The notes under the pieces: model-generated
Database searches by the model: none
Told to the model about the DNA's origin: nothing
Seen by the model: only the letters and a program-made list of their open reading frames with translations
Source: Paenibacillus sp. FSL H8-0537
GTDB lineage: Bacteria; Bacillota; Bacilli; Paenibacillales; Paenibacillaceae
Length of the DNA stretch: 64,000 nt
Assembly (NCBI RefSeq): GCF_038051995.1
Contig: NZ_CP150290.1
Coordinates: 6,858,501 to 6,922,500, forward strand
Direction of reading: 5' to 3'
Translations under genes and position numbers: made by a program
In this document: positions 1 through 64,000 of the stretch, piece by piece
Position numbering within the stretch: position 1 is the first letter of the stretch
Layout: every line of letters starts with the position of its first letter

Positions 1-129
1 CACAGCTTGCATAGCTGCCTTCCCATCGGATGCTTTTATAATGTAATAACCTTCTTTTTGCAGGTGCAAGGCCACCAGATCCGCGATTTCCACCTCATCA
101 TCTGCGACCAAAATCGTAATACGCCTCAA
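1..129 (-). CDS. Response regulator receiver domain, N-terminal part (cut by window edge)
   Basis: The first 43 codons of a response regulator, read leftwards off the window. The start is TTG at 129-127, preceded by GGGGAGAAG, a good ribosome site. The translation begins MRRITILVADDEVEIADLV and continues HLQKEGYYIIKASDGK, the usual first strand, acidic DD pair and second strand of a receiver domain. The phosphoacceptor Asp and the output domain lie outside the window, so OmpR-type DNA binding is only the commonest possibility. The start is orientated away from the AT-rich region to its right, so the gene probably belongs to the flanking core chromosome. Confidence 0.8.
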   Translation of the reverse strand, partial: MRRITILVADDEVEIADLVALHLQKEGYYIIKASDGKAAMQAV

Positions 130-607
130 AACTTCTCCCCCTAACTGTTATGCCTGAAAGGAATGAACATCAATATAACATTTTCATTATTGATTCCAAA
201 CTTTATCGGAATGAGATTGCACAAACCCAAAACATAATTACAGTATAACAATAATTATTATTTTTAATTAGCGTTAATTAAAAGAACTCTCTTCATTTCT
301 AGAAGTTAATAGAACTTTTTTCACAAAAAATCCAAAAGGTCAAATACCTCTTAGAAGGTAGCTTTCCAAATTAGATATATTCCCACAAAATTAACACAGT
401 TGGAAATCAATTTATTTTATATTCACAAAAAAACATTAAACAAAACTAAAAGTCTTTTATTGTTGAGATCAGCAGAGTATCTTGCCCTTCTATTATAATA
501 AAGATAAGAATTTTTATATTCCATATTTGCAAAATTGTAATCACTACCTCTAAGGATAGAATAAAAATTTCTAATTGATTATAAAAATATATAAAAAAGT
601 AGATTTA
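130..607. other. AT-rich intergenic stretch without recognised gene
   Basis: About 480 bases, very rich in A and T, with stops in all frames and no open frame with a ribosome site. Composition matches the KwaB-like gene to its right rather than the response regulator to its left, so the junction of an acquired segment probably lies here. No terminal repeats or tRNA remnant were seen. Confidence 0.5.
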
Positions 608-636
608 TTGACAATTACAAAGTAATATGAAATAAA
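608..636 (+). promoter_or_regulatory. Probable sigma-A promoter of the KwaB-like gene
   Basis: A consensus -35 TTGACA (608-613) is followed after 17 bases by AATAAA (631-636), a 4/6 match to the -10 hexamer. Predicted transcription would start near 643, just ahead of the GGAGGG ribosome site at 649-654. Confidence 0.4.
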
Positions 637-658
637 GGCATACTCTTGGAGGGCACCC

Positions 659-1705
659 ATGGAAAAATTAATACAAGAATTACATGCTGATTGCAGTGTT
701 TTACTAGATTCTGTTGAGCAGGAAAAACCTCAATTAGAATATATCACTTCGTATTTTGTAAGTCTCACTCAAAACAATACAAAATGGACAGTAAAGAATA
801 TTGAAATGGCCGATATAGATCAAATTGATTTAATTAAAAACTTAAGAGCCCATTTTGAAACATATGTAGATGAATTCAAAACAGAGGATCGTGACCCAGA
901 GTTTATATATAGATATAATATTGCGGGATTGTTACCCATCACAAATCAAATAAATGATTATTTTATTAATGGAGTCATACCTTTGTCTAGTAGTAAAGAT
1001 ATTTTAGTAACCCCAATTACAAATCAAGTTGAATCTACGGATAAAAATCCACATACAGATCTAAAAATTTTAAATTACGATGGGAGCAGCTATCCCCCAA
1101 ACGATGAGGTTAACTTAATAGTTCATAAATTGAGTTATTATAAGTCCGATTTTTTAGTATTCTGCAATCAACTCAGAACATCATTATCGAAAACTTCATT
1201 AAAAACAATTTTAAATAACAAATTAACCATAGTCGAAAAAGAAAAACTATATAAAATCAACAACAATATTTCTTTCATAATATCCCCTAAAAATTACTTC
1301 ATAATAGACATATCCTATTTCGAAAAAATATTCTCATTTGAAAATTACACAAAACTAAAAAAAGCACAAGCTATGGAATCTCTTTTCGAATCACAAACAA
1401 TTATTGGTCTTGAAAAAATTGTGCCTGAATTAAACAAAGGTTATATGGCTCGTTCGGTTGCTAAAATTGCTTTAAGTGGTAGCGAAATACCCCAGTTTAT
1501 TTCTAGAAACAAAAAAGTCATATCAAGTTATTGTAGAGATTTTAAAGTTGGAGTAGCATTCGACTCCTCTACAAACACTTTCACTGTTACAGATGAAACA
1601 ATTGCTCCTCTTTTTATTACCTACCTTTTTTCAGAAAGAGTCGCACAAAACATACTTGGAGATTTGGTTTACTATAAAACATTCAATCGTTTGAACAAAA
1701 ATTAA
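659..1705 (+). CDS. KwaB-like (DUF4868-type) protein, candidate Kiwa-type anti-phage component
   Basis: A 348-residue soluble protein with no signal peptide or membrane segment. The start ATG follows GGAGGG at good spacing. The C-terminal third (about 220-345) has the pattern I associate with DUF4868/KwaB. It opens with an FSFENY-type segment and a helix containing KAQAMESLFESQ. Next comes a MARSVAKIALSG stretch, then strands ending in a FITYLFSERVAQN-like helix and a short YYKTF tail. In Kiwa, KwaB is the cytosolic DNA-binding partner of the membrane sensor KwaA; here a membrane protein gene lies 91 bases downstream. The gene is markedly AT-rich compared with its neighbours, which suggests transfer. 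The N-terminal half is not recognised. The family assignment is pattern recognition and has not been tested by profile search. Confidence 0.6.
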   Translation: MEKLIQELHADCSVLLDSVEQEKPQLEYITSYFVSLTQNNTKWTVKNIEMADIDQIDLIKNLRAHFETYVDEFKTEDRDPEFIYRYNIAGLLPITNQINDYFINGVIPLSSSKDILVTPITNQVESTDKNPHTDLKILNYDGSSYPPNDEVNLIVHKLSYYKSDFLVFCNQLRTSLSKTSLKTILNNKLTIVEKEKLYKINNNISFIISPKNYFIIDISYFEKIFSFENYTKLKKAQAMESLFESQTIIGLEKIVPELNKGYMARSVAKIALSGSEIPQFISRNKKVISSYCRDFKVGVAFDSSTNTFTVTDETIAPLFITYLFSERVAQNILGDLVYYKTFNRLNKN

Positions 1706-1711
1706 ACAAAT

Positions 1712-1731
1712 AGAACATACGTTCTTTTTTT
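1712..1731 (+). terminator. Weak hairpin with T-run after the KwaB-like gene
   Basis: AGAAC and GTTCT form a 5-bp stem around a 4-base loop, followed by a run of seven T. The stem is short, so termination would be partial. Confidence 0.35.
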
Positions 1732-1732
1732 G

Positions 1733-1760
1733 TTGCATTGATTTCTAGTCATGGTATAAT
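1733..1760 (+). promoter_or_regulatory. Probable promoter of the membrane protein gene
   Basis: TTGCAT (1733-1738), a 16-base spacer and a perfect TATAAT (1755-1760) stand 37 bases before the start codon. The membrane gene may therefore be transcribed independently of the KwaB-like gene. Confidence 0.5.
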
Positions 1761-1796
1761 TACATATACTTAGATTGATTAAAGGGGGAAGAGTAT

Positions 1797-2465
1797 ATGT
1801 ACTTTATATTTTACTTTTTTTATCTTATAGCTGCTCAATTCCCCCTTTTTCTACTTTTAATAGTTAGAAATAGTTCCTCTACATATACTCTTTTTATTTA
1901 CCTTTTCATACTCTCCATTTCTCTACTAGTAATTTTATTATTCTTCACAAAGAATCGACTACTTCTAAAAAAAAGACCTTCATCCAATATTCATATTGAA
2001 TCAGATAACTTGGCTAATAACACAATGAGTGAATTCTTTTCGTTTTTTTTACTTCCTTTTTTCACGTTCAATTTAACCTCTTCAAATTCTATAAAACAAC
2101 AATTAGTTGAAATAACCTTTATTTTTCTTATGCTGACTTTATTTCTATATAGGAGCGGGAATTTGCTTATCAATCCAATAATTTTCTTTTTTTTCAATCT
2201 CTACAAAGGCTATTCCGCCGGTAATAATTACATTATATTACTACCTAAAAATCGTAGTAGCAGTAGTGTTGACAAAGAAAATAGACAAAACTTTATACAA
2301 ATAACTAATAAGATCACTTATTTTCACTATGATGATATGGAGTATCAAAAGACATTAGCATTCATCAAAAAAACTATCTTCTTCTTACTTTTTGTTTTAC
2401 TATTTAGTGTTATGTTGCTTATTGATCGAAGTGTTTATGAAATGATATTTAATACGAAAAACTGA
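1797..2465 (+). CDS. Multi-pass membrane protein next to the KwaB-like gene (possible KwaA counterpart)
   Basis: A 222-residue, very hydrophobic protein with the start supported by AAAGGGGGAAG before ATG. Membrane segments can be read at about 1-22, 29-50, 95-115, 123-140 and 190-210, with a further aromatic hydrophobic stretch near 78-92. A polar cytoplasmic or external loop lies at about 150-185. It contains no enzyme motif that I recognise. KwaA of the Kiwa system is a membrane protein of about this size that senses changes at the membrane and signals to KwaB. Here the order is soluble protein first, membrane protein second, the reverse of the usual kwaA-kwaB arrangement. Base composition is as AT-rich as the preceding gene. 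The KwaA role is inferred from size, topology and neighbourhood only. Confidence 0.55.
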   Translation: MYFIFYFFYLIAAQFPLFLLLIVRNSSSTYTLFIYLFILSISLLVILLFFTKNRLLLKKRPSSNIHIESDNLANNTMSEFFSFFLLPFFTFNLTSSNSIKQQLVEITFIFLMLTLFLYRSGNLLINPIIFFFFNLYKGYSAGNNYIILLPKNRSSSSVDKENRQNFIQITNKITYFHYDDMEYQKTLAFIKKTIFFLLFVLLFSVMLLIDRSVYEMIFNTKN

Positions 2466-2596
2466 ATATCAACTCGCCAGTAATATATTATAGTTACACT
2501 TGATGATCCAATGTCTCCTAAACAAATATAAAGTTAGATTGTACGTTTCAGTTTAAAAACTCATTAATGAAAAGTCTGTAGCACCATGGTTCAGTG

Positions 2597-4147
2597 TTAT
2601 TCAAATCTGCCCAGCAGCGCCAATGCCTCTTCATGATCCGGCTCAAGCTCCAGGAATTGCTGAATATAGCCCAATGCCTGCTCGTCCAGCTCCAGCTCAA
2701 AACAGCTAATAGCGAGACAATAAAATACGGTCGAAACAACCTCATCCTGCTCTTGCTGCACCGATATTTCTAGAAACTGCTTGGACTCTTCGTACATTTC
2801 CATCTCAAACAGCAGCAAGCCTGCATCAAGTGCCAGGTCATAACGCTGCTCCATGACGTAATACGATGACCACATCAGCTGAATGCCTCTTAGCAGGTCC
2901 TGCATTTCTTCATCATTCGCATCTGGCAGCAGGCTGGCTATTTGCTTCGTGCTCTGAATGAAAAACTCCGCATCATATCCACCCAAACGCCAAAAGCCGA
3001 GCAATGGTTGCAGCTCCATGCTGGCGAGATTGCGGTCGACCCACATTTTCATGCTGAAAAACTCATCCGGGCCAAAACGCTCAACAAAACGGCGGTAGGC
3101 CAATCTGGTATTCGAGTAGGCCAGCGGTTGATCCATATGGAGAATACAGCCGACATTTATATTTTTATAATGATGGGGTGGAAATAACGCCTGAGCCCCT
3201 CTTTGTTCAAAAACATGCTGAATCGCATGGTAGTTGGCGGTCAATGAAAAGCTGCCATGCAGGAACAGCTCCGGCGGCTCGGCAAATTTCCAGTTATCGA
3301 GCAGGTGGTCGCCTTTGTCAGCGGTTATCAATAGAAACCCTGCCTGAGACAATTGCTTCAAGCGCTCCAAGCAGGTTAGACCAGCGGCAGGAAATAAAAT
3401 ATGCGAATCCTCCAGCTGTTCCTGATATACGGCAATGACATCGCGGTAAGGATAGTCGGCTTGCTCATACTCGGGCGCCCGCCTGTGCTCATAATGCAAA
3501 GCGATTTGATCTAATAGCTCGGCTGGTTTAAGGGCATCCCGATTGTCAGGATATTCGACAAAAACATCCGCCTCGTATATTTGGCCGTCGCCTACATAAA
3601 TCAGCTCTTGTGGAATACTGTCAAAAAAGTAGTTGGCGACAATGATCAATGGTTGCTCTAATTCCTGTTCTCTAATGGTTGTACCAGACACGGCGAGGCT
3701 TAACGACGTATCATGAACCGCATCAAATCGCGCAAAATCCAGCAAGCCCTCGGCGATAAAAGCTTGCAGGGCAGGATGCTCCTGCCAGGCCAGAACATTT
3801 TTCATGGCCAAATCGGTCATAATATAGCGGAAAGGGGGAAGGGATATCCCCGCATAGTCTCTCAACTGGCACAGCTCATGCAGCACATGGTAGGCGAGAC
3901 GGCCCGCTCCTGCCCCAAGCTCCACAATAAATACAGGCTCTGAGCAATTCCCCTGATTTGCCCGATCTTGAAGCAGCCCAAATATCATTTCGGCATAGGC
4001 CGAAGCAATCACGGGATTACTCGTTATATACTGAGGGACTTGATCATTATTCCAGGCCTTCATGCCTTCTTCTTCGAAATATTCCCTTTGGAGATGCCAT
4101 ATAGGAGCTTCACTAAAGCGATAGCGCTGTGTGTGGTTAACGGTCAT
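2597..4147 (-). CDS. MidA-type class I SAM-dependent methyltransferase with C-terminal TPR-like repeats
   Basis: A 516-residue protein. The N-terminal half carries motif I of class I methyltransferases, VELGAGAGR (75-83). It also has the segment NYFFDSIPQEL (about 172-182), which is typical of the COG1565/MidA/NDUFAF7 group of protein arginine methyltransferases. The C-terminal region (about 395-516) is built of helix pairs with repeated LALDAGLLLFEMEMYEE-like and LELDEQALGYIQQFLELEP-like units, as in tetratricopeptide repeats. Those probably bind a partner. The gene stands alone, with about 280 bases to the next minus-strand gene. The substrate is unknown. Family assignment is firm; a role in respiratory complex assembly, as in mitochondria, would be speculation. 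Confidence 0.75.
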   Translation of the reverse strand: MTVNHTQRYRFSEAPIWHLQREYFEEEGMKAWNNDQVPQYITSNPVIASAYAEMIFGLLQDRANQGNCSEPVFIVELGAGAGRLAYHVLHELCQLRDYAGISLPPFRYIMTDLAMKNVLAWQEHPALQAFIAEGLLDFARFDAVHDTSLSLAVSGTTIREQELEQPLIIVANYFFDSIPQELIYVGDGQIYEADVFVEYPDNRDALKPAELLDQIALHYEHRRAPEYEQADYPYRDVIAVYQEQLEDSHILFPAAGLTCLERLKQLSQAGFLLITADKGDHLLDNWKFAEPPELFLHGSFSLTANYHAIQHVFEQRGAQALFPPHHYKNINVGCILHMDQPLAYSNTRLAYRRFVERFGPDEFFSMKMWVDRNLASMELQPLLGFWRLGGYDAEFFIQSTKQIASLLPDANDEEMQDLLRGIQLMWSSYYVMEQRYDLALDAGLLLFEMEMYEESKQFLEISVQQEQDEVVSTVFYCLAISCFELELDEQALGYIQQFLELEPDHEEALALLGRFE

Positions 4148-4323
4148 TTATATGAATCCTGCCTTCTGAAAGTTAATGCGTTACGTTGTATGCCAGCTTA
4201 CTTGCCTGCACATGACTTATTTTCATAATATCCCTTTTTATGATAGCACATCCCTTACAAGTACGCCGTTGCAACCTGCTCAGGGAATAGCCACAACAAC
4301 AATCGATAGTCCGATTGTCATAC

Positions 4324-4350
4324 AAAAAAAGGGCGCCCAAACCGGCGCCC
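4324..4350 (-). terminator. Rho-independent terminator of the sulfonate-type ABC operon
   Basis: On the minus strand GGGCGCC and GGCGCCC form a 7-bp GC stem with a 6-base loop, followed by eight T. It lies 80 bases past the MBL hydrolase stop codon. Confidence 0.85.
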
Positions 4351-4429
4351 CACTCTAAACGGATAGATTTATTATTCAGATTCAATAAGTCCGACTTTCT
4401 TTAAATCTCGGTAGGGAGCCCTTTGTCCG

Positions 4430-5350
4430 CTACTTTAATTCAAAGACCATCAAGTCGCGACCTACTGTGATCGGACCGGCGTAAATGCCAGCCATCCCCT
4501 CAATATACGCTTGCTCGGCCTCTGGATTCGCCTCTGGCGCGGGAATGTGATGCGTGAGCACGAGATGCTTGACTCCCGCCCGTTGCGCGATTGCAGCCGC
4601 TTCCAGCGTCGTCGTATGATACTTCGCGGGGTTTGACAGCGCCTTCTCGTGCTTCGGATATTGCGCGGTCAAGGAATCCAGCCACGACTTGTTGTACGCT
4701 TCGTGAACGAGCAGATCTGCCCCGGTCGCTTGCTTCTCCATATTGGCCACAGGAATCGTATCGCCTGATATAACGACCGTCTTGCCGTTATACTCGAACT
4801 TGTAAGCGATAGCCGGATAGACAGGGCGATGGTCCACTTCGAAGGCAGTAATTCGGATGCCGTCCTTGTCGTACACAACACCCTCGTTGCATTCCGTATA
4901 CTCGATTAGCGAGCCCGCTTCATCCGACAGATTATAGCTGATTCGGAGCTTGACGTCGAACTCGAAGGACTCCCGCATTTTACCGATAATCTCCTTCGTC
5001 GTCTCTGGTCCGTACACTTGCATGGGCACTGAACGACCTTCGAAGACACGTTCTGCGGTAATATGCGTGCGCCAACTCGTGATGAACACGTCGAAGAATC
5101 CTCCGTTATGGTCGTAATGGTGATGGGTAAACAGGACATCGGATATCCTTTGAGGCATGATGCCCGCTTTGATTAGTTGGTCCACCGTAGAGCCCCCGCA
5201 ATCAACGAGGAACGTCTTGTCTCCCGCGAGCACCGCGGCACCGGGCTTCGCTCGCCCATAAAAGGCACGGGGAGAACCCGTCCCAAGCAGAACGACGGTC
5301 AGATCTGGGTGGTAGTCTGGCCTCAAATTCATTTGTGGCTGGATATACAT
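4430..5350 (-). CDS. MBL-fold hydrolase, RNase Z/arylsulfatase-like
   Basis: About 306 residues. It opens with VVLLGTGSP and continues with the metal-binding motif THHHYDHNGG, the HxHxDH signature of metallo-beta-lactamase hydrolases. Further ligands are in VISGDTIP and in LVLTHHIPAPE near the C-terminus. The order matches the RNase Z/AtsA arylsulfatase branch. It is the last gene of an operon with a sulfonate-type ABC importer, so releasing sulfate or another group from an imported ester is a reasonable guess. I chose the ATG at 5350 because AGAGGG lies 9 bases before it; an ATG at 5368 is in frame but has a weaker ribosome site. The stop of the binding-protein gene is only 25 bases upstream. 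Confidence 0.75.
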   Translation of the reverse strand: MYIQPQMNLRPDYHPDLTVVLLGTGSPRAFYGRAKPGAAVLAGDKTFLVDCGGSTVDQLIKAGIMPQRISDVLFTHHHYDHNGGFFDVFITSWRTHITAERVFEGRSVPMQVYGPETTKEIIGKMRESFEFDVKLRISYNLSDEAGSLIEYTECNEGVVYDKDGIRITAFEVDHRPVYPAIAYKFEYNGKTVVISGDTIPVANMEKQATGADLLVHEAYNKSWLDSLTAQYPKHEKALSNPAKYHTTTLEAAAIAQRAGVKHLVLTHHIPAPEANPEAEQAYIEGMAGIYAGPITVGRDLMVFELK

Positions 5351-5375
5351 CGCTGTCAACCCTCTCATCTTCGTT

Positions 5376-6422
5376 TTATTTGCCTTCCTGCGTCTCCTTC
5401 AGCAGCGACAGATCGTACAAGCCTGCCAGATCCAAGCCATCTGCTCCAACTCCCTTAATATAGCCGGCATCGACCGCCACCTGCGCCATTATCTTCAAGG
5501 AATCTTGGTCGATGTTCATCGTCAGATTTAGATGAGACAGTGTGGCCTTGATCAATTCGGTGTCCAAGCCCTTGCCCGTCAGTTCCTTCAACTCGTCGCT
5601 AACGAGAGAATACGTGTCGCCTGGACTATCCTTGATAAACTTGATTGCGTCCTCGTTGGCCAAAAGAACGGATTTGGCCAAATTCCGGTGTTCCTTCAGG
5701 AAGTCGTCGCTAGTTACGATAATTGTAAGTGGATAATTCCCCTTGTTCGGCGGAATCTGATCCCACTCGACGGCGATATTACCGATGCCTTCGTTCTCGA
5801 TCTGCGTCCCCCATGGCTCCGGCAATAACGCCGCTTCTACCTGGCCTTGCTTCATGGCCGTCAGCGTATCCGCCGGAGCCATCGCAATAAGCTGAACCCC
5901 GCTATTATCCGCCGACACCTCCAGGCCATGCTCCTGAAGAAGCAGACGCAGAGAGATCTCATTCGTGCTCCCCTTTGTCGGGATGGCGACCAGCTTGCCC
6001 GCCAAGTCCTTGACGCTCGTCACGCCCGAGCCCTTCCTCGTCACTAGCACGGCGCCGCCGTTGTTCGCTCCTGACAGAATCTTGATATTCTTGCTCCTTG
6101 TATATTGGTTGATTATCGGGCTTGGCCCGACGTAGCCGATGTCGATCTGGCCTGTCGCCAATGCAGTCGAGAAATCCGAGCCGTTGTTAAAGCCCTGTAC
6201 TTCGATCTTCACATTAGCGCCAAGACGGTCTTGCAGATAGCCCTTCTTGATCGATACGAAGGCCGGAGCATGGGTCACGTTCTTGAGCAAGCCGATCCTC
6301 ACCGTAATGGGGTCGACCGACTTGGAGCTTCCGTTACTCCGCGAGCCAGAGGTCCCGCAGCCGGAAAGCAGAGTCAGAATCAAGACGATCATAAGACTCG
6401 AATAAGCCACTTTTCTAAACAT
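5376..6422 (-). CDS. ABC transporter substrate-binding lipoprotein, SsuA/TauA/NrtA family
   Basis: A 348-residue exported lipoprotein. The signal peptide ends in LLSGC, with Cys22 as the lipidated residue. The mature part starts with VRIGLLKNVTHAPAFVSIKKG. It later has FSTALATGQIDIGYVG and AALLPEPWG, the layout of binding proteins for aliphatic sulfonates, taurine, nitrate or thiamine precursors. It would capture the substrate outside the membrane and hand it to the permease encoded directly upstream (28 bases away). The ligand cannot be read from sequence. Together with the MBL hydrolase a sulfonate or sulfate ester is the favoured guess, but nitrate and pyrimidine precursors are alternatives. 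Confidence 0.85.
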   Translation of the reverse strand: MFRKVAYSSLMIVLILTLLSGCGTSGSRSNGSSKSVDPITVRIGLLKNVTHAPAFVSIKKGYLQDRLGANVKIEVQGFNNGSDFSTALATGQIDIGYVGPSPIINQYTRSKNIKILSGANNGGAVLVTRKGSGVTSVKDLAGKLVAIPTKGSTNEISLRLLLQEHGLEVSADNSGVQLIAMAPADTLTAMKQGQVEAALLPEPWGTQIENEGIGNIAVEWDQIPPNKGNYPLTIIVTSDDFLKEHRNLAKSVLLANEDAIKFIKDSPGDTYSLVSDELKELTGKGLDTELIKATLSHLNLTMNIDQDSLKIMAQVAVDAGYIKGVGADGLDLAGLYDLSLLKETQEGK

Positions 6423-6449
6423 GCATCATTCCCCTTTTCCTGGTTAAGC

Positions 6450-7220
6450 TTACGTTTTGGCAGCATTCAGACCGTACTGGGTCCAGATCCGTTCCTCTAT
6501 GCGCTTGAAGACGAGGTGGTCGGAGATTGTACCGAGAATCGCGATCACGAGTACGATGCAGAGCATAAGAGAGGTGTCGCCGAGACTTCGCCCCTCCTCC
6601 AGCAGCTGCCCCAAACCGATGCCGCGCGCAATGAGCTCACCGGAGACGAGTGCCCGCCAGGCGAACGCCCAGGCCATGCGCATGCCCGTAATGAGCTGTG
6701 GTATGGCTGCAGGGATCATCACTTGGTAAAAGAGTCGGAACCCGCGGCCTGTTCCAAACATCTCCGCCGACAACAGATAGATTGGAGGAATGTTCTTGAT
6801 CCCACTCCGACTCGCAATCGTCATCGTCCATGTCGCCCCAATCGTCGTGATGAACACAACGGCGAAGTCGTTCAGCCCGAACCATATGATAGCGAAAGGT
6901 AACCATGCGATGCTCGGCACCGTCTGCAGAGCGACGACGACAAATCCGAACGTCTCGTCCAGCAGCCGGCTCCGAGCGAACAAGACGCCGAGTGTCATGC
7001 CGATGCCGCATGAGAGGACGAACGCGATGAGGATTCGCCTCAAGCTGCTAAGCGTCGCTTCTAGTAGTTGCCCATTTGCCATCCCATCGTAGAATGTCTG
7101 CATCGTCTGCAGCGCCGATGGAAAGCGCCAGCCCCAATGCATTGTCCTATATGCCGTCTCCCAGATTATTAGCAGTAGAATGAGAAAGAGGGCTTTTCTC
7201 CAAAGTGTAGTCATTGCCAT
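6450..7220 (-). CDS. ABC transporter permease, SsuC/TauC family
   Basis: A 256-residue inner-membrane permease with about six membrane segments. It contains the EAA-type loop seen in SAEMFGTGRGFRLFYQVMIPA, which contacts the ATPase. The start ATG has an excellent AAGGAGG three bases before AAT-ATG, so it is secure, even though the gene then overlaps the end of the ATPase gene by 74 bases in another frame. That overlap is long for this operon type. Either the ATPase has an extended, non-essential tail or its stop was displaced. It works with the binding lipoprotein and the ATPase as one importer. Confidence 0.85.
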   Translation of the reverse strand: MAMTTLWRKALFLILLLIIWETAYRTMHWGWRFPSALQTMQTFYDGMANGQLLEATLSSLRRILIAFVLSCGIGMTLGVLFARSRLLDETFGFVVVALQTVPSIAWLPFAIIWFGLNDFAVVFITTIGATWTMTIASRSGIKNIPPIYLLSAEMFGTGRGFRLFYQVMIPAAIPQLITGMRMAWAFAWRALVSGELIARGIGLGQLLEEGRSLGDTSLMLCIVLVIAILGTISDHLVFKRIEERIWTQYGLNAAKT

Positions 7221-7986
7221 ATTCCTCCTTCGCCACCTTCTCCAGTTCAGCAGCCAACGTATCCATAATCTGACTCTCGATATGGTGCAGAAGTGAATCG
7301 CCAGGCTCCCGCGGCCGTGCCGCCTGTACGCGGAACTCCTTCTTAATCCGCCCCGGCCGTGTAGACATGACGAGCACTCTGTCCGACAGTATGACCGCCT
7401 CCCGGATATTATGCGTGATGAATAGAATGGTCTTCCGCGTGTTCAGCCATATTTGCTCCAATTCCTTATGCAGCAGCAGCCTAGTCTGTTCGTCCAGTGC
7501 AGCGAACGGCTCATCCATGAGCAGAATCTCCGGGTCCATAACGAGCGCCCGCGCTATCGCCACCCTCTGCTTCATCCCGCCCGACAGCTCGTGGGGGTAG
7601 CGGTCCGCAAACTTCCCCAAATGGACAGCCCGGATCTGCTCCATGGCTCGCTCGCGGCGCTCCTTCTTTTTGATTCCCTTTTGCTTGAGACCGAATGCGA
7701 CGTTCTCCAGCACGCTAAGCCAAGGATACAGTGCATGGTCTTGGAATACGACGATTCGATCAGGCCCTGGGGCCGCGACTTCCTTGCCATTCGCTTCTAC
7801 TCGGCCGTGATCCGCCCGCTCCAGACCTGCTACCAAGTTAAGCAGTGTGGACTTGCCGCAGCCGGAAGGACCGAGGATCGAGACGAACTCTCCCTTTCCT
7901 ATCTCGAAGTCAATGTCTTCCAACGCAGTATAGCCCGCTCTACCCCGTTGCGCGAACGTCTTACCTACTCCTTCTACCCGTATCAT
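7147..7986 (-). CDS. ABC transporter ATP-binding protein, SsuB/TauB family
   Basis: About 279 residues. The nucleotide-binding motifs are complete: Walker A GPSGCGKST, Q-loop in VFQDHALYPW, signature LSGGMKQR, Walker B EILLMDEPFAALD and the switch His in LFITHNIRE. The start at 7986 is preferred because GGGGGGCGGGAGC precedes it; an in-frame ATG at 8013 has nothing comparable. The last 25 codons overlap the permease gene. The regulator gene ends 29 bases upstream, so regulator, ATPase, permease, binding protein and hydrolase form one operon. Confidence 0.85.
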   Translation of the reverse strand: MIRVEGVGKTFAQRGRAGYTALEDIDFEIGKGEFVSILGPSGCGKSTLLNLVAGLERADHGRVEANGKEVAAPGPDRIVVFQDHALYPWLSVLENVAFGLKQKGIKKKERRERAMEQIRAVHLGKFADRYPHELSGGMKQRVAIARALVMDPEILLMDEPFAALDEQTRLLLHKELEQIWLNTRKTILFITHNIREAVILSDRVLVMSTRPGRIKKEFRVQAARPREPGDSLLHHIESQIMDTLAAELEKVAKEEYGNDYTLEKSPLSHSTANNLGDGI

Positions 7987-8015
7987 GCTCCCGCCCCCCA
8001 TGGCTTTCCACATCG

Positions 8016-8696
8016 TTACAAGTGCTGTTGGAACTCGTTGGTATCGTGAATGACAACTATTTTCTTCTCATAGCGAATGATGCCTTCCTCCCGCCATCGA
8101 CCCAATGTCTCCGTAACCGTCTGCCTGCTGCAGCCGATGACATAGGAGATCTCCTCATGGGTAAGCGAAAGCGTGACGACCGTCTCCTTCCCCACACGAA
8201 CTCCGAGCTGCATTAGCAGCTGAGCCAGCCTCCAGGCAACCGGCCGTGAGATGAGCGTCTCTACGTAACGCTGTGTCTGCAGCAGACGACGGGCGTTGAC
8301 CACCGTTAGCGCGTAAAGGGCATTGGGATGTCTCTTCAGCAAGCTGGTGAATTGGGAAGTCGGAATCGAGAGAATCAAGCTGTCCGTGATGCATCGCGCA
8401 TAGCGTTGTCTCTTCTGCCCCGTCAGAACCTCGGCCGCACCGAACACCTCGCCCTTGTGCCTCAGGAACAAGGTAATGCTCTGGCCCTCTTGCGCAAACT
8501 GCGAGATCTTCACCAGTCCGTCCTGGACGAAATAGATCTCCTGACTTTCTTCCTCGCTCCTGAAAATAAAGGAGTTCTTCTTCATGCCACGAGAAGAGCC
8601 AAATTCCTGGAAGAGCTTCGCTAACGCGAGTTGCTCGGCTTCACCGTTATCCGTTACGGTTTCTTCCCAATAGGAGGACATACCCTCTTGGTCCAT
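8016..8696 (-). CDS. Crp/Fnr-family transcription regulator
   Basis: A 226-residue regulator. Residues about 30-145 form a cyclic-nucleotide-binding-type beta roll (YFVQDGLVKISQ, LRHKGEVFGAAEVL). Residues 155-220 hold the Crp winged helix, with the recognition helix in VIGCSRQTVTETLGRWREEG. There is no N-terminal cysteine cluster, so an Fnr iron-sulfur sensor is unlikely. It is the first gene of the ABC operon and probably controls it. Related CooA/NtcA-like or CysR-type Crp proteins govern sulfur or nitrogen uptake in other bacteria, which would fit, but the effector is unknown. A Crp regulator as leader of an ssu-type operon is unusual for Bacillota, where CymR or LysR-type regulators are common. 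Confidence 0.85.
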   Translation of the reverse strand: MDQEGMSSYWEETVTDNGEAEQLALAKLFQEFGSSRGMKKNSFIFRSEEESQEIYFVQDGLVKISQFAQEGQSITLFLRHKGEVFGAAEVLTGQKRQRYARCITDSLILSIPTSQFTSLLKRHPNALYALTVVNARRLLQTQRYVETLISRPVAWRLAQLLMQLGVRVGKETVVTLSLTHEEISYVIGCSRQTVTETLGRWREEGIIRYEKKIVVIHDTNEFQQHL

Positions 8697-8727
8697 CGTC
8701 GTTCCACCCTTCTCTAGCTGTTGGCTA

Positions 8728-8756
8728 ATTCAAAGTTTACCTATCGGTATTTACAA
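8728..8756 (-). promoter_or_regulatory. Probable promoter of the crp-ABC operon with a CymR-like motif
   Basis: On the minus strand TTGTAA (8756-8751) and TTGAAT (8733-8728) are separated by 17 bases. The spacer contains ATACCGATAGG, which resembles the half-site seen upstream of CymR-controlled sulfur genes in Bacillus. The resemblance is from memory and weak. Confidence 0.3.
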
Positions 8757-8773
8757 TTATAAATCATAGGTTA

Positions 8774-8798
8774 AAACAAAAAAAGTCGGCTAGCCGAC
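8774..8798 (-). terminator. Palindrome with T-run, terminator-like, facing left
   Basis: GTCGGCTAGCCGAC (8785-8798) is a perfect 14-base palindrome, and on the minus strand it is followed by eight T. No minus-strand gene lies to its right, so it may insulate the operon, attenuate an antisense transcript from the yesN leader, or be an operator. Confidence 0.4.
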
Positions 8799-9057
8799 AA
8801 AATATAAGACGTATCATTGGTTTATTTGTCGGAGATGGTAGTGACAGAAAAGAATCAGGTGAGGAACGGTCATATAAAAAATACAAATATTCAGGTTTTC
8901 GTCGTATACTTGGCGAAAGTTAGTCCATCTCTAAGAACACCTTTGGGTTCTCAAATCATCTGTCATTTATTGAAAAAGACCGGCTCAGTTGTATTTAGAT
9001 ACATGGCGCAAAAGAATAATAAATTGAAAGCAATAAGAATATGGAGGCACGAAGCAG

Positions 9058-10620
9058 ATGAACTGGGTTAAAGTGATGCTCGTGGATGATGAAGTACTGG
9101 CGATTGAGCATATGAAAAATCTAATTTCGTGGCAGCAGCTCGGTTACGAGATCGTCTGCACGGCGAACAAGCCGTCTCAGGTCATAAGATTGGCGAGAGA
9201 GCATCGCCCAGACTTGATTATTCTGGATATCGTCATGCCCGGCAAGGATGGGCTGGCGCTTAGCAAGGAGCTGCTGGCAGAGGGACTGGCGCTGAAAATC
9301 GTGCTGCTTACCTCCCATAAGGAATTTGAGTACGCCAAAGAAGCGCTCAAGCTGGGCGTGTCCAACTATTGGATTAAGCATGAGATGGATGCGGAAACGG
9401 TCAAGCGAGAGCTCGGCGGCTTAAGGGAGGACATTGAGACCGATAGGCGGCTCCAGAAAAATGATCGCGGCAGACTGCTCGTTGATTGGCTCGGCGGAAG
9501 ACCTCTGTCGGAAACGCAGTGGAGGACGGCGACAGCGGGCATGGTCGAAGCGTTTGATCGGCTTCATCTGCTGGTGCTCGAGCCTGTTCGTATAATGCCC
9601 CTGCTGCCCGGTGTGATGCCGATTAAACCGGAATGGCCGACGGAGTGGCCCGATATGAGAGATTCCAGCCTGCTAGCGGCGATCCCCTTTCTAGAAAGCT
9701 GCTTTGTTCTCATTTACGGGGATAAGAGCATCAAGGGCGAGAGCAAGATGCGAGAGCTGCTTGAGGAAAAGGCGGCCGAGGCACGGCGTACGATCGAACA
9801 GCTGACGGGCCACCCTGCATCCATGGCGATGGCGTACGGTTTGCCAAATCGGGCGGATGTTCCCGGAAAACTGGCTGAAGCTTTGAAATGGCTGTCACAG
9901 GCGATGTTTCATATTCATAGCCCTAATCACCTGTTTCGATTGAACGAGCTTCAGCGTGAAGACGAGAAGCCCCCCTCACATCTGGAGTGGGAAGAAGGCC
10001 TCGGGAAGACGAAGGAACGGCTGTCGGATAGCCAATATGAAGAAGCTGCGCGCGAGGTTTCGGCCTTATTTTCGCTAGCATTGGTGGCAAAGGATGTCAG
10101 CGGATTCACGGACTTGTGTCGACAGCTGGTCAACCTGCTGAACCGCTATCGCGCAACTTGTGGACTGCCATCTCTAACGGAGACTTGGGCGGCTGGCCCA
10201 GGCACGAGAGCAGATTGGTCCTCGCTTGCGGGTATTCGCGATTGGTTTTTGCAAGAGTTGGATACGCTTGCACAAATGTCAGCCGGACTGCCCACAGTAT
10301 CCCGCAAGGTGCGCCAAGCGCTGGAGCAGATGGAGCGACATTACGGCGATCCCGAGCTCGACGCAGATACGCTTGCAAGGCAGCTCGGCATTTCACGCGA
10401 CCACTTCCGCCACTTGTTCAAGCTCGAGACAGGCAAGACAGCGCTCGACCGACTTACAGAAATCCGAATGGAGAAGGCCAAGCAGCTGCTGGATGAGGGA
10501 AACCTCAAGGTTTATGAAATCGCCGACCGGGTCGGCTTCCGCAATGGGCAGTATTTCAGCCAAGTTTTCCGCAAGCTGACGGGCATGACCCCGCTCGAAT
10601 ATATGGAGAAACGCAGGTGA
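9058..10620 (+). CDS. YesN-type response regulator with AraC output domain
   Basis: A 520-residue regulator. The receiver domain is at residues 4-120, with acidic pair D10-D11 and phosphoacceptor D57 in LIILDIVMPGKDG. The usual Lys after the fifth strand lies in NYWIKHEMD. A middle region of about 280 residues is not conserved. The C-terminal 100 residues are a double helix-turn-helix AraC domain (ADTLARQLGISRDHFRHLF, then YEIADRVGFRNGQYFSQVF). Start ATG follows GGAGG. It stands 8 bases ahead of its kinase gene and just upstream of a carbohydrate ABC transporter. It presumably activates that transporter when the kinase senses its sugar. Confidence 0.9.
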   Translation: MNWVKVMLVDDEVLAIEHMKNLISWQQLGYEIVCTANKPSQVIRLAREHRPDLIILDIVMPGKDGLALSKELLAEGLALKIVLLTSHKEFEYAKEALKLGVSNYWIKHEMDAETVKRELGGLREDIETDRRLQKNDRGRLLVDWLGGRPLSETQWRTATAGMVEAFDRLHLLVLEPVRIMPLLPGVMPIKPEWPTEWPDMRDSSLLAAIPFLESCFVLIYGDKSIKGESKMRELLEEKAAEARRTIEQLTGHPASMAMAYGLPNRADVPGKLAEALKWLSQAMFHIHSPNHLFRLNELQREDEKPPSHLEWEEGLGKTKERLSDSQYEEAAREVSALFSLALVAKDVSGFTDLCRQLVNLLNRYRATCGLPSLTETWAAGPGTRADWSSLAGIRDWFLQELDTLAQMSAGLPTVSRKVRQALEQMERHYGDPELDADTLARQLGISRDHFRHLFKLETGKTALDRLTEIRMEKAKQLLDEGNLKVYEIADRVGFRNGQYFSQVFRKLTGMTPLEYMEKRR

Positions 10621-10627
10621 CCTTACA

Positions 10628-12370
10628 ATGCGCATGAGGATACGCACCAAGATAATCGCCAGCACCGTTCTCGTCGTTTCCATTTCGCTTATTCTTAGCG
10701 GCTTTTTTATCTACGACTACGCCAAGGATATTATTCGCGAGCAGTCGATCAAGGACAGCCGGACGAAGCTCGCGCAAATTTCGTTTCAGCTCAATAAGAT
10801 TCAAGAGCAGGTCGTTAAGACAGCGGAGTACATCGTATCCGACGAGGAAATAACAGCTCTCATTAACGCGCCAGCAAGCGAGGATATTGAGGTGAATTAC
10901 TTCCGCAAGCAAGCGGTGCAGGAGAAGCTCGGGCGGTTTGTGGCGCTCAGCAACTTCATTCTGAACGTCGTGATCGTTACGCCGAAGGAGGAAACCTATT
11001 CCAACTATAGCGGTTACGAGGACTATTTCTCCGAGTACTTGAAGCAGGATTGGTTTGTGAAAATGAAAAATTCACGCGCTGCCTACAGCGAGCCGCATCC
11101 GTTCTTTTTTATTAGCGGCAACCGTCAGGTCTTTAGTTATGTGTTGAAATATCGCCCCCTCGGGCAGGAATTGGACGCGGAAAGCTATCTTGTCATCGAT
11201 ATCGCCTATTCCGAATTAGCAAACGTCTTTTTGCAAAGCGCGCAGGATTTCGAGCAAATCGAGCTGTTCACCGGCTCAGGCGCCCTGCTGCTTGAGGCCA
11301 ATGATAAGCTGCCGGAGGCAGATCGGTCATTCATGACGAGCGTCTTGCAATCTGGCGAGCCGTTCGCGGAGGATGCCCGCACGATCGTGTTGATGGACGA
11401 TGCTATGAACCAGGGCTGGAAACAGGCGGCTTTGCTGTCTAAGAGCAAATTATTTATGAAAATTAATCGCGTGTTCTTTTTCTATATCATCATCATTGTT
11501 ACCGCGATTATTGTAACACTGGTCGTCATGCTGCCCATTATTGTCAATCTGATGAAGCCATTGATCCGGCTGACGAATGCGATGAAGCGCGTCGCGGTCG
11601 GCGATCTCGGGACAAGCGTCCATATTCGCAGTGGGGACGAGCTTGAGATTATAGGCACAGGCTTCAATCGGATGGTCAGAGACTTGAAAGGCCTGATGGA
11701 CACTGCCGTCCAGAACGAAACCGTGAAACGGCAAATGCAAATCGATTTATTGATGGCCCAGATCAATCCGCATTTTTTGTACAACTCCTTAAATACGGTC
11801 ATTTACTTGTCCCATGCCAATCGCGGGACCGAAGCGGCCGAAGTGACGCAGGCGCTCATCTCCATTTTGCAAAATACGATTAAGACGGGGGAAGGAGCTG
11901 TACGCGCACCTCTGTCGGAGGAGAAACGGATCATCGACAAATATACGGTCATCCAGCAGACGCGTTATCCTGGCCAATTCCGGCTCATCTGGGAGATCGA
12001 CGAAGCACTGCTTGACCGTTCGGTTCCCCGAATGGCGCTTCAGCCGCTCGTGGAGAACGCGATTGTGCACGGCATCATTCCGTCGGATCTAGAGGAGGGC
12101 ACGATTATTGTGCGGGCTTACCGGGACGGAGAACAGCTTGTCTTGGAAGTGGAGGACGACGGACAAGGCATGACGGTTCCCGAAGAAGGCTGGAGGATGC
12201 ACATGGGGCAGGTGGGACAAGAACCGGAGCGTACAAGAGGAATTGGCTTGTCCAATATCCAAGAGCGGCTGCAAACCCATTTTGGCGCATCAGCGCGTCT
12301 GGAAGTATCTAGTGAATGGGGCCAAGGCACCCTTATACGAATTAAGCTTCCTTGGACGGAGCAAGCGTAA
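10628..12370 (+). CDS. YesM-type sensor histidine kinase
   Basis: A 580-residue membrane kinase. One membrane helix lies at about 12-30, an extracellular sensor domain at 31-275, a second helix at about 277-302, and a HAMP linker follows (MKPLIRLTNAMKRVAVGDLG). The His_kinase box is QINPHFLYNSLN and the ATP-binding domain has MALQPLVENAIVHG, GQGM and GIGLSNIQERL. It would phosphorylate the YesN-type partner encoded 8 bases upstream. A tail of hairpin repeats follows its stop codon, then the binding-protein gene, so this pair and the ABC transporter are probably one regulatory unit for a plant or microbial oligosaccharide. The sugar is not identifiable. Confidence 0.9.
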   Translation: MRMRIRTKIIASTVLVVSISLILSGFFIYDYAKDIIREQSIKDSRTKLAQISFQLNKIQEQVVKTAEYIVSDEEITALINAPASEDIEVNYFRKQAVQEKLGRFVALSNFILNVVIVTPKEETYSNYSGYEDYFSEYLKQDWFVKMKNSRAAYSEPHPFFFISGNRQVFSYVLKYRPLGQELDAESYLVIDIAYSELANVFLQSAQDFEQIELFTGSGALLLEANDKLPEADRSFMTSVLQSGEPFAEDARTIVLMDDAMNQGWKQAALLSKSKLFMKINRVFFFYIIIIVTAIIVTLVVMLPIIVNLMKPLIRLTNAMKRVAVGDLGTSVHIRSGDELEIIGTGFNRMVRDLKGLMDTAVQNETVKRQMQIDLLMAQINPHFLYNSLNTVIYLSHANRGTEAAEVTQALISILQNTIKTGEGAVRAPLSEEKRIIDKYTVIQQTRYPGQFRLIWEIDEALLDRSVPRMALQPLVENAIVHGIIPSDLEEGTIIVRAYRDGEQLVLEVEDDGQGMTVPEEGWRMHMGQVGQEPERTRGIGLSNIQERLQTHFGASARLEVSSEWGQGTLIRIKLPWTEQA

Positions 12371-12419
12371 ACGGCTGTCGCCATCCCTTGGCGGCACAGC
12401 TTCCGTTTCGCGTAGAAAT
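12363..12419 (+). repeat. 57-bp hairpin repeat, copy 1
   Basis: First of two near-identical 57-base units. Within each, AAACGG-CTGT-CGCCA pairs with TGGCG-gc-ACAG-ctt-CCGTTT to make an imperfect hairpin. The unit starts inside the last three codons of the kinase gene (AAGCGTAA contains its stop). Confidence 0.8.
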
Positions 12420-12460
12420 ATAGAGAAAGGATGGAATCATCATATCCTCTCCTATATTTC
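12415..12460. repeat. Inverted repeat linking the two 57-bp units
   Basis: GAAATATAG (12415-12423) pairs with CTATATTTC (12452-12460), with GGAT/ATCC inside. The spacer between the direct repeats is therefore itself a hairpin, giving a three-hairpin composite. Confidence 0.7.
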
Positions 12461-12517
12461 AAGCGTAAACGGCTGTCGCCATCCTCTGGCGGCACAGCTT
12501 CCGTTTCGTGTAGAAAT
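12461..12517 (+). repeat. 57-bp hairpin repeat, copy 2
   Basis: Second unit, differing from copy 1 at a few positions in the loop and tail. The two copies are 98 bases apart start to start. Such units resemble dispersed intergenic repeats of Paenibacillus genomes. No coding content. Confidence 0.8.
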
Positions 12518-12596
12518 TGAGGGGATCACCGGATTTTATACGAAATCGCCGTTTTGGCTGATTACCGGCTAATAGGGTCCTGAGTTACGATAGCAG

Positions 12597-12610
12597 TGTA
12601 AGCACTTACA
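12597..12610 (+). promoter_or_regulatory. cre-like operator upstream of the sugar-binding protein gene
   Basis: TGTAAGCACTTACA has 6-base arms around CA and differs from the catabolite-responsive element consensus (TGWNANCGNTNWCA) only in the central CG. It lies 27 bases before the GTG start, suitable for CcpA or another LacI-family repressor. Confidence 0.45.
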
Positions 12611-12636
12611 AAATTATTTTAGGGGGACTCACCAAC

Positions 12637-14013
12637 GTGAACATCAAAAAGAAGAGCAAATGGGTGGGCGGTTTCGTATCTGTGATGATGCTGACTGGGC
12701 TGCTCGCAGCCTGCGGCGGCAACAACACCACTGTAGACAACGGTACGGGCAACAACGGAAGCACTGCTGCTCCTGCGGCGTCGACTGCGGCCAGCACCGA
12801 TCCGACGCAGATTAGCGGCACCGTTAAAGTCTGGGATTGGGATGAAGCGTTCCAGAAGGGCATGATCGTAGAATTTAATAAAAAATATCCGAACATCAAA
12901 GTCGAAGTAACCGTCGTTAATCCGAACGATTACTTGCAGAAGCTGCAAAGCGGCATCGCTTCCGGCTCTGACGTTCCCGACGTCATTCTTGGAGAGTCGG
13001 CCTACCGCGGCAAGCTGTTTGATCTTGGTGTGCTCGACAACCTTGAAGCGGCGCCTTATAACTTCGATAAAAGCACTATTTTAGATTACGTCGTGCCTTA
13101 CGTCTCTAATTCCAAGGGCGAAGTCATTGCCGTTGATCAATCGCTAACGCCCGCAGGCTTCGCTTACCGGAGAGATTTGGCGAAGCAATATTGGGGCACG
13201 GACGACCCAGCTGAGCTAGAGAAAAAGATTTCAACCTGGGATGATTTCATCGCTGCCGGCAAGGAGCTTAAAGAGAAGAGTGCTGACAAGGTGCTCATGT
13301 TCCCTGGTCTTGGCGACGCCTTTCTTGCTTTAAAAGGACAGAATTTTGGTTCCTACGTAAACGGCACAGAAATCGATTTGACTAGCAAGCTGCAAAAGCC
13401 TTTGAACCGCTTGTTTGAGATGCGCGACGCTGGCATTATTGGCAAAAATGAATTGTGGACACCCGCTTGGTCGGCTTCCATGGCGAAAGGCGAGTTCATG
13501 TTCTATCCAATGGCACCATGGGGAGCCAAATGGCATATTTCAGCGAATGATCCCGATGGTTCGGGACGCTGGGGTCTCCTCAAAGCGCCAGAAGGCGGAT
13601 TCACCCGCGGTGGAACAGCGATCGGTATCTACAAGGACAGCAAGGTTAAGGATGCGGCTTGGGCATTCATCCAATACGCCTACTTGTCCGAAGAAGGCTC
13701 CGCATTCAATTTTAAGACATTCGGCAATATGACCAGCTCCAAGTCATTCTATGAAACTCAAAAAGCGCTCATCGACGCGCCAGGACCTTACGACGAGTTT
13801 TTCGGTGGCCAAAACCTCGCGAAATATTTTGTCGAAAATATCGTTCCCGATATGAAAGGCGAGGCACAATCCAAATACGATTCCGTCGTAGACTCTGTAT
13901 TTAACGCTCTGTACCCGCTGTGGATGAAGGACGGATCGGTTACTGCCGACTCCGCGCTGCAGAAGTTCATCCAGGAAACGAAGAATAAAGCGTCCGACGC
14001 GACCGTTAAGTAA
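12637..14013 (+). CDS. Carbohydrate ABC transporter substrate-binding lipoprotein
   Basis: A 458-residue family 1 extracellular solute-binding protein. It starts at GTG after AGGGGGAC. The signal peptide ends LLAACGG, with Cys26 lipidated, followed by a low-complexity Asn/Thr/Ala linker to about residue 60. The mature domain begins ISGTVKVWDWDEAFQKG and has the hallmark GEFMFYPMAPWG and a late RGGTAIGIYKDSK segment. It should bind an oligosaccharide outside the membrane for the two permeases that follow at once. No ATPase gene is present here. Such transporters usually borrow a shared MsmX-type ATPase encoded elsewhere. Confidence 0.88.
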   Translation: MNIKKKSKWVGGFVSVMMLTGLLAACGGNNTTVDNGTGNNGSTAAPAASTAASTDPTQISGTVKVWDWDEAFQKGMIVEFNKKYPNIKVEVTVVNPNDYLQKLQSGIASGSDVPDVILGESAYRGKLFDLGVLDNLEAAPYNFDKSTILDYVVPYVSNSKGEVIAVDQSLTPAGFAYRRDLAKQYWGTDDPAELEKKISTWDDFIAAGKELKEKSADKVLMFPGLGDAFLALKGQNFGSYVNGTEIDLTSKLQKPLNRLFEMRDAGIIGKNELWTPAWSASMAKGEFMFYPMAPWGAKWHISANDPDGSGRWGLLKAPEGGFTRGGTAIGIYKDSKVKDAAWAFIQYAYLSEEGSAFNFKTFGNMTSSKSFYETQKALIDAPGPYDEFFGGQNLAKYFVENIVPDMKGEAQSKYDSVVDSVFNALYPLWMKDGSVTADSALQKFIQETKNKASDATVK

Positions 14014-14037
14014 ACTTTGGGAAAACGAGGGATGACC

Positions 14038-14988
14038 GTGAATGCGGAACGCATAATTAAGACTTCCGCCGCATCCAGCAAACGCAGATGGGGGCCACGC
14101 ATGTGGCCCTATCTTTTCGCCCTGCCTTTCGTGCTGACGTATGCGGCATTTCAATTGTATCCAGTCCTTTACTCATTCGTGCTCAGTCTGCATGACTGGA
14201 ATGGCATAGGTGAGAAGACGTATGTCGGCTTTAAAAACTATGTACAGCTTTGGACGAATGACCCTTTGTTTATTAAATCCTTGTGGAACACCTTGATCAT
14301 GATGGCTATGTTTATTCCAGTAACCTTGATTCTAGGGCTCACGCTGGCGTATTGGACTTTCCATTTGACGCGTGGCAAGAGATTATTTCAGACAATCAAT
14401 GTATTACCATATATTACGACACCGGTAGCCATCGGCTTTATTTTCTCTTATTTGTTCGACTGGCAAACGGGAATCGTGAACCTGCTCCTTACGAAAGTCG
14501 GACTACTGGACGAAGCGTTTTACTGGCTTCAGGACCCATGGGGCTCCAGAGCGATTATCGCTCTAATGGTCATATGGCGCAATCTCGGGTATTTTATGAT
14601 TATTTTCATGGCCGGCATGACGGTCATTCCGCAAGACGTATACGAAGCCGCTAAGATGGACGGCTCTACAGGGCTTCATACCTTCCGTAAAATTACAATG
14701 CCTCTGCTTCGGAACATTATCGTATTTCTCGTCGTTACATCCGTTATTAACGGCTTGCAATTATTCGATGAACCGAAGCTGCTTTATGGCGGATGGTCAG
14801 GCTCGGCCCAGGTCGGTGGTCCTGACAATACAGCACTAACCATTATTTGGAAATTTGTGGATGAGTCATTCGGTTCCAATACGCGTTTCGGCTACGCTTC
14901 AGCTATTGCCTACTCGCTGTTCTTGCTAATCGTCTTATTCTCCATTCTAAGCTACAAACTTACCGCACCTAAGGAGGACAAACGATGA
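14038..14988 (+). CDS. Sugar ABC transporter permease (MalF/UgpA type)
   Basis: About 316 residues with six membrane segments, beginning near WPYLFALPFVLTYAAFQLYP. It carries the EAA loop VYEAAKMDGSTGLHTFRKITMP, which docks the ATPase. GAGGG at 14027-14031 places the likely start at GTG 14038; ATG 14032 and TTG 14017 are in-frame alternatives with poorer spacing. It forms the membrane channel with the next gene product and receives substrate from the lipoprotein encoded 24 bases upstream. Confidence 0.85.
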   Translation: MNAERIIKTSAASSKRRWGPRMWPYLFALPFVLTYAAFQLYPVLYSFVLSLHDWNGIGEKTYVGFKNYVQLWTNDPLFIKSLWNTLIMMAMFIPVTLILGLTLAYWTFHLTRGKRLFQTINVLPYITTPVAIGFIFSYLFDWQTGIVNLLLTKVGLLDEAFYWLQDPWGSRAIIALMVIWRNLGYFMIIFMAGMTVIPQDVYEAAKMDGSTGLHTFRKITMPLLRNIIVFLVVTSVINGLQLFDEPKLLYGGWSGSAQVGGPDNTALTIIWKFVDESFGSNTRFGYASAIAYSLFLLIVLFSILSYKLTAPKEDKR

Positions 14989-15791
14989 AAGCAGCCAGCA
15001 TGTGGTTTTGTCTAATTGTCATCTCCCTGCTCTCGCTATTTCCGTTCTATATTATGATCGTAATGGGAACCCATTACAGCGAGGATCTATTCAAAGGGAT
15101 TCCTATCCTTCCAGGCAGCTATTTGGGGGAAAATCTGAAGACGGTACTGCAGGCCGACTTTATCAAAGTATACGGAAACAGCTTAATCGTATCCATTGTA
15201 TCCGTCGTGCTAGCGACATTTACAAGCACACTGATCGGCTACGCCGTGGCGAAGTTTGAATTTCGCGGACGCAAGCTGCTCCAGACCTTCGTTATCATCA
15301 CCATGATGGTGCCGACCCAGGTTGGATTGATCGGTTATATTATCGAAATGAGACATCTCGGCGTCGGCAATACACTGTGGCCGGTCATTCTCGTATGGGC
15401 AGCATTCCCGTTCGGTGCATTTTTCATGATCCAATTCATGCGCGATTCGATTCCGAACGACCTGCTGGAATGCGCGCGCATTGACGGCTGCTCGGAGCCT
15501 GGTATCTTCGTCCGCATCGTGCTGCCCATTATGAAGCCGGGTTTGGCAACGCTGGCAACACTGGTGTTCCTATGGTCGTGGAACAACTACTTGCTGCCTC
15601 TCGTCACAATCAACAAATCCGAATGGTACACGCTCCCGATTTTCATCTCGAATTTAGGCATCGTGCATCGGACTGATTACGCGGCACGAATGACCGCACT
15701 TACAATGACGACGATTCCCGTCCTGATTTTATTTATCCTTGGTTCCAAAACGTTCATGAAAGGCTTGACCGCTGGAGCGGTTAAAGGCTAG
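14985..15791 (+). CDS. Sugar ABC transporter permease (MalG/UgpE type)
   Basis: A 268-residue permease with about six membrane segments and the EAA motif LLECARIDGCSEPGIFVRIVLP. It overlaps the preceding permease gene by four bases (ATGA), with AAGGAGG upstream, a typical coupled start. It forms the heterodimeric channel with the MalF-type subunit. A strong hairpin 24 bases after the stop ends the operon. Confidence 0.88.
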   Translation: MKAASMWFCLIVISLLSLFPFYIMIVMGTHYSEDLFKGIPILPGSYLGENLKTVLQADFIKVYGNSLIVSIVSVVLATFTSTLIGYAVAKFEFRGRKLLQTFVIITMMVPTQVGLIGYIIEMRHLGVGNTLWPVILVWAAFPFGAFFMIQFMRDSIPNDLLECARIDGCSEPGIFVRIVLPIMKPGLATLATLVFLWSWNNYLLPLVTINKSEWYTLPIFISNLGIVHRTDYAARMTALTMTTIPVLILFILGSKTFMKGLTAGAVKG

Positions 15792-15814
15792 ACGTTATTG
15801 GCAATATGACTTTA

Positions 15815-15885
15815 GCTCCCCCTACAGCAACAGGTTTTATGACAAACCTGTCTGCCGCAAGGGGAGCCTATTCGTTATTTTTCTA
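15815..15885 (+). terminator. Terminator of the sugar ABC operon
   Basis: GCTCCCC (15815-15821) pairs with GGGGAGC (15861-15867), and an inner ACAGGTTT/AAACCTGT stem sits between them. A T-rich tail follows (ATTCGTTATTTTTCT). Confidence 0.75.
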
Positions 15886-16120
15886 ACTTTAGAAAGGTAT
15901 CCGCCATCCACTTATCAAAATAGAAGGGCAGCTCCAGCTTATTGTCAAGGTAGGTAACAGATATTTAAAGCCCTCCTCAATTAATATCCCCTATTCCATA
16001 ATACTCCACTGCCGAGTATTCCAAATCCATCTCATGGATGAAATAAGGCACCGTCTTTGGTTGTATATGAGAAAATAGGGAGCTCTGCCTTTCCCGCTCG
16101 ATGTTCAGTTTTTGTAAATA
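15875..16120 (-). pseudogene. Decayed C-terminal gene fragment, family unknown
   Basis: Read on the minus strand, one frame gives LNIERERQSSLFSHIQ and then HEMDLEYSAVEYYGIG. After a frame change it gives DNKLELPFYFDKWMADTFLK and a stop at 15875. The pieces look like real protein, but there is no start codon with a ribosome site and the frame is broken, so this is a remnant between the ABC operon and the aquaporin gene. I do not recognise the parent family. Confidence 0.4.
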
Positions 16121-16168
16121 TGCCTCCTTTATAATCAAAAGGATATTTAATCATTGGGAGGTAAGTTG

Positions 16169-16861
16169 ATGAACGCGTCATTCAAAAAGTATGCTGCCGA
16201 ATTCTTTGGAACATTCGTACTTGTTCTGTTCGGCTGCGGCAGTGCCGCTACAGCGGGAGGTGAGCTTGGCTATTTGGGCATTGCATTGGCATTCGGTCTG
16301 TCTATTGTGGCAATGGCCTATGTCATCGGTCCGATATCCGGGTGTCATATTAACCCCGCGGTTTCACTTGCCATGCTTATTAGCCGCAAGCTAACGGGGG
16401 CGGATTTCATTGGGTATGTGGTTTCGCAAATCGCTGGTGCTCTTGCTGGCTCTGCCATTTTGTACGCAATTATTGTGTCCGCAGGCCTGCCCACAACGGG
16501 GCTTGGTCAGAATGGCTTTGGCCCTGGATACGGAATCGGGATTTCAGCGCTGATGGCATTCATAGTCGAAATCATCTTAACCTTTGTATTTATTTATACG
16601 ATACTGGGCGTCACCTCCACTGAAGGCAATGGAAATGTAACAGGCCTCGTTATCGGACTGACGCTCGCATTTGTGCATATTCTTGGCATCGCCTTAACCG
16701 GAACGTCCGTCAATCCGGCAAGAAGCTTGGGCCCGGCATTGCTGCTTGGCGGCGAAGCGTTATCCCAAGTGTGGGTGTTTCTTATTGCCCCGCTTGCCGG
16801 CTCGGTACTGGCCGTTGCCGCTTACAAGTGGCTGAACAGCCCTAAGGGGAAGCAAGCCTAA
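16169..16861 (+). CDS. aqpZ: Aquaporin (MIP family, AqpZ-like)
   Basis: A 230-residue channel protein with six membrane segments and both half-helix signatures, HINPAVSLA and SVNPARSLGPAL. The residues around the pore (GCHINP with a short second loop and no glycerol-facilitator insert) favour a water channel over GlpF. The start ATG at 16169 follows GGGAGG at proper spacing. The frame is open a few codons further upstream, to TTG at 16154. It is flanked by a gene remnant and by a good terminator and appears to be a single-gene unit. It would equilibrate water across the cell membrane under osmotic shock. Confidence 0.88.
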   Translation: MNASFKKYAAEFFGTFVLVLFGCGSAATAGGELGYLGIALAFGLSIVAMAYVIGPISGCHINPAVSLAMLISRKLTGADFIGYVVSQIAGALAGSAILYAIIVSAGLPTTGLGQNGFGPGYGIGISALMAFIVEIILTFVFIYTILGVTSTEGNGNVTGLVIGLTLAFVHILGIALTGTSVNPARSLGPALLLGGEALSQVWVFLIAPLAGSVLAVAAYKWLNSPKGKQA

Positions 16862-16899
16862 TATGTTTTTAAGCTCGTTTTGAGGAATTTCGGGAGGAG

Positions 16900-16935
16900 A
16901 GGGCTGTGGGGATATTTTCCAGCAGCCCTTTTTTT
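16900..16935 (+). terminator. Terminator of the aquaporin gene
   Basis: AGGGCTG pairs with CAGCCCT and is followed by seven T. Confidence 0.85.
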
Positions 16936-16951
16936 ACGTGTATTTTTCCAT

Positions 16952-16982
16952 AAAAAAAGACCCCCTCAATAGATGAGGAGGC
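16952..16982 (-). terminator. Terminator of the kinase/SARP-regulator operon
   Basis: On the minus strand CCTCCTCA pairs with TGAGGGGG, then seven T. It stands two bases past the response-regulator stop codon. Confidence 0.85.
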
Positions 16983-16984
16983 GA

Positions 16985-18100
16985 TCACTGATACCATTTA
17001 TAAATCTGAAGAAATTCCTCTGAAGGCTGCAGGCCAAGCTCATTAAACAACAATTGCGTATAGTGCTCATAATAGCTGCTTATGGACTGCCGATCCCCCA
17101 TAGCCACGAGAATTTTCAGCAGCAGCAGATTTGATTCCTCTTCAAATTCATTGCGCGCTACGATTCTTCTCGTTATTTGCGCCGCTTCTCTAAATCGCTT
17201 CTGGTCCAGCAGCCAGCTTGCAAGGCGCTTAGCCAAGGAATCATAGATAATGGCTAGTCTCTCCCGCTCCACAGCTGCCCACTCAAAGGATTTATCATCA
17301 AACAAATCGCCAGCAAATTGCTTCTCCAGCTCTATAGCCGTCTCTGCATTGGAAGCATGAATTTCATATAAAGCCTTCGCCTGCTGCTCAAACTGGATAA
17401 AATCGACATCGGCATGATCCAAATCAACCCGATACTGCTCTTGCGCTGAGATGACCACCTCTTTCAACCCATGCGGTGACAAGACTTTTCTAAGCTGGTA
17501 TGCCGCTGTACGGAGATACGTTTCTGCATTTTTAAGAGGCATTTCCGGGAACACATCCTCTAAAATACGGGTTTTAGAGGTGCTGCGGCCATGATTGATG
17601 AGCAAATAAGCGAATAATTCCATGCTCTTTTTAGAAATCCATCTTACGTCACCTTCTTGCCTGCTGCTTACCTCGAAACACCCTAAGCCGCGAACCACTA
17701 GTTGATTAGTCGTAAGATCCTCCGCAGGATGGGAAGAAGCGTCCTGTCTTCTAGCCGCTTGTGTAATGGTCTTGGCCAAGCGCTTTCGGGAAATTGGCTT
17801 AACCATATAGTCCAATGGATAAACATCGTAAGCTTCAATGGCAAATTCAGAGTGGGATGTCGTAAATACAATATCCAGCTTAGCACGAAGCGAACGCAAG
17901 CTATGGGCGAGCTCGAGACCGTCATCCCCAGCTATCCTGATATCTAAAAATGCCAGTTCTACGTCATTTGCCCGAACGAAGTCCAGCGCCTCAGCAGCCT
18001 TCTGGAAGCTTCCCACAAGCTCTACGTCGTCCATAGTAGACAACAGCCGCTTCATAGCAAGCAGCATGGCCGGCTCATCGTCAACGATAACCACCTTCAT
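16985..18100 (-). CDS. SARP-type response regulator (receiver, winged helix, BTAD)
   Basis: A 371-residue regulator with three parts. The receiver is residues 1-120, with D8/D7 acidic residues, phosphoacceptor D53 in LAFLDIRIAGDDG and the conserved Lys in MVKPISRKR. An OmpR-like winged helix occupies about 140-215 (KTRILEDVFPEMPLKNAETY). A helical bacterial transcriptional activation domain runs from about 225 to 371. Such SARP-like response regulators are common in Paenibacillus. The gene overlaps the 7TM kinase gene by four bases, so the two are a cognate pair. The large RCC1/S-layer gene to the right has its own terminator, and nothing shows it to be a target. Confidence 0.85.
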   Translation of the reverse strand: MKVVIVDDEPAMLLAMKRLLSTMDDVELVGSFQKAAEALDFVRANDVELAFLDIRIAGDDGLELAHSLRSLRAKLDIVFTTSHSEFAIEAYDVYPLDYMVKPISRKRLAKTITQAARRQDASSHPAEDLTTNQLVVRGLGCFEVSSRQEGDVRWISKKSMELFAYLLINHGRSTSKTRILEDVFPEMPLKNAETYLRTAAYQLRKVLSPHGLKEVVISAQEQYRVDLDHADVDFIQFEQQAKALYEIHASNAETAIELEKQFAGDLFDDKSFEWAAVERERLAIIYDSLAKRLASWLLDQKRFREAAQITRRIVARNEFEEESNLLLLKILVAMGDRQSISSYYEHYTQLLFNELGLQPSEEFLQIYKWYQ

Positions 18101-19830
18101 CGCTCTGTTCCGCCTCTCACGCTGAATTGAAATAGGCTTCCTTGTCCTAATTTACTATCCACCCATAAGTTTCCCCCGCCTAATTTGACAAACTGCCGGC
18201 TTACAAGCAGCCCTAATCCCGCTCCCTTTTCTCCTAAAGTGCCCGTCAATGAGTCCAGCTGCTGCTCACTAAGCAGCCTGTGAACCTGATCCTCATCCAT
18301 TCCAACTCCATCATCGCGGACTGAAATGATCACCATATCCTCCGATAACTCGGCCCCTATATGAACGGACCCGCCCAGCCCAGTAAATTTAATTGCGTTG
18401 GATAACAAATTGCGGATAACTAAGCCAAGCACCTGTTGATCAGCATATACATAAGTCTCTGCAGCAATGGTGTGATGTACATTTATTTGTTTAGCCTCGC
18501 TAGTAATATGCAGCAGATGGAAGCATTCCTCTACAATCTCAGACAGCTCCAGCAGCTGTGGCCGGAGGGTCACGTCTTCCCGCTGGCTGCGAAACCACTC
18601 CAGCAAATTATTGGCTATGCCGAGTGTATTACGGATCTGGCCACCCAGCGCCTCAACGATTTCCCGGTGATCGCTCTCCATTCTGCTTCTGTCTTCTTCT
18701 AGAAGCTCCACTAGTTGAAATTGCAAGGCCAGTGGACTGCGAATATCATGCGAGACGATTGTAAACAGTTGATCCTTCAGCTGGTTAAGCTGTGCGATCT
18801 GTTCCAAATGGCGCTGCTTCTCTGTTATATCGAAGATAAGGGAAATACTGCCCTGCGTATGCTTGCTCTGCTTTTGCAGCGGATATACGTTTATGCTGTA
18901 AATTCTCCTCTCGCCATTGAGCCAAGTGTCAATCTCCACACTGCCCTGCTGCATAGACATGCATAACTTCTGCCATTGCGGCCATGGTGCTAGCAGCTCC
19001 GCCATTCCCCGGTCATAAATCTCGGCATGACCCAGCTCAAAAAACCACTGAACAGCCTTTTTATTGCTGTCGATAATCTTTCCTGAAGCATTCGCAATCA
19101 ATATACTTTCCTGAAGCGTATCGAGCACGGCATCCCTGGCATAAGGAACAATAGAGAAAAACTTATACCGCATGGCAATGATCATCATGATCATACCTGT
19201 AAATCCACAATAAACCGAGAGCCTTAGCAGCCATGACGACATTTCCGGATTCACGAATTTAATAATCTCAAGCACCAGCGGCAATGATCCTAGACCTAGA
19301 ACCCACATGCCTGGCTTGCGAAAATCATCTCGAATATTTCGCACATAATGAATTAAAAAATAAATACATACAGCCACGATGCTGTAACAAAAGAGCGTAA
19401 ATAGGATGGAATAAATGGTTTTTGTCGTTATTAATTCGCCATTATAGAGCTCAATCGTGCGAAAAATCAAGTGAAGCTCGGGGTCGAACCATACCAGCAG
19501 CGACCATAGCACGAATACCGTGAACAGCAGCATTTTCCATCGAAGCTTAATAACCTTGTCGGAGCCGATTAAATAATACACAAATAAAACTAAGAAAGGC
19601 ACCATTAAATTAAGCATCGTATGCTGAATATTACGAAAAACCAGCTTTTCCAGTAAGAGGGAACGGTTCTGCTCCAAAATGATAGCACCAGAGTAAATCA
19701 TTCGGCATACCGTCAAACCGATGAGATAGCCCACTCCGCGCACTCTTCTAAAACCATACTCCGATAATAAAATAATTCCCATCATTATCAATGAAGCAAT
19801 CATAGAGACTAGCTCTATTGTGGAATCCAT
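18097..19830 (-). CDS. Sensor histidine kinase with N-terminal 7TM domain and PAS
   Basis: About 577 residues. Roughly seven membrane helices fill residues 1-215 in the pattern of the histidine-kinase 7TM domain (PF16927 type). A PAS domain follows (DTLQESILIANASGKIIDSN), then a HisKA box with SHDIRSPLALQFQLVELL and an ATP-binding domain with NLLSNAIKF, DDGVGM and GAGLGLLVSRQFV. The start at 19830 is chosen for GAAGGAA seven bases before the ATG; an in-frame ATG at 19887 lacks a ribosome site. It phosphorylates the SARP-type partner through a 4-base gene overlap. The signal is unknown. Confidence 0.85.
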   Translation of the reverse strand: MDSTIELVSMIASLIMMGIILLSEYGFRRVRGVGYLIGLTVCRMIYSGAIILEQNRSLLLEKLVFRNIQHTMLNLMVPFLVLFVYYLIGSDKVIKLRWKMLLFTVFVLWSLLVWFDPELHLIFRTIELYNGELITTKTIYSILFTLFCYSIVAVCIYFLIHYVRNIRDDFRKPGMWVLGLGSLPLVLEIIKFVNPEMSSWLLRLSVYCGFTGMIMMIIAMRYKFFSIVPYARDAVLDTLQESILIANASGKIIDSNKKAVQWFFELGHAEIYDRGMAELLAPWPQWQKLCMSMQQGSVEIDTWLNGERRIYSINVYPLQKQSKHTQGSISLIFDITEKQRHLEQIAQLNQLKDQLFTIVSHDIRSPLALQFQLVELLEEDRSRMESDHREIVEALGGQIRNTLGIANNLLEWFRSQREDVTLRPQLLELSEIVEECFHLLHITSEAKQINVHHTIAAETYVYADQQVLGLVIRNLLSNAIKFTGLGGSVHIGAELSEDMVIISVRDDGVGMDEDQVHRLLSEQQLDSLTGTLGEKGAGLGLLVSRQFVKLGGGNLWVDSKLGQGSLFQFSVRGGTER

Positions 19831-20004
19831 ATGGAAGTTCCTTCTATATTTGACATAGATAGAATAATGAATTTCTACTCTCTTCATACAGTATACGAAT
19901 ACGAAACCATAGAGCGCAATATATGCCGTCTCCTATTTCAACAAATAAACCAATTATTCGACAGCACGGGATGGGGTCTGAGGCCTCAGCGTATATAGAA
20001 AGTC

Positions 20005-20056
20005 AAAAAAAGACTGGCCGAGCCTATCATTAATTAATGATAGGCCCAGCCAATCT
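20005..20056 (-). terminator. Terminator of the RCC1/S-layer gene
   Basis: On the minus strand AGATTGGCTGGGCCTATCAT and its partner form a long stem closed by AATTAATT, followed by seven T. Confidence 0.85.
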
Positions 20057-20065
20057 AATTTATAA

Positions 20066-20109
20066 ATCGGGGGATGGGCACTGCAGCATCGGGGGATGAG
20101 TACTGCAGC
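20066..20109. repeat. Two tandem 22-bp repeats
   Basis: ATCGGGGGATGGGCACTGCAGC (split 20066-20087) is repeated immediately at 20088-20109 with two changes. It lies between the S-layer gene stop and its terminator. Confidence 0.75.
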
Positions 20110-20132
20110 CTATTAAATAAAGATTTGTTTGA

Positions 20133-23100
20133 TTAATAAAGAATGTTCCAAAGCCGCAACAGCAAGGCAGTAGCTTCGGCTCTAGTTGTCAAACCGGCTG
20201 GCACAAATTTATTGCCTTCCCGGCCCTCTATCAGCCCATTCGCACGGGCATTGTAAACATGTGCTTTAACCCAGGCCGGAATGCTTGCATCATCGGTAAA
20301 GGAAGCACCTTCCTGAGTGTCAATCTCCCACTTCATTGCCCGGGAGACCATGGCGGCCATTTCGGCCCGGCTTACCGTTTGCTGCGGCCTTAGTGTCCCG
20401 TCGGAATACCCTTCGAGTATGCCCTCAGCTACTGCTGTCTGAACCGCCTGTTGGGCCCAGACTGGAATACTGTCCTTATCGCTAAAGGGCATCGTAATCG
20501 TTTCATTGCCCACTGGGATTTGAAGGGTGCGAAGCAGCATTAGAGCAAACTCTGTCCGAGTTACGTAGCCATTAGGCACGAAGGTTTCGGCACTCATACC
20601 CTCCACAATTCCAAGCTTCGCTGCTTCGCAAATATTTGATGAAGCCCAATGATTATTAATATCTTCAAAGGTACATGAATTGCCTGCGTTCCCATTATCG
20701 GAAATGCGATTAATCTTTAACGTATACGTTTTTATCGTTCCATCCTCAGCTTGAACCGTGATGGCGATACTATTTTCTCCCACTGCTAAAGGAACAGTCT
20801 TTGTCTTAATTACGAGTTCTCCCAGCAGCCTAGCTGTTGCCATGGCATGAGCAGGTGCCATCTGCAGCTCGACTTCTTTGGCATTCGTACTCGTTATATA
20901 CTCCGTAGTCACGGGTGCAAATATTGGCGATAACTCTACAGCCTTACCGCCTGCAAAAACGTTTAAGTACGCCAGATTTGCATTGCTAGAGCGCGTTACG
21001 GATGGTGAGGTAGGTGACGTTGGTGTGGTTGCTGCGCTCACTACGCTAAAGCTTGCAGCTGCTGCATCAAGCACATTTCCATATTCATTTTCCACCTCGC
21101 CCCCAGCCACATGCACGCTGTACAAGCCAGTGTTAAGCGTGCTGTTAAACGTCAACGTGTAGGTTAGCAAAGACTCATCATACGTTGTCGTATAAGAGGA
21201 AAAGGCTTGCCCTTCCTTCGTCATGCTGATCAGAGGCTGCGCATTTGCAGAAGTAAGCAGAGCGCCATCACGGATCCAATATACCGACTCGCTCACAGTC
21301 ACGGAGACTTGGGCTGGCGGCACAACGAATGACTGCTGATCGTTAAAGCCACTGAATGCAACGACGGGTTTCGAGTTATTATCCTGTATAAAGGGATTAG
21401 ATACGGCATCGACCACATTGCCTACTTTGTCTAAGGCTCGAATGTGCAAGTACCAGTCGCCATTACCATTGGTCTGGCTTAATGTATCCTCGTTGCTGAA
21501 AGCCGTCCAGCCTCCGGTCGGAACAGCTGTGCCTTGCGTCCACGCATACAGCAGCGAGGAAGGCTCCACGCCGCTTTGCGTATCACTCACTGTGACTTTG
21601 CTTGAGGCGCTTCCTGCTGGCGTTAATCCTCCATTTATGCTGAATGCTACCTCTGGTGGAGATGAATCGATTTCTACCGTAATCTTGTACGCTTGGTTAG
21701 GATAGAAATAAGGCTCGACGCGAACAGGAATAATTGTATACGCTATTGCTCCCGCCACATTGATTGTTGCCGCATTGCCGCTCGTTATAGATTGATTATT
21801 CACATAGACCAAAATTTCATCTGGATCTGTCATCGTTGGCGTTATATGGGCACTGGATATCGATTGCCCATCATAATAATAGGTGTACGATGTGACGGAA
21901 ACGTCAAAGGCTTCCGTAAAATCCCCTTCTTGCAGCTTCAAATCAATCAGCTTGCCCGGTACGGTGCTTTGCCCATAATCGTCGTTCCCCCAGGCAATGA
22001 CGCTTCCATCTGCTTTTATGGCAAGTGAATGCTCAGCTCCAGCAGCGATGGACACCACATTTTGGAGGCCAGCCGGTACGCTAATCTGACCGCTAGCATT
22101 GCTTCCCCAAGCGACGACGGTTCCGTCCGCTTTTAAGGCAAGTGAATGGTCAGCTCCAGCAGCAATGGACACGACTTGGTCCACTCCAGCCGGAACTGTG
22201 CTTTGACCACTATCATTATTCCCCCAGGCAACGACCGTGCTATCCAATTTCAAGGCTAGCGAATGGTTGTCCCCAGCAGCAATGGACATGACTTGATCCA
22301 CTCCAGCTGGCACCGTGCTTTGACCATCATTATCTCTTCCCCATGCAATGACCGTATGGTCCGCTTTCAAGGCGAGCGAGTGGAATTCTCCTCCGGCAAT
22401 AGCAAACACATTATCTAATCCAATCGGGACCGTGCTTTCACTATAAACATTGCTGCCCCATGCGGTAATCGTGCGGTCCACTTTCAGCGCAAGTGAATGA
22501 TTGGCTCCTGCCGCAATCGATGTTACATTTTCAAGTCCGACAGGAACGGTACTTTGACCATCGCTGTTGCTTCCCCATGCAGCGACGGTGCCGTTCGATT
22601 TCAGCGCGAGCGAATGACTAGCTCCTCCAGCGATCGACTCCACACTTCCCAGTCCAGCCGGTATCGCACTTTGACTATCGCCATTGTCTCCCCATGCGGA
22701 GAGAGTTCCATTCGATTTCAAGGCGAGCGTATGGGACCCGCCCGCAGCAATTCTGCTTCCTTTAATGGGGGAAGCATAGCCTGCCGGAATGTTCTTCTGT
22801 CCATTCCCATTAGAACCCCACGCAACGACTGTGCCATCTGCTTTCAGAGCAAGTGAATGAAACCAGCCGTTAGTAATTGCAACCACATCATTCAGTCCCG
22901 CAGGTACATCCGCCTGTCCTGCACCATTTTCTCCCCATGCAACAACAGTCCCATCCGCTTTCAGGGCCATTGCAGTCGACCTGTTTGCAGAGATCGATAC
23001 TACTTTACCATCTGCTGCATCAGTGGGTATTGCCGCTTGACCGCTTGAATTAAGTCCCCATGCGACGATCGATCCATCCGATTTTAATGCTATCGCAAAA

Positions 23101-23723
23101 AAGGCTCCTGCGGCGATGGACACTACGTTACTCAGACCAGCAGGGACATTCGATGTGGGATTATTCCCCCATGCAACAACCGTGCCATTCGTCTTTAATA
23201 CGAACGAAGCCTCTTTTCCGGCAGCGATTGAGACCACATCAGTCTGTGCTTCTGGGGGTATGCTCAAATGATCATAGGCATTATTGCCCCACACCACGAC
23301 CGTACCATCCGCTTTCAAGGCGAGCGAAGAGCCTCCTCCTGCAGCAATGGCTTTTACCCCCCCCGCTGCTAATTCATTCGGAATTGTCGTTTCCCCTCCG
23401 TTATTGTTTCCCCATCCGACGACTGTGCCATCTGCTTTTAGGGCGAGCGAATGATCACTCCCAGCTGCAACAGAGATGACATGGGCAAGGCCGATCGGCA
23501 CATTCGTTTGGCCCACATTATTGTGTCCCCATGCGACGACGGTACCATCCGCTTTTAACATGACGGAATGGTTAGCTCCTGCGGAAATCTGTACTCCCTT
23601 CACGCTTCGCATGCCCTCTTGTGCTGCATTAACGGTATTCTGCCCATAGGGTGTAAGCAATCCCATTAACAGCACGAGGATAAGTACAGGGTAAACCATC
23701 TTTCTTGCTTGATTAAATAACAA
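20133..23723 (-). CDS. Secreted RCC1-repeat protein with cadherin-like domain and three SLH domains
   Basis: A protein of about 1196 residues exported by an N-terminal signal peptide. Residues about 45-620 contain a dozen or more RCC1-type beta-propeller blades of about 40-50 residues. Each has the core SLALKADGTVVAWGNNxxGQ, with the alternating phrase VVSIAAG. Then come Ig-like and cadherin-like beta domains (about 640-960, including NLAYLNVF and TVQAEDGTIKTYTLKI). Three SLH domains (about 1015-1199, for example WAQQAVQTAVAEGILEGYSD) anchor it to the cell wall. The TTG at 23723 has AAGAAGG at 8 bases; GTG 23732 and ATG 23699 are alternatives. A cell-surface interaction role is inferred. The RCC1 repeats here are not evidence of nuclear or GTPase function. 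Confidence 0.85.
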   Translation of the reverse strand: MLFNQARKMVYPVLILVLLMGLLTPYGQNTVNAAQEGMRSVKGVQISAGANHSVMLKADGTVVAWGHNNVGQTNVPIGLAHVISVAAGSDHSLALKADGTVVGWGNNNGGETTIPNELAAGGVKAIAAGGGSSLALKADGTVVVWGNNAYDHLSIPPEAQTDVVSIAAGKEASFVLKTNGTVVAWGNNPTSNVPAGLSNVVSIAAGAFFAIALKSDGSIVAWGLNSSGQAAIPTDAADGKVVSISANRSTAMALKADGTVVAWGENGAGQADVPAGLNDVVAITNGWFHSLALKADGTVVAWGSNGNGQKNIPAGYASPIKGSRIAAGGSHTLALKSNGTLSAWGDNGDSQSAIPAGLGSVESIAGGASHSLALKSNGTVAAWGSNSDGQSTVPVGLENVTSIAAGANHSLALKVDRTITAWGSNVYSESTVPIGLDNVFAIAGGEFHSLALKADHTVIAWGRDNDGQSTVPAGVDQVMSIAAGDNHSLALKLDSTVVAWGNNDSGQSTVPAGVDQVVSIAAGADHSLALKADGTVVAWGSNASGQISVPAGLQNVVSIAAGAEHSLAIKADGSVIAWGNDDYGQSTVPGKLIDLKLQEGDFTEAFDVSVTSYTYYYDGQSISSAHITPTMTDPDEILVYVNNQSITSGNAATINVAGAIAYTIIPVRVEPYFYPNQAYKITVEIDSSPPEVAFSINGGLTPAGSASSKVTVSDTQSGVEPSSLLYAWTQGTAVPTGGWTAFSNEDTLSQTNGNGDWYLHIRALDKVGNVVDAVSNPFIQDNNSKPVVAFSGFNDQQSFVVPPAQVSVTVSESVYWIRDGALLTSANAQPLISMTKEGQAFSSYTTTYDESLLTYTLTFNSTLNTGLYSVHVAGGEVENEYGNVLDAAAASFSVVSAATTPTSPTSPSVTRSSNANLAYLNVFAGGKAVELSPIFAPVTTEYITSTNAKEVELQMAPAHAMATARLLGELVIKTKTVPLAVGENSIAITVQAEDGTIKTYTLKINRISDNGNAGNSCTFEDINNHWASSNICEAAKLGIVEGMSAETFVPNGYVTRTEFALMLLRTLQIPVGNETITMPFSDKDSIPVWAQQAVQTAVAEGILEGYSDGTLRPQQTVSRAEMAAMVSRAMKWEIDTQEGASFTDDASIPAWVKAHVYNARANGLIEGREGNKFVPAGLTTRAEATALLLRLWNILY

Positions 23724-23732
23724 TATGTACAC

Positions 23733-24190
23733 CTTCTTTCATGCCAAAAATTTTGGTTGAAATTCCCTTGTTGAAATTTTAACAAATCCCCGTGAAAGAA
23801 TAATGAAAGACTTTTGGCTAGGTCCCGAAAGAAGCCAGCGTTTAAACTTCAAACCTCTACTATCGGGAGTGGCATAACTTGGAGGACACATCAGCCGCTA
23901 TTTCAACCGAATCACTGGTTTGGGTAAAGGCTGCGGACACAGGAACAGCTAATGTGCTGCCTACCTTCATTTTGAGTGGAATGTGAGAGCAATAGCGAAT
24001 CTCCTGTCCGCTTACGACCTGAAATGGGATTAAGAGCTGGAATAGCGGAAGCTCAGTCCGCCGAAAAAGGAATGAGCTTCCAAAACTGCGTGGTCTCCGT
24101 CACAGTGCTTTCTGTAGCTGTAGGTCTCTGCACTCCCGATAAAACTATCATTGAGATTTTGAAGGAAAAGCTGCGGCAGGGTACAAGGTA
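23733..24190. other. Intergenic region without convincing gene
   Basis: About 460 bases between the S-layer gene and a pair of terminators. Short open frames exist on the plus strand, and one frame reads HISRYFNRITG, faintly like the end of an AraC helix-turn-helix, but no frame has a ribosome site and family match together. It may hold unrecognisable gene remains. Confidence 0.4.
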
Positions 24191-24197
24191 GATTTTG

Positions 24198-24233
24198 AAA
24201 ACGGGTCTGCATGATCTGGGTGAACCCGTTTTT
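24198..24233 (+). terminator. Hairpin with T-tail, both directions possible
   Basis: AAAACGGGT pairs with ACCCGTTTT and is followed by a T; A and T runs flank both sides. No clear plus-strand gene precedes it. Confidence 0.5.
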
Positions 24234-24253
24234 ACTGGCTAAACGATAAACGA

Positions 24254-24296
24254 TAAAAAGCAGTTATCACAAAAGAACGCTTTTGTGATAACTGCT
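24254..24296 (-). terminator. Strong terminator of the malic enzyme operon
   Basis: A perfect 17-bp stem (AGCAGTTATCACAAAAG with its complement, loop of four) is followed on the minus strand by TTTTTATCGTTT. Confidence 0.9.
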
Positions 24297-24350
24297 CGTA
24301 TGAGTAAGCTTCGCAACGCACCGTAACAGTGGCAGTAACAGTGGCAGAAT

Positions 24351-25778
24351 TTACTCTTTATTGGAGTCTCTCAATCTTTTTCGGGCAACTCCGGTATTAT
24401 AGGCCGCTTCTATAACCGCCTCTCTTACCTTCTCCACTACCTTCTGGTTGAATACGCTCGGAATAATATACGTTTCGCTCAATTCTTCATCCGTCACAAC
24501 GGATGCAATCGCCTGAGCGGCCGCAAGCTTCATCGCTTCATTGATTTCACTCGCCCGGCAATCCAAGGCGCCGCGGAAAATGCCCGGAAAGCACAGCACG
24601 TTATTGATCTGATTCGGCTTGTCGGACCGCCCTGTCGCCATAACTCGAACGTAAGGCTCGGCCAGCTCCGGATCGATCTCCGGTACGGGGTTAGCCATTG
24701 CAAAGACGATTGGGTCCTGCGCCATGGACTGGACGTCTTCGACCTTGAGAATATTCGGAGCCGATACGCCAATAAATACATCCGCGCCCTTGATCACTTC
24801 AGACAAGCTGCCTGTTTCCAGATGCGGATTCGTTAGCTCGGCAAATGCCGTCCAATGAGGATTGCCATACGAGATGCTCCGATTAATGGCGCCTTCGCGG
24901 TCCACACCAATTAAATTGCGCACGCCTGCGGCCAAAAGCATCTTCGAGCAAGCAATGCCCGCTGCGCCGATACCATTCACAATGACCTTAATATCCGACA
25001 TTTGCTTGCCGGTAATCTTGAGCGCATTGAGCAGCCCGGCCAGGATGACTACAGCCGTTCCATGCTGGTCATCGTGAAACACGGGGATGTCCAGCTCCCG
25101 CTTCAAACGCTCCTCGATTTCAAAGCAGCGAGGTGACGAAATGTCTTCCAAATTGATGCCTCCGAATGCCGGAGCAATGGCCTTTACGATGCGGATAATT
25201 TCTTCGGTGTCCTTCGTATCCAGGCATATCGGAAAAGCGTCCACACCAGCAAATTCTTTGAACAGCATGGCCTTGCCCTCCATCACCGGCATGGCCGCCA
25301 TCGGCCCGATGTCACCAAGCCCAAGTACGGCCGTTCCGTCAGAAACAACGGCGATCATATTGCGTTTGATCGTCAGCGAGTAGGCCTTATTCGGCTGTTC
25401 CGCAATCGCTGTACAAACTTGGGCGACACCGGGGGTATATACCCGCGATAAATCATCACGGTTTTTCACCGGAATTTTGGAGGTAATCTCAATTTTACCG
25501 CCCAAGTGCACAAGGAAGGTCCGGTCCGACACATGAATGACTTTAACGCCTTGCAGCTTCTCAAGCGATTCGACAATCTGCTTGCTGTGTGCCTGATCGG
25601 ATACGTTAACGGTAATATCGCGGACGGTGCTCGTACGGCTCGACGAGATAACGTCAATTCCCACGATATCCCCGCTTATCCTTTCAATCGCGGCGGCGAT
25701 ATCGCCAAGAGAAGTTAGTTGTTTATCAATTTGCAGCCGAAATATCATATAGGTGCTGGCACCATTTGTTACGGACAT
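24351..25778 (-). CDS. NAD(P)-dependent malic enzyme with N-terminal ACT domain
   Basis: About 475 residues. An ACT regulatory domain (residues about 8-80) precedes the malic enzyme core. That core has SRVYTPGVAQVC, the catalytic Lys region NKAYSLTIKRNMIAVVSDG, metal ligands in CFEIEERLKRELDIPVFHDDQHGTA and the nucleotide-binding loop VNGIGAAGIACSKML. It oxidatively decarboxylates malate to pyruvate. The start at 25778 has AAGGAGAG in front. The frame continues upstream to 25856 but would then overlap aspA. It is the third gene of the run symporter-aspartase-malic enzyme and would convert the malate formed from fumarate. Confidence 0.9.
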   Translation of the reverse strand: MSVTNGASTYMIFRLQIDKQLTSLGDIAAAIERISGDIVGIDVISSSRTSTVRDITVNVSDQAHSKQIVESLEKLQGVKVIHVSDRTFLVHLGGKIEITSKIPVKNRDDLSRVYTPGVAQVCTAIAEQPNKAYSLTIKRNMIAVVSDGTAVLGLGDIGPMAAMPVMEGKAMLFKEFAGVDAFPICLDTKDTEEIIRIVKAIAPAFGGINLEDISSPRCFEIEERLKRELDIPVFHDDQHGTAVVILAGLLNALKITGKQMSDIKVIVNGIGAAGIACSKMLLAAGVRNLIGVDREGAINRSISYGNPHWTAFAELTNPHLETGSLSEVIKGADVFIGVSAPNILKVEDVQSMAQDPIVFAMANPVPEIDPELAEPYVRVMATGRSDKPNQINNVLCFPGIFRGALDCRASEINEAMKLAAAQAIASVVTDEELSETYIIPSVFNQKVVEKVREAVIEAAYNTGVARKRLRDSNKE

Positions 25779-25824
25779 GTCGCTCTCTCCTTTTTTGGTC
25801 ACTCTATTTATGAAAATGGCTTTT

Positions 25825-27246
25825 TTATCTCTGGTCCAACAGCTCGACTCCCGCAATGCCGGGGTTTGTCATCTCATACGGATCGAGTATGATTTGGAGC
25901 TCCTCTTCCGTCAGCACATTGTAAAGCAGGCATAGCTCACGAACCGGACGGCCTGTCAAAATCGCTTCGCGCGCAATTCGGGCTACGACCTCATAGCCAA
26001 GATGCGGGTTGAGCGCAGTGATAACCCCGACGCTTTTCTCCACATACTCTTTGCAGCGCTCCACATTCGCTTCGATTTCCTCCAAGCAATGGGCCCTGAA
26101 AACTTTGAATACTTGATTCATCATGCTGAGAGATTGCAGCAAATTAAATACAAGCACAGGCTCCATGACGTTAAGCTCCAGCTGCCCGGCTTCAGAGGCC
26201 AAACAAATCGTATGATCATTGCCGATGACCTGGAACGCCACCTGATTAACGACCTCCGCCATAACCGGATTGACCTTGCCCGGCATAATGGACGAGCCCG
26301 GCTGGCGGGCAGGCAAATTCAATTCCCCGAATCCGGCACGCGGCCCGGAAGCCATCAAGCGCAAGTCGTTGGCGATCTTGGACATGTTGATCATGCATAC
26401 TTTGAGCGCAGCGGATACCTCCGTATATGCATCTGTATTTTGCGTAGCATCGACTAAGTGTTCTGCATTAGTAAGCGGCAATCCGCTAAGCTCGGCAAGC
26501 GATTCAACGACCCGCTTAATATAGCGGGGATCAGCATTGAGGCCGGTTCCGACAGCTGTTGCTCCCATATTGACCTCGTACAAATGGCCGCGGGTTTGCT
26601 TAATCCTTTTAATATCACGCTCCAGAACACGGCTGTATGCCTCAAACTCCTGCCCAAGACGAATAGGTACGCCATCCTGAAGATGTGTTCGTCCCATCTT
26701 GATAATGCCGTCGAACTGCACAGCCTTTTTTCGAAAAGTCGCCAGCATTTCCTCCATCGTCGCAAGCAGCTTCTCAATTAAAACAAGCGTTGCAATATGA
26801 ATGGCCGTTGGAAAAGCATCGTTGGTCGATTGGGACATATTCACATGCGTATTGGGGCTGACTTTAAAATAATCGCCTTTGATTCCTCCAAGCAGCTCGA
26901 TCGCCCTATTGGCGATGACCTCATTGGCATTCATATTAATGGACGTGCCCGCTCCGCCCTGTATCGGATCAACGATAAATTGCTCATGCCATTTGCCGTC
27001 CATCACTTCCTTCGCTGCTTGCATAATCGCTCTTCCAGTGTCCGGGTTCAGCTGTCTAATCTCCATGTTTGCTGCAACCGCCGCATGCTTAACGATGGCC
27101 ATCGCACGAATCAACTCTTCATGAATGCGGTAGCCGGTAATTGGAAAGTTTTCTACCGCTCGCATCGTTTGAATACCATAATAGGCGTCTTCCGGCACTT
27201 CTTTAGAGCCAAGAAAATCTTTTTCGATTCTGAAATGAGCTGACAT
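25825..27246 (-). CDS. aspA: Aspartate ammonia-lyase
   Basis: A 473-residue enzyme of the fumarase/aspartase superfamily. The signature GSSIMPGKVNPVMAEV with the catalytic Ser loop is intact. So are the substrate-binding segments SQSTNDAFPTA and GRTHLQDGVPIRLGQEF, and the early GIQTMRAVENFPITG favours aspartase over fumarase C. It deaminates aspartate to fumarate and ammonia in the cytoplasm. The symporter gene ends 24 bases upstream and the malic enzyme gene begins 46 bases downstream. The operon therefore reads as uptake of aspartate, deamination, and passage toward pyruvate through host fumarase and malic enzyme. Confidence 0.92.
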   Translation of the reverse strand: MSAHFRIEKDFLGSKEVPEDAYYGIQTMRAVENFPITGYRIHEELIRAMAIVKHAAVAANMEIRQLNPDTGRAIMQAAKEVMDGKWHEQFIVDPIQGGAGTSINMNANEVIANRAIELLGGIKGDYFKVSPNTHVNMSQSTNDAFPTAIHIATLVLIEKLLATMEEMLATFRKKAVQFDGIIKMGRTHLQDGVPIRLGQEFEAYSRVLERDIKRIKQTRGHLYEVNMGATAVGTGLNADPRYIKRVVESLAELSGLPLTNAEHLVDATQNTDAYTEVSAALKVCMINMSKIANDLRLMASGPRAGFGELNLPARQPGSSIMPGKVNPVMAEVVNQVAFQVIGNDHTICLASEAGQLELNVMEPVLVFNLLQSLSMMNQVFKVFRAHCLEEIEANVERCKEYVEKSVGVITALNPHLGYEVVARIAREAILTGRPVRELCLLYNVLTEEELQIILDPYEMTNPGIAGVELLDQR

Positions 27247-27270
27247 TGGACGTTCCCCCTTGTTATGAGC

Positions 27271-28536
27271 TTATGAACCCTTTTTAATTGACTCTAAATA
27301 TCGCTGCCCTTTATCTCGATCATATTGTTTCTCCCATTTCGCCATTACAACCGTAGCGATGGAATTGCCGATAACATTGACGACGGTCCGGGCCATATCC
27401 AGAATCCGGTCAATACCTGCGATAAACGCAAGACCTTCGAGCGGAATGCCTACAGATCCAAGAGTGGCTAGCAAAACAACGAACGAAGCGCCCGGCACCC
27501 CGGCAATGCCCTTCGAGGTTAGCATCAGAACAAACACCAGCATAATTTGAGAGCTGAGCGGCATGTGGATGCCGTACATTTGCGCAATAAACATGGCGGT
27601 TATCGCTTGATATAAGGTAGACCCATCCAAATTGAACGAATATCCAGTAGGTACGACAAAAGAGGTGATCGCTTTCGGCACACCGAACTTCTCCATTTTT
27701 TCCATCATTTTAGGAAGCGCAGTTTCAGAGCTTGCAGTTGAGTAAGCTAATATGAGTTCATCTTTCAAGATGCGAACGAATGACATTAGACTGGTTCCGC
27801 ACAGCTTCGCAATCAGGCCTAGAATAAGCACTACAAAAAGAAACATTCCAACATACACGGCCAGTACCAGCTTCCCCAAAGGAAGCAAAGAGGCGATGCC
27901 AAATTTGGATACCGTCATGCCGATTAATCCAAAAACCCCAATTGGAGCAAATTTCATAATTTGGTTCGTTACCCAAAACATCGATTCGGCGAGTCCTTGA
28001 AAAAAAGCTAAAACTGGCTTCCCTTTTTCACCGATAGCAGCAATACCCAAGCCTAAAAATACCGAGAAGAATATGATGGCAAGCATGTCACCGGCTACTA
28101 ATGATTCAAAAATGTTTTTCGGAACGATATTTACGAATGTATCCATAAAGCTGTGGCTGGTCACCTTTTCAGTCGCTTCCACATATTTCGTAATGTCCGA
28201 TTTGGCTAGCCTATCCATATTAACCCCAGCCCCAGGCTGAAAGATGTTCGCGATGATCAGGCCAAAAACAATAGCGGCCGTCGTGACGATTTCAAAATAA
28301 AGAATCGTTTTTCCGCCCAGCCTGCCGAGCTTTTTAATATCCCCTACACCCGCTATTCCGACAACCAAGGAGGAGACGACAATCGGCACGACAATCATTT
28401 TAATCAAACGAATGAAAACATCTCCCGCTGGCTGCAAGTAGCTTTCGATGGTTGGGTTGCCATAAAAAATGGCCCCTACAGTCACCCCTAATATAAGGCC
28501 GACTAAAATTTGAAAAGCCAAACCAAATTTTTTCAT
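27271..28536 (-). CDS. Dicarboxylate/amino acid:cation symporter (GltP/DctA, DAACS family)
   Basis: A 421-residue membrane transporter with about eight membrane segments and re-entrant loops. The family motifs are present: STASSETALPKMMEKME (serine-rich hairpin 1) and SFVVPTGYSFNLDGSTLYQ with its NLDGS metal/substrate region. So is GIAGVPGASFVVL in hairpin 2, and a late DRILDMARTVVNVIGN. The DRxxDMxRTxxNVxGN signature includes the Asp and Asn that read acidic substrates. With aspartase as the next gene, aspartate or a C4-dicarboxylate is the likely substrate. A cre-like box sits 24 bases before the start, pointing to catabolite control. Confidence 0.9.
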   Translation of the reverse strand: MKKFGLAFQILVGLILGVTVGAIFYGNPTIESYLQPAGDVFIRLIKMIVVPIVVSSLVVGIAGVGDIKKLGRLGGKTILYFEIVTTAAIVFGLIIANIFQPGAGVNMDRLAKSDITKYVEATEKVTSHSFMDTFVNIVPKNIFESLVAGDMLAIIFFSVFLGLGIAAIGEKGKPVLAFFQGLAESMFWVTNQIMKFAPIGVFGLIGMTVSKFGIASLLPLGKLVLAVYVGMFLFVVLILGLIAKLCGTSLMSFVRILKDELILAYSTASSETALPKMMEKMEKFGVPKAITSFVVPTGYSFNLDGSTLYQAITAMFIAQMYGIHMPLSSQIMLVFVLMLTSKGIAGVPGASFVVLLATLGSVGIPLEGLAFIAGIDRILDMARTVVNVIGNSIATVVMAKWEKQYDRDKGQRYLESIKKGS

Positions 28537-28559
28537 TCTGCTTCCCCTTTTCTATAGTT

Positions 28560-28573
28560 ATTAAGCGCTTTCA
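28560..28573 (-). promoter_or_regulatory. cre-like site ahead of the symporter gene
   Basis: On the minus strand TGAAAGCGCTTAAT matches 12 of 14 positions of the ideal TGAAAGCGCTTTCA. Its place between promoter region and start codon suits CcpA repression of the aspartate operon when a preferred sugar is present. Confidence 0.6.
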
Positions 28574-28590
28574 TTTTGTGTAGTTTCGGT
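28574..28590 (+). promoter_or_regulatory. GlnL-like direct repeat
   Basis: TTTTGT, four bases, then TTTCGGT resembles the TTTTGT-N4-TTTTGT type of repeat described for GlnL (YcbB) of Bacillus subtilis. The second half is imperfect. It lies between the regulator genes and the operon they probably control. Confidence 0.3.
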
Positions 28591-28732
28591 GTTTCTTTGA
28601 ATGGTCTCATTGTACAGGCAAGCTACACAAATCTATTCGAATCTACAAATTCGTTATAAGAATTTATAAATTTCGGCATAATGAGGAGACAGAAGGGTTC
28701 TTTTCACGAAGGAAAATGGGAAATGATGTCGA

Positions 28733-30046
28733 ATGTCTGTTACGTCATGCAAGAAAGGGGGCTGGGATGCAGCATTGAGAGACAAATGGCTTTTGCTTCT
28801 GCTCATGGTTGTTTCGGTGCCGCTTGCGGGGGAATTGAATTTTTATCCGTTTCATAATGATTTTCGGGTCAGTCTGGGAACACCAGCCTTCTTTCTGTTT
28901 TTACTCTGGCTAAGGTTTCCTTCCCCTTTTGTCTCCGGCCTGCTTGTCGGCGCCGCGGTTACCTTTTTTCGCACCGGGCTTGAGGTGGCCATCGAACCGG
29001 CCAGAAGCTGGGACGCTGCTTTTCTGCACCACTATCCGGTATTCTTCTATTATTTGACCTATGCGGTGGCATTTAGAGCTGTACGACTGAATCGTTATCA
29101 TAATCGCCCCATTATTCTCGGTTTATTAGGCGTGACGATTGAAATTGCTGCATCGCTCACAGAGCTGCTGATACGCTATTCAGTTACGGAGCAGGTCGTG
29201 AGCTTCTCTACTTGGAATCAAATTTTACTCATCGGGATTTTTAGAAGCTTCTTTGTGCTTTCCTTATTCAATCTCGTCATGCTGCGGCAGTCGAAGGCGG
29301 CCGAAGAGCTGACGCGCAAGGAAAATGAGAAGATGCTGCTGCTCATATCGGAGCTGTATGAGGAATCCATTCAATTGAAGAAAACGCTGCACAATGCCGA
29401 GAATATCGCTCGGGACAGCTACGGACTCTATCAATCGTTAAAAGCTGAACATCCCGCGCCGCTTGAAGAGCTGGCTCAAAAGGCTCTACAAATTGCGGGA
29501 CAGGTTCATGATATCAAAAAGGACAACCAACGCATTTATGCCGGACTGTCCGGCTTAATCACGCACGAAAGCGAATATATGCGGGTGGAAGCCTTAGTCG
29601 ATATTGTTCTACGATCCAATCAGAAATATGCCCGCTCGCTCGGCAAGCAGATCGATTTCTCATTGCACACGGAGGGAGTCTTTCCTTTGTGTCACGTATA
29701 TGTTTCTTTGTCCTTGCTCAATAACCTAGTCGTGAATGCCGTTGAAGCATTGAATGAAACAGGCACTATTCGAATCGAAGTTAAGCGGAAACAGGAATCC
29801 GTTGTTTTCAGCGTAGCCGATAGTGGCCCGGGCATTGCACCCAAGTATCAGGAGAAAATCTTTATGCCCGGATATACGACGAAATACGATGAAGCCGGCA
29901 CTCCCTCTACGGGCATCGGCCTTGCTTACGTCAAGCAAGAGACAGAGCGTCTGCTCGGAACCGTCCGAGTTCAAGCTGGCAGCGATGGAGAGGATACTAT
30001 TTTCACGATCACACTGCCTGTCGATCAAATAGGAAAGGAGGAGTAG
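28733..30046 (+). CDS. Sensor histidine kinase, GlnK (YcbA)-like
   Basis: A 437-residue kinase with about six membrane segments in residues 18-190 and no extracellular sensor domain. A coiled region and the phosphoacceptor box GQVHDIKKDNQRIY follow. The ATP-binding domain has LNNLVVNAVEAL, DSGPGI and STGIGLAYVKQE. This layout, plus a YcbB-type partner gene five bases downstream, matches GlnK-GlnL of Bacillus subtilis, which responds to glutamine. Here the divergent neighbours are an aspartate/dicarboxylate symporter, aspartase and malic enzyme. A dicarboxylate or acidic amino acid is therefore the likelier signal; that is inference from context. Confidence 0.8.
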   Translation: MSVTSCKKGGWDAALRDKWLLLLLMVVSVPLAGELNFYPFHNDFRVSLGTPAFFLFLLWLRFPSPFVSGLLVGAAVTFFRTGLEVAIEPARSWDAAFLHHYPVFFYYLTYAVAFRAVRLNRYHNRPIILGLLGVTIEIAASLTELLIRYSVTEQVVSFSTWNQILLIGIFRSFFVLSLFNLVMLRQSKAAEELTRKENEKMLLLISELYEESIQLKKTLHNAENIARDSYGLYQSLKAEHPAPLEELAQKALQIAGQVHDIKKDNQRIYAGLSGLITHESEYMRVEALVDIVLRSNQKYARSLGKQIDFSLHTEGVFPLCHVYVSLSLLNNLVVNAVEALNETGTIRIEVKRKQESVVFSVADSGPGIAPKYQEKIFMPGYTTKYDEAGTPSTGIGLAYVKQETERLLGTVRVQAGSDGEDTIFTITLPVDQIGKEE

Positions 30047-30050
30047 AACG

Positions 30051-30980
30051 ATGCGTTTCTTTATTATTGATGATGATCCGGCCGTACGCTCCATGCTGGA
30101 GCAAATGATTGAGGATGAGGATTTAGGAAGTGTTGTAGGCGAAGCGGAAGACGGGGCGCATGTCGATCATACTTTGCTCGACCTCAAGCAAGTGGATATT
30201 GTGCTGATCGATTTGCTGATGCCCATTCGTGACGGCATAGAAACCGTTCGAGCCATATCAAGCAGCTTCAAGGGAAAAATCATCATGCTATCTCAAGTGG
30301 AATCGAAGGATATGATCGGCAAAGCCTATTCCTTCGGAATTGAACATTATATCACCAAGCCCGTCAACCGTTTGGAATTCATTTCGGTTATCCGCAAAGT
30401 TTCTGAGCTGCTGCGTCTGCATCAATCGCTTCGAGATATTCAAAAATCGCTCAGTTCTCTAGGCTTAGGCGGCGCATTAACAGAGAAAGACCCGTCATCC
30501 AATGATAAAAGCATCATCACTTGCGGAAACTACGTTTTATCGGACCTTGGGCTAATCGGCGAAGCCGGCTGCAAGGATCTGCTGGAGATGCTCGATTATT
30601 TGTTCCGTTATGATCGCGATCATCCATTGGAGCAGGGCTTCCCTTCGCTTCAAGAAACCTACCAGCAGCTCGCCCAGAAGAAGCTAGGCTCTGCCGCTTC
30701 TGCACCCTACTTGAAAAAAGAGGGCAAAGCCGCCGAGCAGCGGGTACGGCGGACGGTGAATCAGGCGTTAACCCATTTGGCCTCTTTAGGGTTGCTTGAT
30801 TATGCGAATCCAAAGTTCGAGCAATACGCGAACAAGTTTTTTGATTTGAGCGATATCCGCAAACGGATGAAGGATTTGGAGAATGAAGAAGCTGATTCCG
30901 CCAGCTTGATCCGCCAAAACACCAAGAAGTTCATTCAAGTGCTTTATTTTGAAGCTAAAAAATTAATGGACCAGCGGTAA
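30051..30980 (+). CDS. Response regulator, GlnL (YcbB)-like
   Basis: A 309-residue regulator with an excellent AGGAGGAG ribosome site. The receiver is residues 1-120 (FIIDDDPAVRSML, phosphoacceptor in VDIVLIDLLMPIRDG, Lys in HYITKPVNR). The C-terminal half, from ITCGNYVLSDLGLIGEAG to the end, matches the YcbB output domain rather than OmpR, NarL or AraC types; it includes VRRTVNQALTHLASLGLLDY. It is paired with the kinase encoded just upstream and probably activates the divergent aspartate operon. Confidence 0.82.
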   Translation: MRFFIIDDDPAVRSMLEQMIEDEDLGSVVGEAEDGAHVDHTLLDLKQVDIVLIDLLMPIRDGIETVRAISSSFKGKIIMLSQVESKDMIGKAYSFGIEHYITKPVNRLEFISVIRKVSELLRLHQSLRDIQKSLSSLGLGGALTEKDPSSNDKSIITCGNYVLSDLGLIGEAGCKDLLEMLDYLFRYDRDHPLEQGFPSLQETYQQLAQKKLGSAASAPYLKKEGKAAEQRVRRTVNQALTHLASLGLLDYANPKFEQYANKFFDLSDIRKRMKDLENEEADSASLIRQNTKKFIQVLYFEAKKLMDQR

Positions 30981-31056
30981 ACGAAAAGCAATATTTCGCA
31001 GACAACATAGGAAGCGTGCTGGCTGTTCAACTGGCTGCCCAAACCCTTCATCGAAT

Positions 31057-31093
31057 GGGCTGGTCATTAACACCAGCCCCTCCTTCCTTTTTT
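31057..31093 (+). terminator. Terminator of the GlnK/GlnL-like operon
   Basis: GGGCTGGT pairs with ACCAGCCC, followed by CTCCTTCCTTTTTT. Confidence 0.8.
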
Positions 31094-31123
31094 GACCCTT
31101 GCATGAAAACAGAAAAGCAGACT

Positions 31124-31162
31124 AAAAAAGCGTCAAAAACACAGCTCTGTGCTTTGACGCTT
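31124..31162 (-). terminator. Terminator facing left, past a decayed gene
   Basis: AAGCGTCAAA and TTTGACGCTT form the stem; six T follow on the minus strand. It is placed as if to end the gene whose remnant lies at 31172-31455. Confidence 0.75.
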
Positions 31163-31171
31163 AAACTACTA

Positions 31172-31455
31172 CTAACTATTTATTTTTGCTTGACGTAATC
31201 TGCCAACGATGGCCAGTTGGTAGTACACATATACCCCTCGCTCTAAACTTTCCGGTGTGGATACTATAATGTCAAAAACATTCCATTTGTTATAGGGACC
31301 CAGATAACACTTGAAACAGCTTGCCATTGCCCGACCATATGCCTAATGCTACAGCCAATTTAGGTACAAACAATCCGCCAACAGCCATGGCCATTAAACT
31401 TTCCCATTCTCCCGCAATAAGAGCCCCACTGCCCGTCAAACACGCCAAAACCGAA
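31172..31455 (-). pseudogene. Remnant of a membrane protein gene (ABC-2 permease-like C-terminus)
   Basis: On the minus strand one frame reads hydrophobic protein (LIAGEWESLMAMAVGGLF and LAVALGIWSGNGKLFQV) and then stops. After a frame change the adjoining frame continues LGPYNKWNVFDIIVSTPESL and ends at 31172. The YLGPxN motif near the end recalls C-terminal helices of ABC-2 type permeases. No start codon with a ribosome site exists. The gene was probably truncated when the AT-rich SIR2-STAND gene arrived beside it. Confidence 0.55.
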
Positions 31456-31466
31456 AATAACTATTT

Positions 31467-34400
31467 TTAGTGTATATATCTCTCTTTATATTCATGTAAG
31501 TACCATTCCGCTTGAGTTTTAAGCGGAAAATCCATTAGGTCATCATCATATTTCTGCTTAACACTATTTATTAAACTATTAAATTGAAATACTTGAAATT
31601 TATATTTGTGCTCTTTTGCTAAAATTAATCCTTTATTAAACCAATCATTCATTTCTGATGAATTAATATCTCTCAAATACTTAGTGTAAAAATAAATTGC
31701 TTCTACATAATAGTAACTAATGTGCTCTAGTTTCTCTATTGCTTTTTTGTAAAACTTTACCGCTTTATCTTCATCATTCTCAATAAACGCTTGCATTAAG
31801 CTCTTCAAACCTAATGTATAAGGATTAGTAACTACTAATTTATTTATAGTTTCATTATCTACAAACCCCCATTTCGCTTTGATATAATTAGTTTGCATAA
31901 TTTCCATGTATTCTTTCTTATATAAACTATTAATAAATTCATCTAATTCACTAATATTTAATGTACCTAAATTTAATGAGACCTCAAAAGTAAAAAAATC
32001 AATTTCCCTATTCACGCTCATCATTAACTTATATTCTCCAAGAGAAAATAATAACTCCTCCATAATTCGGGTACGATATTCATAAAAATTTGTATCTATT
32101 AAATATTCTATTATTGAGTACCCATTTTTATATCGATATACTGCTAGTGCATGTTTTATTAATAAAAATCCTATTTCAGAACTCAAATCGATACTTCTTA
32201 ATTTATCAATCGGTAATAATTCATTTAAGAACATATAAGATTCTTCAAAATAACCCCTGTAATACCTCGAACCTTCAGTTATTATATCAATATATAATTT
32301 CCCATTTACAATATTATCGAAATGGTTCTTCACTTTATTTAGTTCTACGCAAAGATTTTCAGTATGTTCTATTTTACTAAAGAAAAATACTAATGATTCA
32401 ATAAATAATATTTTTCTCATTTTATCTTCTTCAAATTTATCTATATAACTTATATTTTTCAGAAAATTCTCTGAATTCTTATCAAAGATTAAAAGAGTAT
32501 TTTTTCGATTTTCTTCTGAGAAATTACTTAAAAACATTATTAAAACTTCATTCAACTGAAATGCTCGTTTATAATAACCAGATTTCTCTTCTGCGGTTCT
32601 ATTATTAAACTGATATTCGGCAAATCTGCCGAGTATAGACTGAAGTTTAATAAACCCTTTATTTATTTCTATAAGAGATTTATTCTCAAGACCATTAATC
32701 TCTTTGTCAGTAATTTTATTCTTATCCATTTTAAACTCGTCTTTTTCAAAGAATGTCTTGATATTTTGCATATGAATTCCATCCGGAAACAACGAAAGGA
32801 TTTCAAATAGTATTTTCTCCTTAGAAGTTAACCTTTTGTAAGAGTAGGAGATAGACTGAAACAGTGACTTTGATCTTTCGATATTTTTATCCGTCAACCC
32901 ATCAAATATATCTGTATATTCAGAGTCAGTAATATTAAAAAAGTCATCAACTAACTCCGTTTTGAGAATGGGCAAATTTTTCCCTTTAGGAATAACTCTA
33001 GCAACAATTTTTATGGCTAAAGGGTTATTGTTTAATAGATCTCCAAGAATATCCTCTTTTAAAATCTTCAAATCAAAATCACTTATCGGAGACAAGTAAA
33101 ATGTTTGAAAAAGCTCAAGAGCCTCTTCCGACGTAAACGCTCTCAATTCATGACGTTGCTCATATTCAAATCCAATCCACTCTCTTGAAGTTACTACAAC
33201 TACAGAATACTCACAAATAAAATTTATAATATCTTTTATTTGCTCTGATTGTTCAATATAAAGCATCGGCTCAAAATTATCCAGTATAATTAATGCATTC
33301 ATTTTCATCTGATTTTGAATAACATGTTCTTTAAGATTAATAGAACTATCTAACCCAAAACATTGAGCAATTTTATACTCAAATGTTTTATAATTATCAA
33401 TAAATTCGCAATCAATAAAATAAATCCCATCTCTGAAATGATTTCTATTGAACATTTCGATTGCTGCTTTTTTAATTATTGTAGTTTTCCCAATACCTCC
33501 AGAACCTTTTATAGTTAATATTCTCTCATTAGTCTCAAGTACTTTACGAATGATATCCTCTAAGTCAGTGGTTCTACCAACAAAACTAATTAAATTTTTT
33601 GAGTCAATGAATTCGGATAGTTTACTCTTATCCTGTCCATTTTTTATATTAATTTTCGCCTTACCCTTTTCTGCCTTCATAATTATTATTTTGTTCGGGT
33701 TATATATAATACAGTTTTCAATCTCATCTATTTTCCCTTTTCGAAAAACTTTAAAAATTAAACTGCTTAAATCTGTGCCCCAAACTCTTACGATAGGATA
33801 AGTAACTATCTCCTGATTTTTTTTGGGTGCCTTATCAGTGTAAATAAACACCCCCTTTAGTTTTTCGTATAACACTAAATTCTGTTCAATCTCTTCTAAA
33901 GTCATAAACTTACTTTTTAAATATACGTCCTCTACTACATGCTTATTTTGCATTAACTTAGTGAATATAAATATGTAGTCATATTCCTCTAAATCACGAA
34001 GGTTTTCTTCAGATAAGTAGTAAAGGTCAACTTGCATTTCGAACTTACTGAAATGATTAACTATTTTGTCAAATGAAAAGCCACAAGCAATATCAATAGG
34101 TGAAGCGATTAATATTGCAACTTTCATTAAACCTGTATCAAATTGAATTTTTTCTATATTATCAATCTCTTCTGTTACACTCGCACTGACTCGAGAAAAT
34201 GAATCTTTTTGTACCAATAAACTATCTAAAAAGCTAGTTAGCCCTGACTCCCAATCCATTATCTTTATTGATTCAACTCCATATTCTTCAAATCCTTCAT
34301 TCTCTGTAGTTACAATATAGTGATTTCCTGTTAATCCCTTGTATACTGTACTTATATACTCAAATTGTTGCTTTACATATGGATCCGAAAAACTAAATCC

Positions 34401-34976
34401 TATAAAAATAATTGTTTGATCAGATATTATAGTTTTTAATCTTTCAATAGCAGCTCCATTATTTCCATACAAATCTTCGTAATCATCTTTAAATAGGATG
34501 CATTTCCCTGGGTCTTCTATACAGCCATGCAACTTAAAAATATAATTGGATAGATTCGATAAATTCGCTATATGATAGTTATTGTCGAATTGGATTTTTT
34601 TAAAACCTGTTGCTGTCTCCAACGCTCTGTCGTAGTTAGTTGTAATAATTTTTTCTGAGATTTTACCTATTTTTTCGTGTGCACTTAGTTTGCTTAAATC
34701 ACTAAACTGTCCATCAAATACTCTATTAAGCACACCAAATATCTCTCTTTTTTTATCTTTAATTTTTTCCAATACTTCAATTTCCGTAAAAAACTTATTT
34801 TTAAGTACTTCAATCATTTGGTTATATTTTGGATCATACTGTGATAAGTCCTTTAGAAATTCTACTATTAATTCACTCCAGTTAGGAAAGCCTAGAGGTT
34901 TTGAAAAGCCGGAACCAATAAAAAAAACTAGCTTATTTTTCTGAATAGCATCAATAATTTGAGGGTTTATATTCAT
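31467..34976 (-). CDS. SIR2-STAND NTPase, probable anti-phage defence protein
   Basis: A 1169-residue cytosolic protein. Residues 1-250 are a SIR2-type NAD-binding domain: GSGFS (21-25), TTNYD with Asn114, and KLHG with His150. All are intact, so NADase activity is expected. Residues about 283-415 form an unassigned alpha/beta unit (MKVAILIASPID, EYDYIFIFTK, LKGVFIYTDK). An NB-ARC/STAND ATPase follows: FVGR (465-468), Walker A GSGGIGKTT (491-499), Walker B ALIILDNFE (561-569), sensor TSRE (597-600) and NNPLAIK (650-656). The remaining 500 residues are helical repeats, presumably the sensor. SIR2-STAND proteins (Avs5-like and relatives) deplete NAD on sensing phage. The gene is very AT-rich and stands alone. 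Confidence 0.85.
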   Translation of the reverse strand: MNINPQIIDAIQKNKLVFFIGSGFSKPLGFPNWSELIVEFLKDLSQYDPKYNQMIEVLKNKFFTEIEVLEKIKDKKREIFGVLNRVFDGQFSDLSKLSAHEKIGKISEKIITTNYDRALETATGFKKIQFDNNYHIANLSNLSNYIFKLHGCIEDPGKCILFKDDYEDLYGNNGAAIERLKTIISDQTIIFIGFSFSDPYVKQQFEYISTVYKGLTGNHYIVTTENEGFEEYGVESIKIMDWESGLTSFLDSLLVQKDSFSRVSASVTEEIDNIEKIQFDTGLMKVAILIASPIDIACGFSFDKIVNHFSKFEMQVDLYYLSEENLRDLEEYDYIFIFTKLMQNKHVVEDVYLKSKFMTLEEIEQNLVLYEKLKGVFIYTDKAPKKNQEIVTYPIVRVWGTDLSSLIFKVFRKGKIDEIENCIIYNPNKIIIMKAEKGKAKINIKNGQDKSKLSEFIDSKNLISFVGRTTDLEDIIRKVLETNERILTIKGSGGIGKTTIIKKAAIEMFNRNHFRDGIYFIDCEFIDNYKTFEYKIAQCFGLDSSINLKEHVIQNQMKMNALIILDNFEPMLYIEQSEQIKDIINFICEYSVVVVTSREWIGFEYEQRHELRAFTSEEALELFQTFYLSPISDFDLKILKEDILGDLLNNNPLAIKIVARVIPKGKNLPILKTELVDDFFNITDSEYTDIFDGLTDKNIERSKSLFQSISYSYKRLTSKEKILFEILSLFPDGIHMQNIKTFFEKDEFKMDKNKITDKEINGLENKSLIEINKGFIKLQSILGRFAEYQFNNRTAEEKSGYYKRAFQLNEVLIMFLSNFSEENRKNTLLIFDKNSENFLKNISYIDKFEEDKMRKILFIESLVFFFSKIEHTENLCVELNKVKNHFDNIVNGKLYIDIITEGSRYYRGYFEESYMFLNELLPIDKLRSIDLSSEIGFLLIKHALAVYRYKNGYSIIEYLIDTNFYEYRTRIMEELLFSLGEYKLMMSVNREIDFFTFEVSLNLGTLNISELDEFINSLYKKEYMEIMQTNYIKAKWGFVDNETINKLVVTNPYTLGLKSLMQAFIENDEDKAVKFYKKAIEKLEHISYYYVEAIYFYTKYLRDINSSEMNDWFNKGLILAKEHKYKFQVFQFNSLINSVKQKYDDDLMDFPLKTQAEWYLHEYKERYIH

Positions 34977-35410
34977 TACTGTTTACCTCTTCCTATGATA
35001 GTCTTCTCATTATTATATCAATGTAAGTAAGGTAGAATACATTATTGGCGATAACTTTTCCAAGATAACAATTTCTTCAACTTCATACCCCACACTAATA
35101 ACCAGGATTTTTCTTTGAAATGGCGCAAAATATCTATATTTCCCTATATTAGAGTTATTATAATTTTTATTAGTAGGGAGAAGTTAGATAATAAACGTGA
35201 TATTCAATGAGGAAAATGTCGATACAATAATTGTAAGTGTTTCTATAGATGCAAAGAACCATATGAAAACTGTAGTAGAATTTAATATAAAGCTATTAGG
35301 TCTCTTTCTTTAAAATAAACTACTTACAGTATTTCCTTTTCTTAATTACTTCTAATGGAATTATATCAAAAATAGGTTTATGATTCTACAATGTAGCACA
35401 ATCTACTCAA
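34977..35410. other. AT-rich intergenic region upstream of the SIR2-STAND gene
   Basis: About 430 bases with no gene-sized frame. A short plus-strand frame from GTG near 35192 reads about 37 codons (INEENV-like start, ending LLGLFL) behind GGGAGAAG. It may be a gene remnant or a very small gene; I see no family. The composition matches the defence gene. Confidence 0.4.
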
Positions 35411-35466
35411 CTTGCTGTCACTTAATAGTACGGATTACCAAACTCTATCTGTAACAGCAAGTTTTT
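35411..35466 (+). repeat. Dispersed ~55-bp palindromic repeat, copy A
   Basis: Begins CTTGCTGTCACTTA, contains CTATCTGTAACAGCAAG and ends in a T-run. CTTGCTGT at one end pairs with ACAGCAAG at the other. Related copies lie at 45406-45458 and 62633-62683, with a weak one at 61153-61198. Confidence 0.65.
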
Positions 35467-35551
35467 GAACACCTTAACAGGTGCCCCCTCGGCATTATTT
35501 AACGCTTGCCGGGCTTATATAACCGCCACCCGCCATCGTTTTTCACCCAAC

Positions 35552-35896
35552 TTAATCCCCTGAACGATCTTCCCCGTGCAGCTCAATCATATGCTGGCTA
35601 TGGGTCTCTCCCCAATCGTTAAGTGCCTGTAACACCGTGCTTAAGCCTTTGCCGTATTCTGAAATGGAGTATTCCACTTTCGGCGGAATTTGGTTATACA
35701 CCTTGCGATAAACGATATCGTTATATTCAAGTTCTCTTAATTGCTGCGTGAGCATCTTTTTATTGATATCCGTTATTGCTCTTTGCAGCTCGCTGAATCT
35801 CATGATGCCGTTCGAAATAAGCTGAAGCAGAATGACTGACTTCCATTTCCCCACTAAAATATCCAGTGCCGATTCAAACTTGCAATATGATTTCAT
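35552..35896 (-). CDS. HxlR-family transcription regulator
   Basis: A 114-residue winged-helix protein with the family hallmarks CKFESALDILVGKWKSVILL at the start, RFSELQRAITDINKKMLTQQ in the recognition region, and VYRKVYNQIPPKVEYSISEYG in the wing. HxlR proteins often respond to aldehydes, quinones or oxidants through a conserved N-terminal Cys, which is present here as Cys5. It is divergent from a DoxX-like gene, with inverted repeats between them, which suggests that it represses that gene and itself. Confidence 0.88.
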   Translation of the reverse strand: MKSYCKFESALDILVGKWKSVILLQLISNGIMRFSELQRAITDINKKMLTQQLRELEYNDIVYRKVYNQIPPKVEYSISEYGKGLSTVLQALNDWGETHSQHMIELHGEDRSGD

Positions 35897-35940
35897 TAAA
35901 AGCCCCCCATTTCCTCATTTCCTTATGCTTGGTTATGTTT

Positions 35941-35953
35941 GGTTAAGGTAACC
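35941..35953. promoter_or_regulatory. Probable HxlR operator
   Basis: GGTTAAGGTAACC is an inverted repeat (GGTTA/TAACC), flanked by further GGTTA and GTTAAC half-sites. It sits in the divergent HxlR-DoxX intergenic region. Confidence 0.5.
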
Positions 35954-36060
35954 TTTTGTTAACTATGTTTAGATAAAGTGCCTACTTCCTTAAATCATTG
36001 ACCAAGGTCTATTATACCTTTAGCAAGTAGCGAAAAAGTAGTTAGGAGGCAGCATTATTC

Positions 36061-36414
36061 ATGAATATCGCGTTATGGATCGTTCAAGGTCTAGCAGCAC
36101 TGGGTTTTGTTTACTCAGGATGGTTGAAGGCATTTCAGTACGAAAAAGCCAAGGCTTCTTGGGGATGGGTAAAGGACGTTTCAAAAGGGTTTGTCGTTTT
36201 TATTGGATTAGCAGAATTACTCGGTGCAATTGGAATCATTCTGCCTCAAGCGACAAATACCTCACCGGTGCTGACGCCAATTGCCGCAACAACACTTGCC
36301 GTAGTTGTTCTCTTCGGTGCCCTCTTTCACATGAAGCGTAAGGAATATCGAGAAATTAGCGTGAACCTTGTCTTTTTCGCATTCGCTGTATTCGTTGCGA
36401 TCAGTCGTTTTTAG
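36061..36414 (+). CDS. DoxX family membrane protein
   Basis: A 117-residue protein with four membrane segments (about 5-22, 45-65, 70-92 and 98-115). It has the DoxX-like opening LAALGFVYSGWLKAF and the FIGLAELLGAIGIILP segment. The start is supported by TTAGGAGG. DoxX-like proteins are linked to thiol or quinone redox balance, though the biochemical role is uncertain. Divergent pairing with an HxlR regulator is common and suggests induction by a reactive electrophile. Confidence 0.8.
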   Translation: MNIALWIVQGLAALGFVYSGWLKAFQYEKAKASWGWVKDVSKGFVVFIGLAELLGAIGIILPQATNTSPVLTPIAATTLAVVVLFGALFHMKRKEYREISVNLVFFAFAVFVAISRF

Positions 36415-36435
36415 GTAGTCGTTCTATCAAATAAA

Positions 36436-36476
36436 AACAACATCCCATCCGAATATTAACGGAAAAGGATGTTGTT
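36436..36476 (-). terminator. Terminator between convergent DoxX and MBL lipoprotein genes
   Basis: AACAACATCC pairs with GGATGTTGTT. The T-rich tail is on the minus-strand side, so it mainly serves the MBL gene. Confidence 0.7.
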
Positions 36477-36496
36477 TGGGGGCGTTTAGCGTTAAC

Positions 36497-37459
36497 TTAT
36501 GGCCAGGAAATTTCACCTTTGATTACCTGAGCGCTCGTTTCCAAGTCACCTGTATTTTTGAAGTCTGGATGAGCCTTTTCCATCGCCGCAATCAGCTCTT
36601 TAGAATCTTTGGCCTTCTCTGCCGCAGCTTCAAATTCTGCAATATAGTTTCGGGTAAAGGTTACACTGGCTGCATCTCCGGAGCTCTCACCTAGGTAATG
36701 ACCAGGGATCACCCGTTCCGGATTCAATGCAACAATTTGGTCCAAAAGCTCGCGCCAGTGATCACGACTCTCTGGAGTCTGGTTGTCTGCCATCCACACA
36801 TGCACGTTTTCGTAAATTGGAGCACCGCCAAGGACCGTCTTTTTGGAAGGTACCCAAAGAACCGTATGAGACGGATCTGAACCGTCCAAGCCAATCACCT
36901 GTACAGCTTCGCCATCTACAGTTAGCTGATTCCCATCAAGGACATCAGGAATAATCTGCGCGGTCGGGGCGTTTTCTTTCAGGAGAGGATTCCAATAGTC
37001 GTTCTTGATCTGAATCGTTGCTTTAATTCCTTCCACAGTGGCTGGTGTAGCGACGATCTTTACATCAGGGAATGCGGAACGGATCTCCGACAGACCAAAG
37101 TAGTAATCTGGGTCCTTATGGCTGATATAGACTGTAGTCAGTTTCTTTCCGGTGTCTCGAATCATTTTGACCAATTGCTCAGCATCGTTCTTTTGGAATT
37201 GGGCATCGACGAGCACCAATTCATTCGGCCCTTCGATAAGGCTTGAAGAGACAGGGAAAATACTGCTTTCTCCTGGATTGAATGTCGTAATCTTAAGATC
37301 CACCGCCGGTGCTTTATTTTCTTCGCTCGCGGTGTTCGTGGTAGCCGTCGCAGCATTCGTTTCAGTATTCGCCGTACTTGCTGTACCCGAGCATGCGCTA
37401 AGTATGAACATAAAACAAACTAACAAAATAACTCCAATTGATGATTTCTTGCTTAACAT
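36497..37459 (-). CDS. MBL-fold lipoprotein hydrolase
   Basis: A 320-residue exported lipoprotein. The signal peptide ends in LSACSG with Cys23, followed by a Thr/Ala/Asn linker to about residue 50. The mature part is a metallo-beta-lactamase fold: LVLVDAQFQ, then the metal site SHKDPDYYFG in place of the canonical HxHxDH. Later come LDGSDPSHTVLWVP with its His and VIPGHYLG near residue 250. Similar MBL proteins with HxDxD-type sites occur widely, but the substrate is unknown. Inverted repeats of the GTTACA type lie upstream. It is not in an operon with its neighbours. Confidence 0.78.
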   Translation of the reverse strand: MLSKKSSIGVILLVCFMFILSACSGTASTANTETNAATATTNTASEENKAPAVDLKITTFNPGESSIFPVSSSLIEGPNELVLVDAQFQKNDAEQLVKMIRDTGKKLTTVYISHKDPDYYFGLSEIRSAFPDVKIVATPATVEGIKATIQIKNDYWNPLLKENAPTAQIIPDVLDGNQLTVDGEAVQVIGLDGSDPSHTVLWVPSKKTVLGGAPIYENVHVWMADNQTPESRDHWRELLDQIVALNPERVIPGHYLGESSGDAASVTFTRNYIAEFEAAAEKAKDSKELIAAMEKAHPDFKNTGDLETSAQVIKGEISWP

Positions 37460-37511
37460 TTACAAAACTCCCTCTCTTTACAAACTAAATATTCCTTACA
37501 CACTTCACTAA

Positions 37512-37558
37512 TGTAACAATTAAAGTTACAGGTTATGTTGTAATTATTATAGTTACAA
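37512..37558. promoter_or_regulatory. Repeated TGTAAC/GTTACA boxes upstream of the MBL lipoprotein gene
   Basis: TGTAAC (37512-37517) and GTTACA (37525-37530) are inverted, and a second pair TTGTAA and TTACAA follows at about 37538-37558. The arrangement suggests two adjacent operators for an unidentified dimeric regulator. Confidence 0.4.
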
Positions 37559-37639
37559 ACAATCCCCTTTGTCAAGTATCTTTTCAAGGTGAGGTTAATT
37601 GCTCTGCAGCCAAAATCAGACATGCAACAACCTTTGCCA

Positions 37640-37681
37640 AAAAACAAAAAACGAGCCCCTGAAATCTCTTCTAGGGCTCGT
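37640..37681 (-). terminator. Terminator of the unknown lipoprotein gene
   Basis: ACGAGCCC pairs with GGGCTCGT, followed on the minus strand by TTTTTTGTTTTTT. Confidence 0.85.
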
Positions 37682-37721
37682 TTAGCGTTTAGGGAATCAT
37701 TTTACGTTCTGATTGCAGAGT

Positions 37722-38396
37722 TTAGTTCAGAAGCGAGTACATTAGAATATTTTCAACCTTGGCATCTTTTATGTAAAATGTCATAACTTCCGCATAATTC
37801 GCCGTTTCATACTGAAAAACAGCCTCTTCACCAGGTGTTCCGTTTCCAAACAGATGACCTTCGGGATAGGCTTCCCTTAGCTTCTTGACACTATCGCCGA
37901 CTTTGATATTTCTAACCGTGGAATATTTGGAGTCGGTCATTTTAATATGGAATATAAAGAACTTTTTGCCCTCAGTCGCATCAATGGTTTTTATCTCAAG
38001 CCCTGAAAATTTATATCGCTTCTCGGTAGAACCAAGCAGTCTGTCCATATTTAGATCATCGTATTTGGAATAGGTGTGGGATTTTTTCTCGACCGCATTT
38101 CCCAGCATGCTTTTAAGCTTTTCATCATCAACAATGTCAGAAATAGCGACGGTGTGGTCGTTATAGACAAAGGCAAGCTCCTTTAGAACTACATTCCCGT
38201 CCTTTTGAATGATGCCCTCCTTGATTACCTCGAAACCAGAGCTATTGCCAGCTGAATTCCCGGGTGTTGGACTGGTCGAAGTAGCAGTGGAGGCAGCCGC
38301 CTGCGAATTATTCTGATTGGTCTGGCAGCCTGCCAAAAGTGTCGTACGCATTACGACCAGCAACATCAAGGCTGTTGATTTTCTTAATGCTTTCAT
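37722..38396 (-). CDS. Putative lipoprotein of unknown function
   Basis: A 224-residue exported protein. The signal peptide ends LLAGC with Cys24. A Ser/Thr/Ala-rich linker runs to about residue 55 and a mostly beta domain follows (VVLKELAFVYNDHTVAI, IKVGDSVKKLREAYPEG). The phrase GDSVKKLREAYP resembles the short repeat of secreted small-protein domains that start IGDSxxxVxxxYG. GGAGGGGT precedes the ATG. It lies 98 bases downstream of a two-component system stop and could be its target or an accessory sensor; no function is claimed. Confidence 0.7.
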   Translation of the reverse strand: MKALRKSTALMLLVVMRTTLLAGCQTNQNNSQAAASTATSTSPTPGNSAGNSSGFEVIKEGIIQKDGNVVLKELAFVYNDHTVAISDIVDDEKLKSMLGNAVEKKSHTYSKYDDLNMDRLLGSTEKRYKFSGLEIKTIDATEGKKFFIFHIKMTDSKYSTVRNIKVGDSVKKLREAYPEGHLFGNGTPGEEAVFQYETANYAEVMTFYIKDAKVENILMYSLLN

Positions 38397-38493
38397 TTTT
38401 ACCCCTCCATGAATTAGGTTATTTCATCTTATGGGGTTATTATAGGAAAACCGTTTATTAATGTAATAACAAACATGTATCATTCTTGTAACT

Positions 38494-39894
38494 TCACAGC
38501 AACGGAAGAACGATAGAAACGGTGGTTCCTACATTCATTTTGCTCTCAATGCTCAAATGCCCGTTGAACTTCTCAGCTATTTCTTTGCACATGGATAGGC
38601 CAAGTCCCGATCCTTTGGCAGCATTTGAATTTCTGGCTCTGTAGAACCTTTCTTGGACCCGTGCAATCTCATCCTCATCAATTCCTATACCCTGATCGCT
38701 TATTTTTATGACCGCTTCATTCTGCCGGATAAACGTTTCCATTCTTATCTGCGTGTTAGGATTGGAATACTTTATGGCGTTGTCTAGAATATTCGCAATG
38801 GCGTGTGACATCAAAATTTGATTTACATATACGATAGCCGATTTGCCCAGCTTAATGTCCAACTCTATATCCTTATTTTCGGCTTTTGCTCTCATATCTG
38901 CTGCCATTTGGTCAACTAATTTAGTTAAATCGGTCTTTTCCGTGCCAATCTCCTCCGGGCCTGCCTTGTCAAACCGGGATAGCATCAATAACTCATTGAT
39001 GAGCAGAGTAAGCCGATCTGATTCATTTACAAGATGAGAATAGATTTTTTGCAAATCCTTATCCTCATTTTCACCCTCATATAAATATTGGGAGAACCCT
39101 CGGATAGCAGCGAGCGGTGTTTTCAATTCATGAGATACGTTGGAGACAAACTGCTTCTGATACTGTATATAGTCGCTCAGTTGAATACCCATCCGGTTTA
39201 ATCCTGCTGCAAGCATCCCAAGCTCGTCTTTTCTGTTCAATTGCACCTGCTGAAACTGTTGCTTGGAGAAGCTCTCGGTGGCACCAAGCAGATATTTAAT
39301 CGGTTTTGTTGTATTACGGGCAATGAATAAACTGGAAAGAGTGGTCAGAACAAGAAATCCACCTGCGCCAGCAAAGAGGATATAACGAATTTTGTCCATG
39401 ATATCATAAAAGTAAGAGATGTCCTCCACGAACTCGAACACAAAAACATTCTGATAATACATATCCTGAATGGGTATAGAGAAATACAGCAAATGATTGT
39501 CAGTGACCGTGTAAGAATAATTCCCCTTTAGGGCATTTTGGATATTCACCGGAAAAATCAGAGGTTCCCCGTCATTAATGATGATTCCATCCACCGCTAG
39601 TCCCAACAGCTTCTGATTACTGTCATAGATCCGCACTTCCTTGCCTGAAGCCTTTAACCTTTCCAGAGCGCTTCTTGGCAAATCCGAGACCTGCCCCTCC
39701 ACAGATGCTTTTTCATGCTTTGCCAGTATCTCTCTAAATGACAACTCGTTCAAATCCGCTTTTTCCATCATTTGCTTTTCTATGGTCGCGAAGCTGAAGT
39801 AATCAATCGCTTTATTGACTGAAATAATAATAACGGCAAAGGACAATACCGAAAAAAATAAATAATTCAACAAAAGCCGGGTTGCATATTTCAG
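38494..39894 (-). CDS. Sensor histidine kinase, probable CTG start
   Basis: About 466 residues. A membrane helix (about 10-30), an extracellular sensor domain (to about 165), a second helix (about 170-190), HAMP, HisKA (FVSNVSHELKTPLAAIRGF) and HATPase (NILDNAIKYSN, GIGIDE, GSGLGLSMCKEIAE) follow in order. The first conventional in-frame start is TTG at 39873, which lacks a ribosome site and would cut into the first helix. Seven codons upstream a CTG at 39894 is preceded by GGAGGTGG at good spacing and overlaps the regulator stop as CTGA. It restores the natural N-terminus MKYATRLLLNYLFF. I therefore infer a CTG start with translational coupling. Confidence 0.82.
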   Translation of the reverse strand: MKYATRLLLNYLFFSVLSFAVIIISVNKAIDYFSFATIEKQMMEKADLNELSFREILAKHEKASVEGQVSDLPRSALERLKASGKEVRIYDSNQKLLGLAVDGIIINDGEPLIFPVNIQNALKGNYSYTVTDNHLLYFSIPIQDMYYQNVFVFEFVEDISYFYDIMDKIRYILFAGAGGFLVLTTLSSLFIARNTTKPIKYLLGATESFSKQQFQQVQLNRKDELGMLAAGLNRMGIQLSDYIQYQKQFVSNVSHELKTPLAAIRGFSQYLYEGENEDKDLQKIYSHLVNESDRLTLLINELLMLSRFDKAGPEEIGTEKTDLTKLVDQMAADMRAKAENKDIELDIKLGKSAIVYVNQILMSHAIANILDNAIKYSNPNTQIRMETFIRQNEAVIKISDQGIGIDEDEIARVQERFYRARNSNAAKGSGLGLSMCKEIAEKFNGHLSIESKMNVGTTVSIVLPLL

Positions 39895-40589
39895 GTGGAG
39901 CCACCTCCAAGCTGATAACCAAATCCGTAAATGGTTTTCACGTATTTTGGACTTTCAGCATCATCCTCCAGCTTCTTCCTTAACCGCATGATCGTCATAT
40001 CAACGCTGCGGCTGTCCCCCAAAAAATCATATCCCCATACGATCTCCAGCAGTTCATCCCTTGTGAAGATTTTCCTTGGTCTTCTCAGCAGCGTTTCCAA
40101 AATTTTAAATTCTTTTGCTGTCAGCGAAATTGGGATTCCGTTTTTCAGCACCATCCTGGTTTCCAGATCAAACGCCAGCTCTTGATGAGTAATCCGAGTT
40201 TCTTCGTCACTTTTTGTCGGATCGATGTTCTCATATCTTCTAAGCACAACTTTGATTCTCGCAATGAGCTCCCGGTTATCAAATGGTTTGGTCATGTAAT
40301 CTTCTGCCCCAAGCTCAAGACCTAAAACTTTATCTATGATTTCATTTTTTGCCGATAGCATAATGACTGGAATCGCTTGCTTCTTAATCATTTCCTTGCA
40401 TAGATCATAGCCGGAGTAGTCCGGCAGCATTAAATCCAGTACGACCAAATCCGGCTGAAAGGTATCTAACATTTTAAGTCCCATACTGCCATTCTCTGCG
40501 GTCTGCACCCGAAAGTTTTCTCTTTTGAGCACAAGCTCAATTAAGTCTCTAAGTGCCGCTTCATCATCAATTACAAGAATTTTTTTCAC
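39891..40589 (-). CDS. OmpR/PhoB-family response regulator
   Basis: A 232-residue regulator. The receiver starts VKKILVIDDEAALRD and has its phosphoacceptor in LVVLDLMLPDYSGYD and Lys in YMTKPFDNRE. A PhoB-type winged helix follows, with SLTAKEFKILETLLRRP and DSRSVDMTIMRLRKKLE. GTG at 40589 is the start because GGGAGAGAGG precedes it. The frame runs on upstream to 40784, but that part translates as unrelated sequence. It is coupled to the kinase by a 4-base overlap. The likely target is the lipoprotein gene downstream, by position only. Confidence 0.9.
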   Translation of the reverse strand: MKKILVIDDEAALRDLIELVLKRENFRVQTAENGSMGLKMLDTFQPDLVVLDLMLPDYSGYDLCKEMIKKQAIPVIMLSAKNEIIDKVLGLELGAEDYMTKPFDNRELIARIKVVLRRYENIDPTKSDEETRITHQELAFDLETRMVLKNGIPISLTAKEFKILETLLRRPRKIFTRDELLEIVWGYDFLGDSRSVDMTIMRLRKKLEDDAESPKYVKTIYGFGYQLGGGST

Positions 40590-40675
40590 TTGATCCCTCT
40601 CTCCCTCCAAGTATGGATATTCATTTGCCTCCTGCCATGCAAATCCTTTTCCACTTCTTTTACATACACCCCTAT

Positions 40676-40704
40676 CAGAAAAATGGCCACCTAATGGGTG
40701 GCCA
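40676..40704 (-). terminator. Terminator after the epimerase gene and effector-domain remnant
   Basis: TGGCCACC pairs with GGTGGCCA, followed by five T on the minus strand. Confidence 0.8.
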
Positions 40705-40722
40705 AAAGCTAATGATAAGCTA

Positions 40723-40799
40723 TTACAACCTTTTGCTAACCGGAATCCATACCTCACAGATTGAATTTTCATGCTTATCATCAACCCAGTAGTATTTCT
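40723..40799 (-). pseudogene. C-terminal remnant of a GyrI-like/AraC effector-binding domain
   Basis: Directly after the epimerase stop, another minus-strand frame reads EKYYWVDDKHENSICEVW, then IPVSKRL and a stop. The EVWIPV ending is typical of GyrI-like or AraC effector-binding domains. Nothing upstream continues it, so the epimerase gene has replaced the rest of that gene. Confidence 0.55.
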
Positions 40800-41690
40800 C
40801 TAAACACGGTATTGGGCCTGTTCCTCCAATTGAGCAACGGTCTCCTCAAAATTATTTATTGGACGGTAGCCCAAGTCGTTTCTGATTTTGTTGCAGTTAT
40901 ACGTCATTCTTATTGGGTTCCCATCGGGTATGATTAGCGTTTTGTTCATTGCACGCGCAATACGTACAGTAAACTCATTTTCTGTATAGTTTCCGTCCAC
41001 AGCGTTGTAGATCTGGTTTACTGCCGCAGAATGCGTCGCTGCTAATACACACATCTCAGCTAGATTATCCGCATGCACCCATGGTGTCAAATCCTCAGGA
41101 TGAATCCAATCCACCTTTTCTGCCGCAGCAAGCTTTGCGATCAGCCTGTCGCCCCAGTGAGAGTTATTTTCGGCACAGATAATGCCTGGGCGCAAAATAA
41201 CACATTTTAGTCCATTATCCCTTGCATCTTGTAAAATCCGTTCCGATTCACATTTCGTTGAAGTGTACACCTCAGAGTGACCGTATGCTAGATCGCTTGC
41301 TTCATCCAGCTCAACCTCTCCTTCAAAATGACCATAAACAGATACCGTGGAAATATGTACGAAGCGTTTAGCACCAGCTGTTATAGCCCCATCAACCAGA
41401 CTTTGGACCCCTTGAATATTAGATTGCTCAGCAGTGGTTCTATCGCCACCGAGATACGCTGCAGCGTGAATGACGATGTCTACATCTTTGAGCGCTTCCT
41501 TCATCGCTTCCCTATCCGTTAAGTCTCCGATTATAGGTGTTATGCCAAGTTTATTACAAAAGGGAACTTGCTCTTTATTACGTATAAGTCCTTTTACCCT
41601 TGCACCCTCTCTGAGACACTTTGTGGCAATTTTGTCCCCTGCAGTTCCAGATATACCTGTAACAAAAACAACCTTATCGCGAAGCCTCAT
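40800..41690 (-). CDS. NAD-dependent epimerase/dehydratase (extended SDR), paralogue 1
   Basis: A 296-residue extended short-chain dehydrogenase. It has the nucleotide-binding loop VFVTGISGTAGDKIA, DIVIHAAAYLG, a catalytic Tyr-Lys pair in YTSTK, and an upstream HISTVSVYG. The overall pattern is like 3-beta-hydroxysteroid dehydrogenase/isomerase-type epimerases. AAAGGGGG precedes the ATG. A close paralogue lies at 53737-54636. Most residues are identical when aligned, so this is a recent duplication within or near this region. Substrate unknown; DUF4304 and nucleotidyltransferase genes beside the two copies give no hint. Confidence 0.82.
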   Translation of the reverse strand: MRLRDKVVFVTGISGTAGDKIATKCLREGARVKGLIRNKEQVPFCNKLGITPIIGDLTDREAMKEALKDVDIVIHAAAYLGGDRTTAEQSNIQGVQSLVDGAITAGAKRFVHISTVSVYGHFEGEVELDEASDLAYGHSEVYTSTKCESERILQDARDNGLKCVILRPGIICAENNSHWGDRLIAKLAAAEKVDWIHPEDLTPWVHADNLAEMCVLAATHSAAVNQIYNAVDGNYTENEFTVRIARAMNKTLIIPDGNPIRMTYNCNKIRNDLGYRPINNFEETVAQLEEQAQYRV

Positions 41691-41702
41691 TAAAATCCCC
41701 CT

Positions 41703-42308
41703 TTATTTAACTTCTACTCCGTATTTATTGAAGATGGCCTCGTACTTATTTTCAAATATGGTCCATCGATTCTCTGCTCCATACTTCTCCTGCAAAGCCT
41801 TTAAATATTTTTTTGCCGCTGCTTCATCGTTGGATTGCAACAGCAAATGAAAGCTCTCCTCGCCCAGATGCAAAAATGGACCTGATATGTAATAGTCCAC
41901 AACAGACCTCGCACTGGTCATCGTATCATAGAAATGAATAACTTCTTCCAATCCGCTTAACAGCGTTTTTTTCAACTCATCCCTATCCGTATCTGGAGAA
42001 ATGGAAAAGCGAGCCGGAACAGCCCGGGCAATCCCCTCGATTCTTGCTCTAAAGTGACACTCCGCCTCCTTAGGCTCCGTCAAAGTCTCTTTCGATTGAA
42101 TTTGCGCCAACTCCGCCGCATAAATGCCGCAGTTCACATAAAACATAACATTGTCCGCCGAATTGCCCGAGGATTTTTGGAAATTGAACATGTAGATGAG
42201 ACCTTCTGTTGCTTTACTGAAATTTAAACTCTTCTTTGTAAAGCCATGCTGAGCAAGGAACGGCTTTACATCCTGCTTAATCAGATCGTTAAAAAGCTGC
42301 TGCAACAC
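41703..42308 (-). CDS. DUF4304 family protein
   Basis: A 201-residue soluble protein. The N-terminal 130 residues fit DUF4304: a helix leading to FLAQHGFTKKSLNF, then a beta sheet with YMFNFQKSSGNSADNVMFYVNCGIY and H-rich acidic loops. AGGAGGGATT precedes GTG 42308 (TTG 42305 is equally possible). It ends 12 bases before the epimerase gene and may be cotranscribed with it. The family is common in Bacillales next to immunity or toxin genes but has no established biochemical function. Confidence 0.75.
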   Translation of the reverse strand: MLQQLFNDLIKQDVKPFLAQHGFTKKSLNFSKATEGLIYMFNFQKSSGNSADNVMFYVNCGIYAAELAQIQSKETLTEPKEAECHFRARIEGIARAVPARFSISPDTDRDELKKTLLSGLEEVIHFYDTMTSARSVVDYYISGPFLHLGEESFHLLLQSNDEAAAKKYLKALQEKYGAENRWTIFENKYEAIFNKYGVEVK

Positions 42309-42573
42309 AATCCCTCCTAGGTAAAATGACGTCTGTTACTTTTATTATATTGATTGTTTTTCCAGAGTCTACCTCCTTTTCACCTGAATTATCGATTTGT
42401 CAAAATATGTTCCCGCATGGAAGAAGCCGGCTTTCTTGTTCTTTTTGATTATGCAGCTCTTCTCTCTTACAAATTTGTAAGGAAGAAGCTTGATTTTGTA
42501 ATCTAAATTCATAGATTCCTGGATTGCTTGTTAACTATAATCGAGTAAGGATTGAAATGGGGAGGTTATTGGA

Positions 42574-43380
42574 TTGAACGAGATAAGCGAATACGTTAAG
42601 GCCGTCATCATGGGGATGATTGAAGGGCTAACCGAATTTCTGCCTGTATCGTCTACAGGCCATATGATACTGGCGGGGCGCTTGCTGGACTTTGAAGGGG
42701 CTGTTGCCGATACTTTTAAGATCGTTATTCAGCTTGGGGCGGTTCTCGCCGTGCTAGTTCTTTATTGGAAAAGGTTTCTCGGATTTTTAAAGGTGACCCC
42801 CGCAGCGTTGAAGCGACCGGGCATTAATATAATCCATGTCATTATCGCAATGATCCCCTTCGTCATTACCGGTTTCACAATCCACGGCTTTATAAAGGAG
42901 CGATTATTCGGTCCTGCGCCCGTGCTTATCGGACTTGTCGCCGGAGGTGTTCTCATGGTTCTCGCAGACAGGTATAGAGGAAAAGTCAATGCGGAGACAA
43001 TGGATGACATTTCATATAAACAGGCTTTCGGAATCGGCTTATTTCAATGCTTGGCCGTATGGCCCGGGTTCTCGAGATCCGGATCAACGATTTCCGGAGG
43101 GATGCTGCTTGGGACAAGCCAAAAGGCGGCAGCTGAATTCACGTTTATCGTCTCCGTTCCGATTATGTTCGGAGCTACTGCCTACGATCTCTATAAGAGC
43201 AGAGACTTCTTGACCTCCGCCGATATTCCGTTATTTCTCATCGGTCTGGTTGCGGCGTTTACCGTCGCCATGATTGCGATTATAACTTTCCTGAACCTGG
43301 TCAAAAAGTTGAGATTGTCATGGTTTGCCTATTATCGGTTCGCCCTAGCAATCGCCTTTTTTATTATTTTATATCTATAA
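42574..43380 (+). CDS. uppP: Undecaprenyl-diphosphatase UppP (BacA)
   Basis: A 268-residue membrane enzyme. The signature segments are intact: MIEGLTEFLPVSSTGHMIL, with the catalytic Glu and Ser/Thr cluster, and PGFSRSGSTISGGMLLG. It dephosphorylates undecaprenyl diphosphate on the outer face of the membrane, recycling the lipid carrier for cell-wall synthesis, and confers bacitracin tolerance when abundant. It starts at TTG behind GGGGAGG. It stands alone. Many Bacillota carry several copies, so this may be an accessory one. Confidence 0.93.
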   Translation: MNEISEYVKAVIMGMIEGLTEFLPVSSTGHMILAGRLLDFEGAVADTFKIVIQLGAVLAVLVLYWKRFLGFLKVTPAALKRPGINIIHVIIAMIPFVITGFTIHGFIKERLFGPAPVLIGLVAGGVLMVLADRYRGKVNAETMDDISYKQAFGIGLFQCLAVWPGFSRSGSTISGGMLLGTSQKAAAEFTFIVSVPIMFGATAYDLYKSRDFLTSADIPLFLIGLVAAFTVAMIAIITFLNLVKKLRLSWFAYYRFALAIAFFIILYL

Positions 43381-43439
43381 GACTGATTAGAAGTCTCATG
43401 TTACCTAATCCATATCGCCCGAGCTGAGGCGCGACTAAT

Positions 43440-43469
43440 AATCTCCCTTCATACAACCGAAGGGAGATT
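43440..43469. terminator. Hairpin downstream of uppP
   Basis: AATCTCCCTTC pairs with GAAGGGAGATT around an 8-base loop. The T-tail is weak in both directions. Confidence 0.5.
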
Positions 43470-43582
43470 TGTGAGCCCACACGAGGTTTCGAGTATATCT
43501 AATAGATATGTATTGTATTGTGCCGTGAGCAGATTGCGAAATTTGTGATTTACATAATATTCTAAATATGGTACCATCACCT

Positions 43583-43596
43583 TGAATGCGTTTACA
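43583..43596 (+). promoter_or_regulatory. cre-like site upstream of the esterase gene
   Basis: TGAATGCGTTTACA matches the cre consensus with one mismatch. The stretch 43471-43805 otherwise holds no recognisable gene, only the leader of the esterase gene with AAGGAGGAT before its ATG. Confidence 0.4.
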
Positions 43597-43760
43597 TTTA
43601 TGACCACGCATGGATTTGATTCTCGGGTTTGGATATTACTGCGGGTCGGGAGAGGGGGGCGGCCATTCCAAATTAAAGGGGTTTGCAATCAGATAGTAAA
43701 AGGAGAGTAGCTTCTAAAGAGAGTAATAGAACAGAGTGAATTAGGGTCCACTCGAACTAG

Positions 43761-44699
<939 letters not shown>

Positions 44700-44738
44700 A
44701 TAAAACGATAGCGATTGCGCGCTTCTTACGTAGCATAA

Positions 44739-44761
44739 GCTCACAGGACTGTCCTGTGAGC
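44739..44761. repeat. Perfect 11-bp-arm palindrome
   Basis: GCTCACAGGAC, one T, and the exact complement GTCCTGTGAGC. No T-run follows; it may be part of an RNA structure before the terminator. Confidence 0.6.
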
Positions 44762-44771
44762 CCATAAAGTG

Positions 44772-44813
44772 AAAGCTGGACGAAAACCGTGACGTTTTCC
44801 GTCCAGCTTTTTT
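44772..44813 (+). terminator. Terminator of the esterase gene
   Basis: AAAGCTGGACGAAAAC and GTTTTCCGTCCAGCTTT form a long stem followed by a T-run. It also serves the convergent GNAT gene. Confidence 0.9.
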
Positions 44814-44824
44814 GCGTATCAATT

Positions 44825-45367
44825 CTAGTTCAAGCCATTTTTGACCCACTCTTTTTTTAGCAAAGCGTATTGAAAAGTATTTTCGTATTTCGGCGTTCCA
44901 TCAGCGTAATTTGTAAATGAAATGAATTCCATAAAACAGCCTTCTTTACGCATACCTAGTTTTTCACATAGCTTTTGTGATCTGAAATTATCATCCTCGA
45001 CATACGCATATAACCTTCTTGCTTCTTCTTGTATAAAAAGATACTTTAATAAGGCCTCCGCGCTTTCAGTTGCATATCCCACTCCTTCGAATTTAGCGTT
45101 AAAATTCCACCCGATACTATACGTGTCAGGCTCTTGCTTCAGGCAAAACAGTTCTCCAATAATATGGTCACTTTCTTTGAGACACACCGCAATATGAGAG
45201 TCTTCACTGCCTTTTTTTTGAACCTCTAAAGCCGCTTCTTCCAGAGTTGAAATACTATCCTGAAGAAAGCAATTTACTCTGGGATTAGCCGAGTATTCTA
45301 GAAGTCCTGGAGCGTCTGCCGCAGCAAAATTTCTTAATATCAGTCGATTAGTTTCAATAGCTTGCAC
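44825..45367 (-). CDS. GNAT-family N-acetyltransferase (RimJ/RimL type)
   Basis: A 180-residue acetyltransferase. It begins with the typical ETNRLILRNFAAADAPGLLEY and has YSIGWNFNAKFEGVGYATES, the acetyl-CoA loop region, and YAYVEDDNFRSQKLCEKLGM, as in RimJ/RimL proteins and spermidine or aminoglycoside-related relatives. It probably acetylates a protein N-terminus or small amine. It stands alone between a terminator and the repeat copy at 45406. Confidence 0.85.
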   Translation of the reverse strand: MQAIETNRLILRNFAAADAPGLLEYSANPRVNCFLQDSISTLEEAALEVQKKGSEDSHIAVCLKESDHIIGELFCLKQEPDTYSIGWNFNAKFEGVGYATESAEALLKYLFIQEEARRLYAYVEDDNFRSQKLCEKLGMRKEGCFMEFISFTNYADGTPKYENTFQYALLKKEWVKNGLN

Positions 45368-45405
45368 TGGAATTCCTCCCTGAGATTATGCAGTTTCCAA
45401 AAAAA

Positions 45406-45458
45406 CTTGCTGATATTTATGATACAGTTCTACGCGCTATCTGTAACGGTAATTTTTT
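45406..45458 (+). repeat. Dispersed ~55-bp palindromic repeat, copy D
   Basis: CTTGCTGATATTTATGATAC, then CTATCTGTAACGGTAATTTTTT, matching copies A and B at most positions. Confidence 0.6.
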
Positions 45459-45529
45459 CACAATTTTTCTTATGATATATTTGATGGACAAGGATATAAC
45501 GCCACAGAGTTTCGGAGGCAAAAAAATCG

Positions 45530-45553
45530 CGTCCTCCAAGTGGAGAACGCGAT
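45530..45553 (-). terminator. Terminator of the sortase/adhesin operon
   Basis: ATCGCGT-CCTCC and GGAG-ACGCGAT form the stem; seven T follow on the minus strand. Confidence 0.85.
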
Positions 45554-45584
45554 ATGAAGCAAATTGATTCGTGTTTCAGCATCG

Positions 45585-46364
45585 TCATGAACGCTTTCGG
45601 GCGACCACCGCTAACCGGCCGTTTTCGGTCGAGTACTCGCATGTGGACAGCACAATAAGCTTGTCGCCATACCGGGCTGTTACGCCAGTGTCATAAAGAG
45701 CGAGTTCTTTGATATTTTGAACATACGAATCGAACTCGGCGGGCGTACTTGCATTCTCAATCTGGTAGTATTTAAATACGTCGTCCGATTTGCGATAAAC
45801 TTTTGAAAGCAGAACGGCAACAATTTCATACTCTTCCTTTTCGTAAAGCGTGCTGAACTGGAATGTATCATGCTCTTTATAAAAGCTTTCGTTCTTGTAC
45901 TTCATTAAATCTTTAAACATCCAGCCGCTTTTCATGTGATGTCCATGAATTAGCAAAATGTCCGAACCGTCGGTCCGACTATGCGCGTCCAAAAAAGGGA
46001 GGCCGCCTTTATTTTCCTTTTTATCGAAATCATGATTGAGATAGTACTCCGCATCCTGTAGATTCTGCATGACTGGGTACTCAATTCGGGTGCCGTCAAT
46101 CTTCAGCCAGCCCACGATGTCCGGGTTCCTCTCGTAAAGCTCTCGAAATTCGGGAAGCATGACCGGCTCATTCGCCTTATTGGACAAAAGGGAGGGGAAT
46201 GCATCCCCTCCGACTTTGTCAGACCCTTCCTCCCAAACTTTTGTCAGCTCTTTGATTTTCTGCTGCTCAGCATAATCCCGCAGGAGAGTTCTCGAAATAC
46301 TAACGAGGGAAAATACCAACACAAGGAAGGAAACGGCGATAAGAAATTTCTTAGTTTTGCTCAT
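45585..46364 (-). CDS. Class B sortase
   Basis: About 259 residues. An N-terminal membrane anchor (about 5-25) is followed by a sortase fold with DIVGWLKIDGTRIEYPVMQ, YYLNHDF, catalytic His in LIHGHHMKSG, catalytic Cys in LSTCEYSTENGR and the adjacent Arg. The long segment between His and Cys, with the extra helix, marks class B. It is encoded 20 bases after the adhesin gene whose C-terminus ends with an APETG motif, so it is the probable dedicated enzyme that joins that protein to the peptidoglycan. The start at 46364 is preferred over 46430, which would overlap the adhesin gene. Confidence 0.9.
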   Translation of the reverse strand: MSKTKKFLIAVSFLVLVFSLVSISRTLLRDYAEQQKIKELTKVWEEGSDKVGGDAFPSLLSNKANEPVMLPEFRELYERNPDIVGWLKIDGTRIEYPVMQNLQDAEYYLNHDFDKKENKGGLPFLDAHSRTDGSDILLIHGHHMKSGWMFKDLMKYKNESFYKEHDTFQFSTLYEKEEYEIVAVLLSKVYRKSDDVFKYYQIENASTPAEFDSYVQNIKELALYDTGVTARYGDKLIVLSTCEYSTENGRLAVVARKRS

Positions 46365-46383
46365 TTTCTTACCGCCTTTCCGG

Positions 46384-49300
46384 TCACTGGATGTACTTTT
46401 TCTTCTTGTTACCGAGTAGACAGAACCCAATCGTCATCAAGGACATCAGCGCCAAAGCCATATAGAAGATTGGCGGTACGCTGTTGTCTCCGGTTTCCGG
46501 AGCATCGTCCAGCTCGTTGTTACCGTTGTCGGTTCCGCCGTTGCCGTTGTCGGTTCCACCGTTGCCGTTGTCGGTTCCACCGTTGCCGTTGTCGGTTCCG
46601 CCGTTGCCGTTGTCGGTTCCGCCGTTGCCGTTGTCGGTTCCACCGTTTCCGTTGTCGGTTCCGCCGTTACCGTTGTCGGTTCCGCCGTTACCGTTGTCAG
46701 TTCCGCCGTTACCGTTGTCAGTTCCGCCGTTACCGTTGTCGGTTCCGCCGTTACCGTTGTCAGTTCCGCCGTTACCGTTGTCGGTTCCGCCGTTGCCGTT
46801 GTCGGTTCCGCCGTTGCCGTTGTCGGTTCCGCCGTTGCCGTTGTCGGTTCCGCCGTTGCCGTTGCCGGTTCCGCCGTTGCCGTTGCCAGGGTTGCCACCG
46901 GAACTGATCGGCTTCATTGGCACATCGTATTTTACAATGTCAAAATCGACAGAAATCGTATCACTCCTGTGCGTCTCGTATCCGTCCTTCGTTACGATCA
47001 GATAGTAATCCGCTTCAGGAAACACCATATACGCATAGAAGCCATTTGCGTCGCTATCCTGCTCCGGGCTCTCGTTATCGTGCGGTGGAAAATTTGGAAC
47101 TGCAGGAAGCGTTACTTTTGTATCCGGAACGCGGCCTTTATCTCTATTGCGCTGCGTATCCGCATAATACAATGTAACTTTGGCTCCGTCAATTTTCTTG
47201 CCAGTAATGGCATCTCCTGTCGTTTCATCATAAACCGTACCGTAAGGATCGACCAATTCCTCGGAAATATTCAGCTCTCCGTTAGCCTTTACGTCCAGCT
47301 GCGTCACCTTGAAGAGCAGTTCCTCGCCGGTCACAGCTGTATAGCGAATTTCCATTGTGTACTTCTGCTCGCTTAGCCCTTCAACGGAGAAAGTTCCGTT
47401 CGAAGCCATCGGAAATGCCTTGGGACGACCGTTCTCTGTAATATAATGGCCATCCTGGTCCTTCAAATAGATATGCATCTGGCTGGTAAACGAATTGTTG
47501 AATAGCTCTGTTGCTCCATCCAGTTGCTTGAACAGAACGATCCCTACCGCCGTAATGTCCGCCGGAACGGTCTCGCCTGTCACGCTGCCGTCCACATTTG
47601 CTTTTTGCGTGAATTCTACAGGGACATCCTTCCCGCCTACCTGATACCTCTTCGTATATGTGATCGTATAGTCGGTATCCGCTGTGACTGGGACTGAATA
47701 TTCACCCTTCTCATTCGTCTCCACCTGAAGCTCCTTGCCTGTCTTCAGATCGGTCACCGTAATGGGTGCATTCGGAATGACTTCTCCTGTGTTGTTGTCA
47801 CGCAGCACGCCTTCCAGATACGGGCGTGTATTGACAAAGTGTGCTTCAGCCACTTTTTTCTCCGGAATGGTGCCTGTGCGAACGAGACTTTCAGGATCCG
47901 TCACATAGCCTTCATTCGTATAATCATCTTGGGTCACCTTATACTGGAGATACGTCGGAAGTCCTTGCACAACGAGCGTCTGGCCATGTGTAAGCTCGAA
48001 GGTCTCTCCGCTCCTGATCGTGCCCTTGCTGCCGTCCGACTTCTCATAGGAGTAGGATTCGCTTGCTCCCTCGCCTGTGAAGGTAACCGTGTACTTAAAC
48101 GGCAGCTGTTTGTCTTCGTCTTTGCCTTTAACCGTGTTGCTGATTAGCAGGCCGCCCTTCAAAACTCGCAAGTTCGTAAATGGGGCCTCTTCATCTTTGC
48201 CCTCCATGACTCCGGTATAATACCGTTCCTCAGGAATGGTCACGTATTCGTCGGCTGTGTATTCCTTCTGGGTAATTGTATATTTCAGATCCTTAGGCAG
48301 ATCCAAAATATCCAGTGTCTCTCCATCCTTGAGCTTGAAGGTATCGCGGGACTTGATCGTACCTGTTCCGCCGCCCGACTTCAAGTAAGAGTAGCTTCCA
48401 TCCTTGCCTGCATCCTCAAAGAGGACCGTGTACTCGAACTCCTTCGTCTTGTTGCCGCCATTGCCCATGACCGTATTGCTGACGGTCAGCTTGTTAACGT
48501 TTCGCTCATTGATGAAGTCCGCCTTGTGGTCGCCTTTATTCACGATTGTTTCAGACAGCTCTCTCGTCTCCGGCGTGGTGATATAACCATCAACGGTCGT
48601 ATAATCGGCCTCCGTTACGGTATAGACCAGATCCGCAGGTAATGCCGGGAGTGTCACAGATTCTCCGTGCTTAAGGGTAATCTTGTCTCCGCTCTTAATC
48701 GTGCCCGTCGTATTATCCGACTTCTGATAGACGTACTCTCCATCCTTGCCTTCACCAGTGAAGGTCACAGTGTATTCAAAATCCTTGGAAGAGTCGCTGC
48801 CGTTTCCTTCCACCTTATTGCTGATGGTCAGCTTTCCTTGAGCCGGCGTAGGCACCACCAGCGGAATATCAGAGGTTACTTTCACGCCGTCTACCCAGAT
48901 AGGCTTTCCAGGCGTATTCCCTACGTATACCTGATAAATTCTTGTAGTTGGCAACCATGTCGTTGTGTCAATATAAGTTTCCTTCAGCTCATAATACCCT
49001 GGATCTGGGAATAGCAGATTAAGTTTCCCTCCGCTATCGGTTGTTCCTTTAGCGACTTGAGTTCCGTCGCCTTTCTTATAGAGCGTGAACTCTACATCTT
49101 TTAGCGGATTGTTGCCCGGATCTACCTTTTTCAGAGGCAGCAGAGCATTGGAGTTTGAACTGCCGGCTACGTCTGAATTATCCAGCGTGCTTTCACTTTT
49201 GGCACTGACAGATTTCAGCTTATCATCGCCCATCAGCTTTACCTCGTTGCCCATTTTGTCGCCAGCTCTCGCTTTAGAAGGGTCAACCTCGGTTTGGTAC

Positions 49301-52300
49301 ACAAACTGGTAAAACTTATTAGGGTTGTCCATTTTAAATAGTAGAACCGTAGTGCCGTCCTCACCGGGCCCAGCTTCCACCCGAACTTCAGAATTCGGGT
49401 CGCTGAGATTCAGTGCAGCACCGTCTCGTTCCAGAGCGCCGCCAGCAGTCAGTTTAGCAGGATAGACCGCCATACTAGGCACTGTCAGCACAAGCTTCCC
49501 GTCTCCTTCATAGCGTAGATTCATACCTGCACCTAGGGTATCCTGTAAATAAACGCCCTGCTCCATGTTGAATGGCGGGGTATAGTTTACCGTCCACTCC
49601 AGCACCCCTGGAACTGGTTTAGTTACCGACTTGCCCAGAGTCTGAATAGGTACAATAACTTTGCGCTGTTCAGTGAGAACCTTCTCTTCTCCGCCCCATG
49701 TCATATGAAGGTCGGCTTTGTTATACAGCACCTGCTTGTCTGTGCCGTTGGTGGTGTACTCCTCTAAATATTTCTCCAGAGCTGCATTGGAAGGTCTTGC
49801 CTTTACCAGAATGACATAAGGGCTTTCCAACTTGGAGAAGGTGAATGTGCCTTCTCTGCCACTATGGGAGAAACTCGCCACATGAGCAGGGTCGTTTGGC
49901 TCAATAATGGACACGGCGTTGTTTCGAAACCCATAGCCAGTGCCGCTGACATTATCTGAGTAGCCCTTATAAAGCTCATAGTCCTTTCCATCTCCATAAG
50001 GAACGAATTCCCAACCTTCCGGCAAGGTGTCCACCAGCTTCACATTGGTGATGACCCGACTTCCGCCGTCTTTCGCCATTTCGACTGTGTTGTAGCCCGG
50101 CATATTGACGGCTAGGCGGAAGGTGACCGTCTTAGTTATCCGGTCATAACCAGCAAAGGTATATGCGTCGCTGCTTGAGGAGCTGTCATAACCGATATAG
50201 CGTTGAACGTTGTTCGGCGTATACCAGGTGTCAGCCGTCCCATCCCCCTTAATCGGATAGGATGCCGCAAGCATATCCTTGTTCAGCATACGCAGGTGAA
50301 GGTTGGCGCTGTTTTGCGCTTGTTTTACGGTTTCGCCGTCAATGAGCAAAGCCCGATTCCAGATTGTTTTCCCTTCGTTAATATCCTGTCTGAAGAGGAT
50401 GTCTGTGTTGGTCTCAAGTGCACGGAAGCTGAAGGATGAAGCTTCGTCGGTGTATCCGGTCACCTTGATCAAATCCGCCACCACTTTACCGTCCACGGTT
50501 AAAGGAATATTTTTTATGGTCAGGCTGGTTGCATTAGTCTTTAGAGTTCCCGCCTGATATTGCTTCCAAAGCTGCGCAGAATTGACGTTGCCCTTGATTT
50601 TCGCAATCGTTTCCGCACTAACCTCGCCCGTTTCATCCACAGCGTTGTCCAAGACGTTAAGATCTCCGCCATGCACCAACACATCGTATACCGCTGCATT
50701 TGGCAAGGCATACTGTGGCGTTAAATTAACGGTCCATGTAACGCTGCCCAGGTTATAATCCTCCATCGTAATAGCGCCTGTTTTTGTAAAAGTGTGCGCC
50801 CCGACGGTGACAATCGCCTCATCAGTCACTGCGTTAGGTCTTGTACCAGTCATGACATCGTTGTTTTGAATGCCATTTGGTGTATCCAAATTCCAGTTGG
50901 CACGAGGATCGATTCTAAAGCTGGAACCGCTTTTCACCTTGCTCTTAATTACTAATTCTACTTTACCGTTAATATCCCCAAAGGAATAAAGTCCGTTCGA
51001 ATCTGGTGCAATTTGTGTTGCTTCAGATACAGTACCATCTACCGTTGTCTGCCATGTCGCCGATTCAAATTCCAGCCCAGCAGGTAATACATTTGTTATA
51101 GAAAAGTCCTTTAACCCTTTTTTATTATATTGGTTAACGGTTACTTTCCAGGTAATCGTTTCATTTGGATGGTCATAGGAGGCGGATGCTTGGATCCAGT
51201 CGGGTGCTACCCACGTTTCCCGCACTGCAGTGGCTTTTACACTAGCCCCCGCATCCCTCAGCTCAACCTTTGGATCAAAACGCTGTCCGCCAGATCGACC
51301 GGGATCGAGTGCCACGCCCCGATACTCTTTATAATACACATCCTTGTTAAACCACGCTTGATACTCAACTTTTGGATCTACCCCGGTATCTGCCGGGAAA
51401 ATGTAGCTCAGCTCGCCATCTGCACCAATGGTTGGCTCTACCGTAGTGCCGTTTACCTTGAAGGATCCCGGTACATAGACCATACGGTAATCGGAAGGCT
51501 TTGTATAGAACGTCATCCCATCTAGTGGCAGCTTGATTGTTGTATCTAGCACATCAAAAGAGGATGGAGTAGACTGGATGGTCAGAAAACCATCCTGATA
51601 GGCTGGTACGGTCACATACCACCAAGTCCAGCTCCCATTTTTAGGCCAGTTGTTTCCTGCCAAGTTGATGCTGTACGCCGGCGTAACATCCGGGTTCTTT
51701 AGCTCATACGCTCCCCCGAAAATCGAGATAGGCTTGGTATCGCCGTAATTCATGCCCGTTACATCCGAATTGGCAGTGGTTTCAAAGCCGAAGGTAACTG
51801 CTCTTCCGATACCATTGAAAAACCAATCGTCGCCATTAAATACAATCTTGATGCTATTCGGGGTGAAATAAGCGGTACCAAGCTGTTTCGCTCCGAATTC
51901 AGTTGTGGCCATCAAGGATTTGGTAGCCGTTGGCAGCACCACTTCCTTGAAGTAGGGATCCCTTTTTAGCTCAATCGAGTCTCCCTTCTGAATGTACTTG
52001 GTCGTGTCATTTTCATCCGGGGTATTTGCATAATCCCCCTTCACCGGCACCTTGAGGCCCTCTGATTTGAGGGTAAATGCCTGTCGGCCCTGAATTGTAC
52101 CGCCTGGAGCAATTTCAGTTCCCTGCGTCACCTTCAGCGGAAAGGTAGCATTTTCATCCATAAACACCACCGTTTTGTCCGTCACGGCTGCCGTCATCAT
52201 TATGGATTTGTTCGGCACATTGTATACCGCCTCAGTTACTGATTGCGGTTCGTCTGCGCTCGACGTGCTTTCCGCATATGCAGGGACAGAGAATGCCACC

Positions 52301-52371
52301 GTCTGCAGGACGAGCATAATTGCCAGGCAGAAAGAGAGTATTGCTTTACCTATGCTGCGTTTTCGTTTCAA
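46384..52371 (-). CDS. Giant sortase-anchored surface adhesin with Cna-type repeats
   Basis: About 1995 residues. The TTG at 52371, nine bases after GGAGGAG, gives MKRKRSIGKAILSFCLAIML and a signal peptide ending AYAES. Residues about 60-1100 are beta-sandwich adhesin domains (DUF11 and Cna-like, with VTWTVNLTPQYALPNA and similar phrases). A SpaA-type domain follows (PLKKVDPGNNPLKDVEFTLY), then three related domains starting KLTISNKVEGNG, KLTVSNTVMGNG and LLISNTVKGKD. Carboxypeptidase-regulatory-like domains come next, then about 17 NGNGGTD repeats as a wall-spanning stalk. The sorting signal is APETGDNS, a hydrophobic helix and KKKKYIQ. Internal isopeptide bonds are likely. Adhesion to a surface is inferred. 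Confidence 0.9.
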   Translation of the reverse strand: MKRKRSIGKAILSFCLAIMLVLQTVAFSVPAYAESTSSADEPQSVTEAVYNVPNKSIMMTAAVTDKTVVFMDENATFPLKVTQGTEIAPGGTIQGRQAFTLKSEGLKVPVKGDYANTPDENDTTKYIQKGDSIELKRDPYFKEVVLPTATKSLMATTEFGAKQLGTAYFTPNSIKIVFNGDDWFFNGIGRAVTFGFETTANSDVTGMNYGDTKPISIFGGAYELKNPDVTPAYSINLAGNNWPKNGSWTWWYVTVPAYQDGFLTIQSTPSSFDVLDTTIKLPLDGMTFYTKPSDYRMVYVPGSFKVNGTTVEPTIGADGELSYIFPADTGVDPKVEYQAWFNKDVYYKEYRGVALDPGRSGGQRFDPKVELRDAGASVKATAVRETWVAPDWIQASASYDHPNETITWKVTVNQYNKKGLKDFSITNVLPAGLEFESATWQTTVDGTVSEATQIAPDSNGLYSFGDINGKVELVIKSKVKSGSSFRIDPRANWNLDTPNGIQNNDVMTGTRPNAVTDEAIVTVGAHTFTKTGAITMEDYNLGSVTWTVNLTPQYALPNAAVYDVLVHGGDLNVLDNAVDETGEVSAETIAKIKGNVNSAQLWKQYQAGTLKTNATSLTIKNIPLTVDGKVVADLIKVTGYTDEASSFSFRALETNTDILFRQDINEGKTIWNRALLIDGETVKQAQNSANLHLRMLNKDMLAASYPIKGDGTADTWYTPNNVQRYIGYDSSSSSDAYTFAGYDRITKTVTFRLAVNMPGYNTVEMAKDGGSRVITNVKLVDTLPEGWEFVPYGDGKDYELYKGYSDNVSGTGYGFRNNAVSIIEPNDPAHVASFSHSGREGTFTFSKLESPYVILVKARPSNAALEKYLEEYTTNGTDKQVLYNKADLHMTWGGEEKVLTEQRKVIVPIQTLGKSVTKPVPGVLEWTVNYTPPFNMEQGVYLQDTLGAGMNLRYEGDGKLVLTVPSMAVYPAKLTAGGALERDGAALNLSDPNSEVRVEAGPGEDGTTVLLFKMDNPNKFYQFVYQTEVDPSKARAGDKMGNEVKLMGDDKLKSVSAKSESTLDNSDVAGSSNSNALLPLKKVDPGNNPLKDVEFTLYKKGDGTQVAKGTTDSGGKLNLLFPDPGYYELKETYIDTTTWLPTTRIYQVYVGNTPGKPIWVDGVKVTSDIPLVVPTPAQGKLTISNKVEGNGSDSSKDFEYTVTFTGEGKDGEYVYQKSDNTTGTIKSGDKITLKHGESVTLPALPADLVYTVTEADYTTVDGYITTPETRELSETIVNKGDHKADFINERNVNKLTVSNTVMGNGGNKTKEFEYTVLFEDAGKDGSYSYLKSGGGTGTIKSRDTFKLKDGETLDILDLPKDLKYTITQKEYTADEYVTIPEERYYTGVMEGKDEEAPFTNLRVLKGGLLISNTVKGKDEDKQLPFKYTVTFTGEGASESYSYEKSDGSKGTIRSGETFELTHGQTLVVQGLPTYLQYKVTQDDYTNEGYVTDPESLVRTGTIPEKKVAEAHFVNTRPYLEGVLRDNNTGEVIPNAPITVTDLKTGKELQVETNEKGEYSVPVTADTDYTITYTKRYQVGGKDVPVEFTQKANVDGSVTGETVPADITAVGIVLFKQLDGATELFNNSFTSQMHIYLKDQDGHYITENGRPKAFPMASNGTFSVEGLSEQKYTMEIRYTAVTGEELLFKVTQLDVKANGELNISEELVDPYGTVYDETTGDAITGKKIDGAKVTLYYADTQRNRDKGRVPDTKVTLPAVPNFPPHDNESPEQDSDANGFYAYMVFPEADYYLIVTKDGYETHRSDTISVDFDIVKYDVPMKPISSGGNPGNGNGGTGNGNGGTDNGNGGTDNGNGGTDNGNGGTDNGNGGTDNGNGGTDNGNGGTDNGNGGTDNGNGGTDNGNGGTDNGNGGTDNGNGGTDNGNGGTDNGNGGTDNGNGGTDNGNGGTDNGNNELDDAPETGDNSVPPIFYMALALMSLMTIGFCLLGNKKKKYIQ
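46520..46890 (-). repeat. About seventeen 21-bp coding repeats
   Basis: Near-perfect 21-base repeats encode NGNGGTD and differ mainly by third-position variants (GCC/ACC, GTC/ATC). Because no frame of the unit contains a stop, all frames appear open. The array is prone to expansion and contraction, so stalk length may vary between strains. Confidence 0.9.
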
Positions 52372-52729
52372 GACACACTTCTCCTCCATTCCCAAAACTA
52401 CTAATATACTTTCACCCAAATTTCGACACTTTCTTTCTTAGTTTAAAAACTTAGCCTCTACAAAATCTCTACAATGTGAAAAATTTCCTCCCTCTTGCAA
52501 AAATCAGTAAAAAACAACCGCTTACAGGATTCAAAACGATAAATATTGATTGTAATCATGACTTCCTAACCTTGCATTAATTTTGAGATATCTCCCTAAA
52601 GTGGTACCTTTCTATTTGGATATCTGATTTAATAGAATAAAGATATTCCCTTATGTGAGTTTTTTCCTTTATATGCGTAGTTTAAGGTGAGGGGATTTCT
52701 TACAGAAACCTAAAGAAGGACGGTTGATT
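52372..52729. other. Divergent intergenic region, adhesin and DUF3137 genes
   Basis: AT-rich leader region holding the promoters of both genes. A TATATT at about 52395-52400 on the minus strand could be the adhesin -10; its -35 is unclear. No gene, repeat or strong hairpin was seen. Confidence 0.4.
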
Positions 52730-53731
52730 ATGCTCCCAACTTATGAGGAAGTTTCAAAGCAAATAGCGGAAACAAATGCTTGGCATCAGCTAGAGGAGAA
52801 ACGCAATTTCTACATCAAGCTCCGCAATCTAGTATGGATAGCCGGAATTGCCATCTCCCTATTTGGCCTCTGGTTGTTTTGGGTGTTTTTTCTCGCAAAT
52901 CTAGACGCCCCAGAGGATGATCCAGAGGGCGCAATCTACGCCGCGTTCGCTTTCTTTATGATTGTGTTGCTAGGTGTCTATGTCATATGGCGGGGCAACC
53001 AAAAGATGCACAAAAAATTTAGCTATCATTACAAGAAGCTAGTTGTTCCTGAGCTCGTCACAAACCTCATTGCACAGGCATCGTATTCGACGAATATTGC
53101 AAATGCCCGATACACTTGCCAGTACAAAATTAACGAGGGTATTCCGTTGGAGCAATTGCAAGCTTTTCCCCTGTTTAACGTTATCAAAAGCTCAGACAAA
53201 TGGAAGGGCGAGGATTTGTTTGTCGGCACGCTGGGTGTGACGGACTTTCAATTTGCCAATATTAAGGTTTGGGAAGTGACAGAGGATCTGGAAAGCAAAA
53301 GTAAGAGCATTAAATTCTCAGGGCTCGTGTTTCTAGCTCATTTCAACAAGCATTTTGAAGGCACGACCGTTATTCAATCAAGAAAAGGAAGATACACGGC
53401 TCTAAAGGTGTCCATTGGCTCCAAGATGAAGACTGCGGACGACACATTTGACCGTCTATTTCAGGTATTAACCACCGATGAAAAAACAACTCGCTATTTG
53501 CTGTCTGACCATATGTTAAAACGACTGCTCGCTTTGTGTACTAAATTTCCCGGCAAAAGAATCTCAATCTGCCTGCATAATGGCATGCTGGCCTTGGCCA
53601 TCCATAATGTCGATTTGTTCGAAACGAACGGATTGAGACCTCTGACTAACGGCGCGGTTCACAATACCTATGAGGAGATTAAATCAGTGTTCGAAATTAT
53701 CGATTTGTTAAACCTGAATACCCGTATTTAG
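52730..53731 (+). CDS. DUF3137 membrane protein
   Basis: About 333 residues with two membrane segments near the N-terminus (about 33-55 and 65-87). A long cytoplasmic domain follows, with DLFVGTLGVTDFQFANIKVWE and FSGLVFLAHFNKHFEGTTVI, the typical core of DUF3137. The ATG at 52730 has AAGGA nine bases before it; a TTG two codons earlier is too close to that site. Family members of LemA-like neighbourhoods are widespread, but no activity is known. It is monocistronic and convergent with the epimerase gene. Confidence 0.8.
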   Translation: MLPTYEEVSKQIAETNAWHQLEEKRNFYIKLRNLVWIAGIAISLFGLWLFWVFFLANLDAPEDDPEGAIYAAFAFFMIVLLGVYVIWRGNQKMHKKFSYHYKKLVVPELVTNLIAQASYSTNIANARYTCQYKINEGIPLEQLQAFPLFNVIKSSDKWKGEDLFVGTLGVTDFQFANIKVWEVTEDLESKSKSIKFSGLVFLAHFNKHFEGTTVIQSRKGRYTALKVSIGSKMKTADDTFDRLFQVLTTDEKTTRYLLSDHMLKRLLALCTKFPGKRISICLHNGMLALAIHNVDLFETNGLRPLTNGAVHNTYEEIKSVFEIIDLLNLNTRI

Positions 53732-53736
53732 AGCCA

Positions 53737-54636
53737 TTAGATCGGATATTGCAATGAGCGAGCTTGCTCCTCTAAATGAGCAACTGTCTCTTCAAAATTT
53801 TTTATTGATCGGTAGCCCAACTCGTTTCTTATTTTATTACAGCTATAGGCCATTCTTATTGGGCTGCCATCGGGTATGATGAGCGTTTTATTTAGAGCAT
53901 GCACAATACGTACACTAAACTCACCTTCTGTATAGTTTCCGTCCACCGCATTATAGGTCAGATTGACTGCCGCAGCATGCGTTGCTGCTAATACGCACAT
54001 CTCAGCTAAGTTATCCGCATGCACCCAGGGTGTTAAATCGTCAGGATGTATCCAATCTATATTATCTGCCGCAGCAAGCTTGGCAATCAGCCTGTCGCCC
54101 CAGTGGGAGTTATTTTCAGCACATATAATGCCTGGACGCAAAATGACGCAGCCTAACCCATCAGCCATTGCAGCTTGTACAATCCGTTCCGATTCGCATT
54201 TTGTTGAAGTGTACACCTCAGAATGACCGTATGCTAATTCACTGGCTTCATCCAGCTCCACCTCGCCTTCCAGATGACCATAAACGGATACAGTGGAAAG
54301 ATGTACGAGGCGTTTAACTCCTGCCCATATTGCCTCATCAACCAGACTTTCGACCCCGTGAATATTAGATTTCTCAGCCATGGTCCTATCACTACCGAGA
54401 TACGCTGCAGCGTGAATGATGACATCTACATCTGTAAGAGCTTCCTTTATGACGCTTCTATCCGTTAGGTCTCCGATTATAGGGACAATGCCAAGATTAT
54501 CACAAAGGAGAACTTGCTCTTTGCTTCGTATAAGCCCTTTCACTTTTGCGCCCTCACTGAGGCATTTTGTGACAATCTTGTCTCCTATGGTTCCCGAAAC
54601 ACCAGTAACAAAAACAACTTTATTGCGAAGTCTCAT
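53737..54636 (-). CDS. NAD-dependent epimerase/dehydratase (extended SDR), paralogue 2
   Basis: A 299-residue protein nearly collinear with the gene at 40800-41690. It has VFVTGVSGTIGDKIV, DVIIHAAAYLG, HLSTVSVYG and YTSTK in the same places, and most other residues are shared. It differs at the extreme C-terminus (EEQARSLQYPI). AAAGGAG precedes the ATG. It lies 20 bases downstream of the nucleotidyltransferase gene on the same strand, so it may be cotranscribed with that gene, whereas paralogue 1 follows a DUF4304 gene. The two copies therefore sit in different transcription contexts. Confidence 0.82.
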   Translation of the reverse strand: MRLRNKVVFVTGVSGTIGDKIVTKCLSEGAKVKGLIRSKEQVLLCDNLGIVPIIGDLTDRSVIKEALTDVDVIIHAAAYLGSDRTMAEKSNIHGVESLVDEAIWAGVKRLVHLSTVSVYGHLEGEVELDEASELAYGHSEVYTSTKCESERIVQAAMADGLGCVILRPGIICAENNSHWGDRLIAKLAAADNIDWIHPDDLTPWVHADNLAEMCVLAATHAAAVNLTYNAVDGNYTEGEFSVRIVHALNKTLIIPDGSPIRMAYSCNKIRNELGYRSIKNFEETVAHLEEQARSLQYPI

Positions 54637-54656
54637 TTCAATTCTCCTTTATCGCC

Positions 54657-55772
54657 TTAGACTTTATTTGTATAAAATGACTCGAATTCAGCCACAGTGT
54701 CGAACTGATTTACAGGAACACCTTCTGCTTTGAGGTGATTTTCTAACTTCTCAGTAAGCTGCAGAACGGCTAATCGCAACGGCTCAAAATCTGTTGGATT
54801 TAGCAACGCGACAAGATCCGGATACCCATATTGGACATAGAACTCGCGATGCTCGCCTAAGTCAACATTGCTGGGCCAACATCCTTTTTCCGCCGCATAC
54901 AAATTTCGGGCTAACCCGTCCTGCACACCGATAGCAACAAAAAAGGCTGTTTCGTAATGACCCTTTTCGCATGCGGTTAAAAGTTTATTCAGCATCCCTT
55001 TTTCCTCTTCATAATACCCCTTCATTTGCATAGTATAAGAGCGAAGCTTTTCTTGACTGTTTTGTCGCTCCGATATAAGGCTAAGGGTAGCCGTAATTAG
55101 TTTTTCACAAGCTAATATCACTTCGTCCGGGGTACGACTGAACATGATAGTATCAAGATATTGATCCAGTTGATCCGGCTTAATGGAGAGGCTTCTGACT
55201 TGCTCGCGATAGTAGCCCCACATGCGCCTATAGTAAATTTGGTTCAAGAAGCCAAGAGACTTAAATATTTTAACCATAATCATCTGAGCCTGAGTTCGAC
55301 AATACGACAACTCCTTGGAGTTGCCAGCAAGCTGCATTTTAGCCATGTAGAAAAAGCAATCCTTTACTACTGATTCGGCTTTGATCGTCAATTCAGTTGC
55401 TTTGGACTCACTGCCCATGTTGGATATGGTCTCACGAAGATCCATAAACCTCGCAAGATCACCTTCTGATCGAACATATAACAGCTCACAGTCTGCTATA
55501 ATCGTCGTATTCCACTCCTCGAATGCTGCCATTCTCTCTGCACGATCCCACCCAATTGGCCAGAAATCAAAGCTAATGCCGTCGATTATAAACTGACACC
55601 CTGCTTGTCTCCCTCTCGCTGTGGCCGGAATAAAGAAGAAATCTAAATCCGATCGCTTGGTCGCTCGACCCTGCAGGTATGATCCGTAGTAGCCGACAAT
55701 TGCAACATCCTCAGGGTAATAGGTCTTTATATGTTTAACAATAATGTCCGCCACAGCAAAAACATCAATCAT
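54657..55772 (-). CDS. Nucleotidyltransferase-domain protein
   Basis: A 371-residue protein. The N-terminal 110 residues form a Pol-beta-type nucleotidyltransferase with GYYGSYLQGRATKRSDLDFFF, the GS...DxD active-site motif, and a third acidic residue near FDFWPIG. A helical C-terminal domain follows, as in kanamycin nucleotidyltransferase-like and streptomycin 3-adenylyltransferase-like enzymes. It may transfer AMP to a small molecule such as an aminoglycoside, but no resistance family is clearly matched. AAGGAG lies before the ATG. The epimerase paralogue follows. Confidence 0.75.
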   Translation of the reverse strand: MIDVFAVADIIVKHIKTYYPEDVAIVGYYGSYLQGRATKRSDLDFFFIPATARGRQAGCQFIIDGISFDFWPIGWDRAERMAAFEEWNTTIIADCELLYVRSEGDLARFMDLRETISNMGSESKATELTIKAESVVKDCFFYMAKMQLAGNSKELSYCRTQAQMIMVKIFKSLGFLNQIYYRRMWGYYREQVRSLSIKPDQLDQYLDTIMFSRTPDEVILACEKLITATLSLISERQNSQEKLRSYTMQMKGYYEEEKGMLNKLLTACEKGHYETAFFVAIGVQDGLARNLYAAEKGCWPSNVDLGEHREFYVQYGYPDLVALLNPTDFEPLRLAVLQLTEKLENHLKAEGVPVNQFDTVAEFESFYTNKV

Positions 55773-55909
55773 TGAATAATCTCCTTATTGTAGATCAAAT
55801 AATAATTACTTTGTTTTTATCCCTATAGTAACCATGCCAGAAGCTTAAATATATATAATAAATACTTAGAAACCATTTATTGCTTAAGGGCTGCTGAATA
55901 AAGAAAATG

Positions 55910-55943
55910 AAAAAAGCCACACAGGAATTCCTTCCGATGTGAC
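55910..55943 (-). terminator. Terminator of the CD3324-family gene
   Basis: GTCACATCGG and its partner form an imperfect stem, with six T on the minus strand. Confidence 0.7.
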
Positions 55944-55952
55944 TTTGCGAGA

Positions 55953-56219
55953 TTATTTTTTTGAATACACGATTTTCTTAATGCTATCGCAAGAAAGGCA
56001 AAATTGTTCGGATAGTTGATCAATTTTTGCACCAGCTGAAAAGTTTTTGCGTATTTCGTCATTTCTTTGGTTTAAGTATGTTCGGCCCCCGGAGCATTCG
56101 CCCCATTTTTTACGCGACTGCTCAGGAGTAGGTATGTATATCATTCCGCCTTGGACATACTTCTGCACTTCCTTTAGTAAGCTTTCAGGAAGGATAATAT
56201 CGGCATTTACATATTTCAT
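55953..56219 (-). CDS. CD3324 family helix-turn-helix protein
   Basis: An 88-residue basic protein. It begins MKYVNADIILPESLLKEVQK and has YVQGGMIYIPTPEQSRKKWG, then RTYLNQRNDEIRKNF and a closing helix-turn-helix with QLSEQFCLSCDSIKKIVYSK. These are the hallmarks of the CD3324/Mor-like small regulator family common in clostridia and Paenibacillus. It probably binds DNA. The neighbour genes give no target. Confidence 0.88.
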   Translation of the reverse strand: MKYVNADIILPESLLKEVQKYVQGGMIYIPTPEQSRKKWGECSGGRTYLNQRNDEIRKNFSAGAKIDQLSEQFCLSCDSIKKIVYSKK

Positions 56220-56566
56220 AATAGCTCTGCCCCTTAAAATAATTTTTAAGTTTTAAGGAAGCAAAGTCTATCCTACAAATAGCTTCATCATGCCATGATG
56301 TCAGGCGGTAAATGATTCATTCGCTCTATACAACAACCGCCGTTGTATGTAGTCTAGACTTCGCATAGAGCAGATTGCTAAAAAACCAGTCATCTGCAAC
56401 CCTCCTTCATAAAAGATAGATTAAAGTTCTATTATAACGGTAAACCGCTTTCAAAAATATGCAGAAAATAATTAGAAGTATTTATTACACTGAAATCGGT
56501 GTAAACGGCGAATTTATTTAAACACATGATTACGCAATAAGCCAATACCAACAAAATATAACCGAT
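56220..56566. other. Intergenic region, nothing recognised
   Basis: About 350 bases, AT-rich, between the CD3324 and mazF genes. Only short weak inverted repeats (for example ACAAC-CGCC-GTTGT) were noticed. No open frame with a ribosome site. Confidence 0.5.
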
Positions 56567-56890
56567 TTATAGGAATGTGCGTATTTTATCCAGACATTCA
56601 TTGACTACTTCATCGGGCGCTCTGCCAACGACATCTATACGCCGAGCTCGCCAATCCAGATTTTTAATTTGATCCGTTAAAATGACCCCGTCAAAAACTA
56701 ATCCATCTGGCAACAATACTTCAAATCCCCATCCTCTGACTGTATGTGTGATAGGACAAACCGAAACAAAACCTGTTGTCTGATTGAATGCTGCTGGTGA
56801 CAACACAATGGCAGATCTTCTTCCTGACTGTTCGTGACCGGCTTGAGGATTAAAATTGATCCAGACTAGATCTCCCCGATCTGCACTCAT
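56567..56890 (-). CDS. mazF: MazF-type toxin endoribonuclease
   Basis: A 107-residue PemK/MazF protein with GDLVWINFNPQAGHEQSGRR, the RxxxVLSPxxFNxxTG phrase and a closing LTDQIKNLDWRARRI. The conserved Arg and Thr that form the active site are present. It cleaves mRNA at short sequence motifs when freed from its antitoxin. Its ATG directly abuts the antitoxin stop codon, so translation is coupled. Length and motifs are closer to the MazF/ChpA group of E. coli than to Bacillus NdoA. Confidence 0.92.
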   Translation of the reverse strand: MSADRGDLVWINFNPQAGHEQSGRRSAIVLSPAAFNQTTGFVSVCPITHTVRGWGFEVLLPDGLVFDGVILTDQIKNLDWRARRIDVVGRAPDEVVNECLDKIRTFL

Positions 56891-57130
56891 TTAAAATAAT
56901 TCCTTCCCTTCTCTGCCAAAATCGATTTCTTCGTGGCGATTTTCCGGTTTGCATTGCTCTAGCAATTGTTCCAAGGTTGGCTTTTGCTTTTTACGTACTA
57001 TGGTCAGTGTATGATTATCACCTACGATCAAATCAACTTCGGTTCCTTGGCAAATCTCAATTTTTTCAGCAATATGACTTGGAATTCGAATACCTAGACT
57101 GTTTCCCCATTTCTGCACAGTAGTCGACAT
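56891..57130 (-). CDS. mazE: MazE-type antitoxin (AbrB-like)
   Basis: A 79-residue protein. The N-terminal 45 residues are an AbrB/SpoVT-like swapped-hairpin DNA-binding domain (TTVQKWGNSLGIRIPSHIAE). The acidic C-terminal tail binds and blocks the toxin. AAGGAGGG before ATG 57130 fixes the start; an in-frame ATG at 57196 lacks support. It would repress its own promoter through the inverted repeat upstream. Confidence 0.92.
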   Translation of the reverse strand: MSTTVQKWGNSLGIRIPSHIAEKIEICQGTEVDLIVGDNHTLTIVRKKQKPTLEQLLEQCKPENRHEEIDFGREGKELF

Positions 57131-57188
57131 GAAAAACCCTCCTTGTTTTGAAGCTTTTTGATTCATTCTATCACACCTCCACCCCTTC

Positions 57189-57207
57189 GTATACACTTAG
57201 TATATAC
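57189..57207. promoter_or_regulatory. Probable mazEF operator
   Basis: GTATACACTTAGTATATAC is an imperfect inverted repeat overlapping a TATACT -10-like element on the minus strand, about 60 bases before the antitoxin start. Confidence 0.5.
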
Positions 57208-57586
57208 AACAAGAACGAGAATGATACTTAACAGTGAAGGCCAATCGTGTGCGACACAACCATTTCCACATACATAGGGTGTGTTCATAGACCTCAATCT
57301 GCCAATTCAGCAGCGCTGCTTCCGCCTTCAATTCGATTTTATGCTTTACCACTATCGATGGTATGGTTCAGCGTATCATCTCTAAAACAAAAATTTTCAG
57401 GGCACCTCAGTAATGGGTGCCCAAAATTCATGAAAAGGAGGTCAAATTGGCATTTTTTGGCATGACAAATCTGCAAACTGCCACCGCATTTTGTGCGGAT
57501 GTTTGGAAAGAGTAACATAGAAAATTCACTGCGCTAAGGATATGGGGATTACCCTTATGGGAGCCATAAAATAAATTTGATCTGTA
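57208..57586. other. Intergenic region upstream of mazEF
   Basis: No gene supported. A hairpin GGGCACC/GGTGCCC lies at 57400-57422. A plus-strand frame of 72 codons lacks a ribosome site and family features. Confidence 0.4.
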
Positions 57587-57991
57587 TTATGTGATATCCT
57601 TATTTCCAGTTAATAACTCTACATTAAAATATGCCACTTCAATTTGCTTTTTAAGAGCCTTGTAAAAATATTCCCCGAATTTCCCACTATTATGTACAGT
57701 AGCTTTTGAATTAGAAAAATCATAATTCATTGATTGAATACTTGCTCTTATCTCATTACCTTTAAATTGAATTTTAACTTTGTGGTTCACTCTAATATCT
57801 TGATCTATATGTTTTCTATCTATTTTGATATTAATAGTCTCTGATTCATGATTTGCTTTGAAAATGATTTCTTCCTTTCCATTGAAGAAGGTCATTCTAT
57901 AACCCTCATTATCGGATTCAAACCTGTTACACATTTCTGAATTGCGAATAAGCTTATTAATATATTCTTGAACAACAGTGTAATTACTCAC
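57587..57991 (-). CDS. Hypothetical protein, 134 residues
   Basis: A small soluble protein, mildly basic in the centre, predicted as a helix (1-22) followed by several strands. An example is IFKANHESETINIKIDRKHID, split by turns, and a final amphipathic helix is at about 100-115. I recognise no family. The start ATG is preceded by GGAGGATTT, a good ribosome site. It lies between mazEF and the reverse transcriptase region and is AT-rich, like other genes of the accessory block. Confidence 0.65.
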   Translation of the reverse strand: MSNYTVVQEYINKLIRNSEMCNRFESDNEGYRMTFFNGKEEIIFKANHESETINIKIDRKHIDQDIRVNHKVKIQFKGNEIRASIQSMNYDFSNSKATVHNSGKFGEYFYKALKKQIEVAYFNVELLTGNKDIT

Positions 57992-58124
57992 ATTTAAATC
58001 CTCCGATTATCTCAATTAATTATAAACCACAATTCGCTACAGTGTGATGATTAAGATGTTTGGTGAGGGGGTAACGCTTCTAAAAAACATATTTTCTCAA
58101 GGTTTGTTTCTAGTTTGTTAATAG

Positions 58125-58158
58125 AAAACAGAGCACCTTATATTCAGTGCTCTGTTTC
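58125..58158 (-). terminator. Terminator after the decayed gene
   Basis: AAACAGAGCAC pairs with GTGCTCTGTTT; a short T-run follows on the minus strand. Confidence 0.65.
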
Positions 58159-58168
58159 CTAAGTCCTG

Positions 58169-58544
58169 TTAGTCTGGATCGTATGAATCTTCCCAATCAT
58201 TTTCCTCAAGAATGTGATCCAGTGTATGAAACAAATCGCTGTCACCGCCACATATGCTGCAAACCATGCTGCGGTCTCCACAGTCAATAAATGAATCATC
58301 ATCGCTTTTGACTATAACTATCACTGAATAACACGCATATAGACGTTCAAGGTGCCCTTTATGTACCCATCCAAGCTGCTACATGGCTCGCAAATTTGGG
58401 AAGACGTTGCAGTTCTGTTTTAAAGAAATGATGGAGCCCTCCAGAAACTGTATTTTCCATAGATCCGTAGAAACAAATCCAGTCCCGATTTCGAAAATGA
58501 TTGATGATCTTCTCAACGTCACTTAACTTAAAATAAGTATTTGC
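58169..58544 (-). pseudogene. Frameshifted gene remnant with CxxC
   Basis: One minus-strand frame reads LSDVEKIINHFRNRDWICF and then KTELQRLPKFASHVAAWMGT before a stop. The overlapping next frame continues as HLERLYACYSVIVIVKSDDD, then VCSICGGDSDLFHTLDHILE and an acidic tail. Joining the frames gives a continuous protein of about 120 residues with one CxxC pair. No start codon with a ribosome site is present, so I call it a truncated, frameshifted remnant. It lies downstream of the 51-codon gene. Confidence 0.55.
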
Positions 58545-58645
58545 TTAGATGGCACCATAGCTATCATTAGTTGGTTAACGACGATATTTGCTTCAAACTT
58601 TGCCGCGTTTGCTCCAAAGCTTAATGTCTCGATTTACTCCATCAT

Positions 58646-58801
58646 TCATTTACCATGTTTCTCGGCTTGTTTTCTGATTGTTCCTATGAGCTTGTCGCTT
58701 CGCGTGTCTCTGCCATCGGGATTTCTAATTGTACCTGGGGGAAGACCATTCTTTTTCTCAAACGTGCCAACTGTACAATCACTCCGAACTTTTCTTGCCA
58801 T
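58646..58801 (-). CDS. Small basic protein, 51 residues, downstream of the reverse transcriptase
   Basis: A complete short gene with an excellent ribosome site, GGAGGG six bases before ATG. The product starts MARKVRSDCTVGTFEKK, continues NGLPPGTIRNPDGRDTRSD and ends with a Lys/Arg-rich helix. It is strongly basic, glycine- and proline-turn rich and lacks hydrophobic segments, as in nucleic-acid-binding small proteins. It starts 64 bases after the reverse transcriptase stop codon with no terminator between, so it is likely cotranscribed. I do not recognise a named family. It might bind the template RNA or cDNA, which is only inference. Confidence 0.75.
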   Translation of the reverse strand: MARKVRSDCTVGTFEKKNGLPPGTIRNPDGRDTRSDKLIGTIRKQAEKHGK

Positions 58802-58864
58802 TTTAAGCCCTCCAACTTGTAAATTTTATTGTTGCTGCCATTGATCTGGGTAGCAAGGATGTGC

Positions 58865-60208
58865 CTATTGCTTCCGAGCTACTTTCTTCAATTTTTTCCG
58901 AATTTTCTGCATATGCCTCTTACTCACTAATGCTACCGCTGGTTCATCGTAGAAGATACTCTCGGCCCTCTTAGCATAAGTAATGAAGTTTCCATCCTCA
59001 TGGTTATTCCCAAGAAAAGCTCCTTTAATCGAATAAGTTGAATAAAGATTTTTACAGCTCAGTCTTTCTCCCTTTTTTGTGACACCTTTGTTCTTCGTCA
59101 CAGTACGAATCTTACGATACAATTTATTATAGTATCTTGAAGTTGTTTTTGCTCGTATGGATACGGATTTACCATCGAATGTAAACCCGAGATAATTCAT
59201 GAAACTTGGCCCATTCGGGACATTCTCTAGTACATCTTCGTTACAGCTTTTTATAGTCCCACCACTAAATTCAAATAACTGTGTTTTCTCTAATTCTAAT
59301 TCAACCCTAGGTATCGACTCGATCAATAAACGAATCTGTTGATATTGCGTTTTGAAATTTTCTGAAGTTGATTTTGGTAAAACGATGATAAAATCATCGG
59401 AATATCTCATGTATAGTCCATCATTTTCTAAAACATAATTATTGATTGATTTATCGAAGTCCAACATATATATATTTGAAAAAACAGCACTTATTGCGGA
59501 ACCTTGTGGTATCCCGCAGTTCTCTTTGTGCGGTTTGACCAGCAGCTTTTTTAATTTTTTAAACTGCTCCACAGAAATAGCTCGATCTAATTTATTGAAT
59601 GCAATAATATCCTTCTTTTTAATCCCTAACATGTTGTGAGACAGCAGATGTTCACGGCTCCATGTCGAGTATTTTGTTATATTCTTATAGACAGCATAGT
59701 AATCGGCTGAGAGCCTTTTTTCATCAAGTAGGTCGCATAGCTTTCTTTTCAAGTATTCATGGTCTAAACTATCAAAAAACTTCGCAAAATCACCAATAAT
59801 TATGTAACATTCGGGCTTACTTTTTATAAAGTCTATCGCTCTCTTAGCGAAACGAATGTTATTTCTATGTAGTTTGTCTCGGTAGGCAATGGAGGCTTCT
59901 TCTATTCCATCATCTTCAGCTCGTTTGTTATAGTGCTGGTTCAGTAGAAAACCATAATACTGATAAATATATCGATCAATATGAGCAGAGTAACAGATTT
60001 CGCGATCCTTCACTTTAGTCTTATTGTCGCTAGATTCATCATATTTACGAACTGATAAGGTATAGTTGATGAAAGGGTAAAAACCATGCGTTGCAATCTT
60101 CTCTGGATCACTAACATAGTCCCAGACCTGAGCTAAAGAAACTTTTGTATCGAAGTGGGCAAGGTTCCGTCTAGCCCTATGTCTTTCTTTCCATTCATCA
60201 AGGTTCAA
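58865..60208 (-). CDS. DRT2-like defence-associated reverse transcriptase
   Basis: About 447 residues from TTG 60208. The protein begins NLDEWKERHRARR, HFDTKVSLAQVWDYVSD and HGFYPFINY, an N-terminal pattern of unknown-group/DRT reverse transcriptases rather than retrons or group II introns. Motif A is IGDFAKFFDSLDH (Asp near 140), motif B IPQGSAISAVFSNIY, and motif C YSDDF (269-273) with both catalytic aspartates intact. A basic C-terminal tail replaces any maturase or endonuclease domain. The start at 60208 follows GGGGGT. An upstream in-frame ATG (60277) has no ribosome site and lies inside a predicted RNA stem. An untranslated leader of about 320 bases precedes it, as in DRT2, whose RNA is a template for concatenated cDNA. 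The DRT2 call is from memory of the family. Confidence 0.8.
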   Translation of the reverse strand: MNLDEWKERHRARRNLAHFDTKVSLAQVWDYVSDPEKIATHGFYPFINYTLSVRKYDESSDNKTKVKDREICYSAHIDRYIYQYYGFLLNQHYNKRAEDDGIEEASIAYRDKLHRNNIRFAKRAIDFIKSKPECYIIIGDFAKFFDSLDHEYLKRKLCDLLDEKRLSADYYAVYKNITKYSTWSREHLLSHNMLGIKKKDIIAFNKLDRAISVEQFKKLKKLLVKPHKENCGIPQGSAISAVFSNIYMLDFDKSINNYVLENDGLYMRYSDDFIIVLPKSTSENFKTQYQQIRLLIESIPRVELELEKTQLFEFSGGTIKSCNEDVLENVPNGPSFMNYLGFTFDGKSVSIRAKTTSRYYNKLYRKIRTVTKNKGVTKKGERLSCKNLYSTYSIKGAFLGNNHEDGNFITYAKRAESIFYDEPAVALVSKRHMQKIRKKLKKVARKQ

Positions 60209-60531
60209 AATTATACCCCCTAATAATGGCGTAATGCCTGTCAACATGGGGGGCAGCATCCCTAAGCTAACAGGCATAACCAGGTTACAACCGAGTGCAA
60301 CCCACGTGAACTCATTTAGTTTTTATACATTATGAATCCAGCTGCCCAAGATTTGCTCAATACTCAATCATTGTAAGATTGAAGATAAGGGAGGCTTCGT
60401 CATCATGCTTGTAAGTTGGTTAGTTACAGTCATGTTAACTCAGCGGCTATCAACTGAGACACTATTCCGAATTGGAATATTTGCCCGCCTGTTGACAGCA
60501 ATCCTATTCCCTCATGTCTACACATGAGGCA
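60209..60531 (-). ncRNA. Template-like structured ncRNA of the DRT2-like system
   Basis: The untranslated leader between a strong promoter and the reverse transcriptase. Structures that can be read include a 5' hairpin, CCTCATGT-gtag-ACATGAGG (60529-60510). Next is TATTCC/GGAATA (about 60478-60463), then CTCAG/CTGAG (about 60457-60439), and CAATC-ttacaat-GATTG (about 60380-60364). GGTTGCA/TGTAACC stands at 60302-60283, and a 3' stem ATGCCTGT/ACAGGCAT at 60277-60234. GGAATAG occurs twice, allowing alternative pairing with TATTCC. The length matches the known DRT2 ncRNA (about 280 nt). The 3' end is not defined and could run into the coding region. Confidence 0.7.
60372..60515 (+). other. Predicted cDNA repeat unit encoding an endless (Neo-like) frame
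   Basis: On the strand complementary to the ncRNA, an AAGGGAGG ribosome site (60387-60394) precedes ATG 60405. That frame reads MLVSWLVTVMLTQRLS and, further on, FRIGIFARLLTAILFPH, and is open from 60336 to 60524. TCAT occurs at 60368-60371 and 60512-60515. Jumping from the second to the first gives a 144-base unit of exactly 48 codons without a stop, in frame with the ATG. At that junction a perfect TTGACA (60492-60497) lies 18 bases before TGTAAG, a -10-like element just ahead of the ribosome site. A jump at TGT/ACA instead would give 143 bases and a closed frame. The frame is seen directly; concatenation is inference. Confidence 0.5.
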
Positions 60532-60536
60532 TCTTT

Positions 60537-60565
60537 AGTATAATACAATTTCCAATTTCTTTCAA
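60537..60565 (-). promoter_or_regulatory. Promoter of the ncRNA-reverse transcriptase unit
   Basis: On the minus strand TTGAAA (60565-60560), a 17-base spacer and TATACT (60542-60537) form a near-consensus sigma-A promoter. Transcription would begin at about 60530, at the foot of the first ncRNA hairpin. Confidence 0.75.
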
Positions 60566-60840
60566 CATGTTGCGACATTAGAGAATGAAAAACAATAGAG
60601 TTTGATATTTTCATAAAGTGAATCAAAAAGAGAGGCTGACGGCGTAGTCTCAACCAACACGAGCCTACAGTCCTCCTATAGGTGGGCGACGATATCCGTG
60701 CTCAGAAATAAGCAAACAGATCATCTTACAAGTCGGTAGCCAACGTTCTTCTCCTTCGATTTTACCCATCTATTGGATGCAAGCGAAATGAACCTATCCT
60801 ATAATCTTTCTTCCCTCAAACTTTACTGATTGACAACACT

Positions 60841-61017
60841 ATGCAAAAAAACTTGCGGCTACGTCATCGGAAGATTTGCATCCGTCTCCCTCCCATCTCC
60901 GAACCCCTAGACGCGATGGAGCAGGAGTTGTCCTTTATCAAAGGAGTCACCAAGGTTAAGGTGCTATTCCATTCGCTTTTCGGGAGAATTCAGACGTTTT
61001 TCGCTCAATTCGTCTAA
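60841..61017 (+). pseudogene. Small open frame, likely remnant of a heavy-metal-associated (HMA) domain
   Basis: Fifty-eight codons from ATG to TAA without a ribosome site. The middle reads IRLPPISEPLDAMEQELSF, then IKGVTKVKVLFHS, which resembles the N-terminal HMA-like domain of metal-translocating P-type ATPases but without the CxxC. No ATPase follows. The rest of 60566-61302 holds no recognised gene. Confidence 0.4.
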
Positions 61018-61152
61018 TAACTATTTCCTTCGTCTTCATTCAATTTTAATTCGTTTCAATTCCATCATCCCATGTCACTAGTAGTGTGCTTCATACACTC
61101 TCTTAGTGTCCAAGTTCTCTAGGGGCTAATAGCTTAGATCTTTTTCAAATCA

Positions 61153-61198
61153 TTACCGCCACTTGTGATACGTTCTTCTACAATTCGTGTAGCAAAAG
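61153..61198 (+). repeat. Dispersed palindromic repeat, diverged copy C
   Basis: TTACCGCCACTTGTGATACG and a tail CGTGTAGCAAAAG resemble copies A, B and D with several mismatches. Confidence 0.35.
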
Positions 61199-61302
61199 CT
61201 GATAGTAGCATTTACTCTCTATATTGTGGGCTTCTTATGTTTTTAGTGCCTTAGCAAAGTCGCTCAAACTTATTAACCCACTCCGTATCAAAGAATAATC
61301 TC

Positions 61303-62586
61303 TCAGTATACCTTCCAAGTGTGACTTACCCATTTTGAATTTACTTGAGTTCTACCAACAGGACGTCCTTCTGTATCCTCCATTATCATTACAAATTTAC
61401 TAATCTTTTCGCTTTGTCTTCCATCCTCTTCAATCTGCAAAAGAACCTCCAGGGTTGTATTAGAAAGGGCTATATCAACAATTGAAACAAACTCAAATGA
61501 TTTAAGTAATTTATCCTTAAAATGCTTTCTTATTTTTGATGGTGCTGCCTTTGTATCAATTATCTTGTGAGGTAGTATATTGGTCATTCCACCATAATTT
61601 TTTCCAATCCAGAACGATAAGAATTCATTCAAAGCATACTCTGGTGAGCCTAGAACAAATGACTCTGGATTCATTGGTATTATATTTCTAGGCTTCCACT
61701 CCGATATCTCTCTCTTGAATTGTTCAGTTGCATGAGCCTTTGTTAATATTTCAGTTATAGACTCCTTTGGCTTTTCCTCAGGAGCTTTCGTTTCTCCCCG
61801 CTCCACCTTTGCTGCCCACTCACCAACAGCAAAAAGAACTGCCCATGTTTTTGCTGCGACTATCTCATTGTCATAACCTAAATCTGTTCCGTGTAAAATT
61901 CCGTTTCTATAAGGAAGGTTAATTTTTTCTGTTGTTGTCTTACGGCGACCTTTTCGCAGAATTCTCACTAACTTCCCTAGTCCCTGACTATGAGCAGCTA
62001 TAGAGTCCCACGCCTCTAGTTGTGTTGTTCCAGCAGAGAAGCCCTTATGATCTTCATGAAGCTCATTTACTAAACCATCTGTTAAAGCCAGTATAACTGG
62101 AATACATGCATGGTACCGTTTCTCTTCATAGTCATTCAATCCTTTTAAAGCTAAGTCCATTCTTGGTTTAAATGCTTTTATTGCATTTAAGCTTCTTAAC
62201 TGTAACCCCACCGTTTTAACGTCATAATATCTAAGAATTATTTCCTGTGCTCCCTGAAAATCACCCGATTCTGCTTTTAATACAGCTTCTCTTGCAACCT
62301 CAAGGCTCATCATGCTGTACATTATCCAACCCTGATCAGCAAAAAAGTTATTGAATCTATCAGGTATACTTACCAGTTCTTTTGTTTGTTTTGCCATACT
62401 ATCTGCTTTTTGAAAAGCGTCTTCCATTTTATTAACATCTACACCAGCTTCTTTAAGGATCGGTCCCAGAAGGGGCATAGCCTCTTTTAGATCCATTATC
62501 CCCTTAGCTGTATTAGATAAATTTTTCATACTATCGATATCACGAAGGCGCTTCTTGACTCGTTTCCTTGGCTTATTTTTGCCCAT
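61303..62586 (-). CDS. Uncharacterised protein with a HEPN-like RxxxxH motif
   Basis: A 427-residue mainly helical soluble protein. A basic start (GKNKPRKRVKKRLRD) leads into helices. At about 232-262 the segment LPYRNGILHGTDLGYDNEIV contains R-N-G-I-L-H-G. This Rx4H spacing is a signature of HEPN ribonuclease-like domains and of Abi-type effectors, and a long helix with WAVLFAVGEWA follows it. The C-terminal 130 residues look like a separate alpha/beta domain with NTF2/cystatin-like strands. GAGGA precedes the ATG. It sits upstream of the reverse transcriptase unit on the same strand but about 740 bases away with its own reading unit. A defence role is inferred from motif and neighbourhood; the family is not identified. 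Confidence 0.6.
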   Translation of the reverse strand: MGKNKPRKRVKKRLRDIDSMKNLSNTAKGIMDLKEAMPLLGPILKEAGVDVNKMEDAFQKADSMAKQTKELVSIPDRFNNFFADQGWIMYSMMSLEVAREAVLKAESGDFQGAQEIILRYYDVKTVGLQLRSLNAIKAFKPRMDLALKGLNDYEEKRYHACIPVILALTDGLVNELHEDHKGFSAGTTQLEAWDSIAAHSQGLGKLVRILRKGRRKTTTEKINLPYRNGILHGTDLGYDNEIVAAKTWAVLFAVGEWAAKVERGETKAPEEKPKESITEILTKAHATEQFKREISEWKPRNIIPMNPESFVLGSPEYALNEFLSFWIGKNYGGMTNILPHKIIDTKAAPSKIRKHFKDKLLKSFEFVSIVDIALSNTTLEVLLQIEEDGRQSEKISKFVMIMEDTEGRPVGRTQVNSKWVSHTWKVY

Positions 62587-62632
62587 ATGCTCAGTCCTCT
62601 TCTTAATTAATTGCGGCCCTCAGTTTATAACC

Positions 62633-62683
62633 GTTGCCGTCACTTATGATACGGTTCGCCGCCCGTCTGTAACGGCAAGTTTT
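62633..62683 (+). repeat. Dispersed ~55-bp palindromic repeat, copy B
   Basis: GTTGCCGTCACTTATGATAC, then CTGTAACGGCAAGTTTT. TTGCCGT at one end pairs with ACGGCAA at the other. Confidence 0.65.
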
Positions 62684-62857
62684 AGGCCATAGCTTGCGGG
62701 ATAGCCTTCTCTTTGAATTTAACAAACATTCTTCGCTAATTTGATTTTTTAAATAACAAGATCCACGTTTTGGCGTAAATCCATCCTGCACATCAAGCAT
62801 AAGCTTAATAGCCTAAGTATTTTTATATCTCTAAAAGTTTAATTGAGCTCGTTGCGC

Positions 62858-64000
62858 TCAAACCACATAATCAGCCATAATCAGCTCGATATCGAATGGC
62901 GTAGTGCCTTCTTCTACCGAAAATATCACATCAGCCTGTTCCGCTGTATCTACTAGTTCCCCTCTTGCCTTGGCATGGAGGTTAAACAAATCGTAGAGGT
63001 TCGGTTTCCGTAAATCCGTCATAGCCTTACCTATTAAGACCATACCTTTTTGGTGTCCCTCTATATTATTGTAGTAATTCGGATGTCTGGTCAGAGACAG
63101 ATCAGTCCAGATGATCTTGCGCTCCACCAGATCCAGGATAACGGGAACGGCAATTTCCGTATCAGCGGTAACGTCGATTTTATTGCTGACTGTAGAAGGC
63201 TCAAAGATCTCACCGGAACCGGGGTTCTTACGCATCATCCAGCCCACAAAGCACTCCGGCAGGTCGCAGTAGGGCTGGTTGGTGAAGGAGTGGAGAGTCG
63301 CCACAATATATCGTCCGCCATAATCCACAATGGAGGGAATATGCAAATCAATAAATTCGCATGCGCCCTGAGGAGCAGATACAATATCTCCGCTGTGGAC
63401 GGCTTTATATTTGGAGGACCGCAGATTGGTGTAAGAGATATGCTCAACATACTGCCAATTGTGATTATACAAGACAGCGGACAGATCAATATCCACTCGG
63501 CCTGTAGGCTTATCGTTCACCATTCCCTCTTTCCACCAGCTAAAGAAGCGTATGGTGTCCCCTTCCATTATCGGTACACGACTCCCCCGGACTATCGTTT
63601 GCAGAGCTTTGCTTGCCGATCTTTGAGAGAATGGCACAAGATAATTCTGCAATCGTTGATCGACATATGTCTTTCCCAAAGATGGGAGTACGGAGAATCG
63701 CTCCATAAGCACCCGTTCACAACCCTGCACAATGTCTTCGCATGCCGCTTTATCAATATCCGGAAGGGTATTGGAAACAGCAAAGGCCTTGGCAACATTT
63801 CCTTTTGGGAAAAAGACACGCAGCTCATGCGGTTCATGGCGATGGGTAAAATGATTCTTCACTTGAAGCAGTACAGGCGTCGATACTTGGTTGGCCACTT
63901 CGCCAAAGGCGAGCACGACATACTCCGTGTGTTCAGTTGACCGCAATAATTGATCCAATCGTCTGGCAAATTCACCAGGACGCTGCAGCAACAGATCGAT
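62858..64000 (-). CDS. MXAN_6230/SCO0854-family protein, C-terminal part (cut by window edge)
   Basis: The reading frame is open to the right edge, so this is the last 380 residues of a longer protein. Segments such as RPGEFARRLDQLLR, FFPKGNVAKAFAV, VPFSQRSASKALQTIVRG and GRVDIDLSAVLYN identify it. IDLHIPSIVDYGGRYIV, GEIFEPSTV and LYDLFNLHAKARGE add to this. I recall this pattern from the MXAN_6230/SCO0854 family, which is often encoded near TerD-like stress genes. Biochemical function is unknown. The gene is GC-balanced, unlike the reverse transcriptase region to its left, and marks a return to core chromosome. Confidence 0.75.
   Translation of the reverse strand: MDLLLQRPGEFARRLDQLLRSTEHTEYVVLAFGEVANQVSTPVLLQVKNHFTHRHEPHELRVFFPKGNVAKAFAVSNTLPDIDKAACEDIVQGCERVLMERFSVLPSLGKTYVDQRLQNYLVPFSQRSASKALQTIVRGSRVPIMEGDTIRFFSWWKEGMVNDKPTGRVDIDLSAVLYNHNWQYVEHISYTNLRSSKYKAVHSGDIVSAPQGACEFIDLHIPSIVDYGGRYIVATLHSFTNQPYCDLPECFVGWMMRKNPGSGEIFEPSTVSNKIDVTADTEIAVPVILDLVERKIIWTDLSLTRHPNYYNNIEGHQKGMVLIGKAMTDLRKPNLYDLFNLHAKARGELVDTAEQADVIFSVEEGTTPFDIELIMADYVV

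Follow-up and report, generated by a model that had tools for sequence, protein, structure and literature searches.

The closest described system to the locus analysed here is the DRT2 of Klebsiella pneumoniae (KpnDRT2). In the accessible parts of the published reports, a reverse transcriptase (RT) is described as copying its template repeatedly, the product becomes a double-stranded concatemer, a promoter arises at the junction between repeats, and the resulting Neo protein arrests growth (PMC11100668, PMC12039810). The elements of this promoter are separated by 17 bp, and the -10 lies twelve bases from the start of the unit (PMC12039810, available in part). The Klebsiella system uses ACA, and ACA motifs have been proposed to guide re-annealing (PMC11100668, in the sections available); the same sections state that annotation of Neo is harder in divergent DRT2 branches, which perhaps use other mechanisms.

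Here, we analysed a 64,000-nucleotide stretch of the genome of Paenibacillus sp. FSL H8-0537 (the window; positions 6858501-6922500 of a single 7.0 Mb contig). A first-pass annotation of the window had placed in it a DRT2-like RT with an ncRNA and a Gram-positive neo unit with its own jump site. Sequence comparison and analogy with the published system make it highly probable that this is a DRT2 anti-phage system in which the leader-RNA template is copied with re-pairing at CAAT and a 141-base endless neo gene is expressed from a junction promoter. With a small RNA as its template, the RT appears to assemble a repeating gene which the genome does not contain as such.

The RT is a protein of 447 aa (P0001) encoded at 58865-60208 on the minus strand; its likely start is the TTG at 60208, and the listed open frame reaches further, to an ATG at 60277. 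It belongs to the Drt2/UG2 family, as the first-pass annotation had proposed. PADLOC assigned it to Drt2 (E 9.5e-141), with 468 and 311 bits for the Drt2 models and 79 bits for the next family, and PDB chains named Drt2 were among its best matches (213.7 bits). The NCBIfam model NF041746 gave 380.3 bits, just below the cut-off of 390 at which a protein is assigned as a Drt2 equivalog. A YSDD motif was read off the translation, and two relatives (P0055 and P0082) are named antiviral reverse transcriptase Drt2 in their source. The RTs of Paenibacillus albidus and Cohnella terricola are 75% and 68% identical, respectively. In a quick tree of 70 RTs, the window RT falls in a branch of 40 rows (SH-aLRT 99, calculated without bootstrap) that is separate from the E. 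coli type.

The leader upstream of the RT gene had been taken for its ncRNA, and this is supported by an Rfam match, by the fold and by a covarying handle and pseudoknot. The template RNA would span 60230-60533 on the minus strand, with approximate ends, and consensus matches point to a putative promoter for it consisting of TTGAAA (-35, 60560-60565, minus) and TATACT (-10, 60537-60542, minus) with a 17-bp spacing. The Rfam family RT-6 (RF03027) covers 60458-60531 on the minus strand with 57.8 bits, above its gathering cut-off of 46.7. The leader RNA is more stable in its predicted fold than shuffled sequences (z -5.0), and the template is partly base-paired in that fold. Covariation was examined in a MAFFT alignment of 19 RNAs, which comprised L085 and 18 of the 32 loci described below, the other 14 being left out. 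The 5′ handle hairpin (helix 1; 60510-60529, minus) is paired in 98.7% of cells, with two-sided changes in 7 of its 8 pairs. The hairpin at the -10 (helix 2) is paired in 83.5% of cells; by eye, that of the window lies outside the register shared by the relatives. The two pseudoknot helices, whose positions were read from the sequence, are helix 3, with a 5′ arm GGGCAGC (60341-60347, minus) and a 3′ arm GCUGCCC (60251-60257, minus), and helix 4, with its 5′ arm at 60267-60278 and its 3′ arm at 60234-60245 (both minus). Helix 3 is paired in 100% of cells with two-sided changes in 5/7 pairs, and helix 4 in 99.1% with two-sided changes in 7/12 pairs. Together, these four elements are paired in 96% of cells and show 85 two-sided changes, compared to 23 in shuffles; slid controls were paired in 32-47%, a comparison in which the structure is favoured because it was drawn from L072 and from the alignment's own consensus. 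The template is flanked by a 5′ hairpin and a 3′ pseudoknot upstream of the RT, as in the Klebsiella DRT2.

RT-6 gave four matches in 344 genomes of the order, three of them above the cut-off, and each of the four lies just upstream of a DRT2 RT that a protein search had detected in that genome. Within the branch, six of the nine loci scanned scored above the cut-off (L075, L022 and L085 did not). The Rfam entry describes RT-6 only as an sRNA, and a literature search of partial coverage retrieved no paper giving it a function. Since it matches the 5′ 75 positions of the window's template RNA, occurs in branch loci and lies upstream of DRT2 RTs, RT-6 looks like the 5′ part of the template RNA of this DRT2 branch. 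RT-12 (RF03016) was matched by E. coli L097 and Photobacterium L083, and it is a marker of these Klebsiella-like DRT2 RNAs in the way that RT-6 is one of the window's branch; L086 matched neither family.

On the strand complementary to the leader RNA, the first-pass annotation had pointed to a ribosome binding site, an ATG and a frame open for about 190 bases, all of which are present on the plus strand. The neo ribosome binding site is AAGGGAGG at 60387-60394, the likely start codon is the ATG at 60405-60407, and the frame through this ATG is open from 60336 to 60524 (189 bases), with stops at 60333-60335 and 60525-60527. A jump between two in-phase TCAT sites, with a unit of 144 bases, had also been proposed, and a TGT/ACA junction of 143 bases had been offered as an alternative. 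The TCAT sites at 60368 and 60512 are 144 bases apart in equal codon phase and the frame between them is endless by reading; TGT occurs at 60372 and 60515, 143 bases apart. TCAT occurs five times within 60301-60560, and when the interior of the 141-base unit was dinucleotide-shuffled with its ends fixed, the frame remained open in 20% of trials (for the window locus alone). The antisense frame is therefore weak evidence by itself, and the weight comes from the relatives.

Relatives were taken from genome, viral, phage and plasmid collections, and after removal of identical upstream sequences 62 loci were screened and later rescreened with additions. RT searches at E limits of 1e-100 to 1e-60 were positive in 2 of 51 genomes of the genus, 8 of 394 of the family, 9 of 392 of the order, 3 of 398 of the class and 3 of 398 of the phylum, in overlapping sets that include this genome; viral contigs yielded a single relative. 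For 32 loci, a -35 and a -10 were placed by eye on the cDNA strand as TTGACA and TATAAT, respectively, or as hexamers similar to these; where there was more than one candidate, the ribosome-site and hairpin context was used. The placement was not blind, as the 1-mod-3 pattern was already visible in the first screen, and candidates with other remainders were rejected at L005, L013, L028, L039 and loci of the L075 and L024 types. The distance from -10 to -35 is 1 mod 3 in all 32 hand-placed loci, with ten different lengths from 100 to 148, and the units accordingly have ten lengths from 123 to 171 bases, each a multiple of three. Homologous RNAs do not carry stops in every frame of the complementary strand: the same frame is endless in 32/32 of these loci. 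Among the 19 representatives (less than 80% template identity) it is endless in 19, compared to 2.13 expected from shuffles, while the other two frames of the cDNA strand are endless in one and none, and the three frames of the RNA strand in two, none and none.

When the -10 was read from the alignment columns instead, the distance was again 1 mod 3 in 19/19 RNAs, and the acceptor stood 12 bases from the -10 in every case. The independence of this check is limited to the -10, since the aligned stretches were cut at a fixed distance from the hand-placed -35. A mechanical rule, which requires exactly one exact TTGACA/TATAAT pair in range and nothing else, was also applied to 60 representatives of the family and picked 17 loci, the window not among them. 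Fourteen of these 17 have the remainder 1, and these fourteen are also the ones with an endless frame at spacing 17; the others are L093, L089 and L092. In hydrophobicity, the predicted peptides exceed those of shuffled open units in 19/19 representatives (z 2.45 on average, 1.09 at the lowest). Codon-position bias, compared in close pairs of equal length, was weak and was set aside as evidence of coding; owing to this weak bias, selection appears to concern an open frame and a hydrophobic product more than the exact sequence.

In the window, the alignment places the candidate jump boxes at CAAT (RNA AUUG) on both edges of the template. The donor box (60499-60502, plus) begins 7 nt past the handle hairpin, and the acceptor box (60358-60361, plus) stands 12 nt before the -10. 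The ATTG of the donor box is present in 19/19 aligned RNAs; in the acceptor box, AT is present in 19/19 and ATT in 16/19. The predicted cDNA repeat unit at 60362-60502 (plus) has 141 bases, or 47 sense codons, and is endless when joined head to tail. The neo promoter would form at the repeat junction from the -35 TTGACA at 60492-60497 and the -10 TAAGAT at 60374-60379 (both plus), 17 bp apart once joined as in the Klebsiella system. The first screen offered two candidates for the -10, TGTAAG with remainder 0 and TAAGAT with remainder 1, and TAAGAT was taken because it aligns with the TATAAT found in most relatives. The distance from TAAGAT to the -35 is 118 bases, as in L073, L074, L081 and L005. 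TAAGAT has a 4/6 match to TATAAT and is not preceded by the TG that 16 of the 19 representatives have. A TG before the -10 is the extended -10 of Gram-positive promoters, which the conserved TG resembles; as it is missing here, the neo promoter of the window may be weak. Alignment of the homologues bears out the endless frame and the TTGACA of the first-pass annotation, whose neo unit, junction promoter and separate jump site (not ACA) are likewise supported, and moves the junction from TCAT to CAAT. Its TTGACA-18-TGTAAG motifs and their spacing exist at the TCAT junction, but the aligned -10 is TAAGAT; the site, the unit length and the -10 are revised.

Whether the two edges of the template match across the family was tested by overlaying the bases after the -35 on the bases before the -10 at every spacing. 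At spacing 17, the edges agree at spacer positions 3, 4 and 5 in 14, 17 and 18 of the 19 representatives, which is (C)AAT at both edges and AUUG in the RNA. An automated scan of 60 representatives, which required promoter-like hexamers, a match of at least 3, a triplet length and an endless frame, gave 28/60 at spacing 17 and between 2 and 17 at other spacings (17 at spacing 20, and 12 each at 14 and 23). The scan misses L075, L032, L039 and the window, the last because TAAGAT matches TATAAT at only four of six positions. The extra agreement at spacing 20 is ascribed to TATGN before the -10. In the mechanical set of 17 loci, 56 bases are matched at spacing 17, compared to 40.4 after permutation (P 0.002), whereas the lowest P at other spacings within 11-24 is 0.15 and that at spacing 20 is 0.25. 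This weaker figure replaces, as the main evidence, an earlier permutation with 26 loci (1/20000 and 0/4000 at spacing 17; P 0.31 at spacing 20) and its subset of 11 non-CAAT loci (2/20000), both of which are biased because L048, L090 and L085 had entered through a scan with a match among its conditions, and further loci were added after their match had been seen. In the 19 branch representatives alone the match is not above permutation (P 0.32 at spacing 17, 0.27 at 20), since the boxes hardly vary there. Taken over the family, a change in one box appears to be accompanied by a change in the other, and this only at the 17-bp spacing.

What is observed here concerns the RT family, the structure of the RNA, the length and frame of the unit and the conservation of the boxes; that the RT binds the RNA and jumps, that a second strand is made and transcribed, and that the product is toxic, we infer from the relatives and from the published Klebsiella DRT2. 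The RT would bind the minus-strand leader RNA through the 5′ hairpin and the 3′ pseudoknot, copy the RNA complementary to 60362-60502 and halt 7 nt before the 5′ hairpin, which would leave a cDNA ending in CAAT. This end would re-pair with the other AUUG, which lies at the template's 3′ edge, and prime the next round of copying. Head-to-tail joining would bring the TTGACA at 60492 to 17 bp from the TAAGAT at 60374, a promoter found nowhere in the chromosome, and would be followed by conversion of the concatemer to double-stranded DNA and use of the junction promoter. The ribosome site, the ATG and a 47-codon frame without a stop would then give a protein of the Neo type, repetitive and hydrophobic, by which the infected cell would be arrested.

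The main alternative in geometry is the same system with a jump at TCAT (60368 and 60512), a 144-base unit and a TTGACA-18-TGTAAG promoter. The pair and its phase are real, its frame is endless as well, and measured to the aligned TAAGAT this junction has a spacing of 20, where some extra edge agreement was seen (17/60 representatives). Nevertheless, its donor (60512-60515) lies inside the handle helix at 60510-60529, in which 7/8 pairs show two-sided changes, spacing 20 is not above permutation in any of the sets (P 0.27, 0.31 and 0.25), TGTAAG at 60372 is not at the column of the relatives' TATAAT, and the published Klebsiella geometry is 17 bp (PMC12039810, in the part available). We consider this version very unlikely. 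A 20-bp junction spacing had been considered in its own right, as TATG occurs near both edges, and was dropped for want of an excess over permutation; the 143-base TGT/ACA junction was rejected on its spacing, its position relative to the hairpin and the permutation tests.

Two further explanations accept the RT and its RNA and question the gene. The RNA might be copied and perhaps concatenated while the antisense frame stays untranslated, openness and triplet length being by-products of structural constraint. The weak codon-position bias in close pairs and the partial base pairing of the template in the predicted fold would agree with this, but ten unit lengths between 123 and 171 bases that are always multiples of three, the closed state of the other frames, peptides more hydrophobic than shuffles, and a ribosome site and start codon positioned after the promoter all argue against it and make it the least probable of the alternatives. 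Somewhat less remote, though still improbable, is that the locus has decayed and that no Neo is now made in this Paenibacillus strain, as the TAAGAT in place of TATAAT and the missing TG could indicate. Against decay, the open frame of the RT is intact, the neo frame and its ribosome site, the boxes, the -35, the handle and the pseudoknot are all kept, and TAAGAT also occurs in L077 with equal geometry. A functional 141-base neo unit with a CAAT jump is therefore the reading that we prefer.

The window system resembles KpnDRT2 in its RT family, in a single upstream RNA with a 5′ hairpin, a template and a 3′ pseudoknot (PMC11100668, PMC12039810, PMC12596737), in a promoter whose halves lie at the two template ends, 17 bp apart once joined and with twelve bases between the start of the unit and the -10, and in an endless frame with predicted helical or hydrophobic repeats, as far as the available parts of these sources describe them. 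It differs in its boxes, which are AUU(G) rather than ACA (the template in the window is flanked by AUUG at both edges instead of by ACA motifs), in its unit of 141 rather than 120 bases (the Klebsiella values again from the accessible text), in the match of its RNA to RT-6, where the Klebsiella-like E. coli and Photobacterium RNAs match RT-12, and in the division of the spacer, 12+5 compared to 11+6 counted in E. coli L097. The branch of the window is found in Bacillota hosts, and the RT is 31.6% identical to the Photobacterium relative. The alignment region of telomerase RNA, a comparison made in the available part of PMC12039810, likewise provides a short match at the 3′ edge of the template that re-pairs with the cDNA end; no homology is claimed, the DRT2 template is far longer and its product is a gene. 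A literature search of partial coverage (DRT2/neo, RT-6/RT-12 and Paenibacillus DRT2) retrieved no AUU boxes and no neo gene in this branch.

Within the branch, 38 of the 40 rows give an endless triplet unit, namely the 32 hand-placed loci, L085, and L041, L082, L071, L036 and L038, the last five of which were located later with the rule already in mind. The RT of L074 is flagged with one TAA and its unit is still endless. For L030, a truncated locus, no -35 was found within the roughly 320 upstream bases available. In L088, the RT has an in-frame TGA and CAAT is seen by eye at both edges; no good -10 was found at these edges and the -10/-35 pairs tried were not 1 mod 3. L088 is perhaps a decayed copy and as such a natural decayed control.

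Among the outgroup loci resolved, endless units were found in L096, L097, L083, L048, L086 and L090. The E. coli locus L097, near the Klebsiella RT at 472 bits, served as a positive control: its TGT boxes and endless 117-base unit are in line with the ACA rule (PMC11100668, PMC12039810, in the portions available). Hairpins were located automatically in 30 loci, and the gap between the handle and the donor box is 7 nt in 19 of them, 6 nt in four, and 2, 5, 9, 10 or 11 nt in the other seven; judged by eye, several of the deviating distances arise where a chance match lengthens the box or where the hairpin was called at a shifted position. The 7-nt distance is common to L097 (TGT), Acinetobacter L048 (AGAT) and the gut phage record L090 (ATAC). 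The relatives suggest that the jump boxes differ between branches of the family yet still match each other. We lean towards the view that structure and simple matching, and not ACA, determine the DRT2 jump: copying would stop 7 nt from the hairpin, and the 3-5 bases present there would recur at the far edge. The boxes would have drifted (RNA ACA, AUU, GUAU, AUCU), both copies in step, with the 17-bp promoter and the triplet unit retained throughout.

If the reading of the window is correct, the endless-gene mechanism extends to a large branch in Bacillota, and the family offers a natural compensatory test of the re-annealing model. Such hidden genes could then be sought by a simple rule: a hairpin, 7 nt and a box, a matching box, a 17-bp junction promoter and a unit divisible by three. 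Were the jump set by structure and matching, neo genes encoded in ncRNAs would become predictable where published annotation failed, and the RT-6 RNA would be explained.

Some loci depart from this rule. On a plasmid of Nitratidesulfovibrio vulgaris DP4, upstream of drt2, L093 has matched CAGT boxes, a 7-nt linker and spacing 17, and its 145-base unit shifts frame at every repeat, with a longest stop-free stretch of 123 codons; this could mean either a finite Neo read across successive frames or decay. L089 and L092, also outside the branch, do not fit. DRT2 loci with their own boxes occur in the phage records L085, L086 and L090, one of which is named Clostridioides phage HGP05.

Several neighbours of the DRT2 locus in the window were also recorded. 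A protein of 427 residues is encoded upstream of the DRT2 RNA (61303-62586); searches of Pfam, NCBIfam and PADLOC at E 0.001 gave no match for it. A pair consisting of a PemK/MazF-type toxin and a MazE-type antitoxin lies near the locus at 56567-57196. By eye, a surface-type protein of very great length, whose tail is a long glycine/asparagine repeat (45585-52419), adjoins a sortase-like frame, and two similar epimerase-type genes (40800-41690 and 53737-54636) flank this stretch, perhaps as the result of a duplication.
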